In this document: positions 1 through 46,125 of the stretch, piece by piece
How positions within the stretch are numbered: position 1 is the first letter of the stretch
How the letters are laid out: the number at the start of each line of letters is the position of its first letter
Assembly: GCA_030427935.1 (NCBI GenBank)
Contig: JAUICI010000011.1
Location: forward strand, 1-46,125
Origin: Bacteroidia bacterium
GTDB lineage: Bacteria; Bacteroidota; Bacteroidia; Flavobacteriales_D; Crocinitomicaceae
Length of the DNA stretch: 46,125 nucleotides
Direction of reading: 5' to 3'
Translations under genes and position numbers: made by a program
Notes under the pieces: model-generated
What the model saw: only the letters and a program-made list of their open reading frames with translations
Database searches by the model: none
Told to the model about the DNA's origin: nothing

Positions 1-248
1 TTGGCTTATTCTTGAATTTAGCTAGGTTAACCGTTTTAGAAAACCGGATCTACAAAACTCAGCAATACTTGATTACCACGGCATTGATTGGTTTATTAAT
101 TTTTAATATTCTGATATTGAAGAATCATGAACTTGTTGCGAAATCCTCAATCAGTATAGAAAAAGTGCATTACCCCAATATGTACTTTGTTCTGAACATC
201 ATTTTTATTATCATCTTGATTTTAAATCCGAAGAATCAAGAATCCTGA
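1..248 (+). CDS. C-terminal part of a small membrane protein (5' end outside window)
   Basis: The reading frame is open to the left edge, so the gene probably starts before the window; the TTG at 12 is only the first possible start inside it. The visible C-terminal stretch of about 80 residues has two hydrophobic segments (ITTALIGLLIFNILIL and MYFVLNIIFIIILIL) separated by a short polar loop containing a KSSISIEKVHYP sequence, so it looks like an integral inner-membrane protein. No family is recognised and no function is assigned. Its stop codon (246-248) directly abuts the stop of the convergent gene at 249. Confidence 0.5.
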   Translation, partial: GLFLNLARLTVLENRIYKTQQYLITTALIGLLIFNILILKNHELVAKSSISIEKVHYPNMYFVLNIIFIIILILNPKNQES

Positions 249-656
249 TTAGGGTTGGTAGAATTTGACAAACTTTTTGGATCCGATTTTATCGATTCGA
301 ACCACCTTATTTCCTTTGAAATGGTATTTTAATTCAGGGTGATTGTCTTGATTTTTTCTCACGAAGTAAATGAGTTGATCTTTTTGAATTTCATTTTGAT
401 AAAAGTTGGATTTAAAACTCCCATCATCATATAGGTAAAAAACATGGTCTCCATTCTCAAATTCGTAAAATGTACATGCTCTAACTTCGAAAGTTTCTTT
501 CTTCCAATTATAGAAAGTCGAATCTTTCGTTTTGTTAATGGTCATAGGTCCGTTTGTGTCTGTAAGTTCTAGCAAGAACAAACGGATATCATTCTTTTCT
601 TGGGCATGAATACCCCAAGAGATAAAAAACAAAGTAATGCTGATGAATATTCTCAA
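249..656 (-). CDS. small secreted protein of unknown function
   Basis: A 135-residue protein with a clear signal peptide (MRIFISITLFFISWGIHAQ, predicted cleavage after AQ), so it should be periplasmic or outer-membrane associated. The mature part is about 115 residues, rich in aromatic and charged residues with alternating beta-strand-like segments (THVFYLYDDGSFK-type pattern) and no cysteine pair beyond one Cys. I do not recognise a family. Its start overlaps the stop of the upstream DUF5686 gene by 4 nt (ATGA arrangement), so the two are almost certainly co-transcribed and translationally coupled. This suggests an envelope role connected with the barrel protein, but that is inference only. 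Confidence 0.75.
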   Translation of the reverse strand: MRIFISITLFFISWGIHAQEKNDIRLFLLELTDTNGPMTINKTKDSTFYNWKKETFEVRACTFYEFENGDHVFYLYDDGSFKSNFYQNEIQKDQLIYFVRKNQDNHPELKYHFKGNKVVRIDKIGSKKFVKFYQP

Positions 657-3070
657 TTTAATCCAAATTTTAAGGCCAGTTTAAAGGCAAAGTTATCAAT
701 TGTGGAGTCTGTTACCCAATAAGATCCATATCGAATATAACTTGCGAATCCTAGTCCAATAAATCTAATTTTCAGAATATCATCTATTCTTAAGCCACTT
801 TCAAAATAGCCTTTTTCCATAGTTTTATATTCCACCCCAAAGTCGAATTCGGGATTGCGCATTCGACCCCAACCTCCAGCTTGCGCGATAGTAAATTGTG
901 GTTGGATGAATTTGACTCCAGTTTTTATTGCTTTGAACTCGAAATAGGCAAATAAACTAGTGCTGAGATCCGAATAAAATTCAGCTGGGCCCATTACTTC
1001 AAATGCGTATTTCGTTGCAATAGTGAATCCTGATTTTGTACCCATTTCCACAAACCGGAGGTCCAGAGGAACATTCCCCAAGATTTGTGCATAATTGGCT
1101 TGCAAATAAATCTTACCCAAAGCACGAACATTGAATTCTTGATCTACGGAAAGGTTGAATCGCCAATAATCATATTTCGAGTTAATCACTCCTTTAAAAC
1201 CTCTCATGATAACCGCATTGATCACCGGCCATTTGGTACCCATGGAGACCACTTGACCTGGAAGTTGAATGACTTTTTCTTGAATAGCCCATCTAAATGT
1301 TAGCCCAGCCTCAAAAACATCATAAGGGTTGTTGTTATGTAAAGTATCATTTGCAAAATGGTATTCATAAGCATCCGTATTATTTCTTTGCTGATAATTC
1401 ACCACACCATTTAATTTAAAGTTTCCAAATAGCAAACCTCCGATTCGAATACCTAAATATTTATGATCCAACATGTTTCGTATGTAAAATCTAGAGAAAT
1501 TGGAAGAGGACAAAAGGTTGAAATCCTTGTCTGGAAAACGCACACCTCCTCGATGAACGATATCCTTGAAGTATTTGACTTCGATCTCAAATTGTTTTTT
1601 TCGCCAGACTTTAAAGAGGAGGCTTCCACCGTATTTCCATTCTTTATCTTTGAATCCATAGCCAAAATAACCACCGATTTCCATCCATTTTAGCATGTTT
1701 TTATTGGTGTATACGCCCAAACCGAGACGCAAACCTTCATAATCATTATAGTCGATGATTCGGGTCATGTCAAGGTCAATGAATTTAATTGGAATTCGCC
1801 CTCTCAAAAGTGAAGTAAGCGTTTCGATTCTTTTTTCCAGTTTCATGCTCTGAGAAACGGAGTCAATGACTCGATAAGTCTTGAGTTCTTTTTGGGTAAC
1901 AGAATCGATCCTATACGAGTCCCAGAACACAGAATCTTGTTCATTTGCTCCCTCTTCAACATCCACTTGTATTGCAGAAAATCCGACTCCTTTATAAGAA
2001 GGCTGGAAATCGAATTCCGTGATGTAGGTTGTTCCTTTAAAACTAATACTTGGCCTGGTATTATTGATATTGATAATTTTGGTGTCAAATTCAATCTCCG
2101 TTTTTAATTCATATGGGAACCACATGCCATTTTCTAGTTTTTTGTAGTTCTGAATGATCTTAATTTCAGAGTTTAAAATTTTCTTGTTTGGACCTGTGAT
2201 TACTTTTTCCAGCGCATAATTTTCTGAATTGATATAAAGCAATCCTTTCATCGAATTGAAATTGGATTTTGGTCGAGGAAAAAATCGAATGATAAAAGTG
2301 GAATCAGTCGAATTTAAGATCGTATCCTCTATGATAAAGATGTAACGACTTTCTGAATTAGGTGAAAGGGGATTAACGTATTCAGAATTGAATATTTGAA
2401 AGCTATTCTTATAGTAGGAGAAAGCCTGAATTTGAGAAAAAAGTGCCGTAATAAAAGGGTTTTTAAATCCAGATATCTTCGAGCCGAGTACAATTTTCTT
2501 GGTCTTATTTGGTTTTTTGTGATAGGTTTCCGTTACAGATTCAAACATGAAAAAATACTGGGATTCCATGAATTTAAAGGCTCCTACTGTGCTTGTATCT
2601 TTTATAATTCCAGACTTAATACCCTGCACAGTCTCCGGATCCATGACACCTTCTGTATAATACTTGGAATAGGATTTCAGACGATAATTTAAGTTTCTTT
2701 CAGGGTCGTTTTGTTTTCTTCTATCTGAAGCCTCACGGATGATTCTAAGTGCAGGATTTTCTCCAGCAATCACTTCCACCTCTTCGAATTCTGTCGTTCT
2801 CGGCATTAAAAAAACAGTATCCTTCAAATACACATAGCGGATCACTTTGCTTTCATATCCGACAAATGAAAACCTCAGTAAATCTTCTGATTGTGCTTCA
2901 ATTTTAAACTTCCCATCAATATTGGTTACCGTTCCTTTTTTCGTTTTGTTGAATTGGATATTTACAAAAGGAAGGGCTTCGTTGGTTATGGAATCGACTA
3001 CTACGCCCGTTTTCTGACCGAAAGCGGAGAAACTAATAATGCATAATATGAATAGAATAGAGTTTCTCAT
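653..3070 (-). CDS. DUF5686 outer-membrane protein with carboxypeptidase-like regulatory domain
   Basis: An 805-residue Bacteroidota outer-membrane protein. Residues 1-19 are a signal peptide ending in FGQ. Residues about 20-100 form a CarboxypepD_reg-like beta-sandwich (GVVVDSITNEALPFVNIQF, then GTVTNIDGKF and a FVGYES strand). The DUF5686 signature AGENPALRIIREASDRRK follows, and the rest is a long aromatic-rich region of predicted beta-strands, consistent with a C-terminal barrel. This is the usual domain order and length for the family, whose biochemical role is not established. It starts with ATG inside a TAATG overlap with the stop of the cardiolipin synthase gene upstream, and overlaps the next small gene by 4 nt, so the three form an operon. 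Confidence 0.9.
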   Translation of the reverse strand: MRNSILFILCIISFSAFGQKTGVVVDSITNEALPFVNIQFNKTKKGTVTNIDGKFKIEAQSEDLLRFSFVGYESKVIRYVYLKDTVFLMPRTTEFEEVEVIAGENPALRIIREASDRRKQNDPERNLNYRLKSYSKYYTEGVMDPETVQGIKSGIIKDTSTVGAFKFMESQYFFMFESVTETYHKKPNKTKKIVLGSKISGFKNPFITALFSQIQAFSYYKNSFQIFNSEYVNPLSPNSESRYIFIIEDTILNSTDSTFIIRFFPRPKSNFNSMKGLLYINSENYALEKVITGPNKKILNSEIKIIQNYKKLENGMWFPYELKTEIEFDTKIININNTRPSISFKGTTYITEFDFQPSYKGVGFSAIQVDVEEGANEQDSVFWDSYRIDSVTQKELKTYRVIDSVSQSMKLEKRIETLTSLLRGRIPIKFIDLDMTRIIDYNDYEGLRLGLGVYTNKNMLKWMEIGGYFGYGFKDKEWKYGGSLLFKVWRKKQFEIEVKYFKDIVHRGGVRFPDKDFNLLSSSNFSRFYIRNMLDHKYLGIRIGGLLFGNFKLNGVVNYQQRNNTDAYEYHFANDTLHNNNPYDVFEAGLTFRWAIQEKVIQLPGQVVSMGTKWPVINAVIMRGFKGVINSKYDYWRFNLSVDQEFNVRALGKIYLQANYAQILGNVPLDLRFVEMGTKSGFTIATKYAFEVMGPAEFYSDLSTSLFAYFEFKAIKTGVKFIQPQFTIAQAGGWGRMRNPEFDFGVEYKTMEKGYFESGLRIDDILKIRFIGLGFASYIRYGSYWVTDSTIDNFAFKLALKFGLN

Positions 3071-4530
3071 TATAAAATAGGGGCGAATAAACGAGCGAAG
3101 GAGGCAAATAGCCTTTCACCTAATGTTAAGTTTTGCCAATAGTATTGGTCTATATCTTTTGATTCTTTCAAATCTTGTTCAAATTGTTCCACAAGAATTC
3201 TGGAGACTTCTCGGTTGTAGATTATAACATTTACTTCTGAATTCTGTTCAAAACTACGATAGTCCATATTTGCGGTACCAACTGTACTGATCTCATCATC
3301 AATAATCATGAGCTTTGCATGTACGAACCCTTTTTCATAAAATGAGACTTTTACACCCGACTCTATTAAAGGCGGAATAAAACTATCAGTTGCGGCTTTC
3401 ACTAGTTTACTATCAGATATTCCAGGTAGAATAATTTCAACCGTGACCCCACTCTTAGAAGCATTGGTCAAAGCCGTCATGATACTTTCATTCGGAATAA
3501 AATAGGGGGTGGCAATTCGAATGTTTGATTTTGCAGTTGTGATTAAACTGAAAAAAGTGTCCATCATGATTCTTGGCTGAGACTCAGGACCAGAACCTAC
3601 AACTGAACAAAGGCAGGAATCCTTTACTTCATTTTTAGGAAAATAAAACTCATTTGGAACGATCAATTCTTCACTCACAAAATCCCAAGTAATGAGGAAT
3701 AATGTTTGCAGTTCATATACAACGTCTCCTTCCAATCTTAGACTCGTGTCTCTCCAGAAATAAGGGTTTTGAGCTCGATATCGATTGTCATATTTTTTTT
3801 CAATATTGATTCCTCCAACATATCCAATATTACCGTCGATAACAACGATTTTTCTATGATCACGAAAGTTCATTTTATTTGCAAAGCGCGGAAATCGTAC
3901 TGGCAAATACTCACCTGTTCGAATGCCAGCTTCTTGCATTTTGTAGACTGATTTGTTAGAAAGTCCCAAACTCCCAACGCTATCGAAAATTACTCTAACT
4001 TCAAGACCTGCTTTTGATTTTTCAATCAGAATATCAATGATTTGGTTTCCTAGTTCATCATCAATTATGATGTAATATTCTAAATGAATATGTGTTTTAG
4101 CATTTTGAAGGTCTTCAATTAATCGGGGGAATTTTTCTTCACCGTTCTTCAGTACTTCTACTTGATTCTCTAGAGTTAAAACTGAGTTTTCAGATGTATA
4201 TAGCAGTTTCGGTGTTTTGATTCTTTCCCCAAAATGTTCTTCCAAAACATCGTAATTATCTCGAATAAGCTCGAGGTAATGCCTTCTCCAATTTTCTAGT
4301 AATTCAGAACTTTTGATTTTTCTTCTAGCAAATTTCTTTCTTCTTCTGTATTGCATCCCGAAGAAAAAGTAAACGATGAGCCCAATTACAGGTAATAGAA
4401 TTAGAACAAGGATATATGAATGGGTTTTGAGTGGGTTTCTGTTTTGGAGTAGAATCGTGAAGATTGTACGAATCACAACTACAACGTAGATGATCGTTAC
4501 AATGGACGCGATAAATGTATATAATTCCAA
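3070..4530 (-). CDS. cls: cardiolipin synthase (phospholipase D family)
   Basis: A 486-residue membrane enzyme that condenses two phosphatidylglycerols to cardiolipin plus glycerol. Two N-terminal membrane segments (about residues 5-27 and 38-58) precede an Arg/Lys-rich cytoplasmic stretch and two PLD domains. Both HKD motifs are intact: H225-x-K227-x4-D232 (HRKIVVID) and H404-x-K406-x4-D411 (HAKLMIID), each followed by the usual Gly-rich or GTANMDYRS sequence. The start is TTG at 4530; the next in-frame ATG is codon 59, which would delete both membrane helices, so the TTG start is preferred. It is the first gene of the cls-DUF5686-small protein operon. An inverted repeat overlaps its start codon (4529-4565). 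Confidence 0.93.
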   Translation of the reverse strand: MELYTFIASIVTIIYVVVVIRTIFTILLQNRNPLKTHSYILVLILLPVIGLIVYFFFGMQYRRRKKFARRKIKSSELLENWRRHYLELIRDNYDVLEEHFGERIKTPKLLYTSENSVLTLENQVEVLKNGEEKFPRLIEDLQNAKTHIHLEYYIIIDDELGNQIIDILIEKSKAGLEVRVIFDSVGSLGLSNKSVYKMQEAGIRTGEYLPVRFPRFANKMNFRDHRKIVVIDGNIGYVGGINIEKKYDNRYRAQNPYFWRDTSLRLEGDVVYELQTLFLITWDFVSEELIVPNEFYFPKNEVKDSCLCSVVGSGPESQPRIMMDTFFSLITTAKSNIRIATPYFIPNESIMTALTNASKSGVTVEIILPGISDSKLVKAATDSFIPPLIESGVKVSFYEKGFVHAKLMIIDDEISTVGTANMDYRSFEQNSEVNVIIYNREVSRILVEQFEQDLKESKDIDQYYWQNLTLGERLFASFARLFAPIL

Positions 4531-4565
4531 ACCCCTCTATAATTTGACTTCTTTTACGGGGGTTT
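4529..4565 (-). promoter_or_regulatory. inverted repeat over the cls translation start
   Basis: AAACCCC at 4529-4535 is matched by GGGGTTT at 4559-4565, a 7-bp inverted repeat with a 23-nt AT-rich loop. Read on the minus strand, the downstream arm GGGGTTTG carries both the purine-rich stretch ahead of cls and its TTG start codon. A transcript starting upstream could therefore fold so that cls initiation is occluded. It could equally be a protein-binding site between the divergent cls and radical SAM promoters. Function is inferred from position only. Confidence 0.3.
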
Positions 4566-4612
4566 GCCTCAATATGTTTAGATTTATAAGGATTTTAACA
4601 AACTGAAATTAC

Positions 4613-5620
4613 TTGCTGAAAGAACAATTCGACATATTGTCATACTTGGATGAGCGTAAACTCAAAAATATTTTGAAGCTCAGAACATCTTATTTGATGT
4701 CGAAATGGACCAAGAAACTTCAGCATCGAGGAAGACCTTTTTCGATCTCAATTGAACCTACCACTGCTTGTAATTTGGGCTGTCCGGAATGTCCAAGTGG
4801 TTTAAAAAAATTCACTCGTCCAACAGGGAAGTTGCAGTTGGAGATGAACCAGAAGATCATTGATGAATTGCATAAAGAACTACTTTATATCACTTATTAT
4901 TTTCAGGGAGAGCCTTTCATTAATCGGAACTTTTTAGATATGGTGCGCTATGCCAATCAGCATAAAATTTACACCGCTACTTCTACAAACGCCCATTTTT
5001 TAAGCAAAGAAAACTGTGAAGACATCATTGATTCGGGATTAAATAAAATGATTATTTCCTTAGATGGATTAGATCAAAAAACATATGAAACTTATCGAAT
5101 TGGAGGGAAGTTCGATACGGTATACGAAGGGATGAAAAATCTGTGGGAAACGATCCGAAAGTTTAAGAAAAGTCCTCATGTTATTGTTCAGTTTTTGGTA
5201 TTCAAAAGTAATGAACATCAGCTACCGGATCTTAAAAAATGGATGCAGCAGTTTCCCGGATTTGAGTTGCGTATCAAGTCGGCTCAATTTTATGAGTATG
5301 AAGACGGGAATGATTTGATGCCAGAAAATTTGAACTATTCCAGGTATAAAAAGATTGGAGACAAATTCCGAATCGACAATGAATTATCCAATTCTTGTTG
5401 GCGATTGTGGAGCTCTTGCGTATTTACCTGGGATGGAAAATTGGTGCCCTGTTGTTTTGATAAGGACGCCGAGCATATTGCTGGAGATCTTGCCAATGAA
5501 AGCTTTGAATCGATTTGGAATGGAGAGGTTCTCAATCAGTTCAGAAGTACTGTTTTTTCGGACCGAAGTCAGATTGAAATTTGCAAAAATTGTTCGGAAG
5601 GAAGTAAGGTTTGGATGTGA
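4613..5620 (+). CDS. radical SAM protein with C-terminal SPASM domain
   Basis: A 335-residue iron-sulfur enzyme. The radical SAM cluster motif is C53-x3-C57-x2-C60 (TTACNLGCPEC), preceded by the characteristic PFSISIEPTT strand. A second cysteine set near the C-terminus (SCWRLWSSC, VPCCFD, ICKNCSEG) matches the SPASM auxiliary-cluster layout, with the typical GDLANESFESIWN segment between. Bacteroidota have many such single-gene SPASM proteins; the substrate is unknown here and no peptide precursor gene was seen nearby. It starts with TTG at 4613: an in-frame TGA lies 9 nt upstream, the first ATG is codon 29, and the residues between resemble the start of relatives. Its TGA stop is shared with the left hairpin repeat of the GIY-YIG element. 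Confidence 0.88.
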   Translation: MLKEQFDILSYLDERKLKNILKLRTSYLMSKWTKKLQHRGRPFSISIEPTTACNLGCPECPSGLKKFTRPTGKLQLEMNQKIIDELHKELLYITYYFQGEPFINRNFLDMVRYANQHKIYTATSTNAHFLSKENCEDIIDSGLNKMIISLDGLDQKTYETYRIGGKFDTVYEGMKNLWETIRKFKKSPHVIVQFLVFKSNEHQLPDLKKWMQQFPGFELRIKSAQFYEYEDGNDLMPENLNYSRYKKIGDKFRIDNELSNSCWRLWSSCVFTWDGKLVPCCFDKDAEHIAGDLANESFESIWNGEVLNQFRSTVFSDRSQIEICKNCSEGSKVWM

Positions 5621-5646
5621 TCTCGGCTCGCGCTCGATCACCTAGA
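5620..5646 (+). repeat. left terminal repeat of the GIY-YIG element
   Basis: It begins with the 19-mer ATCTCGGCTCGCGCTCGAT (5620-5638), perfectly inverted at 6037-6055, and continues with CACCTAGA, which matches the right copy at 6 of 8 positions. The slightly larger unit 5618-5640 starts TGATC and ends GATCA, so this copy can itself close a short hairpin around a 13-nt GC-rich centre. The first bases are the TGA stop codon of the radical SAM gene. Confidence 0.85.
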
Positions 5647-5689
5647 TCCTGACATTATGTTATCTTCGTTTTTCACTTAAATCAAATCT

Positions 5690-6022
5690 ATGCCTGGATA
5701 CATGTATATTCTTGAATGTGCCGATGGATCTTTCTATACAGGTAGTACAAAAAACTTAGAAAAGAGAATGCAAGAACATCGTTCTGGTAAAGGAGCAATT
5801 CACACAAAGTCGAGATTGCCTGTAAAACTTTTATATTATGAAAAATATTGGAGTGTTAAAGATGCTTTCGAAAGAGAAAAGCAAATTCAAAATTGGAGCA
5901 GAAAAAAGAAATTAGCACTAATAAACCGAAATATAAAAGATCTCGAGCTCTATTCTAATTGTCAAAACTCATCCACATCAAAACGGATTTATGAGTGGAA
6001 ACACCCAAAGAACGATAAGTGA
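5690..6022 (+). CDS. small GIY-YIG nuclease family protein
   Basis: A 110-residue single-domain GIY-YIG protein, often annotated as UvrC-like or UPF0213/YhbQ-like. The catalytic elements are intact: Y4/Y6 in GYMYILEC, Y16-T17-G18 (the YIG position), R26 and H30 in the KRMQEHRSG helix, and E63 in AFEREKQIQNW, the probable metal ligand. A lysine-rich helix (SRKKKLALI) and a polar tail of about 30 residues follow. Family members cleave DNA using one metal ion. A TATCTTCG sequence at 5661-5668, one mismatch from the TAnnTTTG -7 element, lies inside the terminal repeats, so the gene may carry its own promoter. It is flanked by inverted repeats, suggesting it acts on them or was spread with them. 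The in vivo substrate is unknown. Confidence 0.9.
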   Translation: MPGYMYILECADGSFYTGSTKNLEKRMQEHRSGKGAIHTKSRLPVKLLYYEKYWSVKDAFEREKQIQNWSRKKKLALINRNIKDLELYSNCQNSSTSKRIYEWKHPKNDK

Positions 6023-6028
6023 CTGGTT

Positions 6029-6055
6029 TTTAGGTAATCGAGCGCGAGCCGAGAT
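6029..6055 (-). repeat. right terminal repeat of the GIY-YIG element
   Basis: This is the inverted copy of 5620-5646, matching at 25 of 27 positions, including 19 without mismatch (6037-6055, ATCGAGCGCGAGCCGAGAT). The unit 6035-6057 starts TAATC and ends GATTA. The left copy has TGATC and GATCA, so the second base pair of the putative stem has changed from G-C to A-T on both arms together, as expected if the hairpin is what is conserved. Confidence 0.85.
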
Positions 6056-6141
6056 TAGCTAAAAAATGTTAAAACTGAACCAATTAACGTGTCAGGTGTA
6101 GTATTTTCCGTTAAGAATATATTCTCACTAAAAAATAGTAC

Positions 6142-7899
6142 ATGAAACGACTTGTTTTTATCGGAGGTATCCTCCTCTTTTCCTTAACCTCTTTTGCGAA
6201 TGAAATCGAATCGAAGTCGAAAATAGACAAAGTAAAAGTCTTTTTGACAGGAGCTCAAATCGAGCGGTCAACGAGTGCGCAACTCAAAGCTGGAAGAAAT
6301 AAAGTGATCATCAAAGGTGTATCGGCTAAACTGGATGAAAAAAGTATTCAGGTTCGATTCACGGAAGCTGTTAAACTGATGTCCGTGAGTACAGAAATTG
6401 ATTATACTTTATTTGAAGGTAATTCTGGCAGAATTGGTCAGCTCAATGATTCTTTGAAAATGGTTGAGGCTCGAATTCAAGAGTTGAATGATATCAAATC
6501 AGCCATTAATTCAGAAAAAGACATTCTGAACAAAAACCAAAAACTTAATGGGTCGAATTCTAATGTGACGGTTGAGCAATTGGAAAAAGCGGCGAATTTC
6601 TACCGAAAGCGAATGGAGAAAATCAATAAAGAATTGACGGATATCCGCATGGAGACCAAAACCTTGAGTGAAAGTAAGTGGATTTTAAAGCACAAATTGG
6701 ATGAATTGAATTTCAAAGAATCTACAAGAAGTAATCAAATCATCATGATTTTAGATTCAAAACAGCCGGTTAAAGTCAATTTGGATATCGAATATTTTGT
6801 TTCTGGATGTGGTTGGGAGCCGAATTATGACTTACATGCCTCTGATTTAAGTGGGAAAATTAAGATGCAGTACAAAGCCAAGGTTTTTAATGATACTGGA
6901 AACGATTGGGATGGAGTTGAAATGATTCTTTCAACTGGAAATCCAAATTTAAGTGCCACATTTCCTGAATTATCGCCATGGTATTTGAAATACATGCAAT
7001 ATGTTCAAGACCAAACAAAGACGATTTCCAATCAGCAATTGCGATCGAACGTGAACTATTATATTCCAGATAATACGATGAATTGGGATATGGTTGTGGA
7101 AGATAATGAGAAAAAAGTGAGCAAATTACAAACACAAATTAATAGCTTAAACAGTTATTATTCCGATGTTCCGAATCAGTTTGAACAAAGACAATTGTAC
7201 TTTTCATCAGCCAGAAAACCGAAAAGTTCTGTTCAATATAGAACCATCGAAGTTTCACATTTAAGTAGTGAATTTGAGATCGAAGAGAAGTATTCTATTC
7301 CTTCCGATAAAAAACCATATTTGGTAGAAATCAAGGAGCATGATCTTAGCGGGACATTCGATTATGTAGCGATTCCGAAAATGGAGAAAGACGCCTTTTT
7401 ATTGGCTCAAATCCCGGGTTGGGAGCAATTGGATATTGTTCCTGGTCCGACGCGAGTTTATTTTGATGGAACCTATGTTGGAGAAAGTTGGATTGACACA
7501 AGAAATGTAGAAGATACACTTGGATTGTCTTTCGGAAGAGATTCTAAAATTTTTACGGATAGAAAATTACTTTCTGAATTTTCGAATAAGAAAGTCGTTG
7601 GAAACAATAGAAAGGACTCCTACACCTACGAGATCACGGTGAAAAACACTCGTAATATTGCTGTTGAAATGGAATTGCATGACCAAGTTCCAGTTTCTCA
7701 AGACAGTGATATTTCTGTAACGGTAATGGAGACTTCTGATGCCGTTTTGGAAGATGTAACAGGGATTTTAACTTGGAAAGTAAAATTAGCTCCAAATGAA
7801 TCCAAGAAGTTTAAAATCTCATTCACGATTAAATATCCAAAGAACAAAAAAGTACAAGTAAGATCATTCAGAAAAATGAAGGCACCAAGATTTTTATAA
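6142..7899 (+). CDS. MuiA-family / DUF4139 protein, copy 1
   Basis: A 585-residue exported protein of the mucoidy-inhibitor MuiA family. It has a signal peptide (about residues 1-19, ending in SFA), an N-terminal DUF4140-like domain with the KVKVFLTGAQIERS strand, a long charged helical region of about residues 95-200 that probably forms a coiled coil, and a DUF4139 domain from about 215 to the end. MuiA overexpression affects mucoidy in enteric bacteria, but the biochemical role is unknown; cell-envelope interaction is likely. It is a tandem paralogue of the next gene, to which it is closely similar over nearly the whole length, with 51 bp between them, so they are probably co-transcribed. 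The most divergent part is a linker at about residues 285-360. Confidence 0.88.
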   Translation: MKRLVFIGGILLFSLTSFANEIESKSKIDKVKVFLTGAQIERSTSAQLKAGRNKVIIKGVSAKLDEKSIQVRFTEAVKLMSVSTEIDYTLFEGNSGRIGQLNDSLKMVEARIQELNDIKSAINSEKDILNKNQKLNGSNSNVTVEQLEKAANFYRKRMEKINKELTDIRMETKTLSESKWILKHKLDELNFKESTRSNQIIMILDSKQPVKVNLDIEYFVSGCGWEPNYDLHASDLSGKIKMQYKAKVFNDTGNDWDGVEMILSTGNPNLSATFPELSPWYLKYMQYVQDQTKTISNQQLRSNVNYYIPDNTMNWDMVVEDNEKKVSKLQTQINSLNSYYSDVPNQFEQRQLYFSSARKPKSSVQYRTIEVSHLSSEFEIEEKYSIPSDKKPYLVEIKEHDLSGTFDYVAIPKMEKDAFLLAQIPGWEQLDIVPGPTRVYFDGTYVGESWIDTRNVEDTLGLSFGRDSKIFTDRKLLSEFSNKKVVGNNRKDSYTYEITVKNTRNIAVEMELHDQVPVSQDSDISVTVMETSDAVLEDVTGILTWKVKLAPNESKKFKISFTIKYPKNKKVQVRSFRKMKAPRFL

Positions 7900-7950
7900 T
7901 TGGTTTGTAGTCATTTGATGATTTGAATTGTTTTACTAAAAAACTCTAAT

Positions 7951-9696
7951 ATGAAAACTTTAATTGCAATAGGTATCCTACTAACTTCCTTTCCACTTTT
8001 AGCAAATGAGATTGAAGGCCAATCCGCTATTGATCGTGTAAAAATATTCTTAACCGGAGCTCAAGTTGAAAGATCTTCAAAAGTGAGCTTGAAGGCCGGA
8101 CGAAATAAAGTCATCTTGTCTGATATTTCAGCGAAGTTGGATGAGAAAAGTATTCAAGTTCGATTTAAAGAAGATATCAAATTGATGTCGGTAAGCACGG
8201 AACTGGACTATGCTATTTTCGAAGGAAAAGAAGGGAAAATTGGTCAGTTAAATGATTCACTCCAGTTGATTACTGCAAGAATTCAGCAATTGAACGATAT
8301 TAAATCTGCTGTAAATTCAGAAAAAGAAGTCTTAAACAAAAACAAAGACTTGGGAGGAGCCAATTCTAATTTGACGGTTGAAGAAATTGAGAAAGCAGCT
8401 AATTTCTACCGAAAGCGAATGGAAAAGATCTACAAGGAATTGACAGAGATTAAGAATGAGATCAATGAGTTGAATAAAAGAAAGTGGATGATCCAGGCAA
8501 AGTTGGATGTGCTCAATTTCAAAGAGTCTACAAAAAGTAATCAGATCATTATCATTTTGGATTCCAAAACAGCCACAGCGGTTGATTTGAATATTGAATA
8601 CTTCGTTTCAGGTTGTGGTTGGGAGCCCAATTACAATTTGAGAGCTCAAGATTTGAGTGGGAAAATATTGATGGAATATAAAGCCAAAGTATTCAACGAT
8701 ACTGGTAATGATTGGAATAATGTAGAAATGGTTTTATCTACAGGAAACCCGAATTTAAGCGCCACTTTCCCTGAATTATCACCTTGGTACTTAAATTACC
8801 AAACTTATGTGCAAACGAAAGGAAAGGTAGCTCAAAACAAAGATCGCGGTAAAAAGAACTATTACATTCCAGAAAACAACATGAATTGGGATATGGTAGT
8901 TCAGAATAATGAAGATAAAGTCCGTGAAATTCAACAGGAAGTACAGATGAATGCCGGTTATTTTGATAATCTTCCGCAAGGACAAGATGCGCGATTCAAA
9001 TACTTTCAGAATAAGCCAAATAAAACCAATGTGGTGTATCGAACAATCGAAGTGTCGCACTTAAGTACGGAATTCGATATTGAGGAAAAGTATACCATTC
9101 CTTCCGATAGAAACCCGTATTTGGTCGATATCAAAGAGCATGAATTAAATGGAACCTTTGAATATGTAGCGGTTCCGAAAATGGAAAGAGACGCCTTTTT
9201 ATTGGCTCAAATTCCGGGTTGGGAGCAATTGGATTTAGTTCCAGGGCCAACCAGAGTTTATTTTGATGGAACTTATGTAGGCGAAAGCTGGATCGATACG
9301 AGAAATGTGGAAGACACGCTTGGACTTTCTTTCGGTAGAGATTCTAAAATCATTGTGAGTAGAGATTTACTGAGTGAATTCTCCAATAAAAAAGTAGTTG
9401 GAAATAATAGAAAAGACTCCTACACCTATGAATTGACAGTCAAAAACACTAGAAATAATGCTGTGGAGATGGACCTTCACGATCAGATTCCGATTTCTAA
9501 GGATAGCGATATCTCAGTTGTTGTTGATGAGATTTCAGGAGCGCAAAAAGAAGAAGAAACTGGAATCCTGACTTGGAAAGTAAAGTTAGGTCCGAACGAG
9601 AGTAAGAAATACAAGATATCTTTTACAATAAAGTACCCTAAAAACAGAAAGGTTCAGGTACGATCCTTTAGAACAATTTCATGTCCTAGTTTTTAG
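7951..9696 (+). CDS. MuiA-family / DUF4139 protein, copy 2
   Basis: A 581-residue tandem duplicate of the preceding gene with the same order: signal peptide (ending LLA), DUF4140-like domain, charged coiled-coil region and DUF4139 domain. The segments CGWEPNY, AKVFNDTGNDW and LAQIPGWEQLD and the region after VPGPTRVYFDGTYVGESW are essentially unchanged between copies. The linker at about residues 285-355 has diverged except for a retained island (YYIPENNMNWDMVV here, YYIPDNTMNWDMVV in copy 1). Both copies look intact, so this appears to be a retained duplication rather than a decaying one. A strong terminator follows directly (9718-9745), closing the unit. Confidence 0.88.
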   Translation: MKTLIAIGILLTSFPLLANEIEGQSAIDRVKIFLTGAQVERSSKVSLKAGRNKVILSDISAKLDEKSIQVRFKEDIKLMSVSTELDYAIFEGKEGKIGQLNDSLQLITARIQQLNDIKSAVNSEKEVLNKNKDLGGANSNLTVEEIEKAANFYRKRMEKIYKELTEIKNEINELNKRKWMIQAKLDVLNFKESTKSNQIIIILDSKTATAVDLNIEYFVSGCGWEPNYNLRAQDLSGKILMEYKAKVFNDTGNDWNNVEMVLSTGNPNLSATFPELSPWYLNYQTYVQTKGKVAQNKDRGKKNYYIPENNMNWDMVVQNNEDKVREIQQEVQMNAGYFDNLPQGQDARFKYFQNKPNKTNVVYRTIEVSHLSTEFDIEEKYTIPSDRNPYLVDIKEHELNGTFEYVAVPKMERDAFLLAQIPGWEQLDLVPGPTRVYFDGTYVGESWIDTRNVEDTLGLSFGRDSKIIVSRDLLSEFSNKKVVGNNRKDSYTYELTVKNTRNNAVEMDLHDQIPISKDSDISVVVDEISGAQKEEETGILTWKVKLGPNESKKYKISFTIKYPKNRKVQVRSFRTISCPSF

Positions 9697-9717
9697 ATCA
9701 AACAAACACACACAAAT

Positions 9718-9747
9718 AAAAAGGCCCTCGCGAAAGGGCCTTTTTTA
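9718..9747 (+). terminator. intrinsic terminator after the MuiA pair
   Basis: AAGGCCCT (9721-9728) pairs with AGGGCCTT (9735-9742) around a 6-nt loop, followed by a run of T. The A-rich left flank makes it usable in both directions, so it may also end the convergent tonB transcript. Confidence 0.92.
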
Positions 9748-9794
9748 ATTCAAATTTTTCGATGTGTATTAATCAAGATTATTAATTCTATTAT

Positions 9795-10502
9795 TTATTT
9801 CAATTGAAACTTGATAGGAATGGTGAATTTCACTCTCACTTTATTTCCTCTTTGTTCACCTGGCTCCCATTTAGGCATTTTCTTTACCACTCGAATCGCT
9901 TCATCCTCGATTCCGAATCCGATATCTCTCAAACATTTTACGTTTGTGATTTTACCGTTCTTCTCAACGATGAATTGGATATAAGCAGTCCCTTCTTGTC
10001 CAACCTCTTTAGCAGCCCATGGATAGTTCACATTTTTTTGAATGAACTTCATAAGCTCTACTTCTCCACCTGGGAATGAAGGCATTTTTTCAACAACAAT
10101 AAACGGCTCGTTATCGGTATCTGTTGGTCCATCAAATCCTAATCCGCCGAAGTCGATATCTTCTAAACCAGGATCTACATTGGTATTGATGTCCGTAAGC
10201 ACCGTATTATTGTCGTCTTTCGCTCTTTCATCAATGACGATGTTTTCTGAAACACGTGCTTGTTGAGGTGCTGGTGGTTGTATTTTTTGCGGTTTTGGAG
10301 GTTCAGGCAATTCCGTAAGAATTTCTTCCTCGATCATGTGAACTTCATCATCCGCATAAACATCACTAAATTTTTCTTTAACTGACAGCGTTTTCCATTC
10401 GAAAGCAGCTAAGGATAAGCTACTTACTAGAATCAGCCCCGCTGAAAAAAAGGCCATACGATTCTTCTCCAAGCTAATGCTTGATTTTTTCTTTTCGATC
10501 AT
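9795..10502 (-). CDS. tonB: TonB-family energy transducer
   Basis: A 235-residue inner-membrane-anchored periplasmic protein that couples the proton motive force (with ExbB/ExbD) to outer-membrane TonB-dependent receptors. It has one N-terminal membrane segment (about residues 16-36), a proline-rich spacer (LPEPPKPQKIQPPAPQQ, about 64-81), an acidic linker, and a C-terminal TonB domain from about 135, with the features FPGGEVELMKFIQKNVNYP, GTAYIQFIVEKNGKI and a PKWEPGEQRGNKVRVKFTIPIKF ending. ExbB/ExbD are not in the window. A TonB-dependent receptor is encoded at 14839, but genomes of this group usually hold many receptors and several TonBs, so a specific pairing is not implied. Single gene with its own upstream region. 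Confidence 0.92.
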   Translation of the reverse strand: MIEKKKSSISLEKNRMAFFSAGLILVSSLSLAAFEWKTLSVKEKFSDVYADDEVHMIEEEILTELPEPPKPQKIQPPAPQQARVSENIVIDERAKDDNNTVLTDINTNVDPGLEDIDFGGLGFDGPTDTDNEPFIVVEKMPSFPGGEVELMKFIQKNVNYPWAAKEVGQEGTAYIQFIVEKNGKITNVKCLRDIGFGIEDEAIRVVKKMPKWEPGEQRGNKVRVKFTIPIKFQLK

Positions 10503-10717
10503 AATTAAAATGTTATTTGATTAATACACTACACTTAATTCAAACCCCGTGCCAAAAATTAGTTTGGAGTGTGAGAGTGTAGAGTGAAGAGTCTCCAAAA
10601 CTTGAGAATAACAAAGAGTTCAACGATATACAAACTCGAGGATTAGACAAGAAATTGTGTGAATTCAGATCAGAATCAAACAATATTTTACAGGTCTATT
10701 TAATCAGAATAAAGCAC

Positions 10718-10742
10718 AAAAAAAGGGATGCAATTGCACCCC
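10718..10742 (-). terminator. terminator downstream of sqr
   Basis: On the minus strand a hairpin of GGG, the palindrome TGCAATTGCA and CCC (10725-10742) is followed by a run of seven T (10718-10724 on the plus strand reads A). It lies about 50 bp past the sqr stop codon. Confidence 0.75.
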
Positions 10743-10756
10743 ATCAATTTTTATTA

Positions 10757-10778
10757 GGTCCCTGAGCCTGTCGAAGGG
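10757..10778 (+). repeat. dispersed imperfect palindrome (CCTGAGCCTGTCGAAGG type)
   Basis: The sequence TCCCTGAGCCTGTCGAAGGG lies between the sqr stop codon and its terminator. From general knowledge, this sequence (reverse complement CCCTTCGACAGGCTCAGGG) recurs in intergenic regions of many unrelated bacteria, including Bacteroidota. Only one copy is present in this window, so the repeat call rests on that knowledge, not on internal evidence. Confidence 0.55.
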
Positions 10779-10793
10779 TAATTTTTCATTAAA

Positions 10794-12083
10794 CTAGTCC
10801 ATCATCTTCCCCTTCAGCATTTTGTTCCAGTAGATGAATGGTAGTCCGTATTTTTTCAATAACCACATGGAGTACTTTTCTTTGCTTGTATCCACAAATT
10901 TCGAAAGTAATGGGTCGCTCATGCGTTCACCTCCATAACCAAATTCAGCTAAAAGCATTCTGTTGTGTCCAGTTACTAGAGGACAAGAAGAATACCCATT
11001 GTATTTATGGTCAGTAATGGATTTTCCATCAATTAATGCTAAAATATTGTCGACAACAACTGGAGCTTGCTTACGGATTGCTGCACCTGTTCTTGCCGTG
11101 GGAACCGCAACAGTATCTCCAACACCAAATACATTGGGGTAATCAGGATTTTGCATGGAAAATTGATCAACCTTCATCCATCCTTTGTCCGGACCATCTT
11201 GATGCGCTAATTTCGATTCTTGAACCCATTTGAAAGCTCTTTGTGGTGGAGCGAGGTGACAAACATCAAAATCGATTACTTTAAGTCCATCTTCTGTTTC
11301 CGTTTCTTTTATTTCATTATTTGGGTCATTCATAGTGATAGGACCACCATCATTATTGGCTTCTTTTGTTTGCTTGTAATAAGCCTTTTTATTCGGTCCA
11401 TCGATTTTCACCAAAGAATATGCGTGTTTTAGCACAAGTCCTCTCTCTTTATTGATTTCATACAAGCGAGATTTAAAGGGCTCCACACCAAAACAAATTC
11501 CTCCAGGGAAAGCATAAATAACTTTGGCCCCATTATTCAGAAGACCTAATCGATTTAATCGATCTGAAGTTAAATAAGCCACTTTTTGGGGTGCGCCAGG
11601 GCATTTCAAAGGCGTATCCGGAAATGTAAATAGTCCATTTCCACTTTTAAATTTTTCAAGGGTTTCTCTGGCATTAATTGGATCCACATAAACGGAACAA
11701 ACTCCGTTTTTGCCCATTGTTTCTGCTAGACCTTCTACTAAATCAGGTCTATTTTCCAAACCTGGAGACATGACTAGATAGTCGTAAGATACCGTATCGC
11801 CAGAAGCCAATTTAACCTGATTGTTGTCTGGATCTAACTCCGTCACCTTGTCCTTGATCCATTTCGCATGTTTTGGAATATATTTTTCCATGGGTCTTCG
11901 AGTTTTCTCGTAATCATAAAGACCACCACCCACAAGTGTCCAAGCAGGTTGGTAATAATGGTATTCCGCTGGATCGATGATTGCGATATCCAGATCTTTT
12001 CTTTTTCTGAAAGCATTAGCTGCTACCATGATCCCACCAGATCCGGCACCAACTATAACTATGTGATGTTTTTTACTAGCCAT
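10794..12083 (-). CDS. sqr: sulfide:quinone oxidoreductase, type II (SQOR-like)
   Basis: A 429-residue FAD enzyme that oxidises sulfide and passes electrons to quinone, yielding protein-bound or small-molecule persulfide. The N-terminal dinucleotide-binding motif is VGAGSGG (residues 11-17), followed by the family signature YYQPAWTLVGGG. The two redox cysteines are C161 (TPLKCPGAPQK) and C367 (YSSCPLVTGHNRM). Both surroundings, and the C-terminal region SMWLLKKYGLPFIYWN, resemble the mitochondrial SQOR type much more than type I enzymes. A second FAD segment is PNVFGVGDTVAVPT. Type II enzymes are peripheral membrane proteins. It is transcribed alone, with a terminator just downstream, and the hemerythrin-like gene lies 150 bp upstream on the same strand. 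A role in sulfide detoxification is the likeliest, as no sox genes are seen. Confidence 0.92.
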   Translation of the reverse strand: MASKKHHIVIVGAGSGGIMVAANAFRKRKDLDIAIIDPAEYHYYQPAWTLVGGGLYDYEKTRRPMEKYIPKHAKWIKDKVTELDPDNNQVKLASGDTVSYDYLVMSPGLENRPDLVEGLAETMGKNGVCSVYVDPINARETLEKFKSGNGLFTFPDTPLKCPGAPQKVAYLTSDRLNRLGLLNNGAKVIYAFPGGICFGVEPFKSRLYEINKERGLVLKHAYSLVKIDGPNKKAYYKQTKEANNDGGPITMNDPNNEIKETETEDGLKVIDFDVCHLAPPQRAFKWVQESKLAHQDGPDKGWMKVDQFSMQNPDYPNVFGVGDTVAVPTARTGAAIRKQAPVVVDNILALIDGKSITDHKYNGYSSCPLVTGHNRMLLAEFGYGGERMSDPLLSKFVDTSKEKYSMWLLKKYGLPFIYWNKMLKGKMMD

Positions 12084-12233
12084 GTTCTATAAATTTATTG
12101 GACAGAGCGCAAATTACTGACCTCAAATTAAAATCTATGTGATAATTATTACAAAATAGCCCGATATTCATCAGGTTGTTCTAAAATAGAGGACTTCTTT
12201 AGGAAGCTTATTAAGAGAATGTTATTTTTTTTA

Positions 12234-12884
12234 TCAACCCCGAATGGCCTTTTCCAAGTCTAATGCTTTCGGAATCATAACTTTTTCTTCCAATTCAGAA
12301 TGAAAATGAAGATCCTTTTCAAAGGCAGTCAACTGATTTAATAGCAATCTATACTGAGATTCAGCAGAAGGAGGGGCATTAAATTCCATCAAAGTTCTTC
12401 TTACAATTCGGATATCCATTTCTGTGTCTGAGTGGTTTTCATGAAAATTGGATAGTAAATACCGGTCACATATTTTCAGTAATGCCAGGTTTTCAAAAGC
12501 ACCATTCTCGGCCTGAACCAAAACACTTACATAAGGGATGATTTGTTCATCTTCAAGGGCCAAATGATCTTTTAAATCCTTATAATATTTGTGAAAGAAG
12601 TGGTTTAAAACAAGAGTTATTGGATGAGATTGACCAAAAGCCTTACACAATGAGAGAATCGATTGAGAGATTTCAGGCAGCTTTTTTTCCAAATAAAACA
12701 CATGGGAAGTTTCCACATAATGCAAAAGGTCTTTCAATGCAATATTTTCTAGCAATTGAAAAGGAATTTTTCCTGTTTCCAAATAATCAGAAAACCCTAA
12801 TTCAATAAGGTCTGCTACCTTTTGCCCACCTTTTGCTAACTCATTTCGATCTTTAATAAAATCTAGAATTCGTTCTTGCTGCAT
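12234..12884 (-). CDS. hemerythrin-like di-iron protein (RIC/YtfE-like)
   Basis: A 216-residue all-helical protein with the histidine and acidic residue spacing of the RIC (repair of iron centres) hemerythrin family: H55/H61, H95/H98 and H107 with E111/E113, H148/H151, and H193/H195 followed by E198-E200. These would ligate a di-iron centre in a four-helix bundle. Known RIC proteins (YtfE, ScdA) help recovery of Fe-S clusters after nitric oxide or oxidative damage. The short N-terminal region before residue 50 lacks the Cys-Cys pair of the ScdA_N domain. It lies upstream of sqr on the same strand with 150 bp between, so a link to reactive sulfur or NO stress is plausible but unproven. It could also be a regulator-type hemerythrin. 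Confidence 0.78.
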   Translation of the reverse strand: MQQERILDFIKDRNELAKGGQKVADLIELGFSDYLETGKIPFQLLENIALKDLLHYVETSHVFYLEKKLPEISQSILSLCKAFGQSHPITLVLNHFFHKYYKDLKDHLALEDEQIIPYVSVLVQAENGAFENLALLKICDRYLLSNFHENHSDTEMDIRIVRRTLMEFNAPPSAESQYRLLLNQLTAFEKDLHFHSELEEKVMIPKALDLEKAIRG

Positions 12885-13004
12885 GCCTCTAAGAAATTGG
12901 TACTTAACAAAAATCCTGAATCATTTAAGGAAAGTCAATACCCGAAAAAAGGTATTCTGAAAAAATATTTTTTTAAGTGTAAGGTGAACAAATCGAATTC
13001 GACT

Positions 13005-13084
13005 CTGTTATACTAACATAAATCAAGTTAGTAGTAGTAATTAGAGTAGGGAAAAAAGGGTCGTCGAGAGATGGCCCTTTTTAT
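13005..13084 (+). ncRNA. candidate small RNA ending in a GNRA-loop terminator
   Basis: Between two divergent gene starts, where no upstream plus-strand gene needs terminating, there are two hairpins in series: ACTAAC(13012-13017)/GTTAGT(13027-13032), then a 13-bp stem AAAAAGGGTCGTC (13053-13065) with GATGGCCCTTTTT (13070-13082), including two G-U pairs, closed by the tetraloop GAGA. The last arm and following bases are T-rich. GTTATACT at 13007-13014 could be a -10-like sequence. The 5' end is a guess, and I cannot assign it to a known RNA family. It could alternatively be an attenuator in the rhomboid leader. Confidence 0.4.
13053..13084 (+). terminator. intrinsic terminator with GAGA tetraloop
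   Basis: The stem AAAAAGGGTCGTC/GATGGCCCTTTTT with loop GAGA (13066-13069) runs into TTATTT. It is located 135 bp before the rhomboid start codon, so it either ends a small RNA or attenuates the rhomboid transcript. Confidence 0.75.
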
Positions 13085-13219
13085 TTCTAGTCGTCTTATA
13101 CTTATCCCTAGCGCTTTTTTGTTTATTTTCGAATCGAACTTTCAACGAATAATTCGAGCATTTTAGTAAGGAGGTGATCTTTGCGGTTTTGTAAGAATGG
13201 TTGAGCAAACTTACTAGAA

Positions 13220-14710
13220 ATGGCATTTGGCTTACCTCCGAAATTTTCAACGGAAATCACATTTGGTGAAATAAGTAATCAGATAGTTTTAAAAGCAATT
13301 CAGGAGACGTTTACGCGACTTGATTGGAAACTTCAGACATCAACTTCAGTTTTTGCTAATGGAGCAACTGGGTTTTCAATGTCTTCTTGGGGTGAATCTA
13401 TCAATATTGAGATCAAAGAAACCTATTTAATCATTACGAGCAAATGTTCAAGTTCTCAATTTCTCGATTATGGGAAGAATAAGAAGAATGTCAATCAATT
13501 TAAAGAGACCTTTCTAGAAGTTCTTGAATTTACAGAAGAAATACCGGAGACAAGCCCAGAAGTTGAATTAGAGACAAGTACAAACGTCAAAATGGAAGAA
13601 GAAATTCAGGTCCAAGAAGAAACGGATTGGCGAGAGGGAAGTCGCGAGAAAGATCGAGGAATCATGGATTTTCTAATTCCAAATAAGGAGATTTTTGGAA
13701 CACCATCATTGATCATTGCCAATGTTTTGATTTTTATTCTGATGGTCTTTTCTGGTGTTGACATCATGTCTCCAGACACCCAAAGTTTACTTGATTGGGG
13801 AGCGAATTTCAGACCTGTAACGACTCAAGGTGAGGTATGGAGAATTTTAACTAGTTGTTTCTTACATATTGGTTTGTTTCATCTTGCCATGAACATGTAT
13901 GCGCTTCTATACATTGGAGCATTGTTGGAACCGATATTAGGGAGTACTCGCTTTTTACTCGCCTATATTTTTGCTGGAATTGCCGGTAGTGTGGCAAGTA
14001 TTTGGTGGAATGAATTAACTGTTAGTGCTGGGGCATCAGGAGCTATTTTTGGAATGTACGGGGTTTTCATGGCTCTTTTAATGTCTAATATTATTCCGAA
14101 AGCAGAAAGAAAATCTTTATTGGCTAGTATAGGGATTTTCGTTGGATACAATTTATTGAACGGAATGCAAGGTGGTATTGATAATGCTGCTCATATTGGA
14201 GGACTCATTTCAGGCTTTATCATTGGAATTATTCTTGTTCCTGCCTTGAAAAAGAAAGAAAATGAAGATTTACAGAGGGGAACCATGATTGGCTCTTCAT
14301 TTTTAATTCTCGCTTTGTCTATTGGAATGTACATGACTATTAAGCCAGGAGATCTTGTGGAATACGATAAAGAGATTCAGAAGTTTGTGCGATTAGAGCA
14401 AGAAGCCCTAAGTGTTTATAATTTGTCTCCAGATGCTTCTGATCAAACATATTTGAATAGAATCAACTCTGTGGGTATCCCGAAATGGAAAGAATGTCTG
14501 AAAATAGTCGATAAAATTGATCAAATGGATCTACCTGAGGTTCTGAAAAGGAAGAACGAAATTTTAAGGAAATACGTCCTCATTCGTATTGAAGTTTATG
14601 AATTAATGATCAAGATCATAGAGACAGGCGATCTAAGTTATAGAGAGCAGATGGAACAAAAGAATCTTGAGTTGGAACAACTGCTAAAAGATCTAGAAAC
14701 GACCCAATAA
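13220..14710 (+). CDS. rhomboid intramembrane serine protease with N-terminal domain
   Basis: A 496-residue membrane protease. About 150 soluble N-terminal residues contain a small alpha/beta domain (residues 1-100, ending LDYGKNKKNVNQFKETF) and an acidic linker. A six-helix rhomboid core spans about 160-345, with the catalytic serine in GASG (S273), the histidine H325 in AAHIGG, and the oxyanion residues H221 and N225 in LFHLAMN. A soluble tail of about 150 residues follows. Rhomboids cleave transmembrane substrates within the bilayer. The start ATG (13220) has no clear Shine-Dalgarno sequence, as is common in this phylum. The N-terminal domain appears in other Bacteroidota rhomboids as I recall, but its role is unknown. 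It appears to be monocistronic; the next gene starts 128 bp downstream. Confidence 0.92.
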   Translation: MAFGLPPKFSTEITFGEISNQIVLKAIQETFTRLDWKLQTSTSVFANGATGFSMSSWGESINIEIKETYLIITSKCSSSQFLDYGKNKKNVNQFKETFLEVLEFTEEIPETSPEVELETSTNVKMEEEIQVQEETDWREGSREKDRGIMDFLIPNKEIFGTPSLIIANVLIFILMVFSGVDIMSPDTQSLLDWGANFRPVTTQGEVWRILTSCFLHIGLFHLAMNMYALLYIGALLEPILGSTRFLLAYIFAGIAGSVASIWWNELTVSAGASGAIFGMYGVFMALLMSNIIPKAERKSLLASIGIFVGYNLLNGMQGGIDNAAHIGGLISGFIIGIILVPALKKKENEDLQRGTMIGSSFLILALSIGMYMTIKPGDLVEYDKEIQKFVRLEQEALSVYNLSPDASDQTYLNRINSVGIPKWKECLKIVDKIDQMDLPEVLKRKNEILRKYVLIRIEVYELMIKIIETGDLSYREQMEQKNLELEQLLKDLETTQ

Positions 14711-14838
14711 AATTCTGCATAATGTGGGTTGTCTTCTAAATAGACATTTCCATTCTTTGCGGAATTCCGTAAAACATCCTCGTTTGAGTTTCTTTAATTT
14801 GCTGAGAAGTTTAATTTTAAGAACCAAAATCAATTGAA

Positions 14839-17271
14839 ATGAAAACATGCTTTACTTTGCTGCTTTTGATCTTAAGCTCTACTTTTTCATTTGGTCAGCA
14901 AACTGTAAGAGGGGAAATTCGCGATATAGAAACTGAAATTCCGGTTTTTTCTGCAACTGTGAGAGACATGACGGACACCTCCAACATCATTGGATCCATC
15001 TCAGATATTGATGGAAAATTCAAATTGGAAAACGTACCCTTTGGTAGAAGAAAGATAGTCATTACTTATGTCGGCTACCAAACACAAACTTTAGATGTTG
15101 AAGTGACTTCCGGAAGGGAAATTGTTTTGAATATCAAAATGGAAGAATTGGCGGAGCAAATGGAAGAAATCGTAGTTACTGCTGATGAAAGAGGTGGTGT
15201 AATCAATGAATATGCGACCGTGAGTTCCGCAACCTTCTCGGTTGAAGAAACGGAGCGTTACGCCGGAGGAAGACAAGATCCGGCTCGACTAGTTTCGAAT
15301 TTCGCAGGGGTTTCAGGCACCGATGACAACCGAAATGATATTGTGGTTCGCGGGAACTCTCCGATTGGCGTGTTGTGGAAAATGGAAGGCATGACGATTC
15401 CTAATCCGAATCATTTTGCAGTTGCTGGTACGACGGGTGGACCTGTTTCAGCTTTAAATAACAAGATGCTCGACAATTCAGATTTCTATATGAGTGCCTT
15501 TCCGGCCATGTATGGAAACTCCAATGCTGCCGTTTTCGACCTGAGAACGCGCGCCGGAAACAACGAACAATTTGAGTTTACGGGTCAGTTTGGATTAATG
15601 GGTACAGAATTCCTAGCAGAAGGACCTTTAAACAAGAGTGGTGCAAGTTATCTAGTCATGGGAAGATATTCCACATTGAGTTTGTTTCAAATGATGGGCA
15701 TTAGTATCGGAACTTCAGCAGTTCCCGAATATTGGGATGGTGCTTTTGTGTTTAATTTTCCTTTGAAATCGAAAGGGAAGATCAAGTTTTTTGGTTTAGG
15801 TGGGATGTCTGGAATTGACATTGTTTTATCTGATGAAGAAGAACCATCGGAGGAACTGTATGGAGAATCTGATCGTGATCAACATTTTAATACAGGTTTT
15901 GGAGTTGCCGGATTGTCTTATATGCAACCAATAGGTAAAAAAGGATTGTTTAGAACAACACTCGGAGTTACCTATCAGAATCAAAATTCTAATCACGAAT
16001 TTTTTGATCGGCATATTGGTGCAGATGGCAAATACGTTTTGGATACTTTATATGATTTGATGGCTTATAATTACAATAATCTCAAGGTTGTTGGTTCAAT
16101 GAAATACAAACACAGAATCAGCAGAAATCATATTATTGAAGCAGGGGTGGAAGCAAATGGATGGTTTTTTGATAATCGTGATTCCGTTTTAGACCCCACG
16201 CATACCAATTGGGTAAAAAGATGGGATATCAATGACAGATCTTTTTTCATAGAAGGATTTGTTCAATATAAATGGAAAATCAACAATCAATGGACCATGA
16301 ATTTGGGAGTTCATTCGCAGTATTTTGATTATTCCAAAAGCTGGAGCTATGCCGAACCTAGATTTGGATTGCAGTACAAACCCAAGCCCAATCAGACCAT
16401 TGCTCTTGGACTGGGTATGCATAGTCAAACCCAACCGGAATATTTATATAGTTATCATCTGGAAGGACAAAATGGGGAGAAAATTTATCATTTAAGAAAT
16501 ATGGATCTTTCTCGATCGATACATGCTGTGGCTTCGTATCAGATCTTTCCATTGGAGGACTTAAGAATAAAATCAGAAGTGTATTTTCAGCAATTATACA
16601 ATGTACCCATAAGCATTTATCAGAACTCATTTAGCATGGTGAATCAAGGGTCAGGTTTCCAAAGGTTTTTCCCAGATTCATTACAAAATACGGGAACCGC
16701 TCAGAATTATGGTTTGGAGGTTACTTTAGAAAAATTCTTTACTAAAAAATGGTTTTTACTCTTCAATATCTCCTTATACGATTCGAAGTATAGAGGAAAT
16801 GACGGTGTGATTCGAAATACGGATTTCAATGGCGGTTTCACGACGAATTTACTTATTGGTAAGGAATTTAAATTCAATGATAAGCACAGTATTGTAGCAA
16901 GTACAAAAATCACTTGGGCAGGAGGAAAGCGCTACGGTGTTGTAGATGATTCACTGAGTAATTATTACCAAGAATTGGTTTATCAGGATACCTTGTATAA
17001 TGAGTTTCAGTTCAAGAATTATTTCAGATTAGATTTAAAAGTAGCCTATAAAGTCAATAGTAAAGGAGTTTCACACGAATTGGGCTTTGATTTGGTGAAT
17101 GTTTTAAATATTAAAAATGTATTGGGTTACAGCTATGCCCCACAACCAAATCCGGCGGTAGCACCTGTGAATTTAAGTTATCAATTGGGCTTCCTACCAG
17201 TGTTTTACTATAAGATTGATTTCAAGGTGAAACGAAAAAAAGATAGAAAACCAAAAGTCAAAACAGAATAA
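14839..17271 (+). CDS. TonB-dependent outer-membrane receptor
   Basis: An 810-residue outer-membrane transporter. Signal peptide 1-20 (ending SFGQ); CarboxypepD_reg-like domain about 22-110 (GEIRDIETEIPVFSATV, ISDIDGKFKLENVPFG, YVGYQTQT); plug domain about 115-235, with the VVRGNSPIGVLWKMEGM motif; then a 22-strand-type barrel to the C-terminus, which ends in a basic tail (KVKRKKDRKPKVKTE) rather than the usual aromatic residue. A recognisable TonB box is not obvious. The substrate cannot be read from the sequence and there is no SusD-like partner. The stop codon is followed immediately by the TTG start of the methyltransferase gene, so the two are co-transcribed. Confidence 0.9.
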   Translation: MKTCFTLLLLILSSTFSFGQQTVRGEIRDIETEIPVFSATVRDMTDTSNIIGSISDIDGKFKLENVPFGRRKIVITYVGYQTQTLDVEVTSGREIVLNIKMEELAEQMEEIVVTADERGGVINEYATVSSATFSVEETERYAGGRQDPARLVSNFAGVSGTDDNRNDIVVRGNSPIGVLWKMEGMTIPNPNHFAVAGTTGGPVSALNNKMLDNSDFYMSAFPAMYGNSNAAVFDLRTRAGNNEQFEFTGQFGLMGTEFLAEGPLNKSGASYLVMGRYSTLSLFQMMGISIGTSAVPEYWDGAFVFNFPLKSKGKIKFFGLGGMSGIDIVLSDEEEPSEELYGESDRDQHFNTGFGVAGLSYMQPIGKKGLFRTTLGVTYQNQNSNHEFFDRHIGADGKYVLDTLYDLMAYNYNNLKVVGSMKYKHRISRNHIIEAGVEANGWFFDNRDSVLDPTHTNWVKRWDINDRSFFIEGFVQYKWKINNQWTMNLGVHSQYFDYSKSWSYAEPRFGLQYKPKPNQTIALGLGMHSQTQPEYLYSYHLEGQNGEKIYHLRNMDLSRSIHAVASYQIFPLEDLRIKSEVYFQQLYNVPISIYQNSFSMVNQGSGFQRFFPDSLQNTGTAQNYGLEVTLEKFFTKKWFLLFNISLYDSKYRGNDGVIRNTDFNGGFTTNLLIGKEFKFNDKHSIVASTKITWAGGKRYGVVDDSLSNYYQELVYQDTLYNEFQFKNYFRLDLKVAYKVNSKGVSHELGFDLVNVLNIKNVLGYSYAPQPNPAVAPVNLSYQLGFLPVFYYKIDFKVKRKKDRKPKVKTE

Positions 17272-17796
17272 TTGGAGTCGATTTCAATCCAATATTATCA
17301 ATGTCCATTTGGGGAGCTAATTTTAGGATCCTTTAAAGATCAATTATGTTTGGCCGATTGGCGCTATCGTAAAATGCGAGAGCAGATAGATCGAAGAATT
17401 CAAGATGGCTTAAAAGTAGAGTTTCGAGAGGAAGAATCAGATTATTTACAAGAAGTTATTCAGCAATTAGACGACTATTTTAAGGGAGATCGTAAAACTT
17501 TCGATCTCCCCTTATTGTTTGTGGGAACCGATTTTCAAAAAAGAGTCTGGAAATCACTTACTGAAATTCCCTTTGGAAAAACTTCCACCTATCTTGAGTT
17601 GAGCAAGAAGCTAGGAGACACAAAAGCAATTAGAGCAGTGGCCTCCGCCAATGGCGCGAATGCGATTTCGATAATCGTTCCTTGTCACCGAATCATCGGC
17701 TCGGATGGAAAATTAGTTGGGTATGCAGGAGGCTTAAGTGCAAAGAAAAAATTATTGGAGTTGGAGGGGACAAAAAATCAAATGGAGCTCTTTTAA
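17272..17796 (+). CDS. ogt: methylated-DNA--[protein]-cysteine S-methyltransferase
   Basis: A 174-residue suicide DNA-repair protein that transfers methyl groups from O6-methylguanine or O4-methylthymine to its own cysteine. The active site is IIVPCHRII with acceptor C138; the helix-turn-helix region FGKTSTYLELSKKLG and the asparagine hinge SANGAN are present, as is the GYAGGLSAKKKLLELEG tail. Length is typical for Ogt-type enzymes. It starts with TTG directly after the stop of the TonB-dependent receptor, which indicates translational coupling. The Ada activator domain is absent. Its place in an operon with an outer-membrane receptor is unusual and may simply reflect run-on transcription. 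Confidence 0.93.
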   Translation: MESISIQYYQCPFGELILGSFKDQLCLADWRYRKMREQIDRRIQDGLKVEFREEESDYLQEVIQQLDDYFKGDRKTFDLPLLFVGTDFQKRVWKSLTEIPFGKTSTYLELSKKLGDTKAIRAVASANGANAISIIVPCHRIIGSDGKLVGYAGGLSAKKKLLELEGTKNQMELF

Positions 17797-17832
17797 ATGA
17801 GTTACTTTTCTGGATTTTCTCATTTACTTTTT

Positions 17833-18516
17833 ATGCGAATACTGATACTTTTTGTTTTTGTTTCAAGCATCTCTTTTGGTCAAATCGACATTCTAAACAT
17901 GTCTTGCATAGATTCATCAAAAGCCATTCTATTTAAAGGATGTCAGAATAAACTTGTAGTAATCGGGATTGATTTTGATTCGATTCTTCTTATGAATATT
18001 TCGGGAGACACATTAAGAAAATACCCTCAAAATAGGACTTTTATTTATAGCCCTAGAAAAGGGGAAAATGATACTATTTTAGTCTTTCATGAAGGGGTTG
18101 AGGTTTTTCGAAAGGATTTTGAGAATGAAAAAATAGGCAATTTCATAGTTCGACTAGGTGAATTAAAAGATTCACTCGTTAATAAGGAAGATTTATTGAG
18201 GAATTTGTATTTAAATCTTTCGATGGAGAATTTAAATTATAAACTGAGATGTTCTATTCGACGTTTTAGAATCAGAATTCATGAAAGAGATGGGACTGAA
18301 ATTACATCTGAAAACATGGTGGAAACTAGTCAATATTGGAATGAATATGACGAAGATGAGTTTTATCCAAATGGTTCCCGATTTTCTCCTAATCAAATTC
18401 AAAAAATTTCTTTAATGAATCCGGGAGACATATTGTACATTGAAAAAGGCTATATTTCATGTTCGTCAGGGTTAATCAAAGGAATCAACCCAAACTTAAA
18501 ATTTACAATCAAATGA
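17833..18516 (+). CDS. secreted protein of unknown function, possible GldM_C-like domain
   Basis: From the ATG at 17833 this is a 227-residue protein with a clean signal peptide (MRILILFVFVSSISFGQ). An ATG at 17797, directly after the ogt stop, would add 12 residues and weaken the signal peptide, so the later start is preferred. The mature protein looks all-beta. Its C-terminal 100 residues (FRIRIHERDGTEI, then ISLMNPGDILYIEKG and a final NPNLKFTIK strand) have the pattern of the C-terminal domain of gliding protein GldM: a strand, then a loop, then a PGD-type turn and a short closing strand. That resemblance is from memory and weak. It overlaps the next gene by 4 nt (ATGA). Confidence 0.7.
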   Translation: MRILILFVFVSSISFGQIDILNMSCIDSSKAILFKGCQNKLVVIGIDFDSILLMNISGDTLRKYPQNRTFIYSPRKGENDTILVFHEGVEVFRKDFENEKIGNFIVRLGELKDSLVNKEDLLRNLYLNLSMENLNYKLRCSIRRFRIRIHERDGTEITSENMVETSQYWNEYDEDEFYPNGSRFSPNQIQKISLMNPGDILYIEKGYISCSSGLIKGINPNLKFTIK

Positions 18517-18887
18517 GAAAAAACATTTCAACAGGATCCACTTTTGAAAAAGAAGTGGCTTATTCAAGAGCCGTGGTTAAAGACAACTGGGTATTTGTAT
18601 CAGGAACAACGGGTTTCAACTACGAAAACATGACGATTTCCGAAGACATCGTTGAGCAAACTGAGCAATGTTTAATCAATATCAAAAATGTCTTAGAAGA
18701 AGCCGGTGCAGGTATGAAAGATATTGTCCGGGTAACCTATATACTTCCAAAGGCGGATGATTTCGAAAAGTGTTGGCCGGTACTCAGAAAATATTTTGAT
18801 GAGGTTCGACCCGCTGCAACCATGATTTCAGCTGGACTTGCGGACCCACGCATGAAGATCGAGATCGAGGTGACCGCTGTAATGTAA
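18513..18887 (+). CDS. ridA: RidA family protein (enamine/imine deaminase)
   Basis: A 124-residue trimeric RidA/YjgF-type protein, which hydrolyses reactive enamine/imine intermediates such as 2-aminoacrylate. Visible signatures are YSRAVVKDNWVFVSGTTGFN, a QTEQCLINIKNVLEEAGA helix, VRVTYILPKADDFEKC, and the C-terminal RPAATMISAGLADPRMKIE with the conserved arginine that binds carboxylates. The reading frame extends upstream, but the ATG at 18513, overlapping the preceding stop as ATGA, gives the standard family length. It is the last gene of the receptor-ogt-secreted protein-ridA run. The ADPRMKIEIE variant of the usual LP-x-VEIE end suggests a RidA subfamily rather than archetypal RidA. Confidence 0.88.
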   Translation: MRKNISTGSTFEKEVAYSRAVVKDNWVFVSGTTGFNYENMTISEDIVEQTEQCLINIKNVLEEAGAGMKDIVRVTYILPKADDFEKCWPVLRKYFDEVRPAATMISAGLADPRMKIEIEVTAVM

Positions 18888-18984
18888 GATGTTCTCAGCG
18901 AAAGATTAGTTTGGTCTAAAGCCGAACATCTCATCTCTACCATAATTATTTCCCGTAGTTCAACTAAACAACTAAACAACTAAA
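18887..18984. repeat. inverted repeat and octamer direct repeats after ridA
   Basis: AGATGTTC (18887-18894) is inverted as GAACATCT (18924-18931), starting at the last base of the ridA stop codon and able to form a weak stem. Further on, CAACTAAA is repeated three times in tandem at 18961-18984. A GATGTTCT word also begins the noncoding spacer near 20955. This may be a remnant of a small dispersed repeat; no function is claimed. Confidence 0.45.
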
Positions 18985-19054
18985 CTATCCAAGCATAATA
19001 TTTTCATCTATATTAAATAATTGTTAACTTGTGAGGAATCAAGCTTATTTACTC

Positions 19055-20275
19055 ATGAAGAAACTATTTACACTTTTGGCGCTTAGCTGCGTATTTTCAC
19101 TTTTTTCACAAAACCCAACTTGCGACGGTTCTCGCTATCTGAACAATGATTTTGCCCTAGATTCAACCATGGGAGTCGTTTTTGGTAATTCAACAACAAT
19201 TGGAGGAACCAATGCTGATCTTTTGATGGATATATATGAACCTTCAGGAGACATGGCAACTGATCGACCCGTTGTAATTGTAGCTTTTGGTGGAAGTTTT
19301 ATTGGAGGCGATCGTTCCCAAATGCATTACATGTGCAGATATTTTGCCCAGAAAGGCTATGTGGCTGCTAGTATTGATTACCGTATTTATGACGGACCCT
19401 TATTTCCAGTTCCAGATTCTATCGTGATGACGGATGAAGTTATTAAAGCCGTTTCTGATATGAAGGCTGCCGTAAGGTTTTTTAGAGAAGATGCCTACAA
19501 TGCAGATACCTATCGAATTGATACCAACCTTATTTTCGTTGGAGGTGTTTCTGCGGGTGGTATTGTAGCTTCTCATGTAGGGCTTCTAGATTCAACTGAC
19601 ATGGTTGAGAATTTCGTGGATTCCATTATCCAAGCGAATGGTGGTTGGCAAGGAAACAGCAGTACAAATACTCAATATTGGGAAAAAGTACATGGAGTGC
19701 TTAATTTCTCTGGAGCATTGAAGAACGCCGATTATATTGATGCTTCAAACCCTCCGATTTTCTCGGTTCATGATGATGGTGATGGAGTGGTACCTTATGC
19801 TGGTGGATTTGCAAGTATTTTTACTTTTCCGATTGTGTATATGAATGGTTCCTATTTGATGGATCAAAGGGCACAAGCAGTTGGGGTTAATTCAGAATTG
19901 ATTACGATTCCTGGAAGCAATGGACACGTAAGTTATTTCAATGATCAAGTAGGTCAAGACAGTATTTTAGATCGTTCCAGAGACTTTTTATATCCGATCG
20001 TATGTGCAGGAAGTTTAGGTTTTGAGGATGAAGAAGAATTGAGTTCACAGTTTACGATTTATCCAAATCCGGCATCTTCATTTATTCAAATTAAAACGGA
20101 GGATTTTTCAAAAGTTTATAGTTTGCAAATTTTTGATATTCGGGGAAGACAAGTACTGGCGAAATCTGATTTAAAAGGAAATCAAATTCTGAATCTTTCT
20201 GATTTTGACAAGGGGCAATATCTCCTTCGAATTCAATCAGATTATTTTGAAACAAAACGAATTATTCTAGAGTAA
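19055..20275 (+). CDS. secreted alpha/beta hydrolase (esterase-like) with T9SS sorting domain
   Basis: A 406-residue exported hydrolase. The signal peptide is MKKLFTLLALSCVFSLFSQ; this favours the ATG at 19055 over the upstream GTG at 19031. The catalytic core resembles carboxylesterase/BD-FAE folds: oxyanion loop VAFGGSFIGGD, nucleophile in GGVSAGG, acid in the HDDGDGVVPY segment, and histidine in SNGHVSYF. The last about 75 residues (IYPNPASSFIQI, then LQIFDIRGRQV, ending RIILE) are a type A C-terminal sorting domain, so the protein should be exported by the type IX secretion system and released or attached at the surface. The substrate is unknown. It is preceded by a repeat-rich spacer and followed by the cold-shock gene with its own promoter. 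Confidence 0.9.
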   Translation: MKKLFTLLALSCVFSLFSQNPTCDGSRYLNNDFALDSTMGVVFGNSTTIGGTNADLLMDIYEPSGDMATDRPVVIVAFGGSFIGGDRSQMHYMCRYFAQKGYVAASIDYRIYDGPLFPVPDSIVMTDEVIKAVSDMKAAVRFFREDAYNADTYRIDTNLIFVGGVSAGGIVASHVGLLDSTDMVENFVDSIIQANGGWQGNSSTNTQYWEKVHGVLNFSGALKNADYIDASNPPIFSVHDDGDGVVPYAGGFASIFTFPIVYMNGSYLMDQRAQAVGVNSELITIPGSNGHVSYFNDQVGQDSILDRSRDFLYPIVCAGSLGFEDEEELSSQFTIYPNPASSFIQIKTEDFSKVYSLQIFDIRGRQVLAKSDLKGNQILNLSDFDKGQYLLRIQSDYFETKRIILE

Positions 20276-20316
20276 TAGCTGTTTTATCCTTCAAAATCAG
20301 TGGTCTAGCGAAATTT

Positions 20317-20348
20317 TCTGCTGAAACCTTAAAAAATGGCTATCTTTG
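20317..20348 (+). promoter_or_regulatory. putative Bacteroidota promoter of the cold-shock gene
   Basis: TATCTTTG at 20341-20348 matches the TAnnTTTG -7 element, with a weak TCTG at the -33 position (20317-20320). The predicted start near 20354 would give an untranslated leader of about 125 nt before the ATG at 20482, long for this genome and typical of cold-shock mRNAs. Confidence 0.5.
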
Positions 20349-20481
20349 TGCTCCAAATGGACTTTCTTGAATAGCGATTTACTTCGCGCGGTTGATTTTC
20401 CCCTTAATTTTTCGACCAATTTTTAGTTTTTCCAAAGTATCAAACAGCTTCCTAGAAGCAAAAAATGAAAGAGCATACAAT

Positions 20482-20928
20482 ATGGCGACTACATTCAATA
20501 AAAAAGAGAGAGAAAAGAAAAAAGCAAAGAAGAAGAAGGAGAAAGAGATGAAAAGGCTCGAGAGAAAAGAGAACTCTGCTGGGGGAGGATTGGATGCCAT
20601 GATGGCTTATGTGGATGAAAATGGAAACTTAGTTGATACGCCGCCAGATCCATCAAAGAAAAAAGAAATCAAAGCTGAAGACATCGATTTGAGTCAGACT
20701 AGAGTAGTAGAAGAAGAAGACGTTACTGCTGAAAAAACAGGTAAGGTGGACTACTACAACAGCGATAAAGGCTATGGTTTTATCAAGAATTCAACCTCTG
20801 AGGATCGTTACTTTTTTCATGTTAACTCTGTTACTGGAGCACTAGTTGGAACCGGGGACCGAGTAACTTTCACACTAGAAAAAGGCCCAAAGGGAATGAA
20901 TGCCGTTGGGGTGTCGAAAAAACACTAG
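20482..20928 (+). CDS. cold-shock domain protein with charged N-terminal extension
   Basis: A 148-residue nucleic-acid-binding protein. The C-terminal 65 residues are a cold-shock domain with RNP1 (KGYGFI) and RNP2 (YFFHV), which bind single-stranded RNA or DNA. The first about 35 residues are almost all Lys/Arg/Glu (KKEREKKKAKKKKEKEMKR), likely a long helix, followed by a Gly-rich hinge and an acidic linker. Extended cold-shock proteins of this kind are common in Bacteroidota. The start is the ATG at 20482; the frame is open further upstream, but that stretch is probably the 5' leader. The long leader suggests post-transcriptional control, as in other cold-shock genes. Confidence 0.9.
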   Translation: MATTFNKKEREKKKAKKKKEKEMKRLERKENSAGGGLDAMMAYVDENGNLVDTPPDPSKKKEIKAEDIDLSQTRVVEEEDVTAEKTGKVDYYNSDKGYGFIKNSTSEDRYFFHVNSVTGALVGTGDRVTFTLEKGPKGMNAVGVSKKH

Positions 20929-20986
20929 GATTTACTTTTGAATTAAGAATTAGGGATGTTCTGCATAGACCGACCCAAAATCAATC

Positions 20987-21014
20987 TTTCATTCTTCATT
21001 CTTCATTTTTCATT
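20987..21014. repeat. short tandem repeat (ATTCTTC, period 7)
   Basis: ATTCTTC at 20991-20997 and 20998-21004, then ATTTTTC at 21005-21011, lie in the 91-bp gap between the convergent cold-shock and response-regulator genes. AT-rich heptamer runs of this type occur in intergenic DNA of many Flavobacteriia. No function is evident. Confidence 0.5.
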
Positions 21015-21019
21015 AAGAT

Positions 21020-21709
21020 TTACTGTTCTATCAGCTTAAATCCTTGTCCGTGAACGTTTACGATTTGTAGGGATTCATCCGACTTTATGATTTTTCTCAA
21101 TTTAGCTATGTACACGTCCATGGATCTTCCATTGAAGTAATTGTCGTCTCCCCAAACTGCTTTCAAGGCAGCGTTTCGATCTAAAACACTGTTTTTGTTT
21201 TTGACCAATAAATGAAAGAGCATGTTTTCTTTGGTTGTCAATCTTGTCGATTCACCTTCAATATTAATCGTTTGAAGAGCGGCGTCATATTTAATTTTTC
21301 CGATTTCGTAATTATTCTTTTCCTCTTGATCTTCATCACCTTTTGCTCTTCTCAGAATCGCTGTAATCCGAGCCAATAATTCTTCCATTTCGAAGGGCTT
21401 TGTGAGATAATCGTCAGCACCAGAGGCAAATCCAGCCAATTTATCTTCTTTCATGGACTTAGCCGTCAAGAACAAAATAGGAATGTCTTTATCGAATTCG
21501 CGGATTTCTTTAGCTACTGTAAAACCATCTTTCACGGGCATCATCACATCTAGTATCAAGAAATCGAAATCTCCTTTTCTGAAGGTGTTGAACGCGATCT
21601 CTCCATTTTCACAAAGGGTGGTATTGAACCCTTTGGCCGTTAAAAAAGTGTTTAGTAATTTGCCTAGGTTCACATCGTCCTCGGCGATTAGAAGATTTAG
21701 TTTACTCAT
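21020..21709 (-). CDS. OmpR-type response regulator (RprY-like)
   Basis: A 229-residue two-component regulator. The receiver domain (1-120) has the acidic pocket E10-D11-D12, the phosphoacceptor D54 in LILDVMMP, T82 and K104 (LTKPF). The C-terminal winged helix (about 130-228) shows LTTKENMLFHLLVKN, a WGDDNYFNGRSMDVYIAKLRK recognition region and the closing GQGFKLIE. The sequence resembles Bacteroides RprY closely in the receiver and in the DNA-binding helix. It overlaps the upstream kinase gene by 4 nt, so the two are co-expressed and partners. Targets are unknown; no adjacent operator was recognised. Confidence 0.93.
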   Translation of the reverse strand: MSKLNLLIAEDDVNLGKLLNTFLTAKGFNTTLCENGEIAFNTFRKGDFDFLILDVMMPVKDGFTVAKEIREFDKDIPILFLTAKSMKEDKLAGFASGADDYLTKPFEMEELLARITAILRRAKGDEDQEEKNNYEIGKIKYDAALQTINIEGESTRLTTKENMLFHLLVKNKNSVLDRNAALKAVWGDDNYFNGRSMDVYIAKLRKIIKSDESLQIVNVHGQGFKLIEQ

Positions 21710-23328
21710 TGCTTGCTTAATTTTAGTTTTATTGTAAATGTGGATCCTTTGTTGATATCACTTTTTACAGCGATCTGACCTTCATGCTGGTCCACGATTG
21801 CTTTCACATAACTCAGCCCCAAACCGAATCCTTTCACATTATGGACGTTTCCGGTTGGAACTCTATACAGTTTATCGAAAATTCTTTTTTGATGTTCTTT
21901 CGGGATTCCAATTCCTTCATCTTTGACTTCAATCACCGCAAAATCTTTCTCTTTTCTCAGGTTGATCTCAACTTTGGGAACTTCTTGACTATACTTAATC
22001 GAGTTGTCTAATAAATTATGAAAAATATTGGTTATGTGGACTTGATCGCCTTCTATCATCAAATTTTCTTCTTCAAGATTCAATTGCAATTCTCCACCCT
22101 TGGAGTCAACCAGAAACCTTGAATTCTTGACAATCTTCTCGAGAATTTGATTGAGATTTAATAGCTGTTTCTGGAGTTTTAATTCACCTTTATCGATAAT
22201 AGCAGTTTGCAATACATTTTCAACTAGGGATCCCAATCTTTTATTTTCCTGATTGATCATGTCCAAATAAGATTCCATTGATTGTGGATCTTTAGGAATG
22301 TCGGGATCGTTCATGGCCTCACAAGCTAAAGATATCGTAGAGATTGGTGTTTTCAACTCGTGGGTCATATTATTAATGAAATCATTCTTCAAAACCGAGA
22401 GTTTTCTCTGGCGCAAAATGGTCGACATCACCACGTAGAAAGTGAAAATCATAAAGACCAAAAGAATTACGGTAATCGTAATGATTCGCCAAGATCCAGA
22501 AACCAATAAGGATTTTGTTTCTTTTAGTTTCAATGTCAAATATAAACGGGTTCTAAAAATGTCTTCAGGAAAAAGCAAGACCATATAATCGTGATCTTTG
22601 AGCTCCGGGTTAAAATGATCCGATTCCTTTCGCAAAATATTTACAGACTCTTCATCTTCATAGATAACGTTAAATTCAAAATCCCCTTCAATTCCACTAT
22701 CTTCTAATTCTTTAGTTAGAATAGAGTCCAGCAATATTAAGTTGAGGCGCTCGTCATTAGGTAACTCGATATTGTCGCGGAAAATCTCGATCAGGAAGTC
22801 ATTCACATAGTTCGCCTTTTTCAGCATGAGATTTTCAATTCGATCATCGATAGGTATTTCCACCATTCCAGTGTCATTGCTCGCAAAATTAAATTCAGGA
22901 TTCGAGCTGATTTGCAGCATGCCTTTGTAGTTTCGAGCTACCATGCGATGTTCGGTAACCAATCCGGTAAGTGTGTCCACCGATTTTCCTTCGATGATAA
23001 AGTACTTTTCTTTTTTGCCGTTTCGAATGACTGTCGTGTCTTTCATGTTGATTAATTCATTCTCATCGAGCAAATTTTTGACCCCATCTTGGATCAGTTT
23101 ATTTTTTTCCTCTTTTTTTCGAGCTTCGAAAACTGCTTTGTACTTGATATAATTTTGGATCTTTTCGTGGCGTTTTGCTACTAGACCAAGAGTTTTATTA
23201 ACCTTGGCGTCCAGCTCCTGCTTTTCGTAACTAAGCGTGGTTTGAATAAGAAATGCCTGTACAGTGATCAGTCCGACCAAAGCCAAACCAATTGTAGTAA
23301 AAATAAAGTAGATCCTTTTCTTATTCAT
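21706..23328 (-). CDS. sensor histidine kinase (RprX-like)
   Basis: A 540-residue inner-membrane sensor kinase. The first membrane helix is about residues 6-28, followed by a periplasmic domain of about 245 residues without a recognised ligand fold, and a second helix at about 277-302. The cytoplasmic part has a HisKA domain with the phosphoacceptor in NNMTHELKTPIST, and a HATPase_c domain with N box (FHNLLDNSIKYS), G1 (VKDEGIGIPKEHQ) and G2 (KGFGLGLSYV) motifs. It is complete and likely active. The gene is translationally coupled (4-nt overlap) to the RprY-like regulator. The signal is unknown. It lies 44 bp downstream of the 23373 gene on the same strand, so co-transcription with that gene is possible. 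Confidence 0.93.
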   Translation of the reverse strand: MNKKRIYFIFTTIGLALVGLITVQAFLIQTTLSYEKQELDAKVNKTLGLVAKRHEKIQNYIKYKAVFEARKKEEKNKLIQDGVKNLLDENELINMKDTTVIRNGKKEKYFIIEGKSVDTLTGLVTEHRMVARNYKGMLQISSNPEFNFASNDTGMVEIPIDDRIENLMLKKANYVNDFLIEIFRDNIELPNDERLNLILLDSILTKELEDSGIEGDFEFNVIYEDEESVNILRKESDHFNPELKDHDYMVLLFPEDIFRTRLYLTLKLKETKSLLVSGSWRIITITVILLVFMIFTFYVVMSTILRQRKLSVLKNDFINNMTHELKTPISTISLACEAMNDPDIPKDPQSMESYLDMINQENKRLGSLVENVLQTAIIDKGELKLQKQLLNLNQILEKIVKNSRFLVDSKGGELQLNLEEENLMIEGDQVHITNIFHNLLDNSIKYSQEVPKVEINLRKEKDFAVIEVKDEGIGIPKEHQKRIFDKLYRVPTGNVHNVKGFGLGLSYVKAIVDQHEGQIAVKSDINKGSTFTIKLKLSKQ

Positions 23329-23372
23329 GATGCACTTAAAAGTACGAAGGTCGCTTCCGCTTTCTTATTCGT

Positions 23373-24953
23373 TTAACTTTTTTTAACAGGGAAATAAAGG
23401 CTTTCACCTAATAATTGTTCCCTTTTGAACTTTTCTTGAACGACTGATTGAACATCTGTTCCGATGATTTTGGATTCCAGCCAAGAAATAATGTCCAAAT
23501 AGAGGAATGGCCGCTTTTCATATTGCATTTGCGACAATTTCACCAGTTTTGATCTTAGAATCTTGAAGGATTTATCTAATTCATCCGGTTTCATGATTCT
23601 TAAGTTTCTTACCCAGGATAAAATCTCTTCTTGAACTCCTTGTAGGTCGTCCATTTTACTTAGGAAACGGTAAACCGATTTAATCTGATACTCTACCAAT
23701 TCTTCATTTCCAACTTCGTAATGTGCAATTAAATTCAAGATTCGAGCGAAACACTGGATATCTTCTCGAAGATTAGATTCTTTGATATTGATAATCTTAT
23801 TCAAGTAAATAATGGCATTTTTATTATCTCCTGCACCAAAAAACAAACAAGCAATTTTGTAGTTGATATTGATAGAGCGATGCGAGTCCATTGTGTTCTC
23901 ATATTGATCCAAGAATTCCTCAATTTCCGGAATATTTCTTAATCCATCATCAAATGTTCCTTCCAGGAAATGCTTATTGATCAGGTTGGTATAATAGTAT
24001 AGCCGAAGTTGATATTCCGTATTTTCATTTCTTTTGGTAGAATCTTTCATCATTCCCTCCAGGACTTCCAAATACTCTACAAATTTTTCATGATGACGAA
24101 GGTTGAATAAAGCTCCTAAAATATTGTTGATCCCTTTTAAATAAATCTCAAACTCGAAATTTTGCATGTCAGGATATTCATCATAAAGATCTACCCATTT
24201 TTTAGCGTATTTGTAGCAGTTTAAGAAATCCTGAACGATATAGTAGTACCAAACATAGGCATTGTAAAGATGCATCTTTTCGTAGTATCCAAGTTCGGTG
24301 TCACCAAAATCAGGAAAATTCGAATCGAAGTATTGTTTTACGAATAAAAACTCCTTTTCATTTTTAACAAAACCGACTTTCAAATACAATCCATAGAGCT
24401 TCAGAGCCAAATTGGAATACACATTACTCTCATCGATTTTTTCAATTAATTGATTCGATTCCAAAGCCAATTCTTCAGAGCGACTATCGATTGATCGAGT
24501 GATGTATTGAGATTCAATTTTCTTCTCGAAAAAAGTGATCTCCAAGGACAAAATATCTTGGTTAAATTTGTTTGCATTCGCCTTTGCACGTTCAAGAATT
24601 CTCAAAGATTGATTGTACAATCCACGATTATAAAGTACTCGAGCATAATCAATAGATTCCCGAATTTCAATATCGCTCGAATTTCCTGCATGTTGCAAGC
24701 GCAAACTCACAAGTAATTGTTTGTATAAATGCGCCTTGAGATTACTCAACTGAGACTTTTTGATGTCTTTATTTTTCTTCAAAAGCTCAACGTCCGAGTA
24801 GTTTTTAGTTTTATCGATATAATCGAAAATCTGAATAAATTTTGCATTATCAGAGCTCGAAAAACGACCCACATAGAGTTTAAAAGCCCTTTTTTCGGCC
24901 TTAGAAAGGGAACCGATTAGCTGAATTAAGTTCTCTGTTTGAATATTGGGCAT
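23373..24953 (-). CDS. conserved helical protein of unknown function
   Basis: A 526-residue cytoplasmic protein with no signal peptide or membrane segment. It is rich in amphipathic helices of TPR-like spacing (for example YARVLYNRGLYNQSLRILERAK and the region around YLNKIINIKESN), so it is probably an alpha-solenoid. The N-terminal LIGSLSKAEKRAFKLYV motif recurs in Bacteroidota proteins of similar length that I know only as hypothetical. No catalytic motif is visible. It could be a scaffold or a regulator. The kinase/regulator pair follows 44 bp downstream on the same strand. Its upstream region is shared, divergently, with the candidate small RNA at 25090. Confidence 0.75.
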   Translation of the reverse strand: MPNIQTENLIQLIGSLSKAEKRAFKLYVGRFSSSDNAKFIQIFDYIDKTKNYSDVELLKKNKDIKKSQLSNLKAHLYKQLLVSLRLQHAGNSSDIEIRESIDYARVLYNRGLYNQSLRILERAKANANKFNQDILSLEITFFEKKIESQYITRSIDSRSEELALESNQLIEKIDESNVYSNLALKLYGLYLKVGFVKNEKEFLFVKQYFDSNFPDFGDTELGYYEKMHLYNAYVWYYYIVQDFLNCYKYAKKWVDLYDEYPDMQNFEFEIYLKGINNILGALFNLRHHEKFVEYLEVLEGMMKDSTKRNENTEYQLRLYYYTNLINKHFLEGTFDDGLRNIPEIEEFLDQYENTMDSHRSININYKIACLFFGAGDNKNAIIYLNKIINIKESNLREDIQCFARILNLIAHYEVGNEELVEYQIKSVYRFLSKMDDLQGVQEEILSWVRNLRIMKPDELDKSFKILRSKLVKLSQMQYEKRPFLYLDIISWLESKIIGTDVQSVVQEKFKREQLLGESLYFPVKKS

Positions 24954-25052
24954 TGTAAAATCGAATTATTTATTTCCCAGTAAATACTTGATAATCAGAA
25001 GATAAAAATAAAAACCAGGCCTTTTGACCATCGTAAATATCCGACATTTTGA

Positions 25053-25084
25053 TTTGATAATAAAATATGATGTAGATAATTTAG
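25053..25084 (+). promoter_or_regulatory. putative promoter of the candidate small RNA
   Basis: TTTG at 25053-25056 and TAATTTAG at 25077-25084 match the Bacteroidota -33 (TTTG) and -7 (TAnnTTTG) elements with one mismatch and 20 nt between them, giving a predicted start near 25090. No coding gene follows before the terminator at 25142. Confidence 0.45.
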
Positions 25085-25089
25085 TCCCA

Positions 25090-25171
25090 TCAAAAGATTT
25101 TTCCGGAGAAGATATTCTCCAAGTTTTCGATTAATAGCAAAGACTGCCCCTTCTCGGGGCAGTCGTTTTTT
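25090..25171 (+). ncRNA. candidate small RNA of about 80 nt
   Basis: The interval between two divergent gene starts has a promoter-like pair upstream, an internal hairpin GGAGAA-GATA-TTCTCC (about 25110-25125) and a strong intrinsic terminator at 25142-25171. No ORF fits the transcript. Neither flanking gene is read toward this terminator from outside, so an independent short plus-strand transcript is the simplest reading. I cannot assign it to a known RNA family. An alternative is a leader with an attenuator for the gene starting at 25247. Confidence 0.45.
25142..25171 (+). terminator. strong intrinsic terminator
   Basis: GACTGCCCC (25142-25150) pairs perfectly with GGGGCAGTC (25156-25164) around the loop TTCTC, followed by G and six T. 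It lies 75 bp before the next plus-strand start codon. Confidence 0.9.
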
Positions 25172-25246
25172 ACCCCCCAATCGTTTTAAACGCTTAATAA
25201 ACATTTAGACTAGCAAAGCTCTTTTTTTCCGTCTAAATTTGGTTTC

Positions 25247-26053
25247 ATGAAACCACTAAATCTGCTGTTGTTTTGGATCATTTCGATTCATGTTTCAGCG
25301 CAATTATCTAAACCAATTCACTCTGAAAACCTGGCTTTGGGAATCGGCAATTCTTTGGGGATTAATTTTCAGTCTGGTTTTCACAATCCAGCTAATATAT
25401 TTTTGGATTCTTCAAAATATCGAATAGGGGTAAGCTATTCCAATTATTATTTCATAAATAGCCTAAATCAAGTCAGCTTATCCGGGCAAGTGAAGATTGC
25501 AAATGGTGGGATTTCCTTTTCATATGCCAATTTGGGTTGGTCTACGATCCAACAACACTATGTAAATGTGGGCTATGGAATTCAAGTTGCGAAAGGATTT
25601 AGATTAGGGATTGCATGTCATTATTTTCTAACTCAAATTCCAAATGAAGAAGCGGATCACCAAGGAATTTTTCCTTCCATTGGCTTCAACTTTCAACACA
25701 AGAATCAGTTTCAATTAGCTTTTCATATTGACAATCCGATTGGGATTAACTGGTTTGAATCCAAAGAAAAAATGCCTATTGGGTTTGATCTTGGTTTTCG
25801 TTTTCAGTTTAGCCCTTCTTTCAGTGGCCAATTGGAACTGGTAAAAGTTTTGAATACTCCATTTCGCCTTTCATTAGGTTTTGAATATGCTATCAAAAAC
25901 AAAATAAGACCGAGAATGGCTTTTAGCATTTTACCGCTTGGATTTTCATCTGGGATTGGTGTTCAACTTAAACAAATTCAAATAGGGTTTGCTCTTTGGT
26001 ATGGACATCCTTTAGGACCAATATCTCATTTCGACGCTTCTTATGAGAATTAG
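25247..26053 (+). CDS. outer-membrane beta-barrel-like protein
   Basis: A 268-residue exported protein with a signal peptide (MKPLNLLLFWIISIHVSAQ). The mature part is a succession of amphipathic, glycine-containing strands (YRIGVSYSNYYF, KGFRLGIACHYFL, FDLGFRFQFS, FRLSLGFEYAI, QIGFALWYGH), as in PorV/PorQ- or PorP-type outer-membrane barrels of Bacteroidota; the HNPANIFLDSSKYRIG segment near the N-terminus resembles the start of such barrels. It is not assigned to a named family. It overlaps the following helix-hairpin-helix/barrel gene by 11 nt, so the two are co-translated and probably work together at the outer membrane. Confidence 0.75.
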   Translation: MKPLNLLLFWIISIHVSAQLSKPIHSENLALGIGNSLGINFQSGFHNPANIFLDSSKYRIGVSYSNYYFINSLNQVSLSGQVKIANGGISFSYANLGWSTIQQHYVNVGYGIQVAKGFRLGIACHYFLTQIPNEEADHQGIFPSIGFNFQHKNQFQLAFHIDNPIGINWFESKEKMPIGFDLGFRFQFSPSFSGQLELVKVLNTPFRLSLGFEYAIKNKIRPRMAFSILPLGFSSGIGVQLKQIQIGFALWYGHPLGPISHFDASYEN

Positions 26054-28037
26054 TCTGATAATCCTGTTTTTCTTGATTCACTTCGTTTCATTTGGGCAAG
26101 AAGAAGGGGAATGGCTGCAAGAAATTATAGAAAACTATGTAAATCAAAATGCTGATGGAAATTATGATTTGGATCAGATTGAAAGACAATTACGCGAACT
26201 AATTCATGACCCCGTCGTTTTGGATTCGAAGCGTTTAGATGATTTACAAAGGCTTTTTTTTCTGAGTCCAATCGTACTCAAAAATATAGAAGAACATTTA
26301 AAAAAGAGTCCTATTCTTTCGCTTTATGAATTGCAGTCGATACCGGGTATTCATTTCACTCTTGCACGAAACTTAAGTCGTTTAGTTAAACTTCCAAATC
26401 ATGAATTTGAAATGCAGACTAAGAAATTTTCTATGAGCTTGGCTACTGGCTTGAATCAAAATCTGTTGGAATCAAAAGGATATCAGACACAAAAGTATTT
26501 GGGAAGTTCACATCGATCTTACTTCAGATCTGATTTTAGAATAGGTCGAAAAATCCGAATCGGACTTTTATATGATAAAGATCCTGGCGAGTCCTACTGG
26601 AATCGCAAATATTTGATAGGATTACCTCATTTATCCGCTTTCATTGAATTGAAAGGTAAAAAGCATATTCAGAACATTATTTTGGGCGATTATAAGGTCC
26701 TTTTGGGACAGGGACTATTGATCTATCAAGGTTATGGATTCGGGAAGACCATCGATCAAATTGGCAATGTTCGAGCACAATCTGGAATACGACCAAATAC
26801 TTCCCTAAGTGAAAATTTTTTCTTGAGGGGAGGAGCCGTACATTTGAAATTTAAAAATCTGCATCTACTTTCATTTGCAAGCTATAAATTTCGATCAGCC
26901 ACTATTTATGAAGATAGTTTAGAATTTTTTAAAAGTTTGGATCTATCTGGAAGTCTGAAAACAGAGAACGATATTTCCAAGCAGTCGAAGTTGCGAGAAA
27001 GTCTGTTCGGAACAAGTTTACAATGGCGCAAAAGAAAGTTTGAGATCGGTTTCAATTATTTGTTTACGCATTTTAATTATCCCTATCAAAACAATTTCAA
27101 AGTTTATCAGGTTCATATACTCACCATTCAATACATGAATCAGTTGTCTTTGGATTACAAGTATTTCTTCCGAAATGGAATGCTTTATGGAGAAAATGCA
27201 TGGAATTTGGAATCCAAAGGATTTGCCTTAAGCAATGGTGTCTTATTTTCACTTTCGGAGTTCACCAGTGTATTGGCAAATGTCCGTTACTTTTCGAAAT
27301 CGTATTTGAGTTTTTATTCTTCTGCAATTTCTGAAAATTCCGATAGTCGAAATGAGATTGGATTTTTATTGAATTTAAGTCATCACTTCAACCGCAAACT
27401 AGGATTAGACCTTTACTTTGATTATTTCCATTTCCCCTGGTTAAAGTTCAACGTGGATGCGCCAAGTAGTGGTTTTGAAGTTAGTTCAAGGTTAAAATAT
27501 CGATGGAATCGTAAGATGGATTTCTATGTGAATTATCGCATCAAATCAAAGGAAGAGAATAGCTATAGTTTCAACTCAACGAACACTTTGATGCGCGTTT
27601 GGAAACAACAGTTACGTGTTCATTTTAATAAGACTCTGAATCCAAAATTCAAGATATCTTTGCGTTTAGAAGGGAATCTCGTTAAAATCGAGAATTGGTC
27701 AACCGGTTTTCTTTTTTATTTCAACCTCCAATATCAACCCAATACCAAATGGGTTTTCAATTACCGTTTCAATCTTTTTAGTTCAGAAACCTTCGACAAT
27801 GCCATTTATAGTTTGGAAAGAAGTTTAGGAACAATCAATAGCTTTCAAGTCTATTCTGGGGAAGGTTTAGGTTCTTATCTGTTTGTCAAATTCAAACCTT
27901 TTCGATCATTCCAAATCAATTTTAAATGCAGTTTTCAGCATTATTTTAATCAGCTAACCATTGGTTCTGGAGATGAAGAGATTAATGGGAGTTTTCGGGG
28001 GAGAGTTGGGGTGGAAATGAAGTATGTGTTGAAGTAA
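26043..28037 (+). CDS. exported helix-hairpin-helix protein with large C-terminal barrel region
   Basis: A 664-residue protein with a signal peptide (MRISLIILFFLIHFVSFGQ). Residues about 25-115 are helical and contain helix-hairpin-helix-like units of ComEA type, visible in LYELQSIPGIHFTLARNLSRL and the preceding LDDLQRLFFLSPIVLKNIEEHL. The remainder, about 530 residues, is rich in aromatic alternating strands with a GQGLLIYQGYGFGK motif and ends in KYVLK, consistent with an outer-membrane barrel. Relatives in Bacteroidota are usually labelled only as helix-hairpin-helix proteins. ComEA-like units bind DNA without sequence specificity, so a periplasmic DNA-handling role is possible, but HhH folds can also bind protein. 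It follows the smaller barrel gene with an 11-nt overlap. Confidence 0.8.
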   Translation: MRISLIILFFLIHFVSFGQEEGEWLQEIIENYVNQNADGNYDLDQIERQLRELIHDPVVLDSKRLDDLQRLFFLSPIVLKNIEEHLKKSPILSLYELQSIPGIHFTLARNLSRLVKLPNHEFEMQTKKFSMSLATGLNQNLLESKGYQTQKYLGSSHRSYFRSDFRIGRKIRIGLLYDKDPGESYWNRKYLIGLPHLSAFIELKGKKHIQNIILGDYKVLLGQGLLIYQGYGFGKTIDQIGNVRAQSGIRPNTSLSENFFLRGGAVHLKFKNLHLLSFASYKFRSATIYEDSLEFFKSLDLSGSLKTENDISKQSKLRESLFGTSLQWRKRKFEIGFNYLFTHFNYPYQNNFKVYQVHILTIQYMNQLSLDYKYFFRNGMLYGENAWNLESKGFALSNGVLFSLSEFTSVLANVRYFSKSYLSFYSSAISENSDSRNEIGFLLNLSHHFNRKLGLDLYFDYFHFPWLKFNVDAPSSGFEVSSRLKYRWNRKMDFYVNYRIKSKEENSYSFNSTNTLMRVWKQQLRVHFNKTLNPKFKISLRLEGNLVKIENWSTGFLFYFNLQYQPNTKWVFNYRFNLFSSETFDNAIYSLERSLGTINSFQVYSGEGLGSYLFVKFKPFRSFQINFKCSFQHYFNQLTIGSGDEEINGSFRGRVGVEMKYVLK

Positions 28038-28065
28038 TTGAGCTGTAAAATGGCCAGATCAATAA

Positions 28066-29286
28066 TTATTTCCCCAACCAATAAGCCGGATTCAAATTTT
28101 TAATCCCATCTTTTGTAATCTGACGAATCTCAAAATGGGCTTCTGAACGCTTGCCAGTAGCATCAGGTAGAAGGGAGCCAATCATTTGTTTGGTTTTGAC
28201 TTTATCTCCCTTTTTGACATAAGTTTCTTTCAAATTGGTATAAACTGTTCGATAAGATCCATGCGCGATGATGATCACTTTACCAGCCCCAGGAATTTTC
28301 AGTACGGAAGAAACTTCGCCTTCGTAGATAGCCCTTACATTGGAACCGGTAACCGTTGAAATATCCACACCATTATTGTAGGTGAATACGTTGGCGTGAA
28401 CCGGGTGGGGATTTTTACCAAATTTCTCTGTGATTTCTCCTTTTGCAACAGGCCAAGGTAGTTTCCCTTTATTTCCATAAAAGCTTTTTCCAGTCAGAAG
28501 CATTTCTTTTGTGGGTTTGAAACCAGCTCCTGTTTTTGTTGCATTGGATTTGGACAATTCCATTTCGATGGCCTTTTTAATGGCTTGAGCTAATCTTCTT
28601 TTTTCGTCTTCTTGTTTTTGAAGAGTCGCCAACAATTTGGACTCTTCAGCTTTTAATTTTTGTAGAGCTTGATTTCGGACCCTTTTATCTTTTTCAAAAT
28701 TGATTTTCTCTTTATCCTGAACAGAGATCAAATCTTCTTTTTCAATCTTTTTATCTTCAAGTTGCGCAATCTTTGAACGCAGTCTTTCTTCAGCTTTTTG
28801 GATTAAAACGATCTGATTTTTCCGAAACTCCTCAATTTTCCTCAAATATTTGATTCTTTTAAAAGCTTCATTGAAATTTTCGGCTGAAAAGATGAACATC
28901 ATTTCATTGTAATCATTTCGCTTTTTATAAGCATAGCGGATCATTTCACGAAACTGATCTTTGAGTTGCGCTATATCATTTTGCATGGACTGAATGACTG
29001 AATTGTACTCCATAATGAGTTTGTTAATCTCAGTGATTTGTTCATTGACATTATTAATCAATTCCTGCCTGTAATTAATCTGTCGACTGATGATACCTAT
29101 TTCTTTGGTGGTTGTTTTGGATAAGTTTTTCGTATCGCCCAATAGCTTCTTGGTAAACTGGATTTTTTTAGCCAGTTTTTGCTGTTCTTTTTTTAAGGTG
29201 CTACTACTTTTATTCTGACTAAAAGCAGTAATCGTAAAAAGAAGAACGATCAGACTGATATATCTTTTTTTACTAATCAATTTCAC
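28066..29286 (-). CDS. EnvC-like murein hydrolase activator (degenerate LytM/M23)
   Basis: A 406-residue exported protein with a signal peptide (MKLISKKRYISLIVLLFTITAFSQ). A long coiled coil (about residues 25-260) precedes a C-terminal LytM domain. The zinc site is incomplete: the HxGxD motif reads NNGVD, the usual YAHL is YTNL, and HxH is EAH. Only the aspartate and last histidine remain. By analogy with EnvC and NlpD, it should activate a cell-wall amidase rather than cut peptidoglycan. The start chosen is GTG at 29286, overlapping the DUF4292 stop by 14 nt; the longer frame to 29319 would add 11 residues ahead of a normal signal peptide. Last gene of the envelope operon. Confidence 0.88.
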   Translation of the reverse strand: MKLISKKRYISLIVLLFTITAFSQNKSSSTLKKEQQKLAKKIQFTKKLLGDTKNLSKTTTKEIGIISRQINYRQELINNVNEQITEINKLIMEYNSVIQSMQNDIAQLKDQFREMIRYAYKKRNDYNEMMFIFSAENFNEAFKRIKYLRKIEEFRKNQIVLIQKAEERLRSKIAQLEDKKIEKEDLISVQDKEKINFEKDKRVRNQALQKLKAEESKLLATLQKQEDEKRRLAQAIKKAIEMELSKSNATKTGAGFKPTKEMLLTGKSFYGNKGKLPWPVAKGEITEKFGKNPHPVHANVFTYNNGVDISTVTGSNVRAIYEGEVSSVLKIPGAGKVIIIAHGSYRTVYTNLKETYVKKGDKVKTKQMIGSLLPDATGKRSEAHFEIRQITKDGIKNLNPAYWLGK

Positions 29287-30085
29287 GGTACTTCTCAGGG
29301 ATAACCGTATAAAAGTCAATAGGCTCGTTTACTTTTGTTTTTTGATATTTCAACTCCATCGTCACTGTGTCGGAAGGCGTCGTAATATATAAATTCGATT
29401 GTTTAGGAATTCGAATTCCATCCATGTAAAAGAATTCTGGATAGCTAATGGTAATAGTTGCGGTATCTCTCGGTACATCCAGTAAAATCTTCTGCATTCT
29501 CAATGAGTCCGGATCGATATAATAGCGCATGATTAAATCGTCAGTATCAAATTTCCCTTTATAAAACTTGTCGATTTCTTTCTGACTATGAGTGGACAAA
29601 ACATAGTAGTTTTTGTCTTTCAGCTGCATGTATGACCTTGTCGTATCGAATTCTATAGGTAAACCTAAAGCCAGTTCTTCAAAATTATCGTAGGTCACTT
29701 TGGTAGCGACGAAGGAACTCAAAAACTTATAATCTTCAATCCAATATTCCTTTTTCGTTTTATCCAGAACTGTGATACTGTCTTTATCTACCCAACCATC
29801 AAATATTGGAATACCTGCAAAGGAGATTCGAAACCAAAGCAGGGAGTCTCTACTTAACTTTACAGATGTTTTAAAAGAATAATTGTATTTCTTGGATTTA
29901 AATTTTGTAGCGATTTTGGTATAGAGATATTTGATCTCATTATTGTGATCATTTTTCAATATCTGAAGTAGTTCTTCAGTTGATCGTTCTTTTGTGACCA
30001 ATGTAGTTCTACCCTTCTTGATTCCACAAGAAATGAACAGGAATAACCCCAATAGCAGTATCCAAACTAGTTTACTCGGCTTCAT
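29273..30085 (-). CDS. DUF4292 lipoprotein
   Basis: A 270-residue lipoprotein. The lipobox is in LFLFISCGIKK (Cys about residue 20), so it is probably anchored in the outer or inner membrane. The rest matches DUF4292 as known from Bacteroidota, with the pattern YSFKTSVKLSRDSLLWFRISFAG, PIFDGWVDKDSITVLD, and a C-terminal ITISYPEF/GIRIPKQSNLYI segment. This resembles the LolA/LolB-like half-barrel type of lipoprotein carrier, though that is inference. It sits between the TPR gene (14-nt overlap) and the EnvC-like gene (14-nt overlap), a conserved order in this phylum to my knowledge. A role in lipid or lipoprotein traffic to the outer membrane would fit. Confidence 0.85.
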   Translation of the reverse strand: MKPSKLVWILLLGLFLFISCGIKKGRTTLVTKERSTEELLQILKNDHNNEIKYLYTKIATKFKSKKYNYSFKTSVKLSRDSLLWFRISFAGIPIFDGWVDKDSITVLDKTKKEYWIEDYKFLSSFVATKVTYDNFEELALGLPIEFDTTRSYMQLKDKNYYVLSTHSQKEIDKFYKGKFDTDDLIMRYYIDPDSLRMQKILLDVPRDTATITISYPEFFYMDGIRIPKQSNLYITTPSDTVTMELKYQKTKVNEPIDFYTVIPEKYREID

Positions 30086-31829
30086 AAAACTTCTTGTCCT
30101 TAATTTTTAGTTCTAAAACGTTGGTGTGGTCGTTGAATTTAAGTGCTTTTTTCCAATATTCAAGTGCTTTGTCGATATCTTCTAACATGAAATGAATGTC
30201 GCCAAGATGTTCAAGTAAAGTTCCACTTTCATAGCTGGCATTTTTTTGTGCTTTCTCTGCCCATTGCAAAGCTTCCTTATACAAACCTTTTCTGAAAAGT
30301 ACATAGGCATAAGTATCTTGGTAAGTAGATACATTTGGCTTTAATTGATTCGCTTTTAGGGATAATTCACTAGCTCTTTCCAAGTTTTGGTTGGCTTGTG
30401 TCAGATAGTAGGCATAATTATTCAGTAAAAGGCTATTTTCAGAATCCTCTTCAACCAATGATTCGTATAATTTGAACGATTTATCGTATTCTTTGGATCG
30501 AAACCATGCTTCGGCCAAATTCATGTTGAATTCCTTTGTTAAGTCATCATCACCTACAACGATCCCTCTACCGAAATCCAAAATTTCAGCGGCTTCTTTA
30601 TACTTGTTGATTCTCAATCCTGCCATTCCTTGATATAGGTAAAACATCGGTTGAGAAGGGAAGTTTTCACTCGCTTTATAGGCATCTTCCCACATGGATT
30701 CATAATCAGTTAATTCCGCATCGATCAAAACCAGCTGTTTCCAAATCGCAAAACGGGTATCGTCCAATTCCGCAGCTTTTCTGAATGTTCTTTGCGCTTC
30801 TGTACTGCGACTATCTCGAATCAGGAAATCACCTTTAATGGAATAGGCTTTTGCTTCATTTGGGTGGTATTTCGTTAAAGAATCTAATAACTGATAACCC
30901 GCCATGTTCAAGTCCATATTATTTTCCGAAATATCATAAAGGGTGATTAGCAATTTTACTTTTGTATCAATGTCGACAGAATTACCTTTGAAAGCGTGAT
31001 TCAAAGCATTCATTGCCTTTTCAAGTTGATTATTGTTCATGTAATATTCTGAAAGCGTAATTTGCGCATACCCATTTTCAGGGTTTTCTCGAATCATTAA
31101 TTCTAGTGTGGCAAATGCTTTTTCTTTCTCACCGATCGAATTGTAATAGTCGATGAGAAATTGATAATTTTCAGGATTTCCAGGAGATGCTTTAATTAGT
31201 TTTTCCAGCTCATTTACAGCTTCTTCTTCTTTCTTAAGTTCTCTATAAATTTCATGCTTTCGAAGAGATAATTCCTTATAAATACCAACGATATTTTCTA
31301 TTTTTTCATAGACTTTTAATACCTCATTGATCTCGTTCATATAGATCAAACATTCCGAATACTGAAACAAATAATCCAGATTTTCCGGTTCTGCTTTCAA
31401 CAAACTTTGATATTCACCAACGGCATCTTTGTACTTGCCAACTTGAAGAGAAATTAAAGCATAATTTAGGCGGTAAAATTTATTGTCAGGGTTTAATTTG
31501 ACGGCAACCTGCCCATGTTCATAGGATTTTTGCAATTCTCCAATTTGAGCGTACAATTCTGAGAGTGCATAATGAACCCCATCATCTTCGGGCTGCAATT
31601 CAGTACATTTTTCGAATAATTGAATGGCAGATTGAAAGTTCCCGATCATTTTCTCTCTTATTCCATCGTGGAAATAAAATAGAAATTCAAGTTTCTTACC
31701 ATCATCTTCTCCCTTATTCTTTTTCTTAGAAGTCTTTGTTTTCTTCTTTCCTTTATTTTTTTGAGCATAGCTATCGGTTGATGCTATTAAGCAAATTAAA
31801 ATTAACAGATATGATGCTATCTTTCTCAC
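30072..31829 (-). CDS. exported tetratricopeptide-repeat protein
   Basis: A 585-residue exported protein. It has a signal peptide (MRKIASYLLILICLIASTDSYAQ), a lysine-rich linker (KNKGKKKTKTSKKKNKG), and then TPR units over most of the length, for example DGVHYALSELYAQIGELQKS, AQITLSEYYMNNNQLEKAMN, LNNYAYYLTQANQNLERASE and LEHLGDIHFMLEDIDKALEY. TPR arrays mediate protein-protein contacts; the partner is unknown but probably another envelope protein of this operon. It starts with GTG, overlapping the nucleotidyltransferase stop by 4 nt (GTGA), and overlaps DUF4292 by 14 nt, so its expression is tightly coupled with both. Confidence 0.9.
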   Translation of the reverse strand: MRKIASYLLILICLIASTDSYAQKNKGKKKTKTSKKKNKGEDDGKKLEFLFYFHDGIREKMIGNFQSAIQLFEKCTELQPEDDGVHYALSELYAQIGELQKSYEHGQVAVKLNPDNKFYRLNYALISLQVGKYKDAVGEYQSLLKAEPENLDYLFQYSECLIYMNEINEVLKVYEKIENIVGIYKELSLRKHEIYRELKKEEEAVNELEKLIKASPGNPENYQFLIDYYNSIGEKEKAFATLELMIRENPENGYAQITLSEYYMNNNQLEKAMNALNHAFKGNSVDIDTKVKLLITLYDISENNMDLNMAGYQLLDSLTKYHPNEAKAYSIKGDFLIRDSRSTEAQRTFRKAAELDDTRFAIWKQLVLIDAELTDYESMWEDAYKASENFPSQPMFYLYQGMAGLRINKYKEAAEILDFGRGIVVGDDDLTKEFNMNLAEAWFRSKEYDKSFKLYESLVEEDSENSLLLNNYAYYLTQANQNLERASELSLKANQLKPNVSTYQDTYAYVLFRKGLYKEALQWAEKAQKNASYESGTLLEHLGDIHFMLEDIDKALEYWKKALKFNDHTNVLELKIKDKKFYEAE

Positions 31830-32833
31830 AGATCCATTTTAGTAAAATCGCCAACACTTAAATCTTGAGATCCTCCATTGACTTCGGCTTTATTCCCTAT
31901 CATGGAATCTTTTAAATTCAAGTTGGATAGATCACTTTCTTCTCCAATAATTGAGTTCTTGATTATACTGTTATTTACAACGGTATTGTTACCAATCGAT
32001 ACATTCGGACCAACTATTGAGTTCAGTATTTTAACATTTTTTCCGATAAAACAAGGTTGAATGATGACTGAATTCTTGTTTTCGTGATCCTGAACATTAT
32101 TAATTCCATCAGCATGGTCAAAATCCAAAATTCTTTGATTCGTTTCAACCGTTACTTTTTTATTTCCGCAGTCCATCCAGGCATCCACTTCTCCAGGAAT
32201 AAAAATATAGTCTTTCTGAGTAAGATTTCTTAGGGCATCCGGAAGTTGATATTCTCCTCCTTTGATAATATCATTGTCAATTAAGAAATCAATTTCTTCT
32301 TTCAATTTTTCTCCATACTTGAAATAATAAACTCCAATCATGGCTAAATCTGAGACAAATTCTTTTGGTTTTTCAACAAACTCGATAATATGTCCTTCAT
32401 CATTCATTTGAACAACTCCAAATGCTGAAGGGTCATCAATTTGTTTCACCCATAAAATTCCGTCTACATTTGGATCAATTGTAAAATCAGCTTTGAATAA
32501 AGTATCTGCAAAAGCGATGATAACTGGTCCAGTTAAAGACTCTTTGGCACAATGAACCGCATGCGCAGTTCCCAAAGGTTCAGTTTGATGGTAAATCTTT
32601 CCTGTTGCACCTAAGTTTGAGGCGATTTCCAATAAGTCTGTTTCCACTTGTTTTCCAAAATCACCAATGATAAAAGCAATTTCATTTATTTTTTCATCTG
32701 ATATTCGAGCGATATCTTCCACCAATCTTTGAACAATTGGTTTTCCACCAACTTTCACAAGTGGTTTTGGAGTGGTTAAGGTATGCGGTCTTAATCTCGA
32801 GCCTCTTCCGGCCATTGGTACGATAATATTCAT
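31826..32833 (-). CDS. sugar nucleotidyltransferase
   Basis: A 335-residue cytoplasmic enzyme that joins a nucleoside triphosphate with a sugar 1-phosphate. The N-terminal nucleotide-binding signature is PMAGRGSRLRPHTLTTPKPL with the catalytic lysine in KPLVKVGGKPIV; downstream are FADTLF and the YLPDAL-like GGEYQLPDALR and VDAWMDCGNK motifs. After about residue 235 there is a short left-handed beta-helix (hexapeptide repeats such as VKILNSIVGPNVSIGNNTVVNNSIIKNS). It resembles RmlA/GlmU-type enzymes and ends without an acetyltransferase active site. The exact sugar and nucleotide cannot be read from the sequence. In this operon it likely feeds polysaccharide or lipopolysaccharide precursors to the flippase. 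Starts 14 bp after dut. Confidence 0.88.
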   Translation of the reverse strand: MNIIVPMAGRGSRLRPHTLTTPKPLVKVGGKPIVQRLVEDIARISDEKINEIAFIIGDFGKQVETDLLEIASNLGATGKIYHQTEPLGTAHAVHCAKESLTGPVIIAFADTLFKADFTIDPNVDGILWVKQIDDPSAFGVVQMNDEGHIIEFVEKPKEFVSDLAMIGVYYFKYGEKLKEEIDFLIDNDIIKGGEYQLPDALRNLTQKDYIFIPGEVDAWMDCGNKKVTVETNQRILDFDHADGINNVQDHENKNSVIIQPCFIGKNVKILNSIVGPNVSIGNNTVVNNSIIKNSIIGEESDLSNLNLKDSMIGNKAEVNGGSQDLSVGDFTKMDL

Positions 32834-32847
32834 AGTAGTTTAGTCTT

Positions 32848-33282
32848 TTATTTTTTTCCGGTACTTCCAAACCCTCCTTCACCTCTTTCGGTTTCTTCAA
32901 GTGAGTTAACGAGCTCCCATTCTATTTGTTCGTATTTGGCAATAACCATTTGTGCAATTCGATCTCCAGGTTTTATTTCAACATCCTCGGAAGAAAGATT
33001 GATTAGAATCACACCAACATCGCCACGATAATCAGCATCAATGGTTCCGGGTGCATTCAAAACTGTAATTCCTTGTTTATAGGCTAATCCAGATCGTGGT
33101 CGAACCTGAGCTTCGTAACCCGCTTCCAACTGAATTTTTAGCCCTGTAGGGATTAATTTTCTTTCGAGTGGTTTTAGAGTGATCGAATCCTCAATATTCG
33201 CTCGAAGGTCCATTCCTGCAGACATTAAAGTCTCATAAGAGGGCAATTCGTTCGATGAGGTATTTACGACTTTTATCTTCAT
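32848..33282 (-). CDS. dut: dUTP diphosphatase
   Basis: A 144-residue trimeric enzyme that hydrolyses dUTP to dUMP, preventing uracil in DNA and supplying the dTMP precursor. All five family motifs are visible: [41 protein letters not shown], and the C-terminal arm [10 protein letters not shown]. The catalytic aspartate lies in the third motif. Size is standard. It sits between the flippase gene (4-nt overlap) and the nucleotidyltransferase (14-bp gap). It has no obvious link to envelope biogenesis, but this position in the operon is conserved in related bacteria as I recall. Confidence 0.96.
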
Positions 33283-34766
33283 TTCTTTTGTATCAATTTA
33301 AGGGGATTCTCGAGGACGAAAACCACAAAAATAAACAATGACAGTAATACGGTGTTAACCAATAATTTTACAAAAATAGAATCGAAATTGAATATCAAGG
33401 AGATAAGGTATAATAAAATAGCCAACAACAGATAGAAGATAACTTTTCTAAGGTTGTATTTTATGGGGTAATGAATCTGACCTAATTTCCAACTTGCAAG
33501 CATTTGAGCAAAATAGACAACTAAGGTGGCAATAGCAGCTCCCATGTAGCCTATCCAGGGAATTAAAGCCAAATTTAAAACGATTGTAAGGAGGGCTCCT
33601 CCCATTGAAATATAGGATCCAAACTTCGTTTTATTCGCTAGTTTATACCAAATGGATTGGTTGTAATAAATACCAAGGAATATGTTGGCCATGAGCAAAA
33701 TCGGAACAATTTTTAATCCTTCCCAGTACTTTTCGTTTGGAATAAAGTATTTGAATATATCCAAATAAAGACTGACCAAAAGAAAGATCAAACTTACCGT
33801 GATTACGAAGTAGGTCATTACTCTTGAATATATCTTTTTGTGATTTTCATCCTGAGCTTTACTAAAGAAAAAGGGTTCCGCTGCATATCGAAATGCTTGA
33901 ATAAAAATGGTAATCATGATTGAGAGTTTGTAGCAAGCACTGTAAATCCCCACCTGTTCCAAAGAGTAGCTTCTCCCATGTGATGCAGTTAACAAACGTC
34001 TCAGAAGAATTCGATCTAAAACTTCATTGATGATTCCTGCAAAACCGGCAATGACTAAAGGGAAAGCATATAAAAACATCTCTTTCATTACAGGTTTATC
34101 AACTTTAAATCGAATGGATTTAAACTCTTTGAACAATAGAATTGGCCGTGTCAAACTGGAGAGCAAATTTGCAATGAACACATAGCCTACGCCGATTTCA
34201 GGTCGATAGATCCAATCAATTAAAAAGAAGGAGTTCCCTGAATCGTATAAACCTTTGCAGAATAGAATGAAAAAGAGATTTAAAGCGATATTCACTCCAA
34301 TTGTGATTAATTGAACAAGGGCAAATTGTTTGGCTTTGTCTTCTAGTCTCAATTTCGCAAGTGGAATAGCTGAAATGGCATCCGCTACCACAATCAATGC
34401 AAACCAAATCACATATTCTCGATGTTCAGGATAATCAATAAAATTGGCCACGCTTTGAGCAAAACCAACAGAAAAAAGTAAAAAGACCAGATTCAGAATG
34501 ATGATGAGGGTCCCAGCTTGATTATAAATGGTTTTTTTATCATTTCCCTCAACATTTGAGAACCTGAAAAAGGTGGTTTCCATTCCGAAGGTGAGTAAGA
34601 CCACCAAAAAGCCAACATAAGCATACAATTCCCCTACTACTCCATAAGCCTCCGGATCGAAGAAACGAGTATAAAGGGGTACCATAAAATAATTCAAAAG
34701 CCTACCAACTATTGATGATAGGCCATAAATTGCGGTTTGCCCAGCTAATTTTTTAAGTGGATTCAA
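33279..34766 (-). CDS. polysaccharide flippase (Wzx/MATE-like)
   Basis: A 495-residue integral membrane protein with about 14 hydrophobic segments. The N-terminal pattern [30 protein letters not shown] is typical of oligosaccharide flippases of the polysaccharide biosynthesis family, which move undecaprenyl-linked glycans across the inner membrane. It starts with TTG at 34766, three bp after the crotonase stop; no in-frame ATG precedes the first helix. It overlaps dut by 4 nt. With the nucleotidyltransferase two genes further on, a role in O-antigen, capsule or similar glycan export is likely. Alternatives in the same superfamily include MurJ-type lipid II flippases, less likely by sequence. 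Confidence 0.88.
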
Positions 34767-34769
34767 TCC

Positions 34770-35549
34770 TTATTTTCTAAAATTTGGTTTTCTCTTTTCC
34801 AAAAATGCCTGTGTACCTTCATTGAATTCTTCTGTACCAAAACATTTTCCAAATTCTTCAATCTCCACGGCATATCCATCAACACCGTTTTGATAGTTGG
34901 CATTTACACACCGAATGGCTGCTGCAATTGCATTTGGAGAATTATTCAAAATTTTTGAAGCCAATTTCTCGCAAGTTGCCATTAAGTCAGCTTGCTCGAC
35001 AACCTCGTTCACTAATCCCCACTTTAAAGCAGTTTCAGCATCCATCATACCCGCACTAAAAATCAATTCAAAAGCTTTTCCTCTGCCGATAAGTTGTGCC
35101 AATCTTTGGGTTCCACCGTATCCTGGAATAACACCTAAAGAAACTTCGGGAAGACCCAGTCTCGCATTAGAAGAGGCTATTCGGATATGTGAACTCATGG
35201 CTAATTCCAAGCCACCACCTAGAGCAAATCCATTTACAGCTGCGATAACCGGAGTTGATAGATTTTCAACCAAATTAAACAGGGAATCATGCCCTTTAGC
35301 ACTTAATTCTTTCCCTTGATCAATTGAAAAATCTGCAAATTCCTTGATGTCGGCTCCGGCAACAAAAGATTTTTCACCTGATCCAGTTAGAATGATCACT
35401 CCAATTTCCGAATCGCTTTCAGCCGATTTAAAAGCCGCACTCAATTCTTCAATTGTGGCTTTGTTTAATGCATTTAATTTATCCGGACGATTGATGGTGA
35501 TTTTACAGATATGATTGGAATTTTCAACTACTATATTTGTGTAAGACAT
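34770..35549 (-). CDS. enoyl-CoA hydratase/isomerase (crotonase family)
   Basis: A 259-residue crotonase-fold enzyme acting on acyl-CoA thioesters. The oxyanion-hole segments are FVAGADIKEF and GFALGGGLELAM. Both catalytic glutamates of 2-enoyl-CoA hydratase are present at E115 (GGGLELA) and E135 (GLPEVSLGVIPGYGG), spaced exactly 20 residues as in the rat mitochondrial enzyme, so hydratase activity is likely. C-terminal FNEGTQAFLEKRKPNF is typical. In beta-oxidation it would hydrate trans-2-enoyl-CoA. It is the first gene of the envelope operon, separated from the flippase by only 3 bp, and no other beta-oxidation gene is nearby. It may be transcribed with the operon without being part of its function. 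Confidence 0.92.
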   Translation of the reverse strand: MSYTNIVVENSNHICKITINRPDKLNALNKATIEELSAAFKSAESDSEIGVIILTGSGEKSFVAGADIKEFADFSIDQGKELSAKGHDSLFNLVENLSTPVIAAVNGFALGGGLELAMSSHIRIASSNARLGLPEVSLGVIPGYGGTQRLAQLIGRGKAFELIFSAGMMDAETALKWGLVNEVVEQADLMATCEKLASKILNNSPNAIAAAIRCVNANYQNGVDGYAVEIEEFGKCFGTEEFNEGTQAFLEKRKPNFRK

Positions 35550-35660
35550 ATTTCTATATTTTAATCTTTAAAGTTAGTTTTAAAAATAGCTAAATCCTGT
35601 ATTGGGAAGGCTACTTTTTAACAAAAATGGATGAATAAACTTTTAAGCGGTAGAAAGACC

Positions 35661-36203
35661 TTATTTTTCGCTCTTATTTCTATACTTTTTGTAGGCTTTG
35701 ATCAGAATCATGAGTAGAATACCAAGTCCAAAAAATCCGATCAATCCATAGATCCAATCAAAAGTGTTTTTCATGACGATAACAAAAATGATGGCAACCA
35801 AAAACATGGTTCCTACCTCATTTAAAATGCGCAATCTTTCTGATTTATATTCCCCCTCTTCTTTCTGAAGTTTGAGAAAAATGGAATGAAGACCAAGATG
35901 ATAAATAATTAAACCAACAACTAAAGTGAGTTTAATGTGCATGAATCCCTGTTTAAGAAGAACCGGGTTCTCAATTAACATCCATATCCCAAAAACAGCC
36001 GTTAAAATCATGGCTGGCCAGGTAATGATATACCACAGGCGTCTTTCCATCATTCTAAACTGATCTGAAAGAATTTTCTTTTCCAAATCATCTTTTGTTC
36101 TTGCTTCTGTATGATAGATAAAAAGTCGGACCATGTACAAGATACCAGCGAACCAGGAAACCATGAAAATCAAATGCAGGGACTTTAACCAGAGGTACAT
36201 CAT
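35661..36203 (-). CDS. hemJ: protoporphyrinogen IX oxidase HemJ
   Basis: A 180-residue inner-membrane protein that oxidises protoporphyrinogen IX to protoporphyrin IX in haem synthesis, in bacteria lacking HemG/HemY. The N-terminal MYLWLKSLHLIFMVSWFAGILYMVRLFIYH is diagnostic, with the conserved histidine in LKSLH; four to five membrane helices follow, and a conserved RLRILNEVGT segment lies between helices 3 and 4. The frame is open upstream to a TTG at 36224, but the paired ATGs at 36203 and 36200 give the standard N-terminus. Monocistronic; it lies upstream of the crotonase operon by 111 bp and diverges from the thioesterase gene. Confidence 0.9.
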   Translation of the reverse strand: MMYLWLKSLHLIFMVSWFAGILYMVRLFIYHTEARTKDDLEKKILSDQFRMMERRLWYIITWPAMILTAVFGIWMLIENPVLLKQGFMHIKLTLVVGLIIYHLGLHSIFLKLQKEEGEYKSERLRILNEVGTMFLVAIIFVIVMKNTFDWIYGLIGFFGLGILLMILIKAYKKYRNKSEK

Positions 36204-36336
36204 TTCAAATGAACTTTTTAGCAATTAATTTGTTCAAACAAATAAATTAGATAATTTTGTCTCCCTTTAATCGGGTATTTGCAGCAAAACTAAGCAAAAA
36301 ATAAGGTGATTTAAGAGGAGCTTGTTTTTAATTGTA

Positions 36337-36344
36337 TATTTTTG
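36337..36344 (+). promoter_or_regulatory. putative -7 element of the thioesterase gene
   Basis: TATTTTTG matches TAnnTTTG and would give a transcript start near 36351, about 22 nt before the ATG at 36373. A clear TTTG at the -33 position is lacking. Confidence 0.4.
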
Positions 36345-36372
36345 ATACGCGAAAAACACTAAAAGAAAAGAA

Positions 36373-36894
36373 ATGAAGGCCAAAACGCCCAAAGAATCTT
36401 TAACGATTGAAACGAAAATTGTTCTTCCAAATGATACAAATACATTAGGAAATCTATTCGGTGGTCAACTTTTGGCATGGATGGACGAGATTGCCTCAAT
36501 TTCAGCTCATAGGCATTGTAGAAGGGTAGTGGTAACGGCTTCAGTAAACAATGTATCTTTTAAGAATCCTATAAATCATGCTGACATCATCATTTTAGAA
36601 GCTAAAGTGACAAGAGCTTTTAATTCCTCCATGGAAGTGTGGGTAGATGTTTTTGTTGAGCATCATGTAACAGGAAAAAGGAAGAAATCGAATGAGGCCA
36701 TATACAATTTTGTGGCTGTCGACCAGAATGGTGGACCAATCAACGTACCCCCTTTACAACCTGAAACCGAAGAAGAAAAGGCTCGATTTGAGGGAGCTTT
36801 AAGAAGAAAACAATTGTCATTGATCCTTGCTGGGAAGATGAAACCCGAAGATGCAACGGAACTCAAGGCGATTTTTGATATAGTAGATAATTAA
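36373..36894 (+). CDS. acyl-CoA thioesterase (hotdog fold)
   Basis: A 173-residue enzyme of the YciA/BACH type that hydrolyses acyl-CoA. The signature is NTLGNLFGGQLLAWMDEIASISAHRHC, in which the N and D residues of the active site are visible (N24 and the D of WMDE), followed by VVVTASVNNVSFKNPI and the FVAVDQNGGPINVPPL strand. The C-terminal tail (QLSLILAGKMKPEDATELKAIF) extends past the core. It is the first gene of a plus-strand group with the YceI lipoproteins (23-bp gap); co-transcription is possible. Substrate chain length cannot be read from the sequence. Confidence 0.9.
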   Translation: MKAKTPKESLTIETKIVLPNDTNTLGNLFGGQLLAWMDEIASISAHRHCRRVVVTASVNNVSFKNPINHADIIILEAKVTRAFNSSMEVWVDVFVEHHVTGKRKKSNEAIYNFVAVDQNGGPINVPPLQPETEEEKARFEGALRRKQLSLILAGKMKPEDATELKAIFDIVDN

Positions 36895-36917
36895 GCTAAA
36901 AATAAAAACAACGAAAA

Positions 36918-37577
36918 ATGAAAAAAGTAGTTTACACGATGCTAGTTGCGTCTCTAGCCCTTTTCTCTTGCGGAGGAGAAGAAAAGAAAGACGATAAGAA
37001 GAAAGACGGAAAAGAAGAAAAGAAGGAAGAAGTAGTTGAGAACCAAGGACCAGTTACTTACAAAGCCAACAAAATGGAATCGGCTATTGAGTGGACTGGT
37101 TATAAAGGTGATGACCCTTCGAATGATGCACACACTGGAATTCTATTATTGGACGGTGGAGAATTCATTCTTGAAGGAAATAAAATCACTAAAGGAATGT
37201 TCAAAATTGACATGAGCACAATGGCAGAAACAACTGAAGGTGCGAATGAAGAATATTCAGCTAAATTGATCGGTCACCTTGGAAATGAAGATTTCTTCAA
37301 CGTAGGTACTCACGGTTATGCTGATTTTGCTTTAATGTCTGCGACTGAAACAGAAGCAAAAGGTTCTATCCTGGTAATGGGTAAAACAATCAATGTTGAA
37401 TTTCCTTATACAATCGAGTCTCAAGGAGATAAAGCGGTTTTGACAGCTGAGTTTTCAGTAGATTTTTCTTCATTGGCTCTTCCTGGAATGCAAATGGAAG
37501 AAGGAGGAGATCCAGCTGAAAAAGTTTCTGACAAAGTAAACGTCAAGGTAAAACTTGTTGGAGATAAAGCGGAGTAA
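36918..37577 (+). CDS. YceI-family lipoprotein, copy 1
   Basis: A 219-residue lipoprotein. The lipobox places Cys18 in LALFSCGGEEKK. A Lys/Glu-rich spacer (about 20-45) follows, then a YceI-like beta-barrel domain (about 50-215), recognised by MESAIEWTGYKGDDP, HTGILLLDGGEF, KGMFKIDM and KLIGHLGNEDFFNVGTHG. YceI proteins form lipocalin-like barrels that bind isoprenoid or similar lipids; a bound quinone or lipid is a fair guess, not shown here. It is a tandem paralogue of the next gene (1 bp between stop and start) and is co-expressed with it. The charged linker right after the acylated cysteine might act as a surface-export signal, as described for other Bacteroidota lipoproteins. Confidence 0.88.
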   Translation: MKKVVYTMLVASLALFSCGGEEKKDDKKKDGKEEKKEEVVENQGPVTYKANKMESAIEWTGYKGDDPSNDAHTGILLLDGGEFILEGNKITKGMFKIDMSTMAETTEGANEEYSAKLIGHLGNEDFFNVGTHGYADFALMSATETEAKGSILVMGKTINVEFPYTIESQGDKAVLTAEFSVDFSSLALPGMQMEEGGDPAEKVSDKVNVKVKLVGDKAE

Positions 37578-37578
37578 A

Positions 37579-38226
37579 ATGAAAAAAGTAATTTACTTAT
37601 TATCTCTATCTTCTTTAATGCTTATTTCCTGTGGAGGTGAGGAGAAAAAAGAGGATAAAAAGAAAGAGGACAACAAAGAAAATAAAGAAGGGGCTACAGC
37701 GGAAAAAGTGATGTATTCAGTTGATCCAGCTGCCACAACTTTAGAATGGACTGGATACGAAGGTAACGATCCTACAACCCATTTTCACACAGGAGTCATT
37801 TCTGTAACTGAGGGTTCCATCATTGCAGAGGGAACGCAGATTACTGGAGGTGATTTTAAGATTGACATGCTGTCGATTCAAGAAACCACTGATGGGAAGC
37901 CAGAAGAGAAAAAAGCCAAATTGGTTGGGCATCTTGGAAATGAAGATTTTTTCCAAGTAGAGGCACATCCAACAGCAACTTTCTTAATCACTGGTGTAGA
38001 TGGTAAAAACGTTTCGGGTCAGCTTAATGTTTTGGGTAAAACATTGGACATTACAATTCCAGTTGAGGTAAATGTTGAGGCTGAGTCTATCTCGGTAGCA
38101 GCTGAGTTTTCAGTTGACATGTCTTCTTTAGGAATGCCAGGCTTGCAAGCTGAGGAGGGAGCAGACCCTGAAGAGGTAATTAATAGTAAAGTTAATTTTG
38201 TTCTTAGATTAAAAGGGAACAAATAA
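37579..38226 (+). CDS. YceI-family lipoprotein, copy 2
   Basis: A 215-residue paralogue of the preceding protein with the same lipobox position (Cys18, SLMLISCGGEEKK), Lys/Glu-rich spacer and YceI domain (TLEWTGYEGNDP, HTGVISVTEGS, GGDFKIDMLS, AKLVGHLGNEDFF). Differences lie mainly in the second half. The ATG at 37579, one bp after the preceding stop, is the start; the longer frame from 37555 overlaps copy 1 and lacks the signal. A strong terminator (38255) closes this operon. Retention of two copies suggests different ligands or locations. Confidence 0.88.
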   Translation: MKKVIYLLSLSSLMLISCGGEEKKEDKKKEDNKENKEGATAEKVMYSVDPAATTLEWTGYEGNDPTTHFHTGVISVTEGSIIAEGTQITGGDFKIDMLSIQETTDGKPEEKKAKLVGHLGNEDFFQVEAHPTATFLITGVDGKNVSGQLNVLGKTLDITIPVEVNVEAESISVAAEFSVDMSSLGMPGLQAEEGADPEEVINSKVNFVLRLKGNK

Positions 38227-38254
38227 TATTAGCAAAAAATTCATTTAATTTGTG

Positions 38255-38279
38255 ACCGCCCCTTGTGGGCGGTTTTTTT
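38255..38279 (+). terminator. intrinsic terminator after the YceI pair
   Basis: ACCGCCC (38255-38261) pairs with GGGCGGT (38267-38273) around CTTGT, followed by a T run. It ends the thioesterase/YceI transcript and separates it from the dehydrogenase, which starts 18 bp later at 38297. Confidence 0.92.
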
Positions 38280-38296
38280 ATTCTAAAAAATGCGGT

Positions 38297-39247
38297 ATGA
38301 AAAAAATTCTCATTGTTGGAGCTAGTGGTCAGATCGGAACAGAATTAGTTCTTGAATTAAGAAGGAGATTTGGTGAAGAAAATGTAATTGCTTCTGATGT
38401 TAAGGACGAACCTTCTGATTTGTTGAGAAATGGGATTTATGAAAAACTGGATATTTTAGATAATGAAGCTTATTTGTCGCTTTTGGAAAAGTACAAAGTC
38501 ACAGAGGTTTACTTATTGGCCGCACTTTTGTCAGCTACGGCCGAAAAGCATCCGGATTTTGCATGGAAATTAAACATGGAAGGTCTTTTCAATGTTTTGA
38601 ATTCGGCCAAAGAAGGAAAGATTCAGAAAGTTTTTTGGCCTAGTTCGATTGCTGTATTTGGTCCGAATACTCCTCGCGAAAACACACCTCAATATTGCGT
38701 TATGGATCCCTCTACAGTATACGGTTTGAGCAAGCTCGCAGGGGAAAGATGGTGCGAGTATTATTTCAAAAAACATGGCGTTGATGTTCGATCAATTCGA
38801 TATCCTGGGCTTATTTCTTATGGTTCCCTTCCTGGTGGAGGAACAACGGATTATGCGGTGGACATTTTCTATCATGCGAAAGCTGGAAAGGATTATACCT
38901 GTTTTTTGAAAAAGGATACCGAATTACCCATGATGTTCATGAGTGATGCCATTAAAGCAACCATCGATTTAATGGAGGTGCCAAAAGAAAAAGTCATAAT
39001 TCGATCTAGCTATAATATTGCAGGAATGAGTTTTACTCCGGAAAAAATTTATGCACAAATAATAAAATCAGTTCCCAATTTTAAAATCAGCTATTCCCCC
39101 GATTTTAGGCAGGAAATAGCCGACTCTTGGCCAAAATCCATTGATGATTCTGAAGCAAGAAATCACTGGGGATGGAGTCCCGAGCACGATCTTAAATCCC
39201 TGACAAATAACATGTTAGAAGGTGTTGATCCTAGTAAATTATTTTAA
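38297..39247 (+). CDS. tdh: L-threonine 3-dehydrogenase, short-chain (epimerase-like) type
   Basis: A 316-residue NAD-dependent enzyme that oxidises L-threonine to 2-amino-3-ketobutyrate. It belongs to the UDP-sugar-epimerase-like SDR type, not the zinc MDR type. NAD-binding motif GASGQIGTE (near residue 9); catalytic Ser in WPSSIAVFG and the YxxxK pair in VYGLSK; the region ERWCEYYFKKHGVDVRSIRY, GGGTTDYAVDIFYHA and FRQEIADSWPKSIDDS match the Flavobacterium/Cytophaga enzymes closely. The ATG at 38297 is the start: an upstream extension of the frame runs through the terminator hairpin. Monocistronic. Its usual partner, glycine C-acetyltransferase, is not in the window. Confidence 0.93.
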   Translation: MKKILIVGASGQIGTELVLELRRRFGEENVIASDVKDEPSDLLRNGIYEKLDILDNEAYLSLLEKYKVTEVYLLAALLSATAEKHPDFAWKLNMEGLFNVLNSAKEGKIQKVFWPSSIAVFGPNTPRENTPQYCVMDPSTVYGLSKLAGERWCEYYFKKHGVDVRSIRYPGLISYGSLPGGGTTDYAVDIFYHAKAGKDYTCFLKKDTELPMMFMSDAIKATIDLMEVPKEKVIIRSSYNIAGMSFTPEKIYAQIIKSVPNFKISYSPDFRQEIADSWPKSIDDSEARNHWGWSPEHDLKSLTNNMLEGVDPSKLF

Positions 39248-39371
39248 TCCCCTAAAAAATTGAATTTGTCTAAAAATCGGCGTAGTTTGGCGAAAAGCCT
39301 ATGGAAAATCAAAACATTTTCCTTACCTTGTTCTTTGGCTGGTATTGACATTTAAAGAAAGGACACCCAAA

Positions 39372-40226
39372 ATGAAACTATTAACACTTTTATTATTCGT
39401 ATTGTCATTAGGGTTTGTGAGCGCGTCTGACAACAATGGTCAGGGTGAAGACAAGCCTGGGAAGACCGATGAGCGTGGTTTAAAACAAGGTCATTGGATC
39501 GTTAAAGGTAAACACCGAGAATCCAAAGGTTATCCACCTGAGGATAAAATCGAAGAAGGGGACTATAAAGATTCCAGAAGAACTGGTGAATGGACGTTCT
39601 TCCATATCGGTAATGTTCCAAAATTGAAAACAACTTTCGTTAACAACAAAGCTACTGGGAAGTATACGAAGTACTTTTCAAATGGTAATGTTAAAGAAAA
39701 AGGAGAATATAGAATGGGAAGACAAATGGGTACCCAAGAGCAATTCTTCGAAGATGGAAAGTTGAAAAGAAAGCAACAGTACAACAGCGTTGGAAGACCA
39801 GATGGTGAGGTTGTTGAGTATTGGCCAAACGGACAAGTGAAAATGAAAGGTAAACTTGCTAATGGTAAAAGAAAAAGTGTCGAAAGAAGAAACGAACAGG
39901 GTGAGCTAATCGAAAAAATGGAATTCGGTGAGGATGGTCAGCCAACAAATATTGTTAAAGGTGAAGCTAAGAAAACAACTCCAACTGAAATTGTTGGTGA
40001 TGGTAAAGCGGCTACAAAACCACAAGGAACCGTTACTAAAGACGGAAAGCCATTCCAACCAGACGGATTCAACATGTTGTATAAGAACGATGAGTTGTAT
40101 CAAGTTGGTAAATTTAAGAATGGAAGACTTTGGGAAGGTAAATTCTACAAATACGATGCGGACGGACTTCTATTGAAGATCGAGAAGTATAAAGGTGGAA
40201 AATACCACTCAGACGGACAAATGTAA
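39372..40226 (+). CDS. exported YwqK/MORN-variant repeat protein
   Basis: A 284-residue exported protein with a signal peptide (MKLLTLLLFVLSLGFVSA). The body has several MORN_2-type repeats of about 22 residues, recognisable in TTFVNNKATGKYTKYFSNG, KEKGEYRMGRQMGTQEQFFEDG, KQQYNSVGRPDGEVVEYWPNG and KMKGKLANGKR, and again at the C-terminus (QVGKFKNGRLWEGKFYKYDADG). Databases often label such proteins YwqK family antitoxin, but no toxin gene is present and the export signal argues against that; they are probably envelope scaffolds. The start at 39372 rather than 39345 is preferred because it gives a normal signal peptide. A terminator follows at 40251. Confidence 0.85.
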   Translation: MKLLTLLLFVLSLGFVSASDNNGQGEDKPGKTDERGLKQGHWIVKGKHRESKGYPPEDKIEEGDYKDSRRTGEWTFFHIGNVPKLKTTFVNNKATGKYTKYFSNGNVKEKGEYRMGRQMGTQEQFFEDGKLKRKQQYNSVGRPDGEVVEYWPNGQVKMKGKLANGKRKSVERRNEQGELIEKMEFGEDGQPTNIVKGEAKKTTPTEIVGDGKAATKPQGTVTKDGKPFQPDGFNMLYKNDELYQVGKFKNGRLWEGKFYKYDADGLLLKIEKYKGGKYHSDGQM

Positions 40227-40250
40227 AATACTAGAAAAACACTATAGAGA

Positions 40251-40278
40251 AAGCGACCAATCGGTCGCTTTTTTTTAT
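40251..40278 (+). terminator. intrinsic terminator before cysS
   Basis: AAGCGACC (40251-40258) pairs with GGTCGCTT (40263-40270) around AATC, followed by eight or more T. It lies 29 bp before the cysS start, so cysS must have its own promoter in the remaining space or rely on read-through. Confidence 0.92.
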
Positions 40279-40298
40279 TTTAGACAAAATTATTTTCA

Positions 40299-41756
40299 AT
40301 GAGCAAGCTGCATATTTATAATAGTCTTACGAAACAGAAAGAAGAATTCAAACCGATAAAGGAAGGACAGGTGGGATTGTATGTTTGTGGTCCTACTGTT
40401 TATAGCTATGTTCATTTAGGAAATTGTCGAACCTTTATCTCTTTTGATATGGTTTATCGTTACCTAAAGTATTTAGGAAACAAGGTGCGCTATGTTCGAA
40501 ATATCACAGATGTTGGTCACCTAGAAAGCGATGCCGATCAAGGAGAAGATAAGATTTCAAAGAAAGCACGTTTGGAACAATTGGAACCGATGGAAATCGT
40601 GCAAATGTATACAGTTGATTTTCGTGAAGTCATGGCAAAATTCAATGCCTTTCCTCCAAATATAGAACCAACGGCGACAGGTCATTTAATCGAGCAGATT
40701 GAAATGGTGCAGCAAATATTGGACAATGGTTTTGCCTATGAATCCAACGGATCGGTTTATTTTGATGTGGAAAAATACAATGCTTCAGAAGGATACGGAG
40801 AGTTGTCGGGACGAAAGATTGAAGACCTAATGGCTGGCTCGAGAGATCTAGACGGTCAAGAGGAAAAAAGAAACCCTTTGGATTTTGCAATTTGGAAGAA
40901 AGCTTCTCCTGAGCATATCATGCGATGGCCTTCTCCTTGGAGTGATGGTTTTCCAGGATGGCATTTAGAGTGTTCTGCCATGTCAACAAAATACCTTGGA
41001 GATCAATTTGATATTCACGGAGGAGGAATGGACCTAAAATTCCCACATCATGAATGTGAAATTGCTCAGGGTTGTGCCGCAACAGGTAAGAAACCCGTGA
41101 ACTATTGGATGCATGCCAATATGTTGACATTGAATGGGAAGAAAATGAGTAAATCTACTGGAAATACTCTTTCACCAGCCGAATTGTTTTCAGGTGAAAA
41201 TGACAAGCTAGATAAGGCTTATTCTCCCACGGTCGTAAGATTTTTCATGATGCAAGCACACTATTCAAGTGAATTGGACTTTTCATCAGATGCGATTTCA
41301 GCCGCAGAAAAAGGCTTTATGAAATTGATGTCAACTGTCGATGCCTTGAGGAATTTAAAATCAGCAAATGAATCATCAAAAGATGTCCAGGCTTATGTAG
41401 ATTCCTTTTATGATGCGATGAATGATGATTTTAACTCACCGATTCTTATTGCCAATTTATTTGAAGCTTCGAAGTTTATTAATTCAGTCAAGGATGGGAA
41501 AGAAACCATTTCAGCAGCTGATTTAGAATTGCTTCAAAAGGAGTTTAATGGATTTGTATTTGATGTCTTAGGTTTAGTTAAAGAATCAGAGAATGCCAAT
41601 TCGAAAATGGATGATGTCATGTCTTTATTGATGGAAATTCGCTCTGAAGCCAGAGATAAGAAAGACTGGGCGACTTCCGATTTGATTAGAGATAAACTGC
41701 AGGAAGCAGGAATTACAATAAAAGATTCAAAGGACGGGACTTCCTGGACTTTATAA
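40299..41756 (+). CDS. cysS: cysteinyl-tRNA synthetase
   Basis: A 485-residue class I aminoacyl-tRNA synthetase charging tRNA-Cys. The HIGH-like motif is VHLGN in the [13 protein letters not shown] segment, and the KMSKS motif is [12 protein letters not shown]. The zinc ligands that select cysteine are present: the cysteine of YVCGPTVY, the LECSAMS cysteine, and the histidine and cysteine of FPHHECEIA. Size is normal and the C-terminal anticodon-binding and DALR-like region is complete. polA starts 12 bp downstream, so the two are probably co-transcribed. Confidence 0.97.
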
Positions 41757-41768
41757 AATCGAGAACAT

Positions 41769-44573
41769 ATGATTACTAAGGATACTGATAAAAAACTCTT
41801 TTTATTGGATGCATTTGCTTTGATTTACAGAGCCTATTTTGCATTCTCTAAGAACCCAAGAATTAATTCAAAAGGTCAGAATACTTCTGCAGCATTTGGG
41901 TTTACAACTGCCATGCTGGATATCATCAATAAAGAAAAACCAACGCATTTAGCTGTTGTTTTTGATGCTCCAGTGGCTACAAATCGTGAGTTGGAATATT
42001 CAGACTATAAAGCCAATCGCGAAGAGATGCCGGAGGATATCCGAAGCATGTTGGATCCGATCAAAGAAATTATTTCTGCTTTCAATATACCTATTCTTCT
42101 TAGAGAAGGATTTGAAGCTGATGACGTGATTGGTACGCTTGCAAAAAGAGCAGAAGTTAACGGGTTTACAACTTATATGATGACACCCGATAAGGATTTT
42201 GGTCAGTTGGTATCCGAAAACATATTCATGTATAAGCCTGGAAGATTCGGAAAAGGACCCGAAATTTTAGGTATTCCAGAAGTTTGTGAAAAGTTTGAAG
42301 TGGATCATCCTTTGAAAGTAATAGACATACTTGGTTTATGGGGAGATTCAGTTGATAATATTCCAGGAATTCCAGGAATTGGAGAGAAAACTTCAAAAAA
42401 GTTAATCGCTCAATATGGTTCGGTTGAAGGATTAATCGAACATGCAGATGAACTCAAAGGAAAGCAAAAAGAAAATGTAATTAATTTTGCGGAGCAAGGT
42501 CTGCTCTCAAAGAAATTGGCAACGATTATTACAGATGTGGATGTCGAATTTGATGAAGTTTCACTGAGATTAGATGAGCCAGATGAAGAAAAAGTAAAAG
42601 CGATTTTCACTGAACTGGAATTTCGAAATCTTTCAAAAAGAGTATTAGGTGAAGAAATTGTTGTTCCTACAAAAAAGGTTAGTTCGAATCCGACGGCGCA
42701 ATTAGACATGTTTGCAAATCCCGAAGCCGCCTTAGTTCCGGAAACTGAAAATGGAGAAGTCGCTTCTTTTGACAAATCCAAAAAGGAGTATAAACTAGTG
42801 CAGTCTGAAGCTGATATTCAAGCATTAGTTGAAACCTTGATTAAGGCAGGTACTATTTGTTTTGATACGGAAACAACAAGTATTGAATCTTTGGAAGCGA
42901 AATTGGTTGGGATTGCTTTTGCAACGAAAAAGGACCAAGCATTTTATGTCCCCACACCTCATGAAGATCATGATAAAACGAAATCAATTTTGGATCGATT
43001 CACAGTAATTTTTGAAGATGAATCCAAGGAATTGATAGCGCATAATGCCAAATACGACATCAAGGTTTTAATGAACTATGGAGTGCAGATAAAAGCCAAG
43101 ATCTGGGACACCATGGTTGCTCATTATTTGATTCAACCAGAATCCAAGCATTCGATGGATTATTTGTCTGAGCTCTATTTGAATTATAAACCCATTAGCA
43201 TTGAAACGCTTATAGGAAAGAAGGGTAAGAACCAAAAGTCGATGGGGGATTTACCGGCGGAAGAGGTCTATGAATATGCCTGTGAGGATGCGGACATTAC
43301 TTTACAATTGAAAGAAATATTTCATCCAGAAATTGAGAAAGAGCATTTAAAGAATCTATTTTACAATATTGAGGTTCCATTGATTCAGGTATTAGCCAAA
43401 ATGGAGGTAGCGGGAATCAATTTAGATACGGAATTTTTGAATCAATATTCGGTTCAATTAGATAAAGACTTAAAAGAATTACATGCAGCCATTATCGAAA
43501 TGGCTGGAGAAGAGTTTAATGTAGACTCACCGAAACAACTGGGTGTTGTTTTGTTCGATAATATGAAAATTACCGACAAAGCAAAAAAGACCAAAACAGG
43601 TCAATATTCGACTTCAGAGGATGTCTTGAGTAAATTGGAAAATGCGCATCCCATTGTACCAAAGATTCTTTCTTATAGAAAATTGAAAAAATTAAAATCC
43701 ACTTATGTTGATGCCTTACCTGAATTAGTTCTTGCTGATGGAAGAATTCACACGCATTATATGCAGACGGTTACAGCTACAGGAAGATTGTCATCCAACA
43801 ATCCCAACCTTCAAAACATCCCGATTCGTTCAGAAGAAGGTAGAGAAATCAGAAAAGCTTTTATTCCGAAAGATGAGAATTATACTTTAATGGCTTCAGA
43901 TTACTCTCAAATTGAACTGAGGATTATTGCAGCTCTCAGTGGGGATGAAAACATGATCGAGGCGTTTAGATCTGGTCATGATATTCATTCAGCCACAGCT
44001 GCAAAAGTTTTTGGCGTAGCCATGGATGAAGTCTCAAGAGAAGATCGATCAAAAGCAAAAGCCGTGAACTTTGGAATTGTTTATGGCCAGTCTGCTTTTG
44101 GTTTGGCACAGCAGCTAGGAATAAAAAGGGGTGAGGCTAAAGAGATCATAGATTCCTATTATGCCCAATATCCTAAGATCAAGGAGTTCATGCATAATTA
44201 TGTAGAATACGCCAAGGAAAAGGGATATGTTGAAACGATAATGAAAAGAAGGCGATATCTCAAAGATATTAATTCGGCCAATGCTGTGGTCAGAGGTTTT
44301 GCTGAAAGAAACGCGATTAATGCGCCTATTCAAGGATCAGCAGCAGATATCATTAAAATTGCCATGATCAAAGTCCAAGATGCCTTAGAAAAAGCCAATC
44401 TAAAATCTAAAATGTTACTTCAAGTACACGATGAATTGGTATTTGATGTCCATAAAGATGAAGTTGATCAGATGAAGACGTTGGTAAAAGAGCATATGGA
44501 ATCCGCGGTTGAAATGGTTGTGCCAATGGAAACGGAAATGGAAACTGGAGCAAACTGGCTAGATGCACATTAG
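41769..44573 (+). CDS. polA: DNA polymerase I
   Basis: A 934-residue repair and Okazaki-fragment-processing polymerase. Three domains are visible: 5'-3' exonuclease (about 1-300; LLDAFALIYRAYFAF, GFEADDVIGT, TPDKDFGQLV, GDSVDNIPGIPGIGEKT); 3'-5' exonuclease (about 340-530; ICFDTETTSIE with both acidic metal ligands intact, and the YDIKVL and YACEDADITLQL motifs, so proofreading is likely active); and family A polymerase (about 550-934; motif A MASDYSQIELRI, motif B RSKAKAVNFGIVYG, motif C VHDELVFDV). All catalytic residues look intact. It follows cysS by 12 bp. Nothing unusual apart from a slightly longer linker near residue 310. Confidence 0.97.
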   Translation: MITKDTDKKLFLLDAFALIYRAYFAFSKNPRINSKGQNTSAAFGFTTAMLDIINKEKPTHLAVVFDAPVATNRELEYSDYKANREEMPEDIRSMLDPIKEIISAFNIPILLREGFEADDVIGTLAKRAEVNGFTTYMMTPDKDFGQLVSENIFMYKPGRFGKGPEILGIPEVCEKFEVDHPLKVIDILGLWGDSVDNIPGIPGIGEKTSKKLIAQYGSVEGLIEHADELKGKQKENVINFAEQGLLSKKLATIITDVDVEFDEVSLRLDEPDEEKVKAIFTELEFRNLSKRVLGEEIVVPTKKVSSNPTAQLDMFANPEAALVPETENGEVASFDKSKKEYKLVQSEADIQALVETLIKAGTICFDTETTSIESLEAKLVGIAFATKKDQAFYVPTPHEDHDKTKSILDRFTVIFEDESKELIAHNAKYDIKVLMNYGVQIKAKIWDTMVAHYLIQPESKHSMDYLSELYLNYKPISIETLIGKKGKNQKSMGDLPAEEVYEYACEDADITLQLKEIFHPEIEKEHLKNLFYNIEVPLIQVLAKMEVAGINLDTEFLNQYSVQLDKDLKELHAAIIEMAGEEFNVDSPKQLGVVLFDNMKITDKAKKTKTGQYSTSEDVLSKLENAHPIVPKILSYRKLKKLKSTYVDALPELVLADGRIHTHYMQTVTATGRLSSNNPNLQNIPIRSEEGREIRKAFIPKDENYTLMASDYSQIELRIIAALSGDENMIEAFRSGHDIHSATAAKVFGVAMDEVSREDRSKAKAVNFGIVYGQSAFGLAQQLGIKRGEAKEIIDSYYAQYPKIKEFMHNYVEYAKEKGYVETIMKRRRYLKDINSANAVVRGFAERNAINAPIQGSAADIIKIAMIKVQDALEKANLKSKMLLQVHDELVFDVHKDEVDQMKTLVKEHMESAVEMVVPMETEMETGANWLDAH

Positions 44574-44597
44574 GTTAATGCTGAATTAAATTATTCT

Positions 44598-44690
44598 CGA
44601 ATTACGAACCGAGCGATAGCGAGCTGCGCCACCGCTAAAGCTTTAGCGCACGCTGTCATCGACCGACAGGGAGATAATTACGAATTACGA
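44598..44690. repeat. palindrome-rich GC-rich intergenic repeat unit
   Basis: In the polA-esterase gap a GC-rich block is enclosed by the 10-bp direct repeat CGAATTACGA (44598-44607 and 44681-44690). Inside are CGAGCGATAGCGAGC, the perfect 16-bp palindrome CGCTAAAGCTTTAGCG (44633-44648) and the short stem TGTC/GACA. Composition differs sharply from the surrounding AT-rich DNA. The flanking repeats could be target-site duplications or part of a longer unit. It resembles small REP- or MITE-like elements but encodes no protein. Only one copy is present here. Confidence 0.55.
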
Positions 44691-44743
44691 TAACTTGCGA
44701 TTTTCCGTAATAATTTCTGCTTTTTTGGCGTTAGATTTATATC

Positions 44744-45691
44744 GTGAGATGGATTGTTTACATATTGATATTCTTTGCTTCATTTGAGTTAGTCGCTTCA
44801 ACTGAGATTCTCGGTTTTGGCTCCAATCCAGGAAATTTGAGAATGTACATTCATGTTCCTTCCAATTTGGTCAATAGTCGGGAAAAAGTTCCAATTGTTT
44901 TGGCTTTACATGGTTGTTCTCAAACAGCAAAAATAGTGGAGAAACAATCTGGTTGGAGTGATTTGGCTGATAAATACGGTTTCATTGTGGTTTATCCCGA
45001 GCAAAAAAAGACCAACAATCCCATGGGGTGTTTTCGTTGGTATGACTATGATGAAAAGGAAACCGAAGAAGTAGAATCTGTTTATCAAATGCTTCAGTTT
45101 ACCAAAAGGAATTACAATATTGATAACTCTAGAGTTTTTATTTATGGTTTGTCGGCAGGAGCGGTTATGACCATACATATGTTAATCCACCATCCGGAAG
45201 AATTTAATTCGGCTGCTTCTTTGGCGGGGGGACCTTACAAAATTGGAGAAAATGGTCTAGCGACTATGCAAGAACTCGTGTTTATGGATGATCATACTCC
45301 TGAGCATTGGGCAAAAACAGTAGCTCATCTCGATACGATGAGCAATTTTCCTAAATTGATTTTGGGACATGGAAAAAAGGATCCACTTGTCAACATTCAA
45401 AACTCCTTCGAGATTATAGATCAGTTCTCGAACATCTACAAAATGGATACGAAGGAAGACTCATTAATCTTAAATTATGCATCAAATCCCTTAATTGAAA
45501 AAAGAATCTATCGCAACCCAAAAGGAGAAGATTGTATTCAGTTTTATATGATCGCTAATACGGGTCATGCACTTCCCGTAGATCCAGGTCCAGCGGATGA
45601 TCAAGGAGGGAAAACAGGTCTTTTTGCTGTGGATCGAGATTTTTTTTCAACCTATTATATTGCTAAGGATTTTGGCTTAATACCGGACTAG
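44744..45691 (+). CDS. secreted PHB-depolymerase-type esterase
   Basis: A 315-residue exported alpha/beta hydrolase. It starts with GTG (44744), giving the signal peptide MRWIVYILIFFASFELVAS; an out-of-frame ATG lies 5 nt later. The fold signatures are VPIVLALHGCSQTAKI, DKYGFIVVYPEQ, the nucleophile in IYGLSAGAVMT, an acid in LGHGKKDPLV and the histidine in NTGHALPVDPG. It belongs to the LpqC/poly(3-hydroxybutyrate) depolymerase-like esterases, which also include feruloyl esterases; a soluble ester is more likely than PHB itself because no substrate-binding domain is present. Its C-terminus has no T9SS signal. Its stop directly abuts the stop of the convergent helicase gene. Confidence 0.85.
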   Translation: MRWIVYILIFFASFELVASTEILGFGSNPGNLRMYIHVPSNLVNSREKVPIVLALHGCSQTAKIVEKQSGWSDLADKYGFIVVYPEQKKTNNPMGCFRWYDYDEKETEEVESVYQMLQFTKRNYNIDNSRVFIYGLSAGAVMTIHMLIHHPEEFNSAASLAGGPYKIGENGLATMQELVFMDDHTPEHWAKTVAHLDTMSNFPKLILGHGKKDPLVNIQNSFEIIDQFSNIYKMDTKEDSLILNYASNPLIEKRIYRNPKGEDCIQFYMIANTGHALPVDPGPADDQGGKTGLFAVDRDFFSTYYIAKDFGLIPD

Positions 45692-46125
45692 CTAACACAA
45701 TCGTGTTTCCACCGAAACTTTAAAACCGTTTTCAGTTAATACATTGTAACGGGAAAGTAAGGTTTCAATATCCGTGTTTTCTTGAATCATCAAGGAGGTA
45801 TTTTCATTTTGTATTTTGAGATCATCCCAGTGGTGATCAACTTTTGGCTCTTGGACAAATTCAAGGTATTCTTTCAGATAATTAATTCCCTCATTGTCTG
45901 AAAGAACAAGATTCTCTGGGGTGAAAGAAGCAAAAACATCGACCGTAAGTCTTGCCCGTGTAATCAAAACATTTAAGCGATTATGCCCTCCATTTTTACT
46001 CAAAGGACCAAAATTCATTCTTAGTTTTCCTTCTTTGTCAGGACCATAACCAATGGATATGATGAGGTGGTCACATTCATCTCCTTGAAGGTTTTCCAAA
46101 TTTCGAATGAATAAACTTTCATCTT
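45692..46125 (-). CDS. C-terminal part of a large SF1 DNA/RNA helicase (5' end outside window)
   Basis: The frame is open past the right edge and continues upstream of the first in-window start codon, so only the last about 144 residues are seen. They contain the helicase motif V/VI region of SF1 Dna2/Upf1-like proteins: ENLQGDECDHLIISIGYG followed by NGGHNRLNVLITRAR. This is typical of DUF4011/AAA_12 helicases, very large proteins often linked with restriction or defence functions. After LKEYLEFVQEP the tail ends at ENGFKVSVETRLC. In relatives I recall, a Vsr/DUF559-like nuclease domain begins at this point, so this gene may be truncated at its 3' end. Confidence 0.8.
   Translation of the reverse strand, partial: DESLFIRNLENLQGDECDHLIISIGYGPDKEGKLRMNFGPLSKNGGHNRLNVLITRARLTVDVFASFTPENLVLSDNEGINYLKEYLEFVQEPKVDHHWDDLKIQNENTSLMIQENTDIETLLSRYNVLTENGFKVSVETRLC

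Follow-up and report, generated by a model that had tools for sequence, protein, structure and literature searches.

The window, that is the whole analysed stretch of 46,125 nucleotides from a Bacteroidia bacterium, holds a small nuclease gene between two hairpin-forming repeats, with the following features at the locus:

4613–5620, plus strand: radical SAM/SPASM gene, upstream flank, outside the unit
5618–5644, minus strand: left REP-like hairpin, TAGGT-GATC-GAGCGCGAGCCGAG-ATCA, TAGGT end toward the gene
5619–6069, no strand: stretch for which genome comparison shows only 50 bp in genome G001, the inserted unit plus edges
5690–6022, plus strand: GIY-YIG nuclease gene, 110 aa, tail motif N-C-Q-N-S-S (CxN class), PF01541 with E 1.8e-18
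6031–6057, plus strand: right REP-like hairpin, TAGGT-AATC-GAGCGCGAGCCGAG-ATTA, TAGGT end toward the gene
6142–7899, plus strand: DUF4139/DUF4140 gene, downstream flank, outside the unit

The original prediction had described inverted repeats agreeing at 25 of 27 positions around a single intact GIY-YIG gene, a closed stem in each repeat whose one changed pair stays complementary, and a GC content above that of the surroundings, and recomputation bore out all three. Positions 5618–5644 match the reverse complement of 6031–6057 at 25/27 positions, and a second computation returned 25-nt arms at 96%. Each arm has a stem of its own, TGATC/GATCA on the left and TAATC/GATTA on the right, and the one stem pair that differs between the arms is compensated. 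The GC content of the two repeats is 61% and 52%, as against 37% in 1000 flanking bases. The left repeat begins on the stop codon (TGA) of the radical SAM gene upstream, and the intact nuclease frame is free-standing, with complete genes on either side. DNA folding of the GAG..CGA strand of the two repeats gave -4.6 and -5.0 kcal/mol with z values of only -1.05 and -1.46, so that the folding energy alone is weak evidence and stem covariation the stronger. Note that an Rfam search of positions 4600–7900, up to E 1, returned no match; with the gene free-standing, a group I intron homing element or another known RNA was rejected. A role as an anti-phage defence gene was rejected, as no PADLOC model matched.

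The repeats had been likened to REP sequences that are spread by an enzyme, and they are indeed multicopy: the pattern GAGCGN{1,2}AGYCGAR has 25 matches in the window genome and a single one in the control. The pattern GAGCGNNAGNCGAG, with at most one mismatch, matches 34 times, the reversed control 13 times; exact matches make up 13 of the 34, and two of these (C84 and C189) lie in tRNA-like sequence and do not belong to this family. As the window repeat recurs elsewhere in the genome, it is not a product of chance. Thirteen chosen loci yielded a list of 15 copies, of which 11 start with TAGGT and which show 13 different middle stems of three nucleotides. One copy, C225, is probably there by chance. 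Inverted pairs without a gene are present at C63 and C133, and ten of 14 repeat sites fall outside all open frames of at least 100 aa, in a small sample whose frames are unproven as genes. The window repeat is a genome-wide REP-like family that occurs with and without the gene.

Hairpins of this kind also lie at other loci of the nuclease subfamily. At least one stem-GAG-loop-CGA-stem hairpin lies beside the gene in 73 of 80 loci from relatives, on both sides in 41, and seven loci have none. Up to 250 bp from the gene the hairpins number 4.95 per kb and beyond 1 kb 0.059 per kb, a difference of about 84-fold; for two control cores (stem length at least 5) there was no hairpin close to the gene and a density of 0.002 per kb at a distance. 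At 154 of 263 core sites, taken without requiring a stem, at least six of the eight flanking pairs are complementary, where about 22 sites are expected on shuffling. Pairing the flanks of different loci, as in the TIR scoring, tells nothing as a control, since the core motif is common to different organisms. The association extends across several phyla, with the reservation that several named loci are MAG contigs and some phylum labels may therefore be wrong. Matches to the pattern GAGCGN{1,2}AGYCGAR reach 52 in relatives, and three Nostoc-group genomes have 30, 105 and 105 repeats; inverted pairs are found in 10 of 10 regions of G010, which were chosen for nearby matches. For whole genomes, the median is 8 repeats in the 24 with the gene (own included) and 2 in the 35 without (p 0.0028, or 0.0048 with the own genome removed), in a comparison whose gene threshold was picked after the list had been seen. 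The association of repeats with the gene at this level is only moderate, and many repeats are found without a subfamily gene in G010 (51), G005 (19), G002 (18) and G052 (14).

The C-terminal motif of the nuclease predicts the loop of the hairpin, a correspondence that goes further than the original prediction. CxN tails go with CGNAGY loops (A), AYRD with GNNCT (B) and SKN with CYTGT (C). In the discovery table, which covers 78 of the 80 loci after the short frames L089 and L100 had been dropped, CxN loci have loop A in 40 cases, B and C in one each and none in seven; AYRD loci have A in none, B in 11 and no loop in five; SKN loci have C in three and none in four; and other tails have A, C and none in two cases each. 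In two later sets CxN went with loop A at 7/8 and then 8/8 loci, AYRD with B at 6/6 and then 3/3, and SKN/SRN with C at 2/2 and then 1/1. L161 and L282 were removed from these sets as identical to the discovery loci L133 and L108, and with the duplicates removed (counts of 15 and 12) the Fisher value is 5.8e-8. The first later set was collected by HMM, the regular-expression finder having missed many loci, and excludes the own-genome locus L158, the distant clades L181–L184 and L186, three broken genes (L173 with loop B, L187 with A and L193 with C), and two loci whose tails fit none of the named classes, L175 (four C loops) and L189 (none); the second includes seven AKKxW loci, six of them from near relatives. 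Exceptions are the CxN loci L085 and L130, which carry loop B or C, the AYRD loci L164, L166, L168 and L169, where C-like loops also occur, L287 with three B, two C and one A loops, and the AKKxF locus L177 with an A hairpin at -272. Tail and loop also go together on the protein tree, where only three independent pairs fall on well-supported branches (p 0.25, underpowered) and a looser tail pattern placed L143 (SKN) into CxN.

The computational checks named in the original prediction turned out in its favour. The pairing of GIY-YIG gene and hairpin points to a repeat-spreading system of a new kind, and from these sequence patterns we consider it probable that these REPs have their dedicated enzymes in GIY-YIG nucleases of the Slx1/UPF0213 type, which would work in the manner of RAYTs and with unrelated chemistry. 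The empty site looked for in a sister genome was found: G001, of the same genus, has 50 bp where the window has 451, and carries a unit of its own elsewhere, a gene with REP pairs on both sides. No clean reciprocal empty site for that unit was found in the window genome, since another reading frame, with no GIY-YIG, occupies the place. In A. lipoferum a REP-gene-REP unit lies between sufB and sufC and is absent from A. ramasamyi, A. oryzae and strain B510. As the empty sites in G001 and the three Azospirillum genomes have no REP, the REPs arrived with the gene. This argues against a reading that we regard as unlikely, namely that another agent spreads the hairpins, which serve only as landing sites for a homing-endonuclease-like GIY-YIG gene; a passive target would also explain less well that the loop type shifts with the nuclease tail. 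Homing is nevertheless in line with the 51 REPs of G010, a genome without a subfamily gene, and with GIY-YIG domains being classic homing nucleases (available part of PMC1564403). It is further favoured by S. meliloti Ak57, where the gene lies between REPs; at the same site the related Sinorhizobium K101 shows a REP-like pair and no gene, so that here gene loss from between REPs, or insertion into them, is as possible as joint movement. With homing endonucleases and Penelope-like elements the proposed system shares a GIY-YIG nuclease that serves mobility; unlike them, the window unit matches no intron RNA, its protein carries no additional domain, and hairpins lie on both sides.

Residues Y6, Y16, R26 and E63 are invariant in 39 alignment rows, a conserved Arg and Glu being hallmarks of the GIY-YIG family (available part of PMC1564403). 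Inteins carry a nuclease within a self-splicing protein insert; in the window protein Pfam finds only the GIY-YIG domain, plus a weaker overlapping T5orf172 match, and HsdR inserts occur at other loci. The fold is nearest to UPF0213 (1zg2, profile match E 3.2e-21, and 1ywl) and then to Slx1 (6seh); tail residues 93–105 are disordered (pLDDT <50). Domain and size are shared with the UPF0213 or prokaryotic Slx1-like family (1zg2, 1ywl; YhbQ, YazA), for which section 11 of PMC1564403 and the available part of PMC7017083 describe no flanking repeats, whereas here hairpin-bearing and hairpin-less tail classes separate. Slx1 itself is a structure-specific nuclease (available part of PMC6902002). With such a fold the enzyme might instead be a repair or replication factor that processes REPs by removing extruded hairpins, without spreading them, which we likewise hold to be improbable. 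Domesticated RAYTs have a low copy number per genome, and the one to three nuclease genes per genome (at E 1e-24) would suit such a role. A housekeeping function agrees poorly, however, with a gene that is present in only 24 of 59 genomes (own included), at changing sites, and that is flanked by its own presumed substrate, like mobile units.

The repeats resemble those of REP, BIME and REPIN-RAYT systems in being short imperfect hairpins, mostly extragenic, multicopy and often in inverted pairs, and the unit shares with RAYT systems a low-copy gene between its own hairpins. RAYT clades, too, are matched to hairpin types (available parts of PMC6006769 and PMC8266576). Unlike in REP-RAYT, the flanked gene is a PF01541 GIY-YIG of unrelated fold and not an HUH tyrosine transposase, the GTAG tag at the stem foot is found in none of the 15 own-genome copies, and the core is GAG-loop-CGA, possibly with tandem G.A mismatches. 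That RAYTs spread the repeats as in classic REPtrons, with GIY-YIG genes hitchhiking, is very unlikely: four Y1_Tnp genes are present in the window genome and some in 39 of the 59 genomes (own included), but those four have other palindromes, no GAG-CGA hairpin occurs at 33 Y1_Tnp loci (101 kb, picked by Y1_Tnp and possibly including non-RAYTs), and repeats are abundant in genomes without a Y1_Tnp match (G009 16, G056 24, G005 19). Also very unlikely is a reading of the hairpins as ordinary terminators, or as structures that stabilise mRNA, at tolerated intergenic positions, for although some, such as that behind L001, have long stems and many lie just downstream of the gene, they are common upstream too (78 as against 115 downstream in the first 250 bp of the 80 loci), occur on both strands, thin out some 84-fold with distance from the gene within these loci and have loops that follow the protein tail.

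A sister clade with a W-x-DL tail has CGTC REPs at its side, at 23 of 33 loci by a strict count and at 7 of 10 chosen plasmid loci, with S. meliloti, A. lipoferum and Neisseria among the hosts; 59 CGTC hairpins lie in 19.8 kb near these genes and 28 in 76.2 kb far from them. Many of these repeats have the CGTC or TGTC tag, the AT stem start and the CCA-like tail, features that do not describe the window repeats, which are without the CGTC tag; hybrids at L207 and L208 combine a TGTCAT tag with a CGAG..CGAG core. The 2013 survey by Di Nocera et al. describes CGTC REPs without a dedicated transposase and left their spread open because no checked transposase gene was regularly linked to them (PMC3733652); the string 'giy' is absent from its main text.

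If GIY-YIG nucleases are the enzymes of these repeats, the window would contain a REP-like mobile unit in its autonomous form, with the gene in place of the spacer of an inverted pair. The nuclease may recognise the folded hairpin or a cruciform, with the loop and the GAG/CGA core read by its flexible C-terminal tail, and would cut at or near the hairpin; repair of the break could then copy the REP, or the whole REP-gene-REP unit, to a new place. Gene-less pairs would depend on it as non-autonomous passengers, much like MITEs on a transposon, and the W-x-DL clade may act likewise on CGTC REPs. We lean, with less assurance, towards a wider reading of the loci compared, in which a superfamily of small GIY-YIG nucleases of Bacteroidota, Cyanobacteriota and Pseudomonadota, and probably of Planctomycetota and Chloroflexota as judged from MAGs, would drive non-RAYT REPs, GAG-CGA hairpins through three tail types, CGTC REPs through W-x-DL and possibly the tRNA-derived hairpin repeats of the window genome, the tail constituting a readable hairpin code.

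In many bacteria the regions between genes are crowded with palindromic repeats, and the literature covered names an enzyme only for those tied to RAYTs. The pairing described here names a candidate for CGTC REPs and for TGAGCGNAGYCGAA-type hairpins. If true, it would constitute a second, chemically unrelated REP engine, would provide CGTC REPs with their missing enzyme, and would explain the varying position and number of many genes of unknown role that are annotated as 'GIY-YIG nuclease family'.

The GIY-YIG nuclease gene of the window lies between two inverted repeats, in agreement with the original prediction:

5690-6022, + strand: GIY-YIG nuclease gene (110 residues, Pfam GIY-YIG domain)
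5618-5644: left inverted repeat, pairing with the right repeat at 25 of 27 positions
6031-6057: right inverted repeat, pairing with the left repeat at 25 of 27 positions

Each arm also has its own stem, in which the single differing pair is compensated, and with a GC content of 61% and 52% versus 37% the repeats are indeed richer than their surroundings, as had been claimed. The stop codon of the upstream radical SAM/SPASM gene forms the start of the left repeat, and the gene downstream of the unit, meaning the nuclease gene with its flanking hairpins, encodes DUF4139 and DUF4140 domains. DUF4139-type genes stand in tandem here (6142-7899 and 7951-9696), the second with 72% DNA identity to the first.

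Presence and absence of the unit were observed directly by comparison with G001, the sole genome of the same genus among the 59 drawn. The window's flanking genes are adjacent in G001, with 50 bp between their aligned parts versus 451 bp in the window, and no repeat was found at this site; the empty site postulated for a relative thus exists. G001 has a 77% DNA-identical GIY-YIG gene at another place, with inverted pairs of short hairpin repeats (REPs) on both sides that are of the same CGCGAGC-loop type as in the window, one upstream arm being damaged. At the site of this unit the window genome holds a different reading frame, roughly 210 codons long, and lacks a GIY-YIG.

The repeat was expected to recur elsewhere in the window genome (3.9 Mb, 289 contigs), and its core GAGCGNNAGNCGAG did yield 34 matches with at most one mismatch versus 13 for the reversed control. 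Thirteen matches are exact; two of these, at C84 and C189, fall within tRNA-like sequence and do not belong to the family. Among 15 copies from 13 chosen loci a TAGGT foot is common to 11, and 13 different three-base middle stems occur, many with matching partners, enclosing the core GAGCGCGAGCCGAG or a variant in the listed copies. Ten of 14 repeat sites fall outside any open frame of at least 100 aa. This multicopy repeat is directly observed with and without the gene, as evidenced by gene-less inverted pairs on C63 and C133. In the C133 pair, and in pairs of the comparison genome G010, corresponding ends face one another as they do in the window, where the TAGGT ends of both repeats point toward the gene, so that the gene occupies the place of the pair's spacer. 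The C63 pair is oriented opposite to the window and C133 pairs. Note that 6 of the 12 GIY-YIG matches in this genome (C133, C258, C80, C60, C228, C267) are no more than about 160 bp from the end of a contig, where assembly breaks at repeats would be expected to place them; those on C228 and C267 are in longer proteins.

Repeats of the same kind had also been predicted at other GIY-YIG loci. We studied relatives of three window-genome proteins, taking the best 80 of 297 candidate loci by protein similarity alone; many are MAG contigs, and they span Bacteroidota, Nostoc and other cyanobacteria, Gallionella-type bacteria, Kuenenia, Chloroflexi, Cloacimonadota and a Calditrichaeota contig. In these best 80 of 297, hairpins built as stem-GAG-loop-CGA-stem (stem length at least 5) have a density of 3.97 per kb over the 250 bp upstream of the domain, 5.95 per kb over the 250 bp downstream and 0.059 per kb beyond 1 kb (31 in 526 kb), and two control cores gave zero matches near the gene. 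Between -300 and +450, 73 of the 80 loci have at least one hairpin and 41 have them on both sides, a direct observation of co-location that bears out the prediction. Counted within 250 bp of the open-frame ends the values are 60 and 32, lower, by our reading rather than by count, because the former stretch is wider and repeats read into the frame's 3' end. When no stem is required, 154 of 263 core sites have at least 6 of 8 flanking pairs complementary, versus about 22 after shuffling of partners, with 65 different stems among them. Some units are surrounded by hairpin arrays (9 or 10 GAG-CGA copies at loci L137 and L167). RAYTs, the HUH (Y1_Tnp) transposases of classic REPs, are disfavoured as the enzyme of these hairpins: around the four Y1_Tnp genes of the window genome (HUH transposase-like, L043-L046) the palindromes differ from the GIY-YIG repeat, and 33 Y1_Tnp loci (putative RAYTs, 101 kb) contain no GAG-CGA hairpin, with 17 CGTC-pattern matches (0.17 per kb) that appear chance-like by eye.

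The C-terminal motif of the nuclease, here termed its tail, predicts the loop type of the hairpin, and this match is directly observed. The discovery set comprised 78 of the 80 loci (best 80 of 297), two short frames having been dropped. CxN tails, the class of the window protein, stand beside 40 loops of type A (CGNAGY), 1 B and 1 C, with 7 loci lacking a typed hairpin; AYRD tails beside 11 of type B (GNNCT; 5 without); SKN tails beside 3 of type C (CTTGT/CCTGT; 4 without); and other tails beside 2 A and 2 C (2 without). The rule built on this set was subsequently applied to loci collected afterwards, excluding L161 (= L133) and L282 (= L108), which are identical to discovery loci. Among window-genome relatives, CxN tails go with loop A at 7 of 8 loci, the eighth (L162) having an A-type inverted repeat, AYRD tails with B at 6/6 and with A at 0/6, C-like loops occurring besides in four, and SKN/SRN tails with C at 2/2. 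In a phylum-wide set (247 genomes drawn, with 29 of the 33 matches from genomes other than the window's retrieved as loci) the loops are mainly A for CxN (8/8), mainly B for AYRD (3/3; L287 also has 2 C and 1 A) and C for SKN (1/1); other tails gave one A, at a broken gene, one B and two C, with 8 loci lacking such a hairpin. The GAG-CGA hairpin is absent for AKKxF tails at 8/9 loci of window-genome relatives and 4/4 of the phylum-wide set, and for AKKxW tails at 7 phylum-wide loci, six of them from near relatives; these tails may represent a housekeeping or domesticated class. With loci treated as independent, Fisher tests of tail versus loop gave p 2e-11 for the discovery set and p 5.8e-8 for the later sets minus the two duplicates. 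At least 13 changes of loop type occur on the catalytic-domain tree, but only 3 independent pairs lie on well-supported branches, too few for significance alone; of these 3, an average of 2.6 show tail and loop in agreement, and the two are never opposite.

Genome by genome, the subfamily gene was called at E 1e-24 or better, a cut-off set after the list was seen, and is present in 24 of 59 genomes. The median number of type-A repeats is 8 in these 24 versus 2 in the 35 without (p 0.0028; p 0.0048 with the window genome left out). G010, in five contigs, has 51 type-A repeats, many in inverted pairs, and no subfamily nuclease, suggesting either loss of the enzyme or some other engine. Type-A repeats also occur without the gene in G005 (19), G002 (18) and G052 (14), and the gene without type-A repeats in G015 and G034, where the tails are AYRD-type and the loops B and C, and in G006, with a KKF tail. 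These exceptions argue against a strict gene-repeat rule. Three named Gallionella-type genomes show 1 to 3 type-A matches, below control counts, and their loci have SKN, SKS or SKC tails.

Repeats of the form GTCATTTCGACC..GAAATCT flank the GIY-YIG gene L186, whose tail is W-x-FLN, and recall the CGTC REPs of Di Nocera and colleagues; that paper reports these without a dedicated transposase and lists S. meliloti, A. lipoferum, N. aromaticivorans and Neisseriae among their hosts (PMC3733652). Relatives are found in 21 of 120 Pseudomonadota genomes searched (35 matches). Among 33 loci of this sister clade (W-x-DL tail), namely 30 of the 35 matches plus L181, L184 and L186, a strict CGTC-type hairpin lies within 300 bp at 23, and such hairpins number 59 in 19.8 kb near versus 28 in the 76.2 kb beyond. 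Of the remaining ten, several have only CGTC-like inverted repeats; L218 and L226 have neither. At ten plasmid-collection loci, hand-chosen from 33 records with known CGTC hosts first, strict hairpins occur in seven (Azospirillum lipoferum, Sinorhizobium meliloti, Neisseria gonorrhoeae, Shinella, Rhizobium CIAT894, Planktothrix, Spirosoma) and CGTC-like inverted repeats only in Novosphingobium aromaticivorans and a Sphingobium; the Rhizobium tumorigenes locus has no CGTC-type repeat. As a cross-check, CGTC-pattern hairpins lie near 6 of the 80 window-subfamily genes (best 80 of 297), mostly chance-like, with 52 further out, and GAG-CGA hairpins in 2 of the 33 W-x-DL loci (L207, L208), mostly as hybrids. 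These hybrids join a TGTCAT tag of the CGTC type to a CGAG..CGAG core and link both repeat superfamilies. At L269, CGTC copies are arrayed over about 1.5 kb around the unit.

Units of the sister clade are also present or absent at defined sites. In A. lipoferum 4B the gene lies between sufB and sufC with two CGTC REPs on either side; neither unit nor REP occurs at this place in A. ramasamyi (96%), A. oryzae and Azospirillum B510. S. meliloti Ak57 has a unit between gltA and lpxB, where Sinorhizobium K101 (95%) has a REP-like pair and no gene; Ak57 additionally carries a 3' fragment of the gene, enclosed by REPs. The GIY-YIG domain is found in frame within the R subunit of type I restriction enzymes (L115 and L127 by Pfam, L084 and L151 by reading) and within an S subunit (L182, Pfam). 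In these four HsdR cases the repeats are seemingly translated as PEPVEG-like linkers. An HsdR insertion with its uninserted homologue was already noted in 2006 (PMC1564403).

Other GIY-YIG genes of the window genome (L003, L005, L006 and L007, on C20, C258, C80 and C60) lie beside tRNA genes and partial tRNA copies, the tRNAs being Ala, Met and Asn according to ARAGORN, which called none in L007. In the partial copies of L006 and L007 the hairpin TCCCGATTATCGGGA replaces the anticodon arm; two such copies follow one another ahead of the intact L006 tRNA, and one lies past the gene. L010 is close to the tmRNA. The tRNA-adjacent genes are possibly a second GIY-YIG and repeat system.

Among the matches listed from the open-access literature, no paper links GIY-YIG nucleases to REP repeats, and in the open-access literature searched 'GIY-YIG' and 'repetitive extragenic palindromic' never appear together in one paper; as preprints and most subscription papers are outside this scope, an earlier description elsewhere is possible. 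In the AlphaFold2 model of the window protein the domain is confident (mean pLDDT 85); the last helix spans 82-89, and the end, 93-105, is disordered. The nearest solved structures are the UPF0213 proteins 1zg2 and 1ywl, then Slx1 (E 0.007), which cuts branched DNA (PMC6902002), so that recognition of a hairpin or cruciform by the modelled nuclease is plausible. The nuclease would bind its own folded hairpin via the tail and then cut, and repair would copy the repeat or the whole unit. This particular route of cutting and copying is a tentative proposal, to which we give slightly less than an even chance; that the nuclease is the dedicated enzyme of these REPs we consider quite probable.
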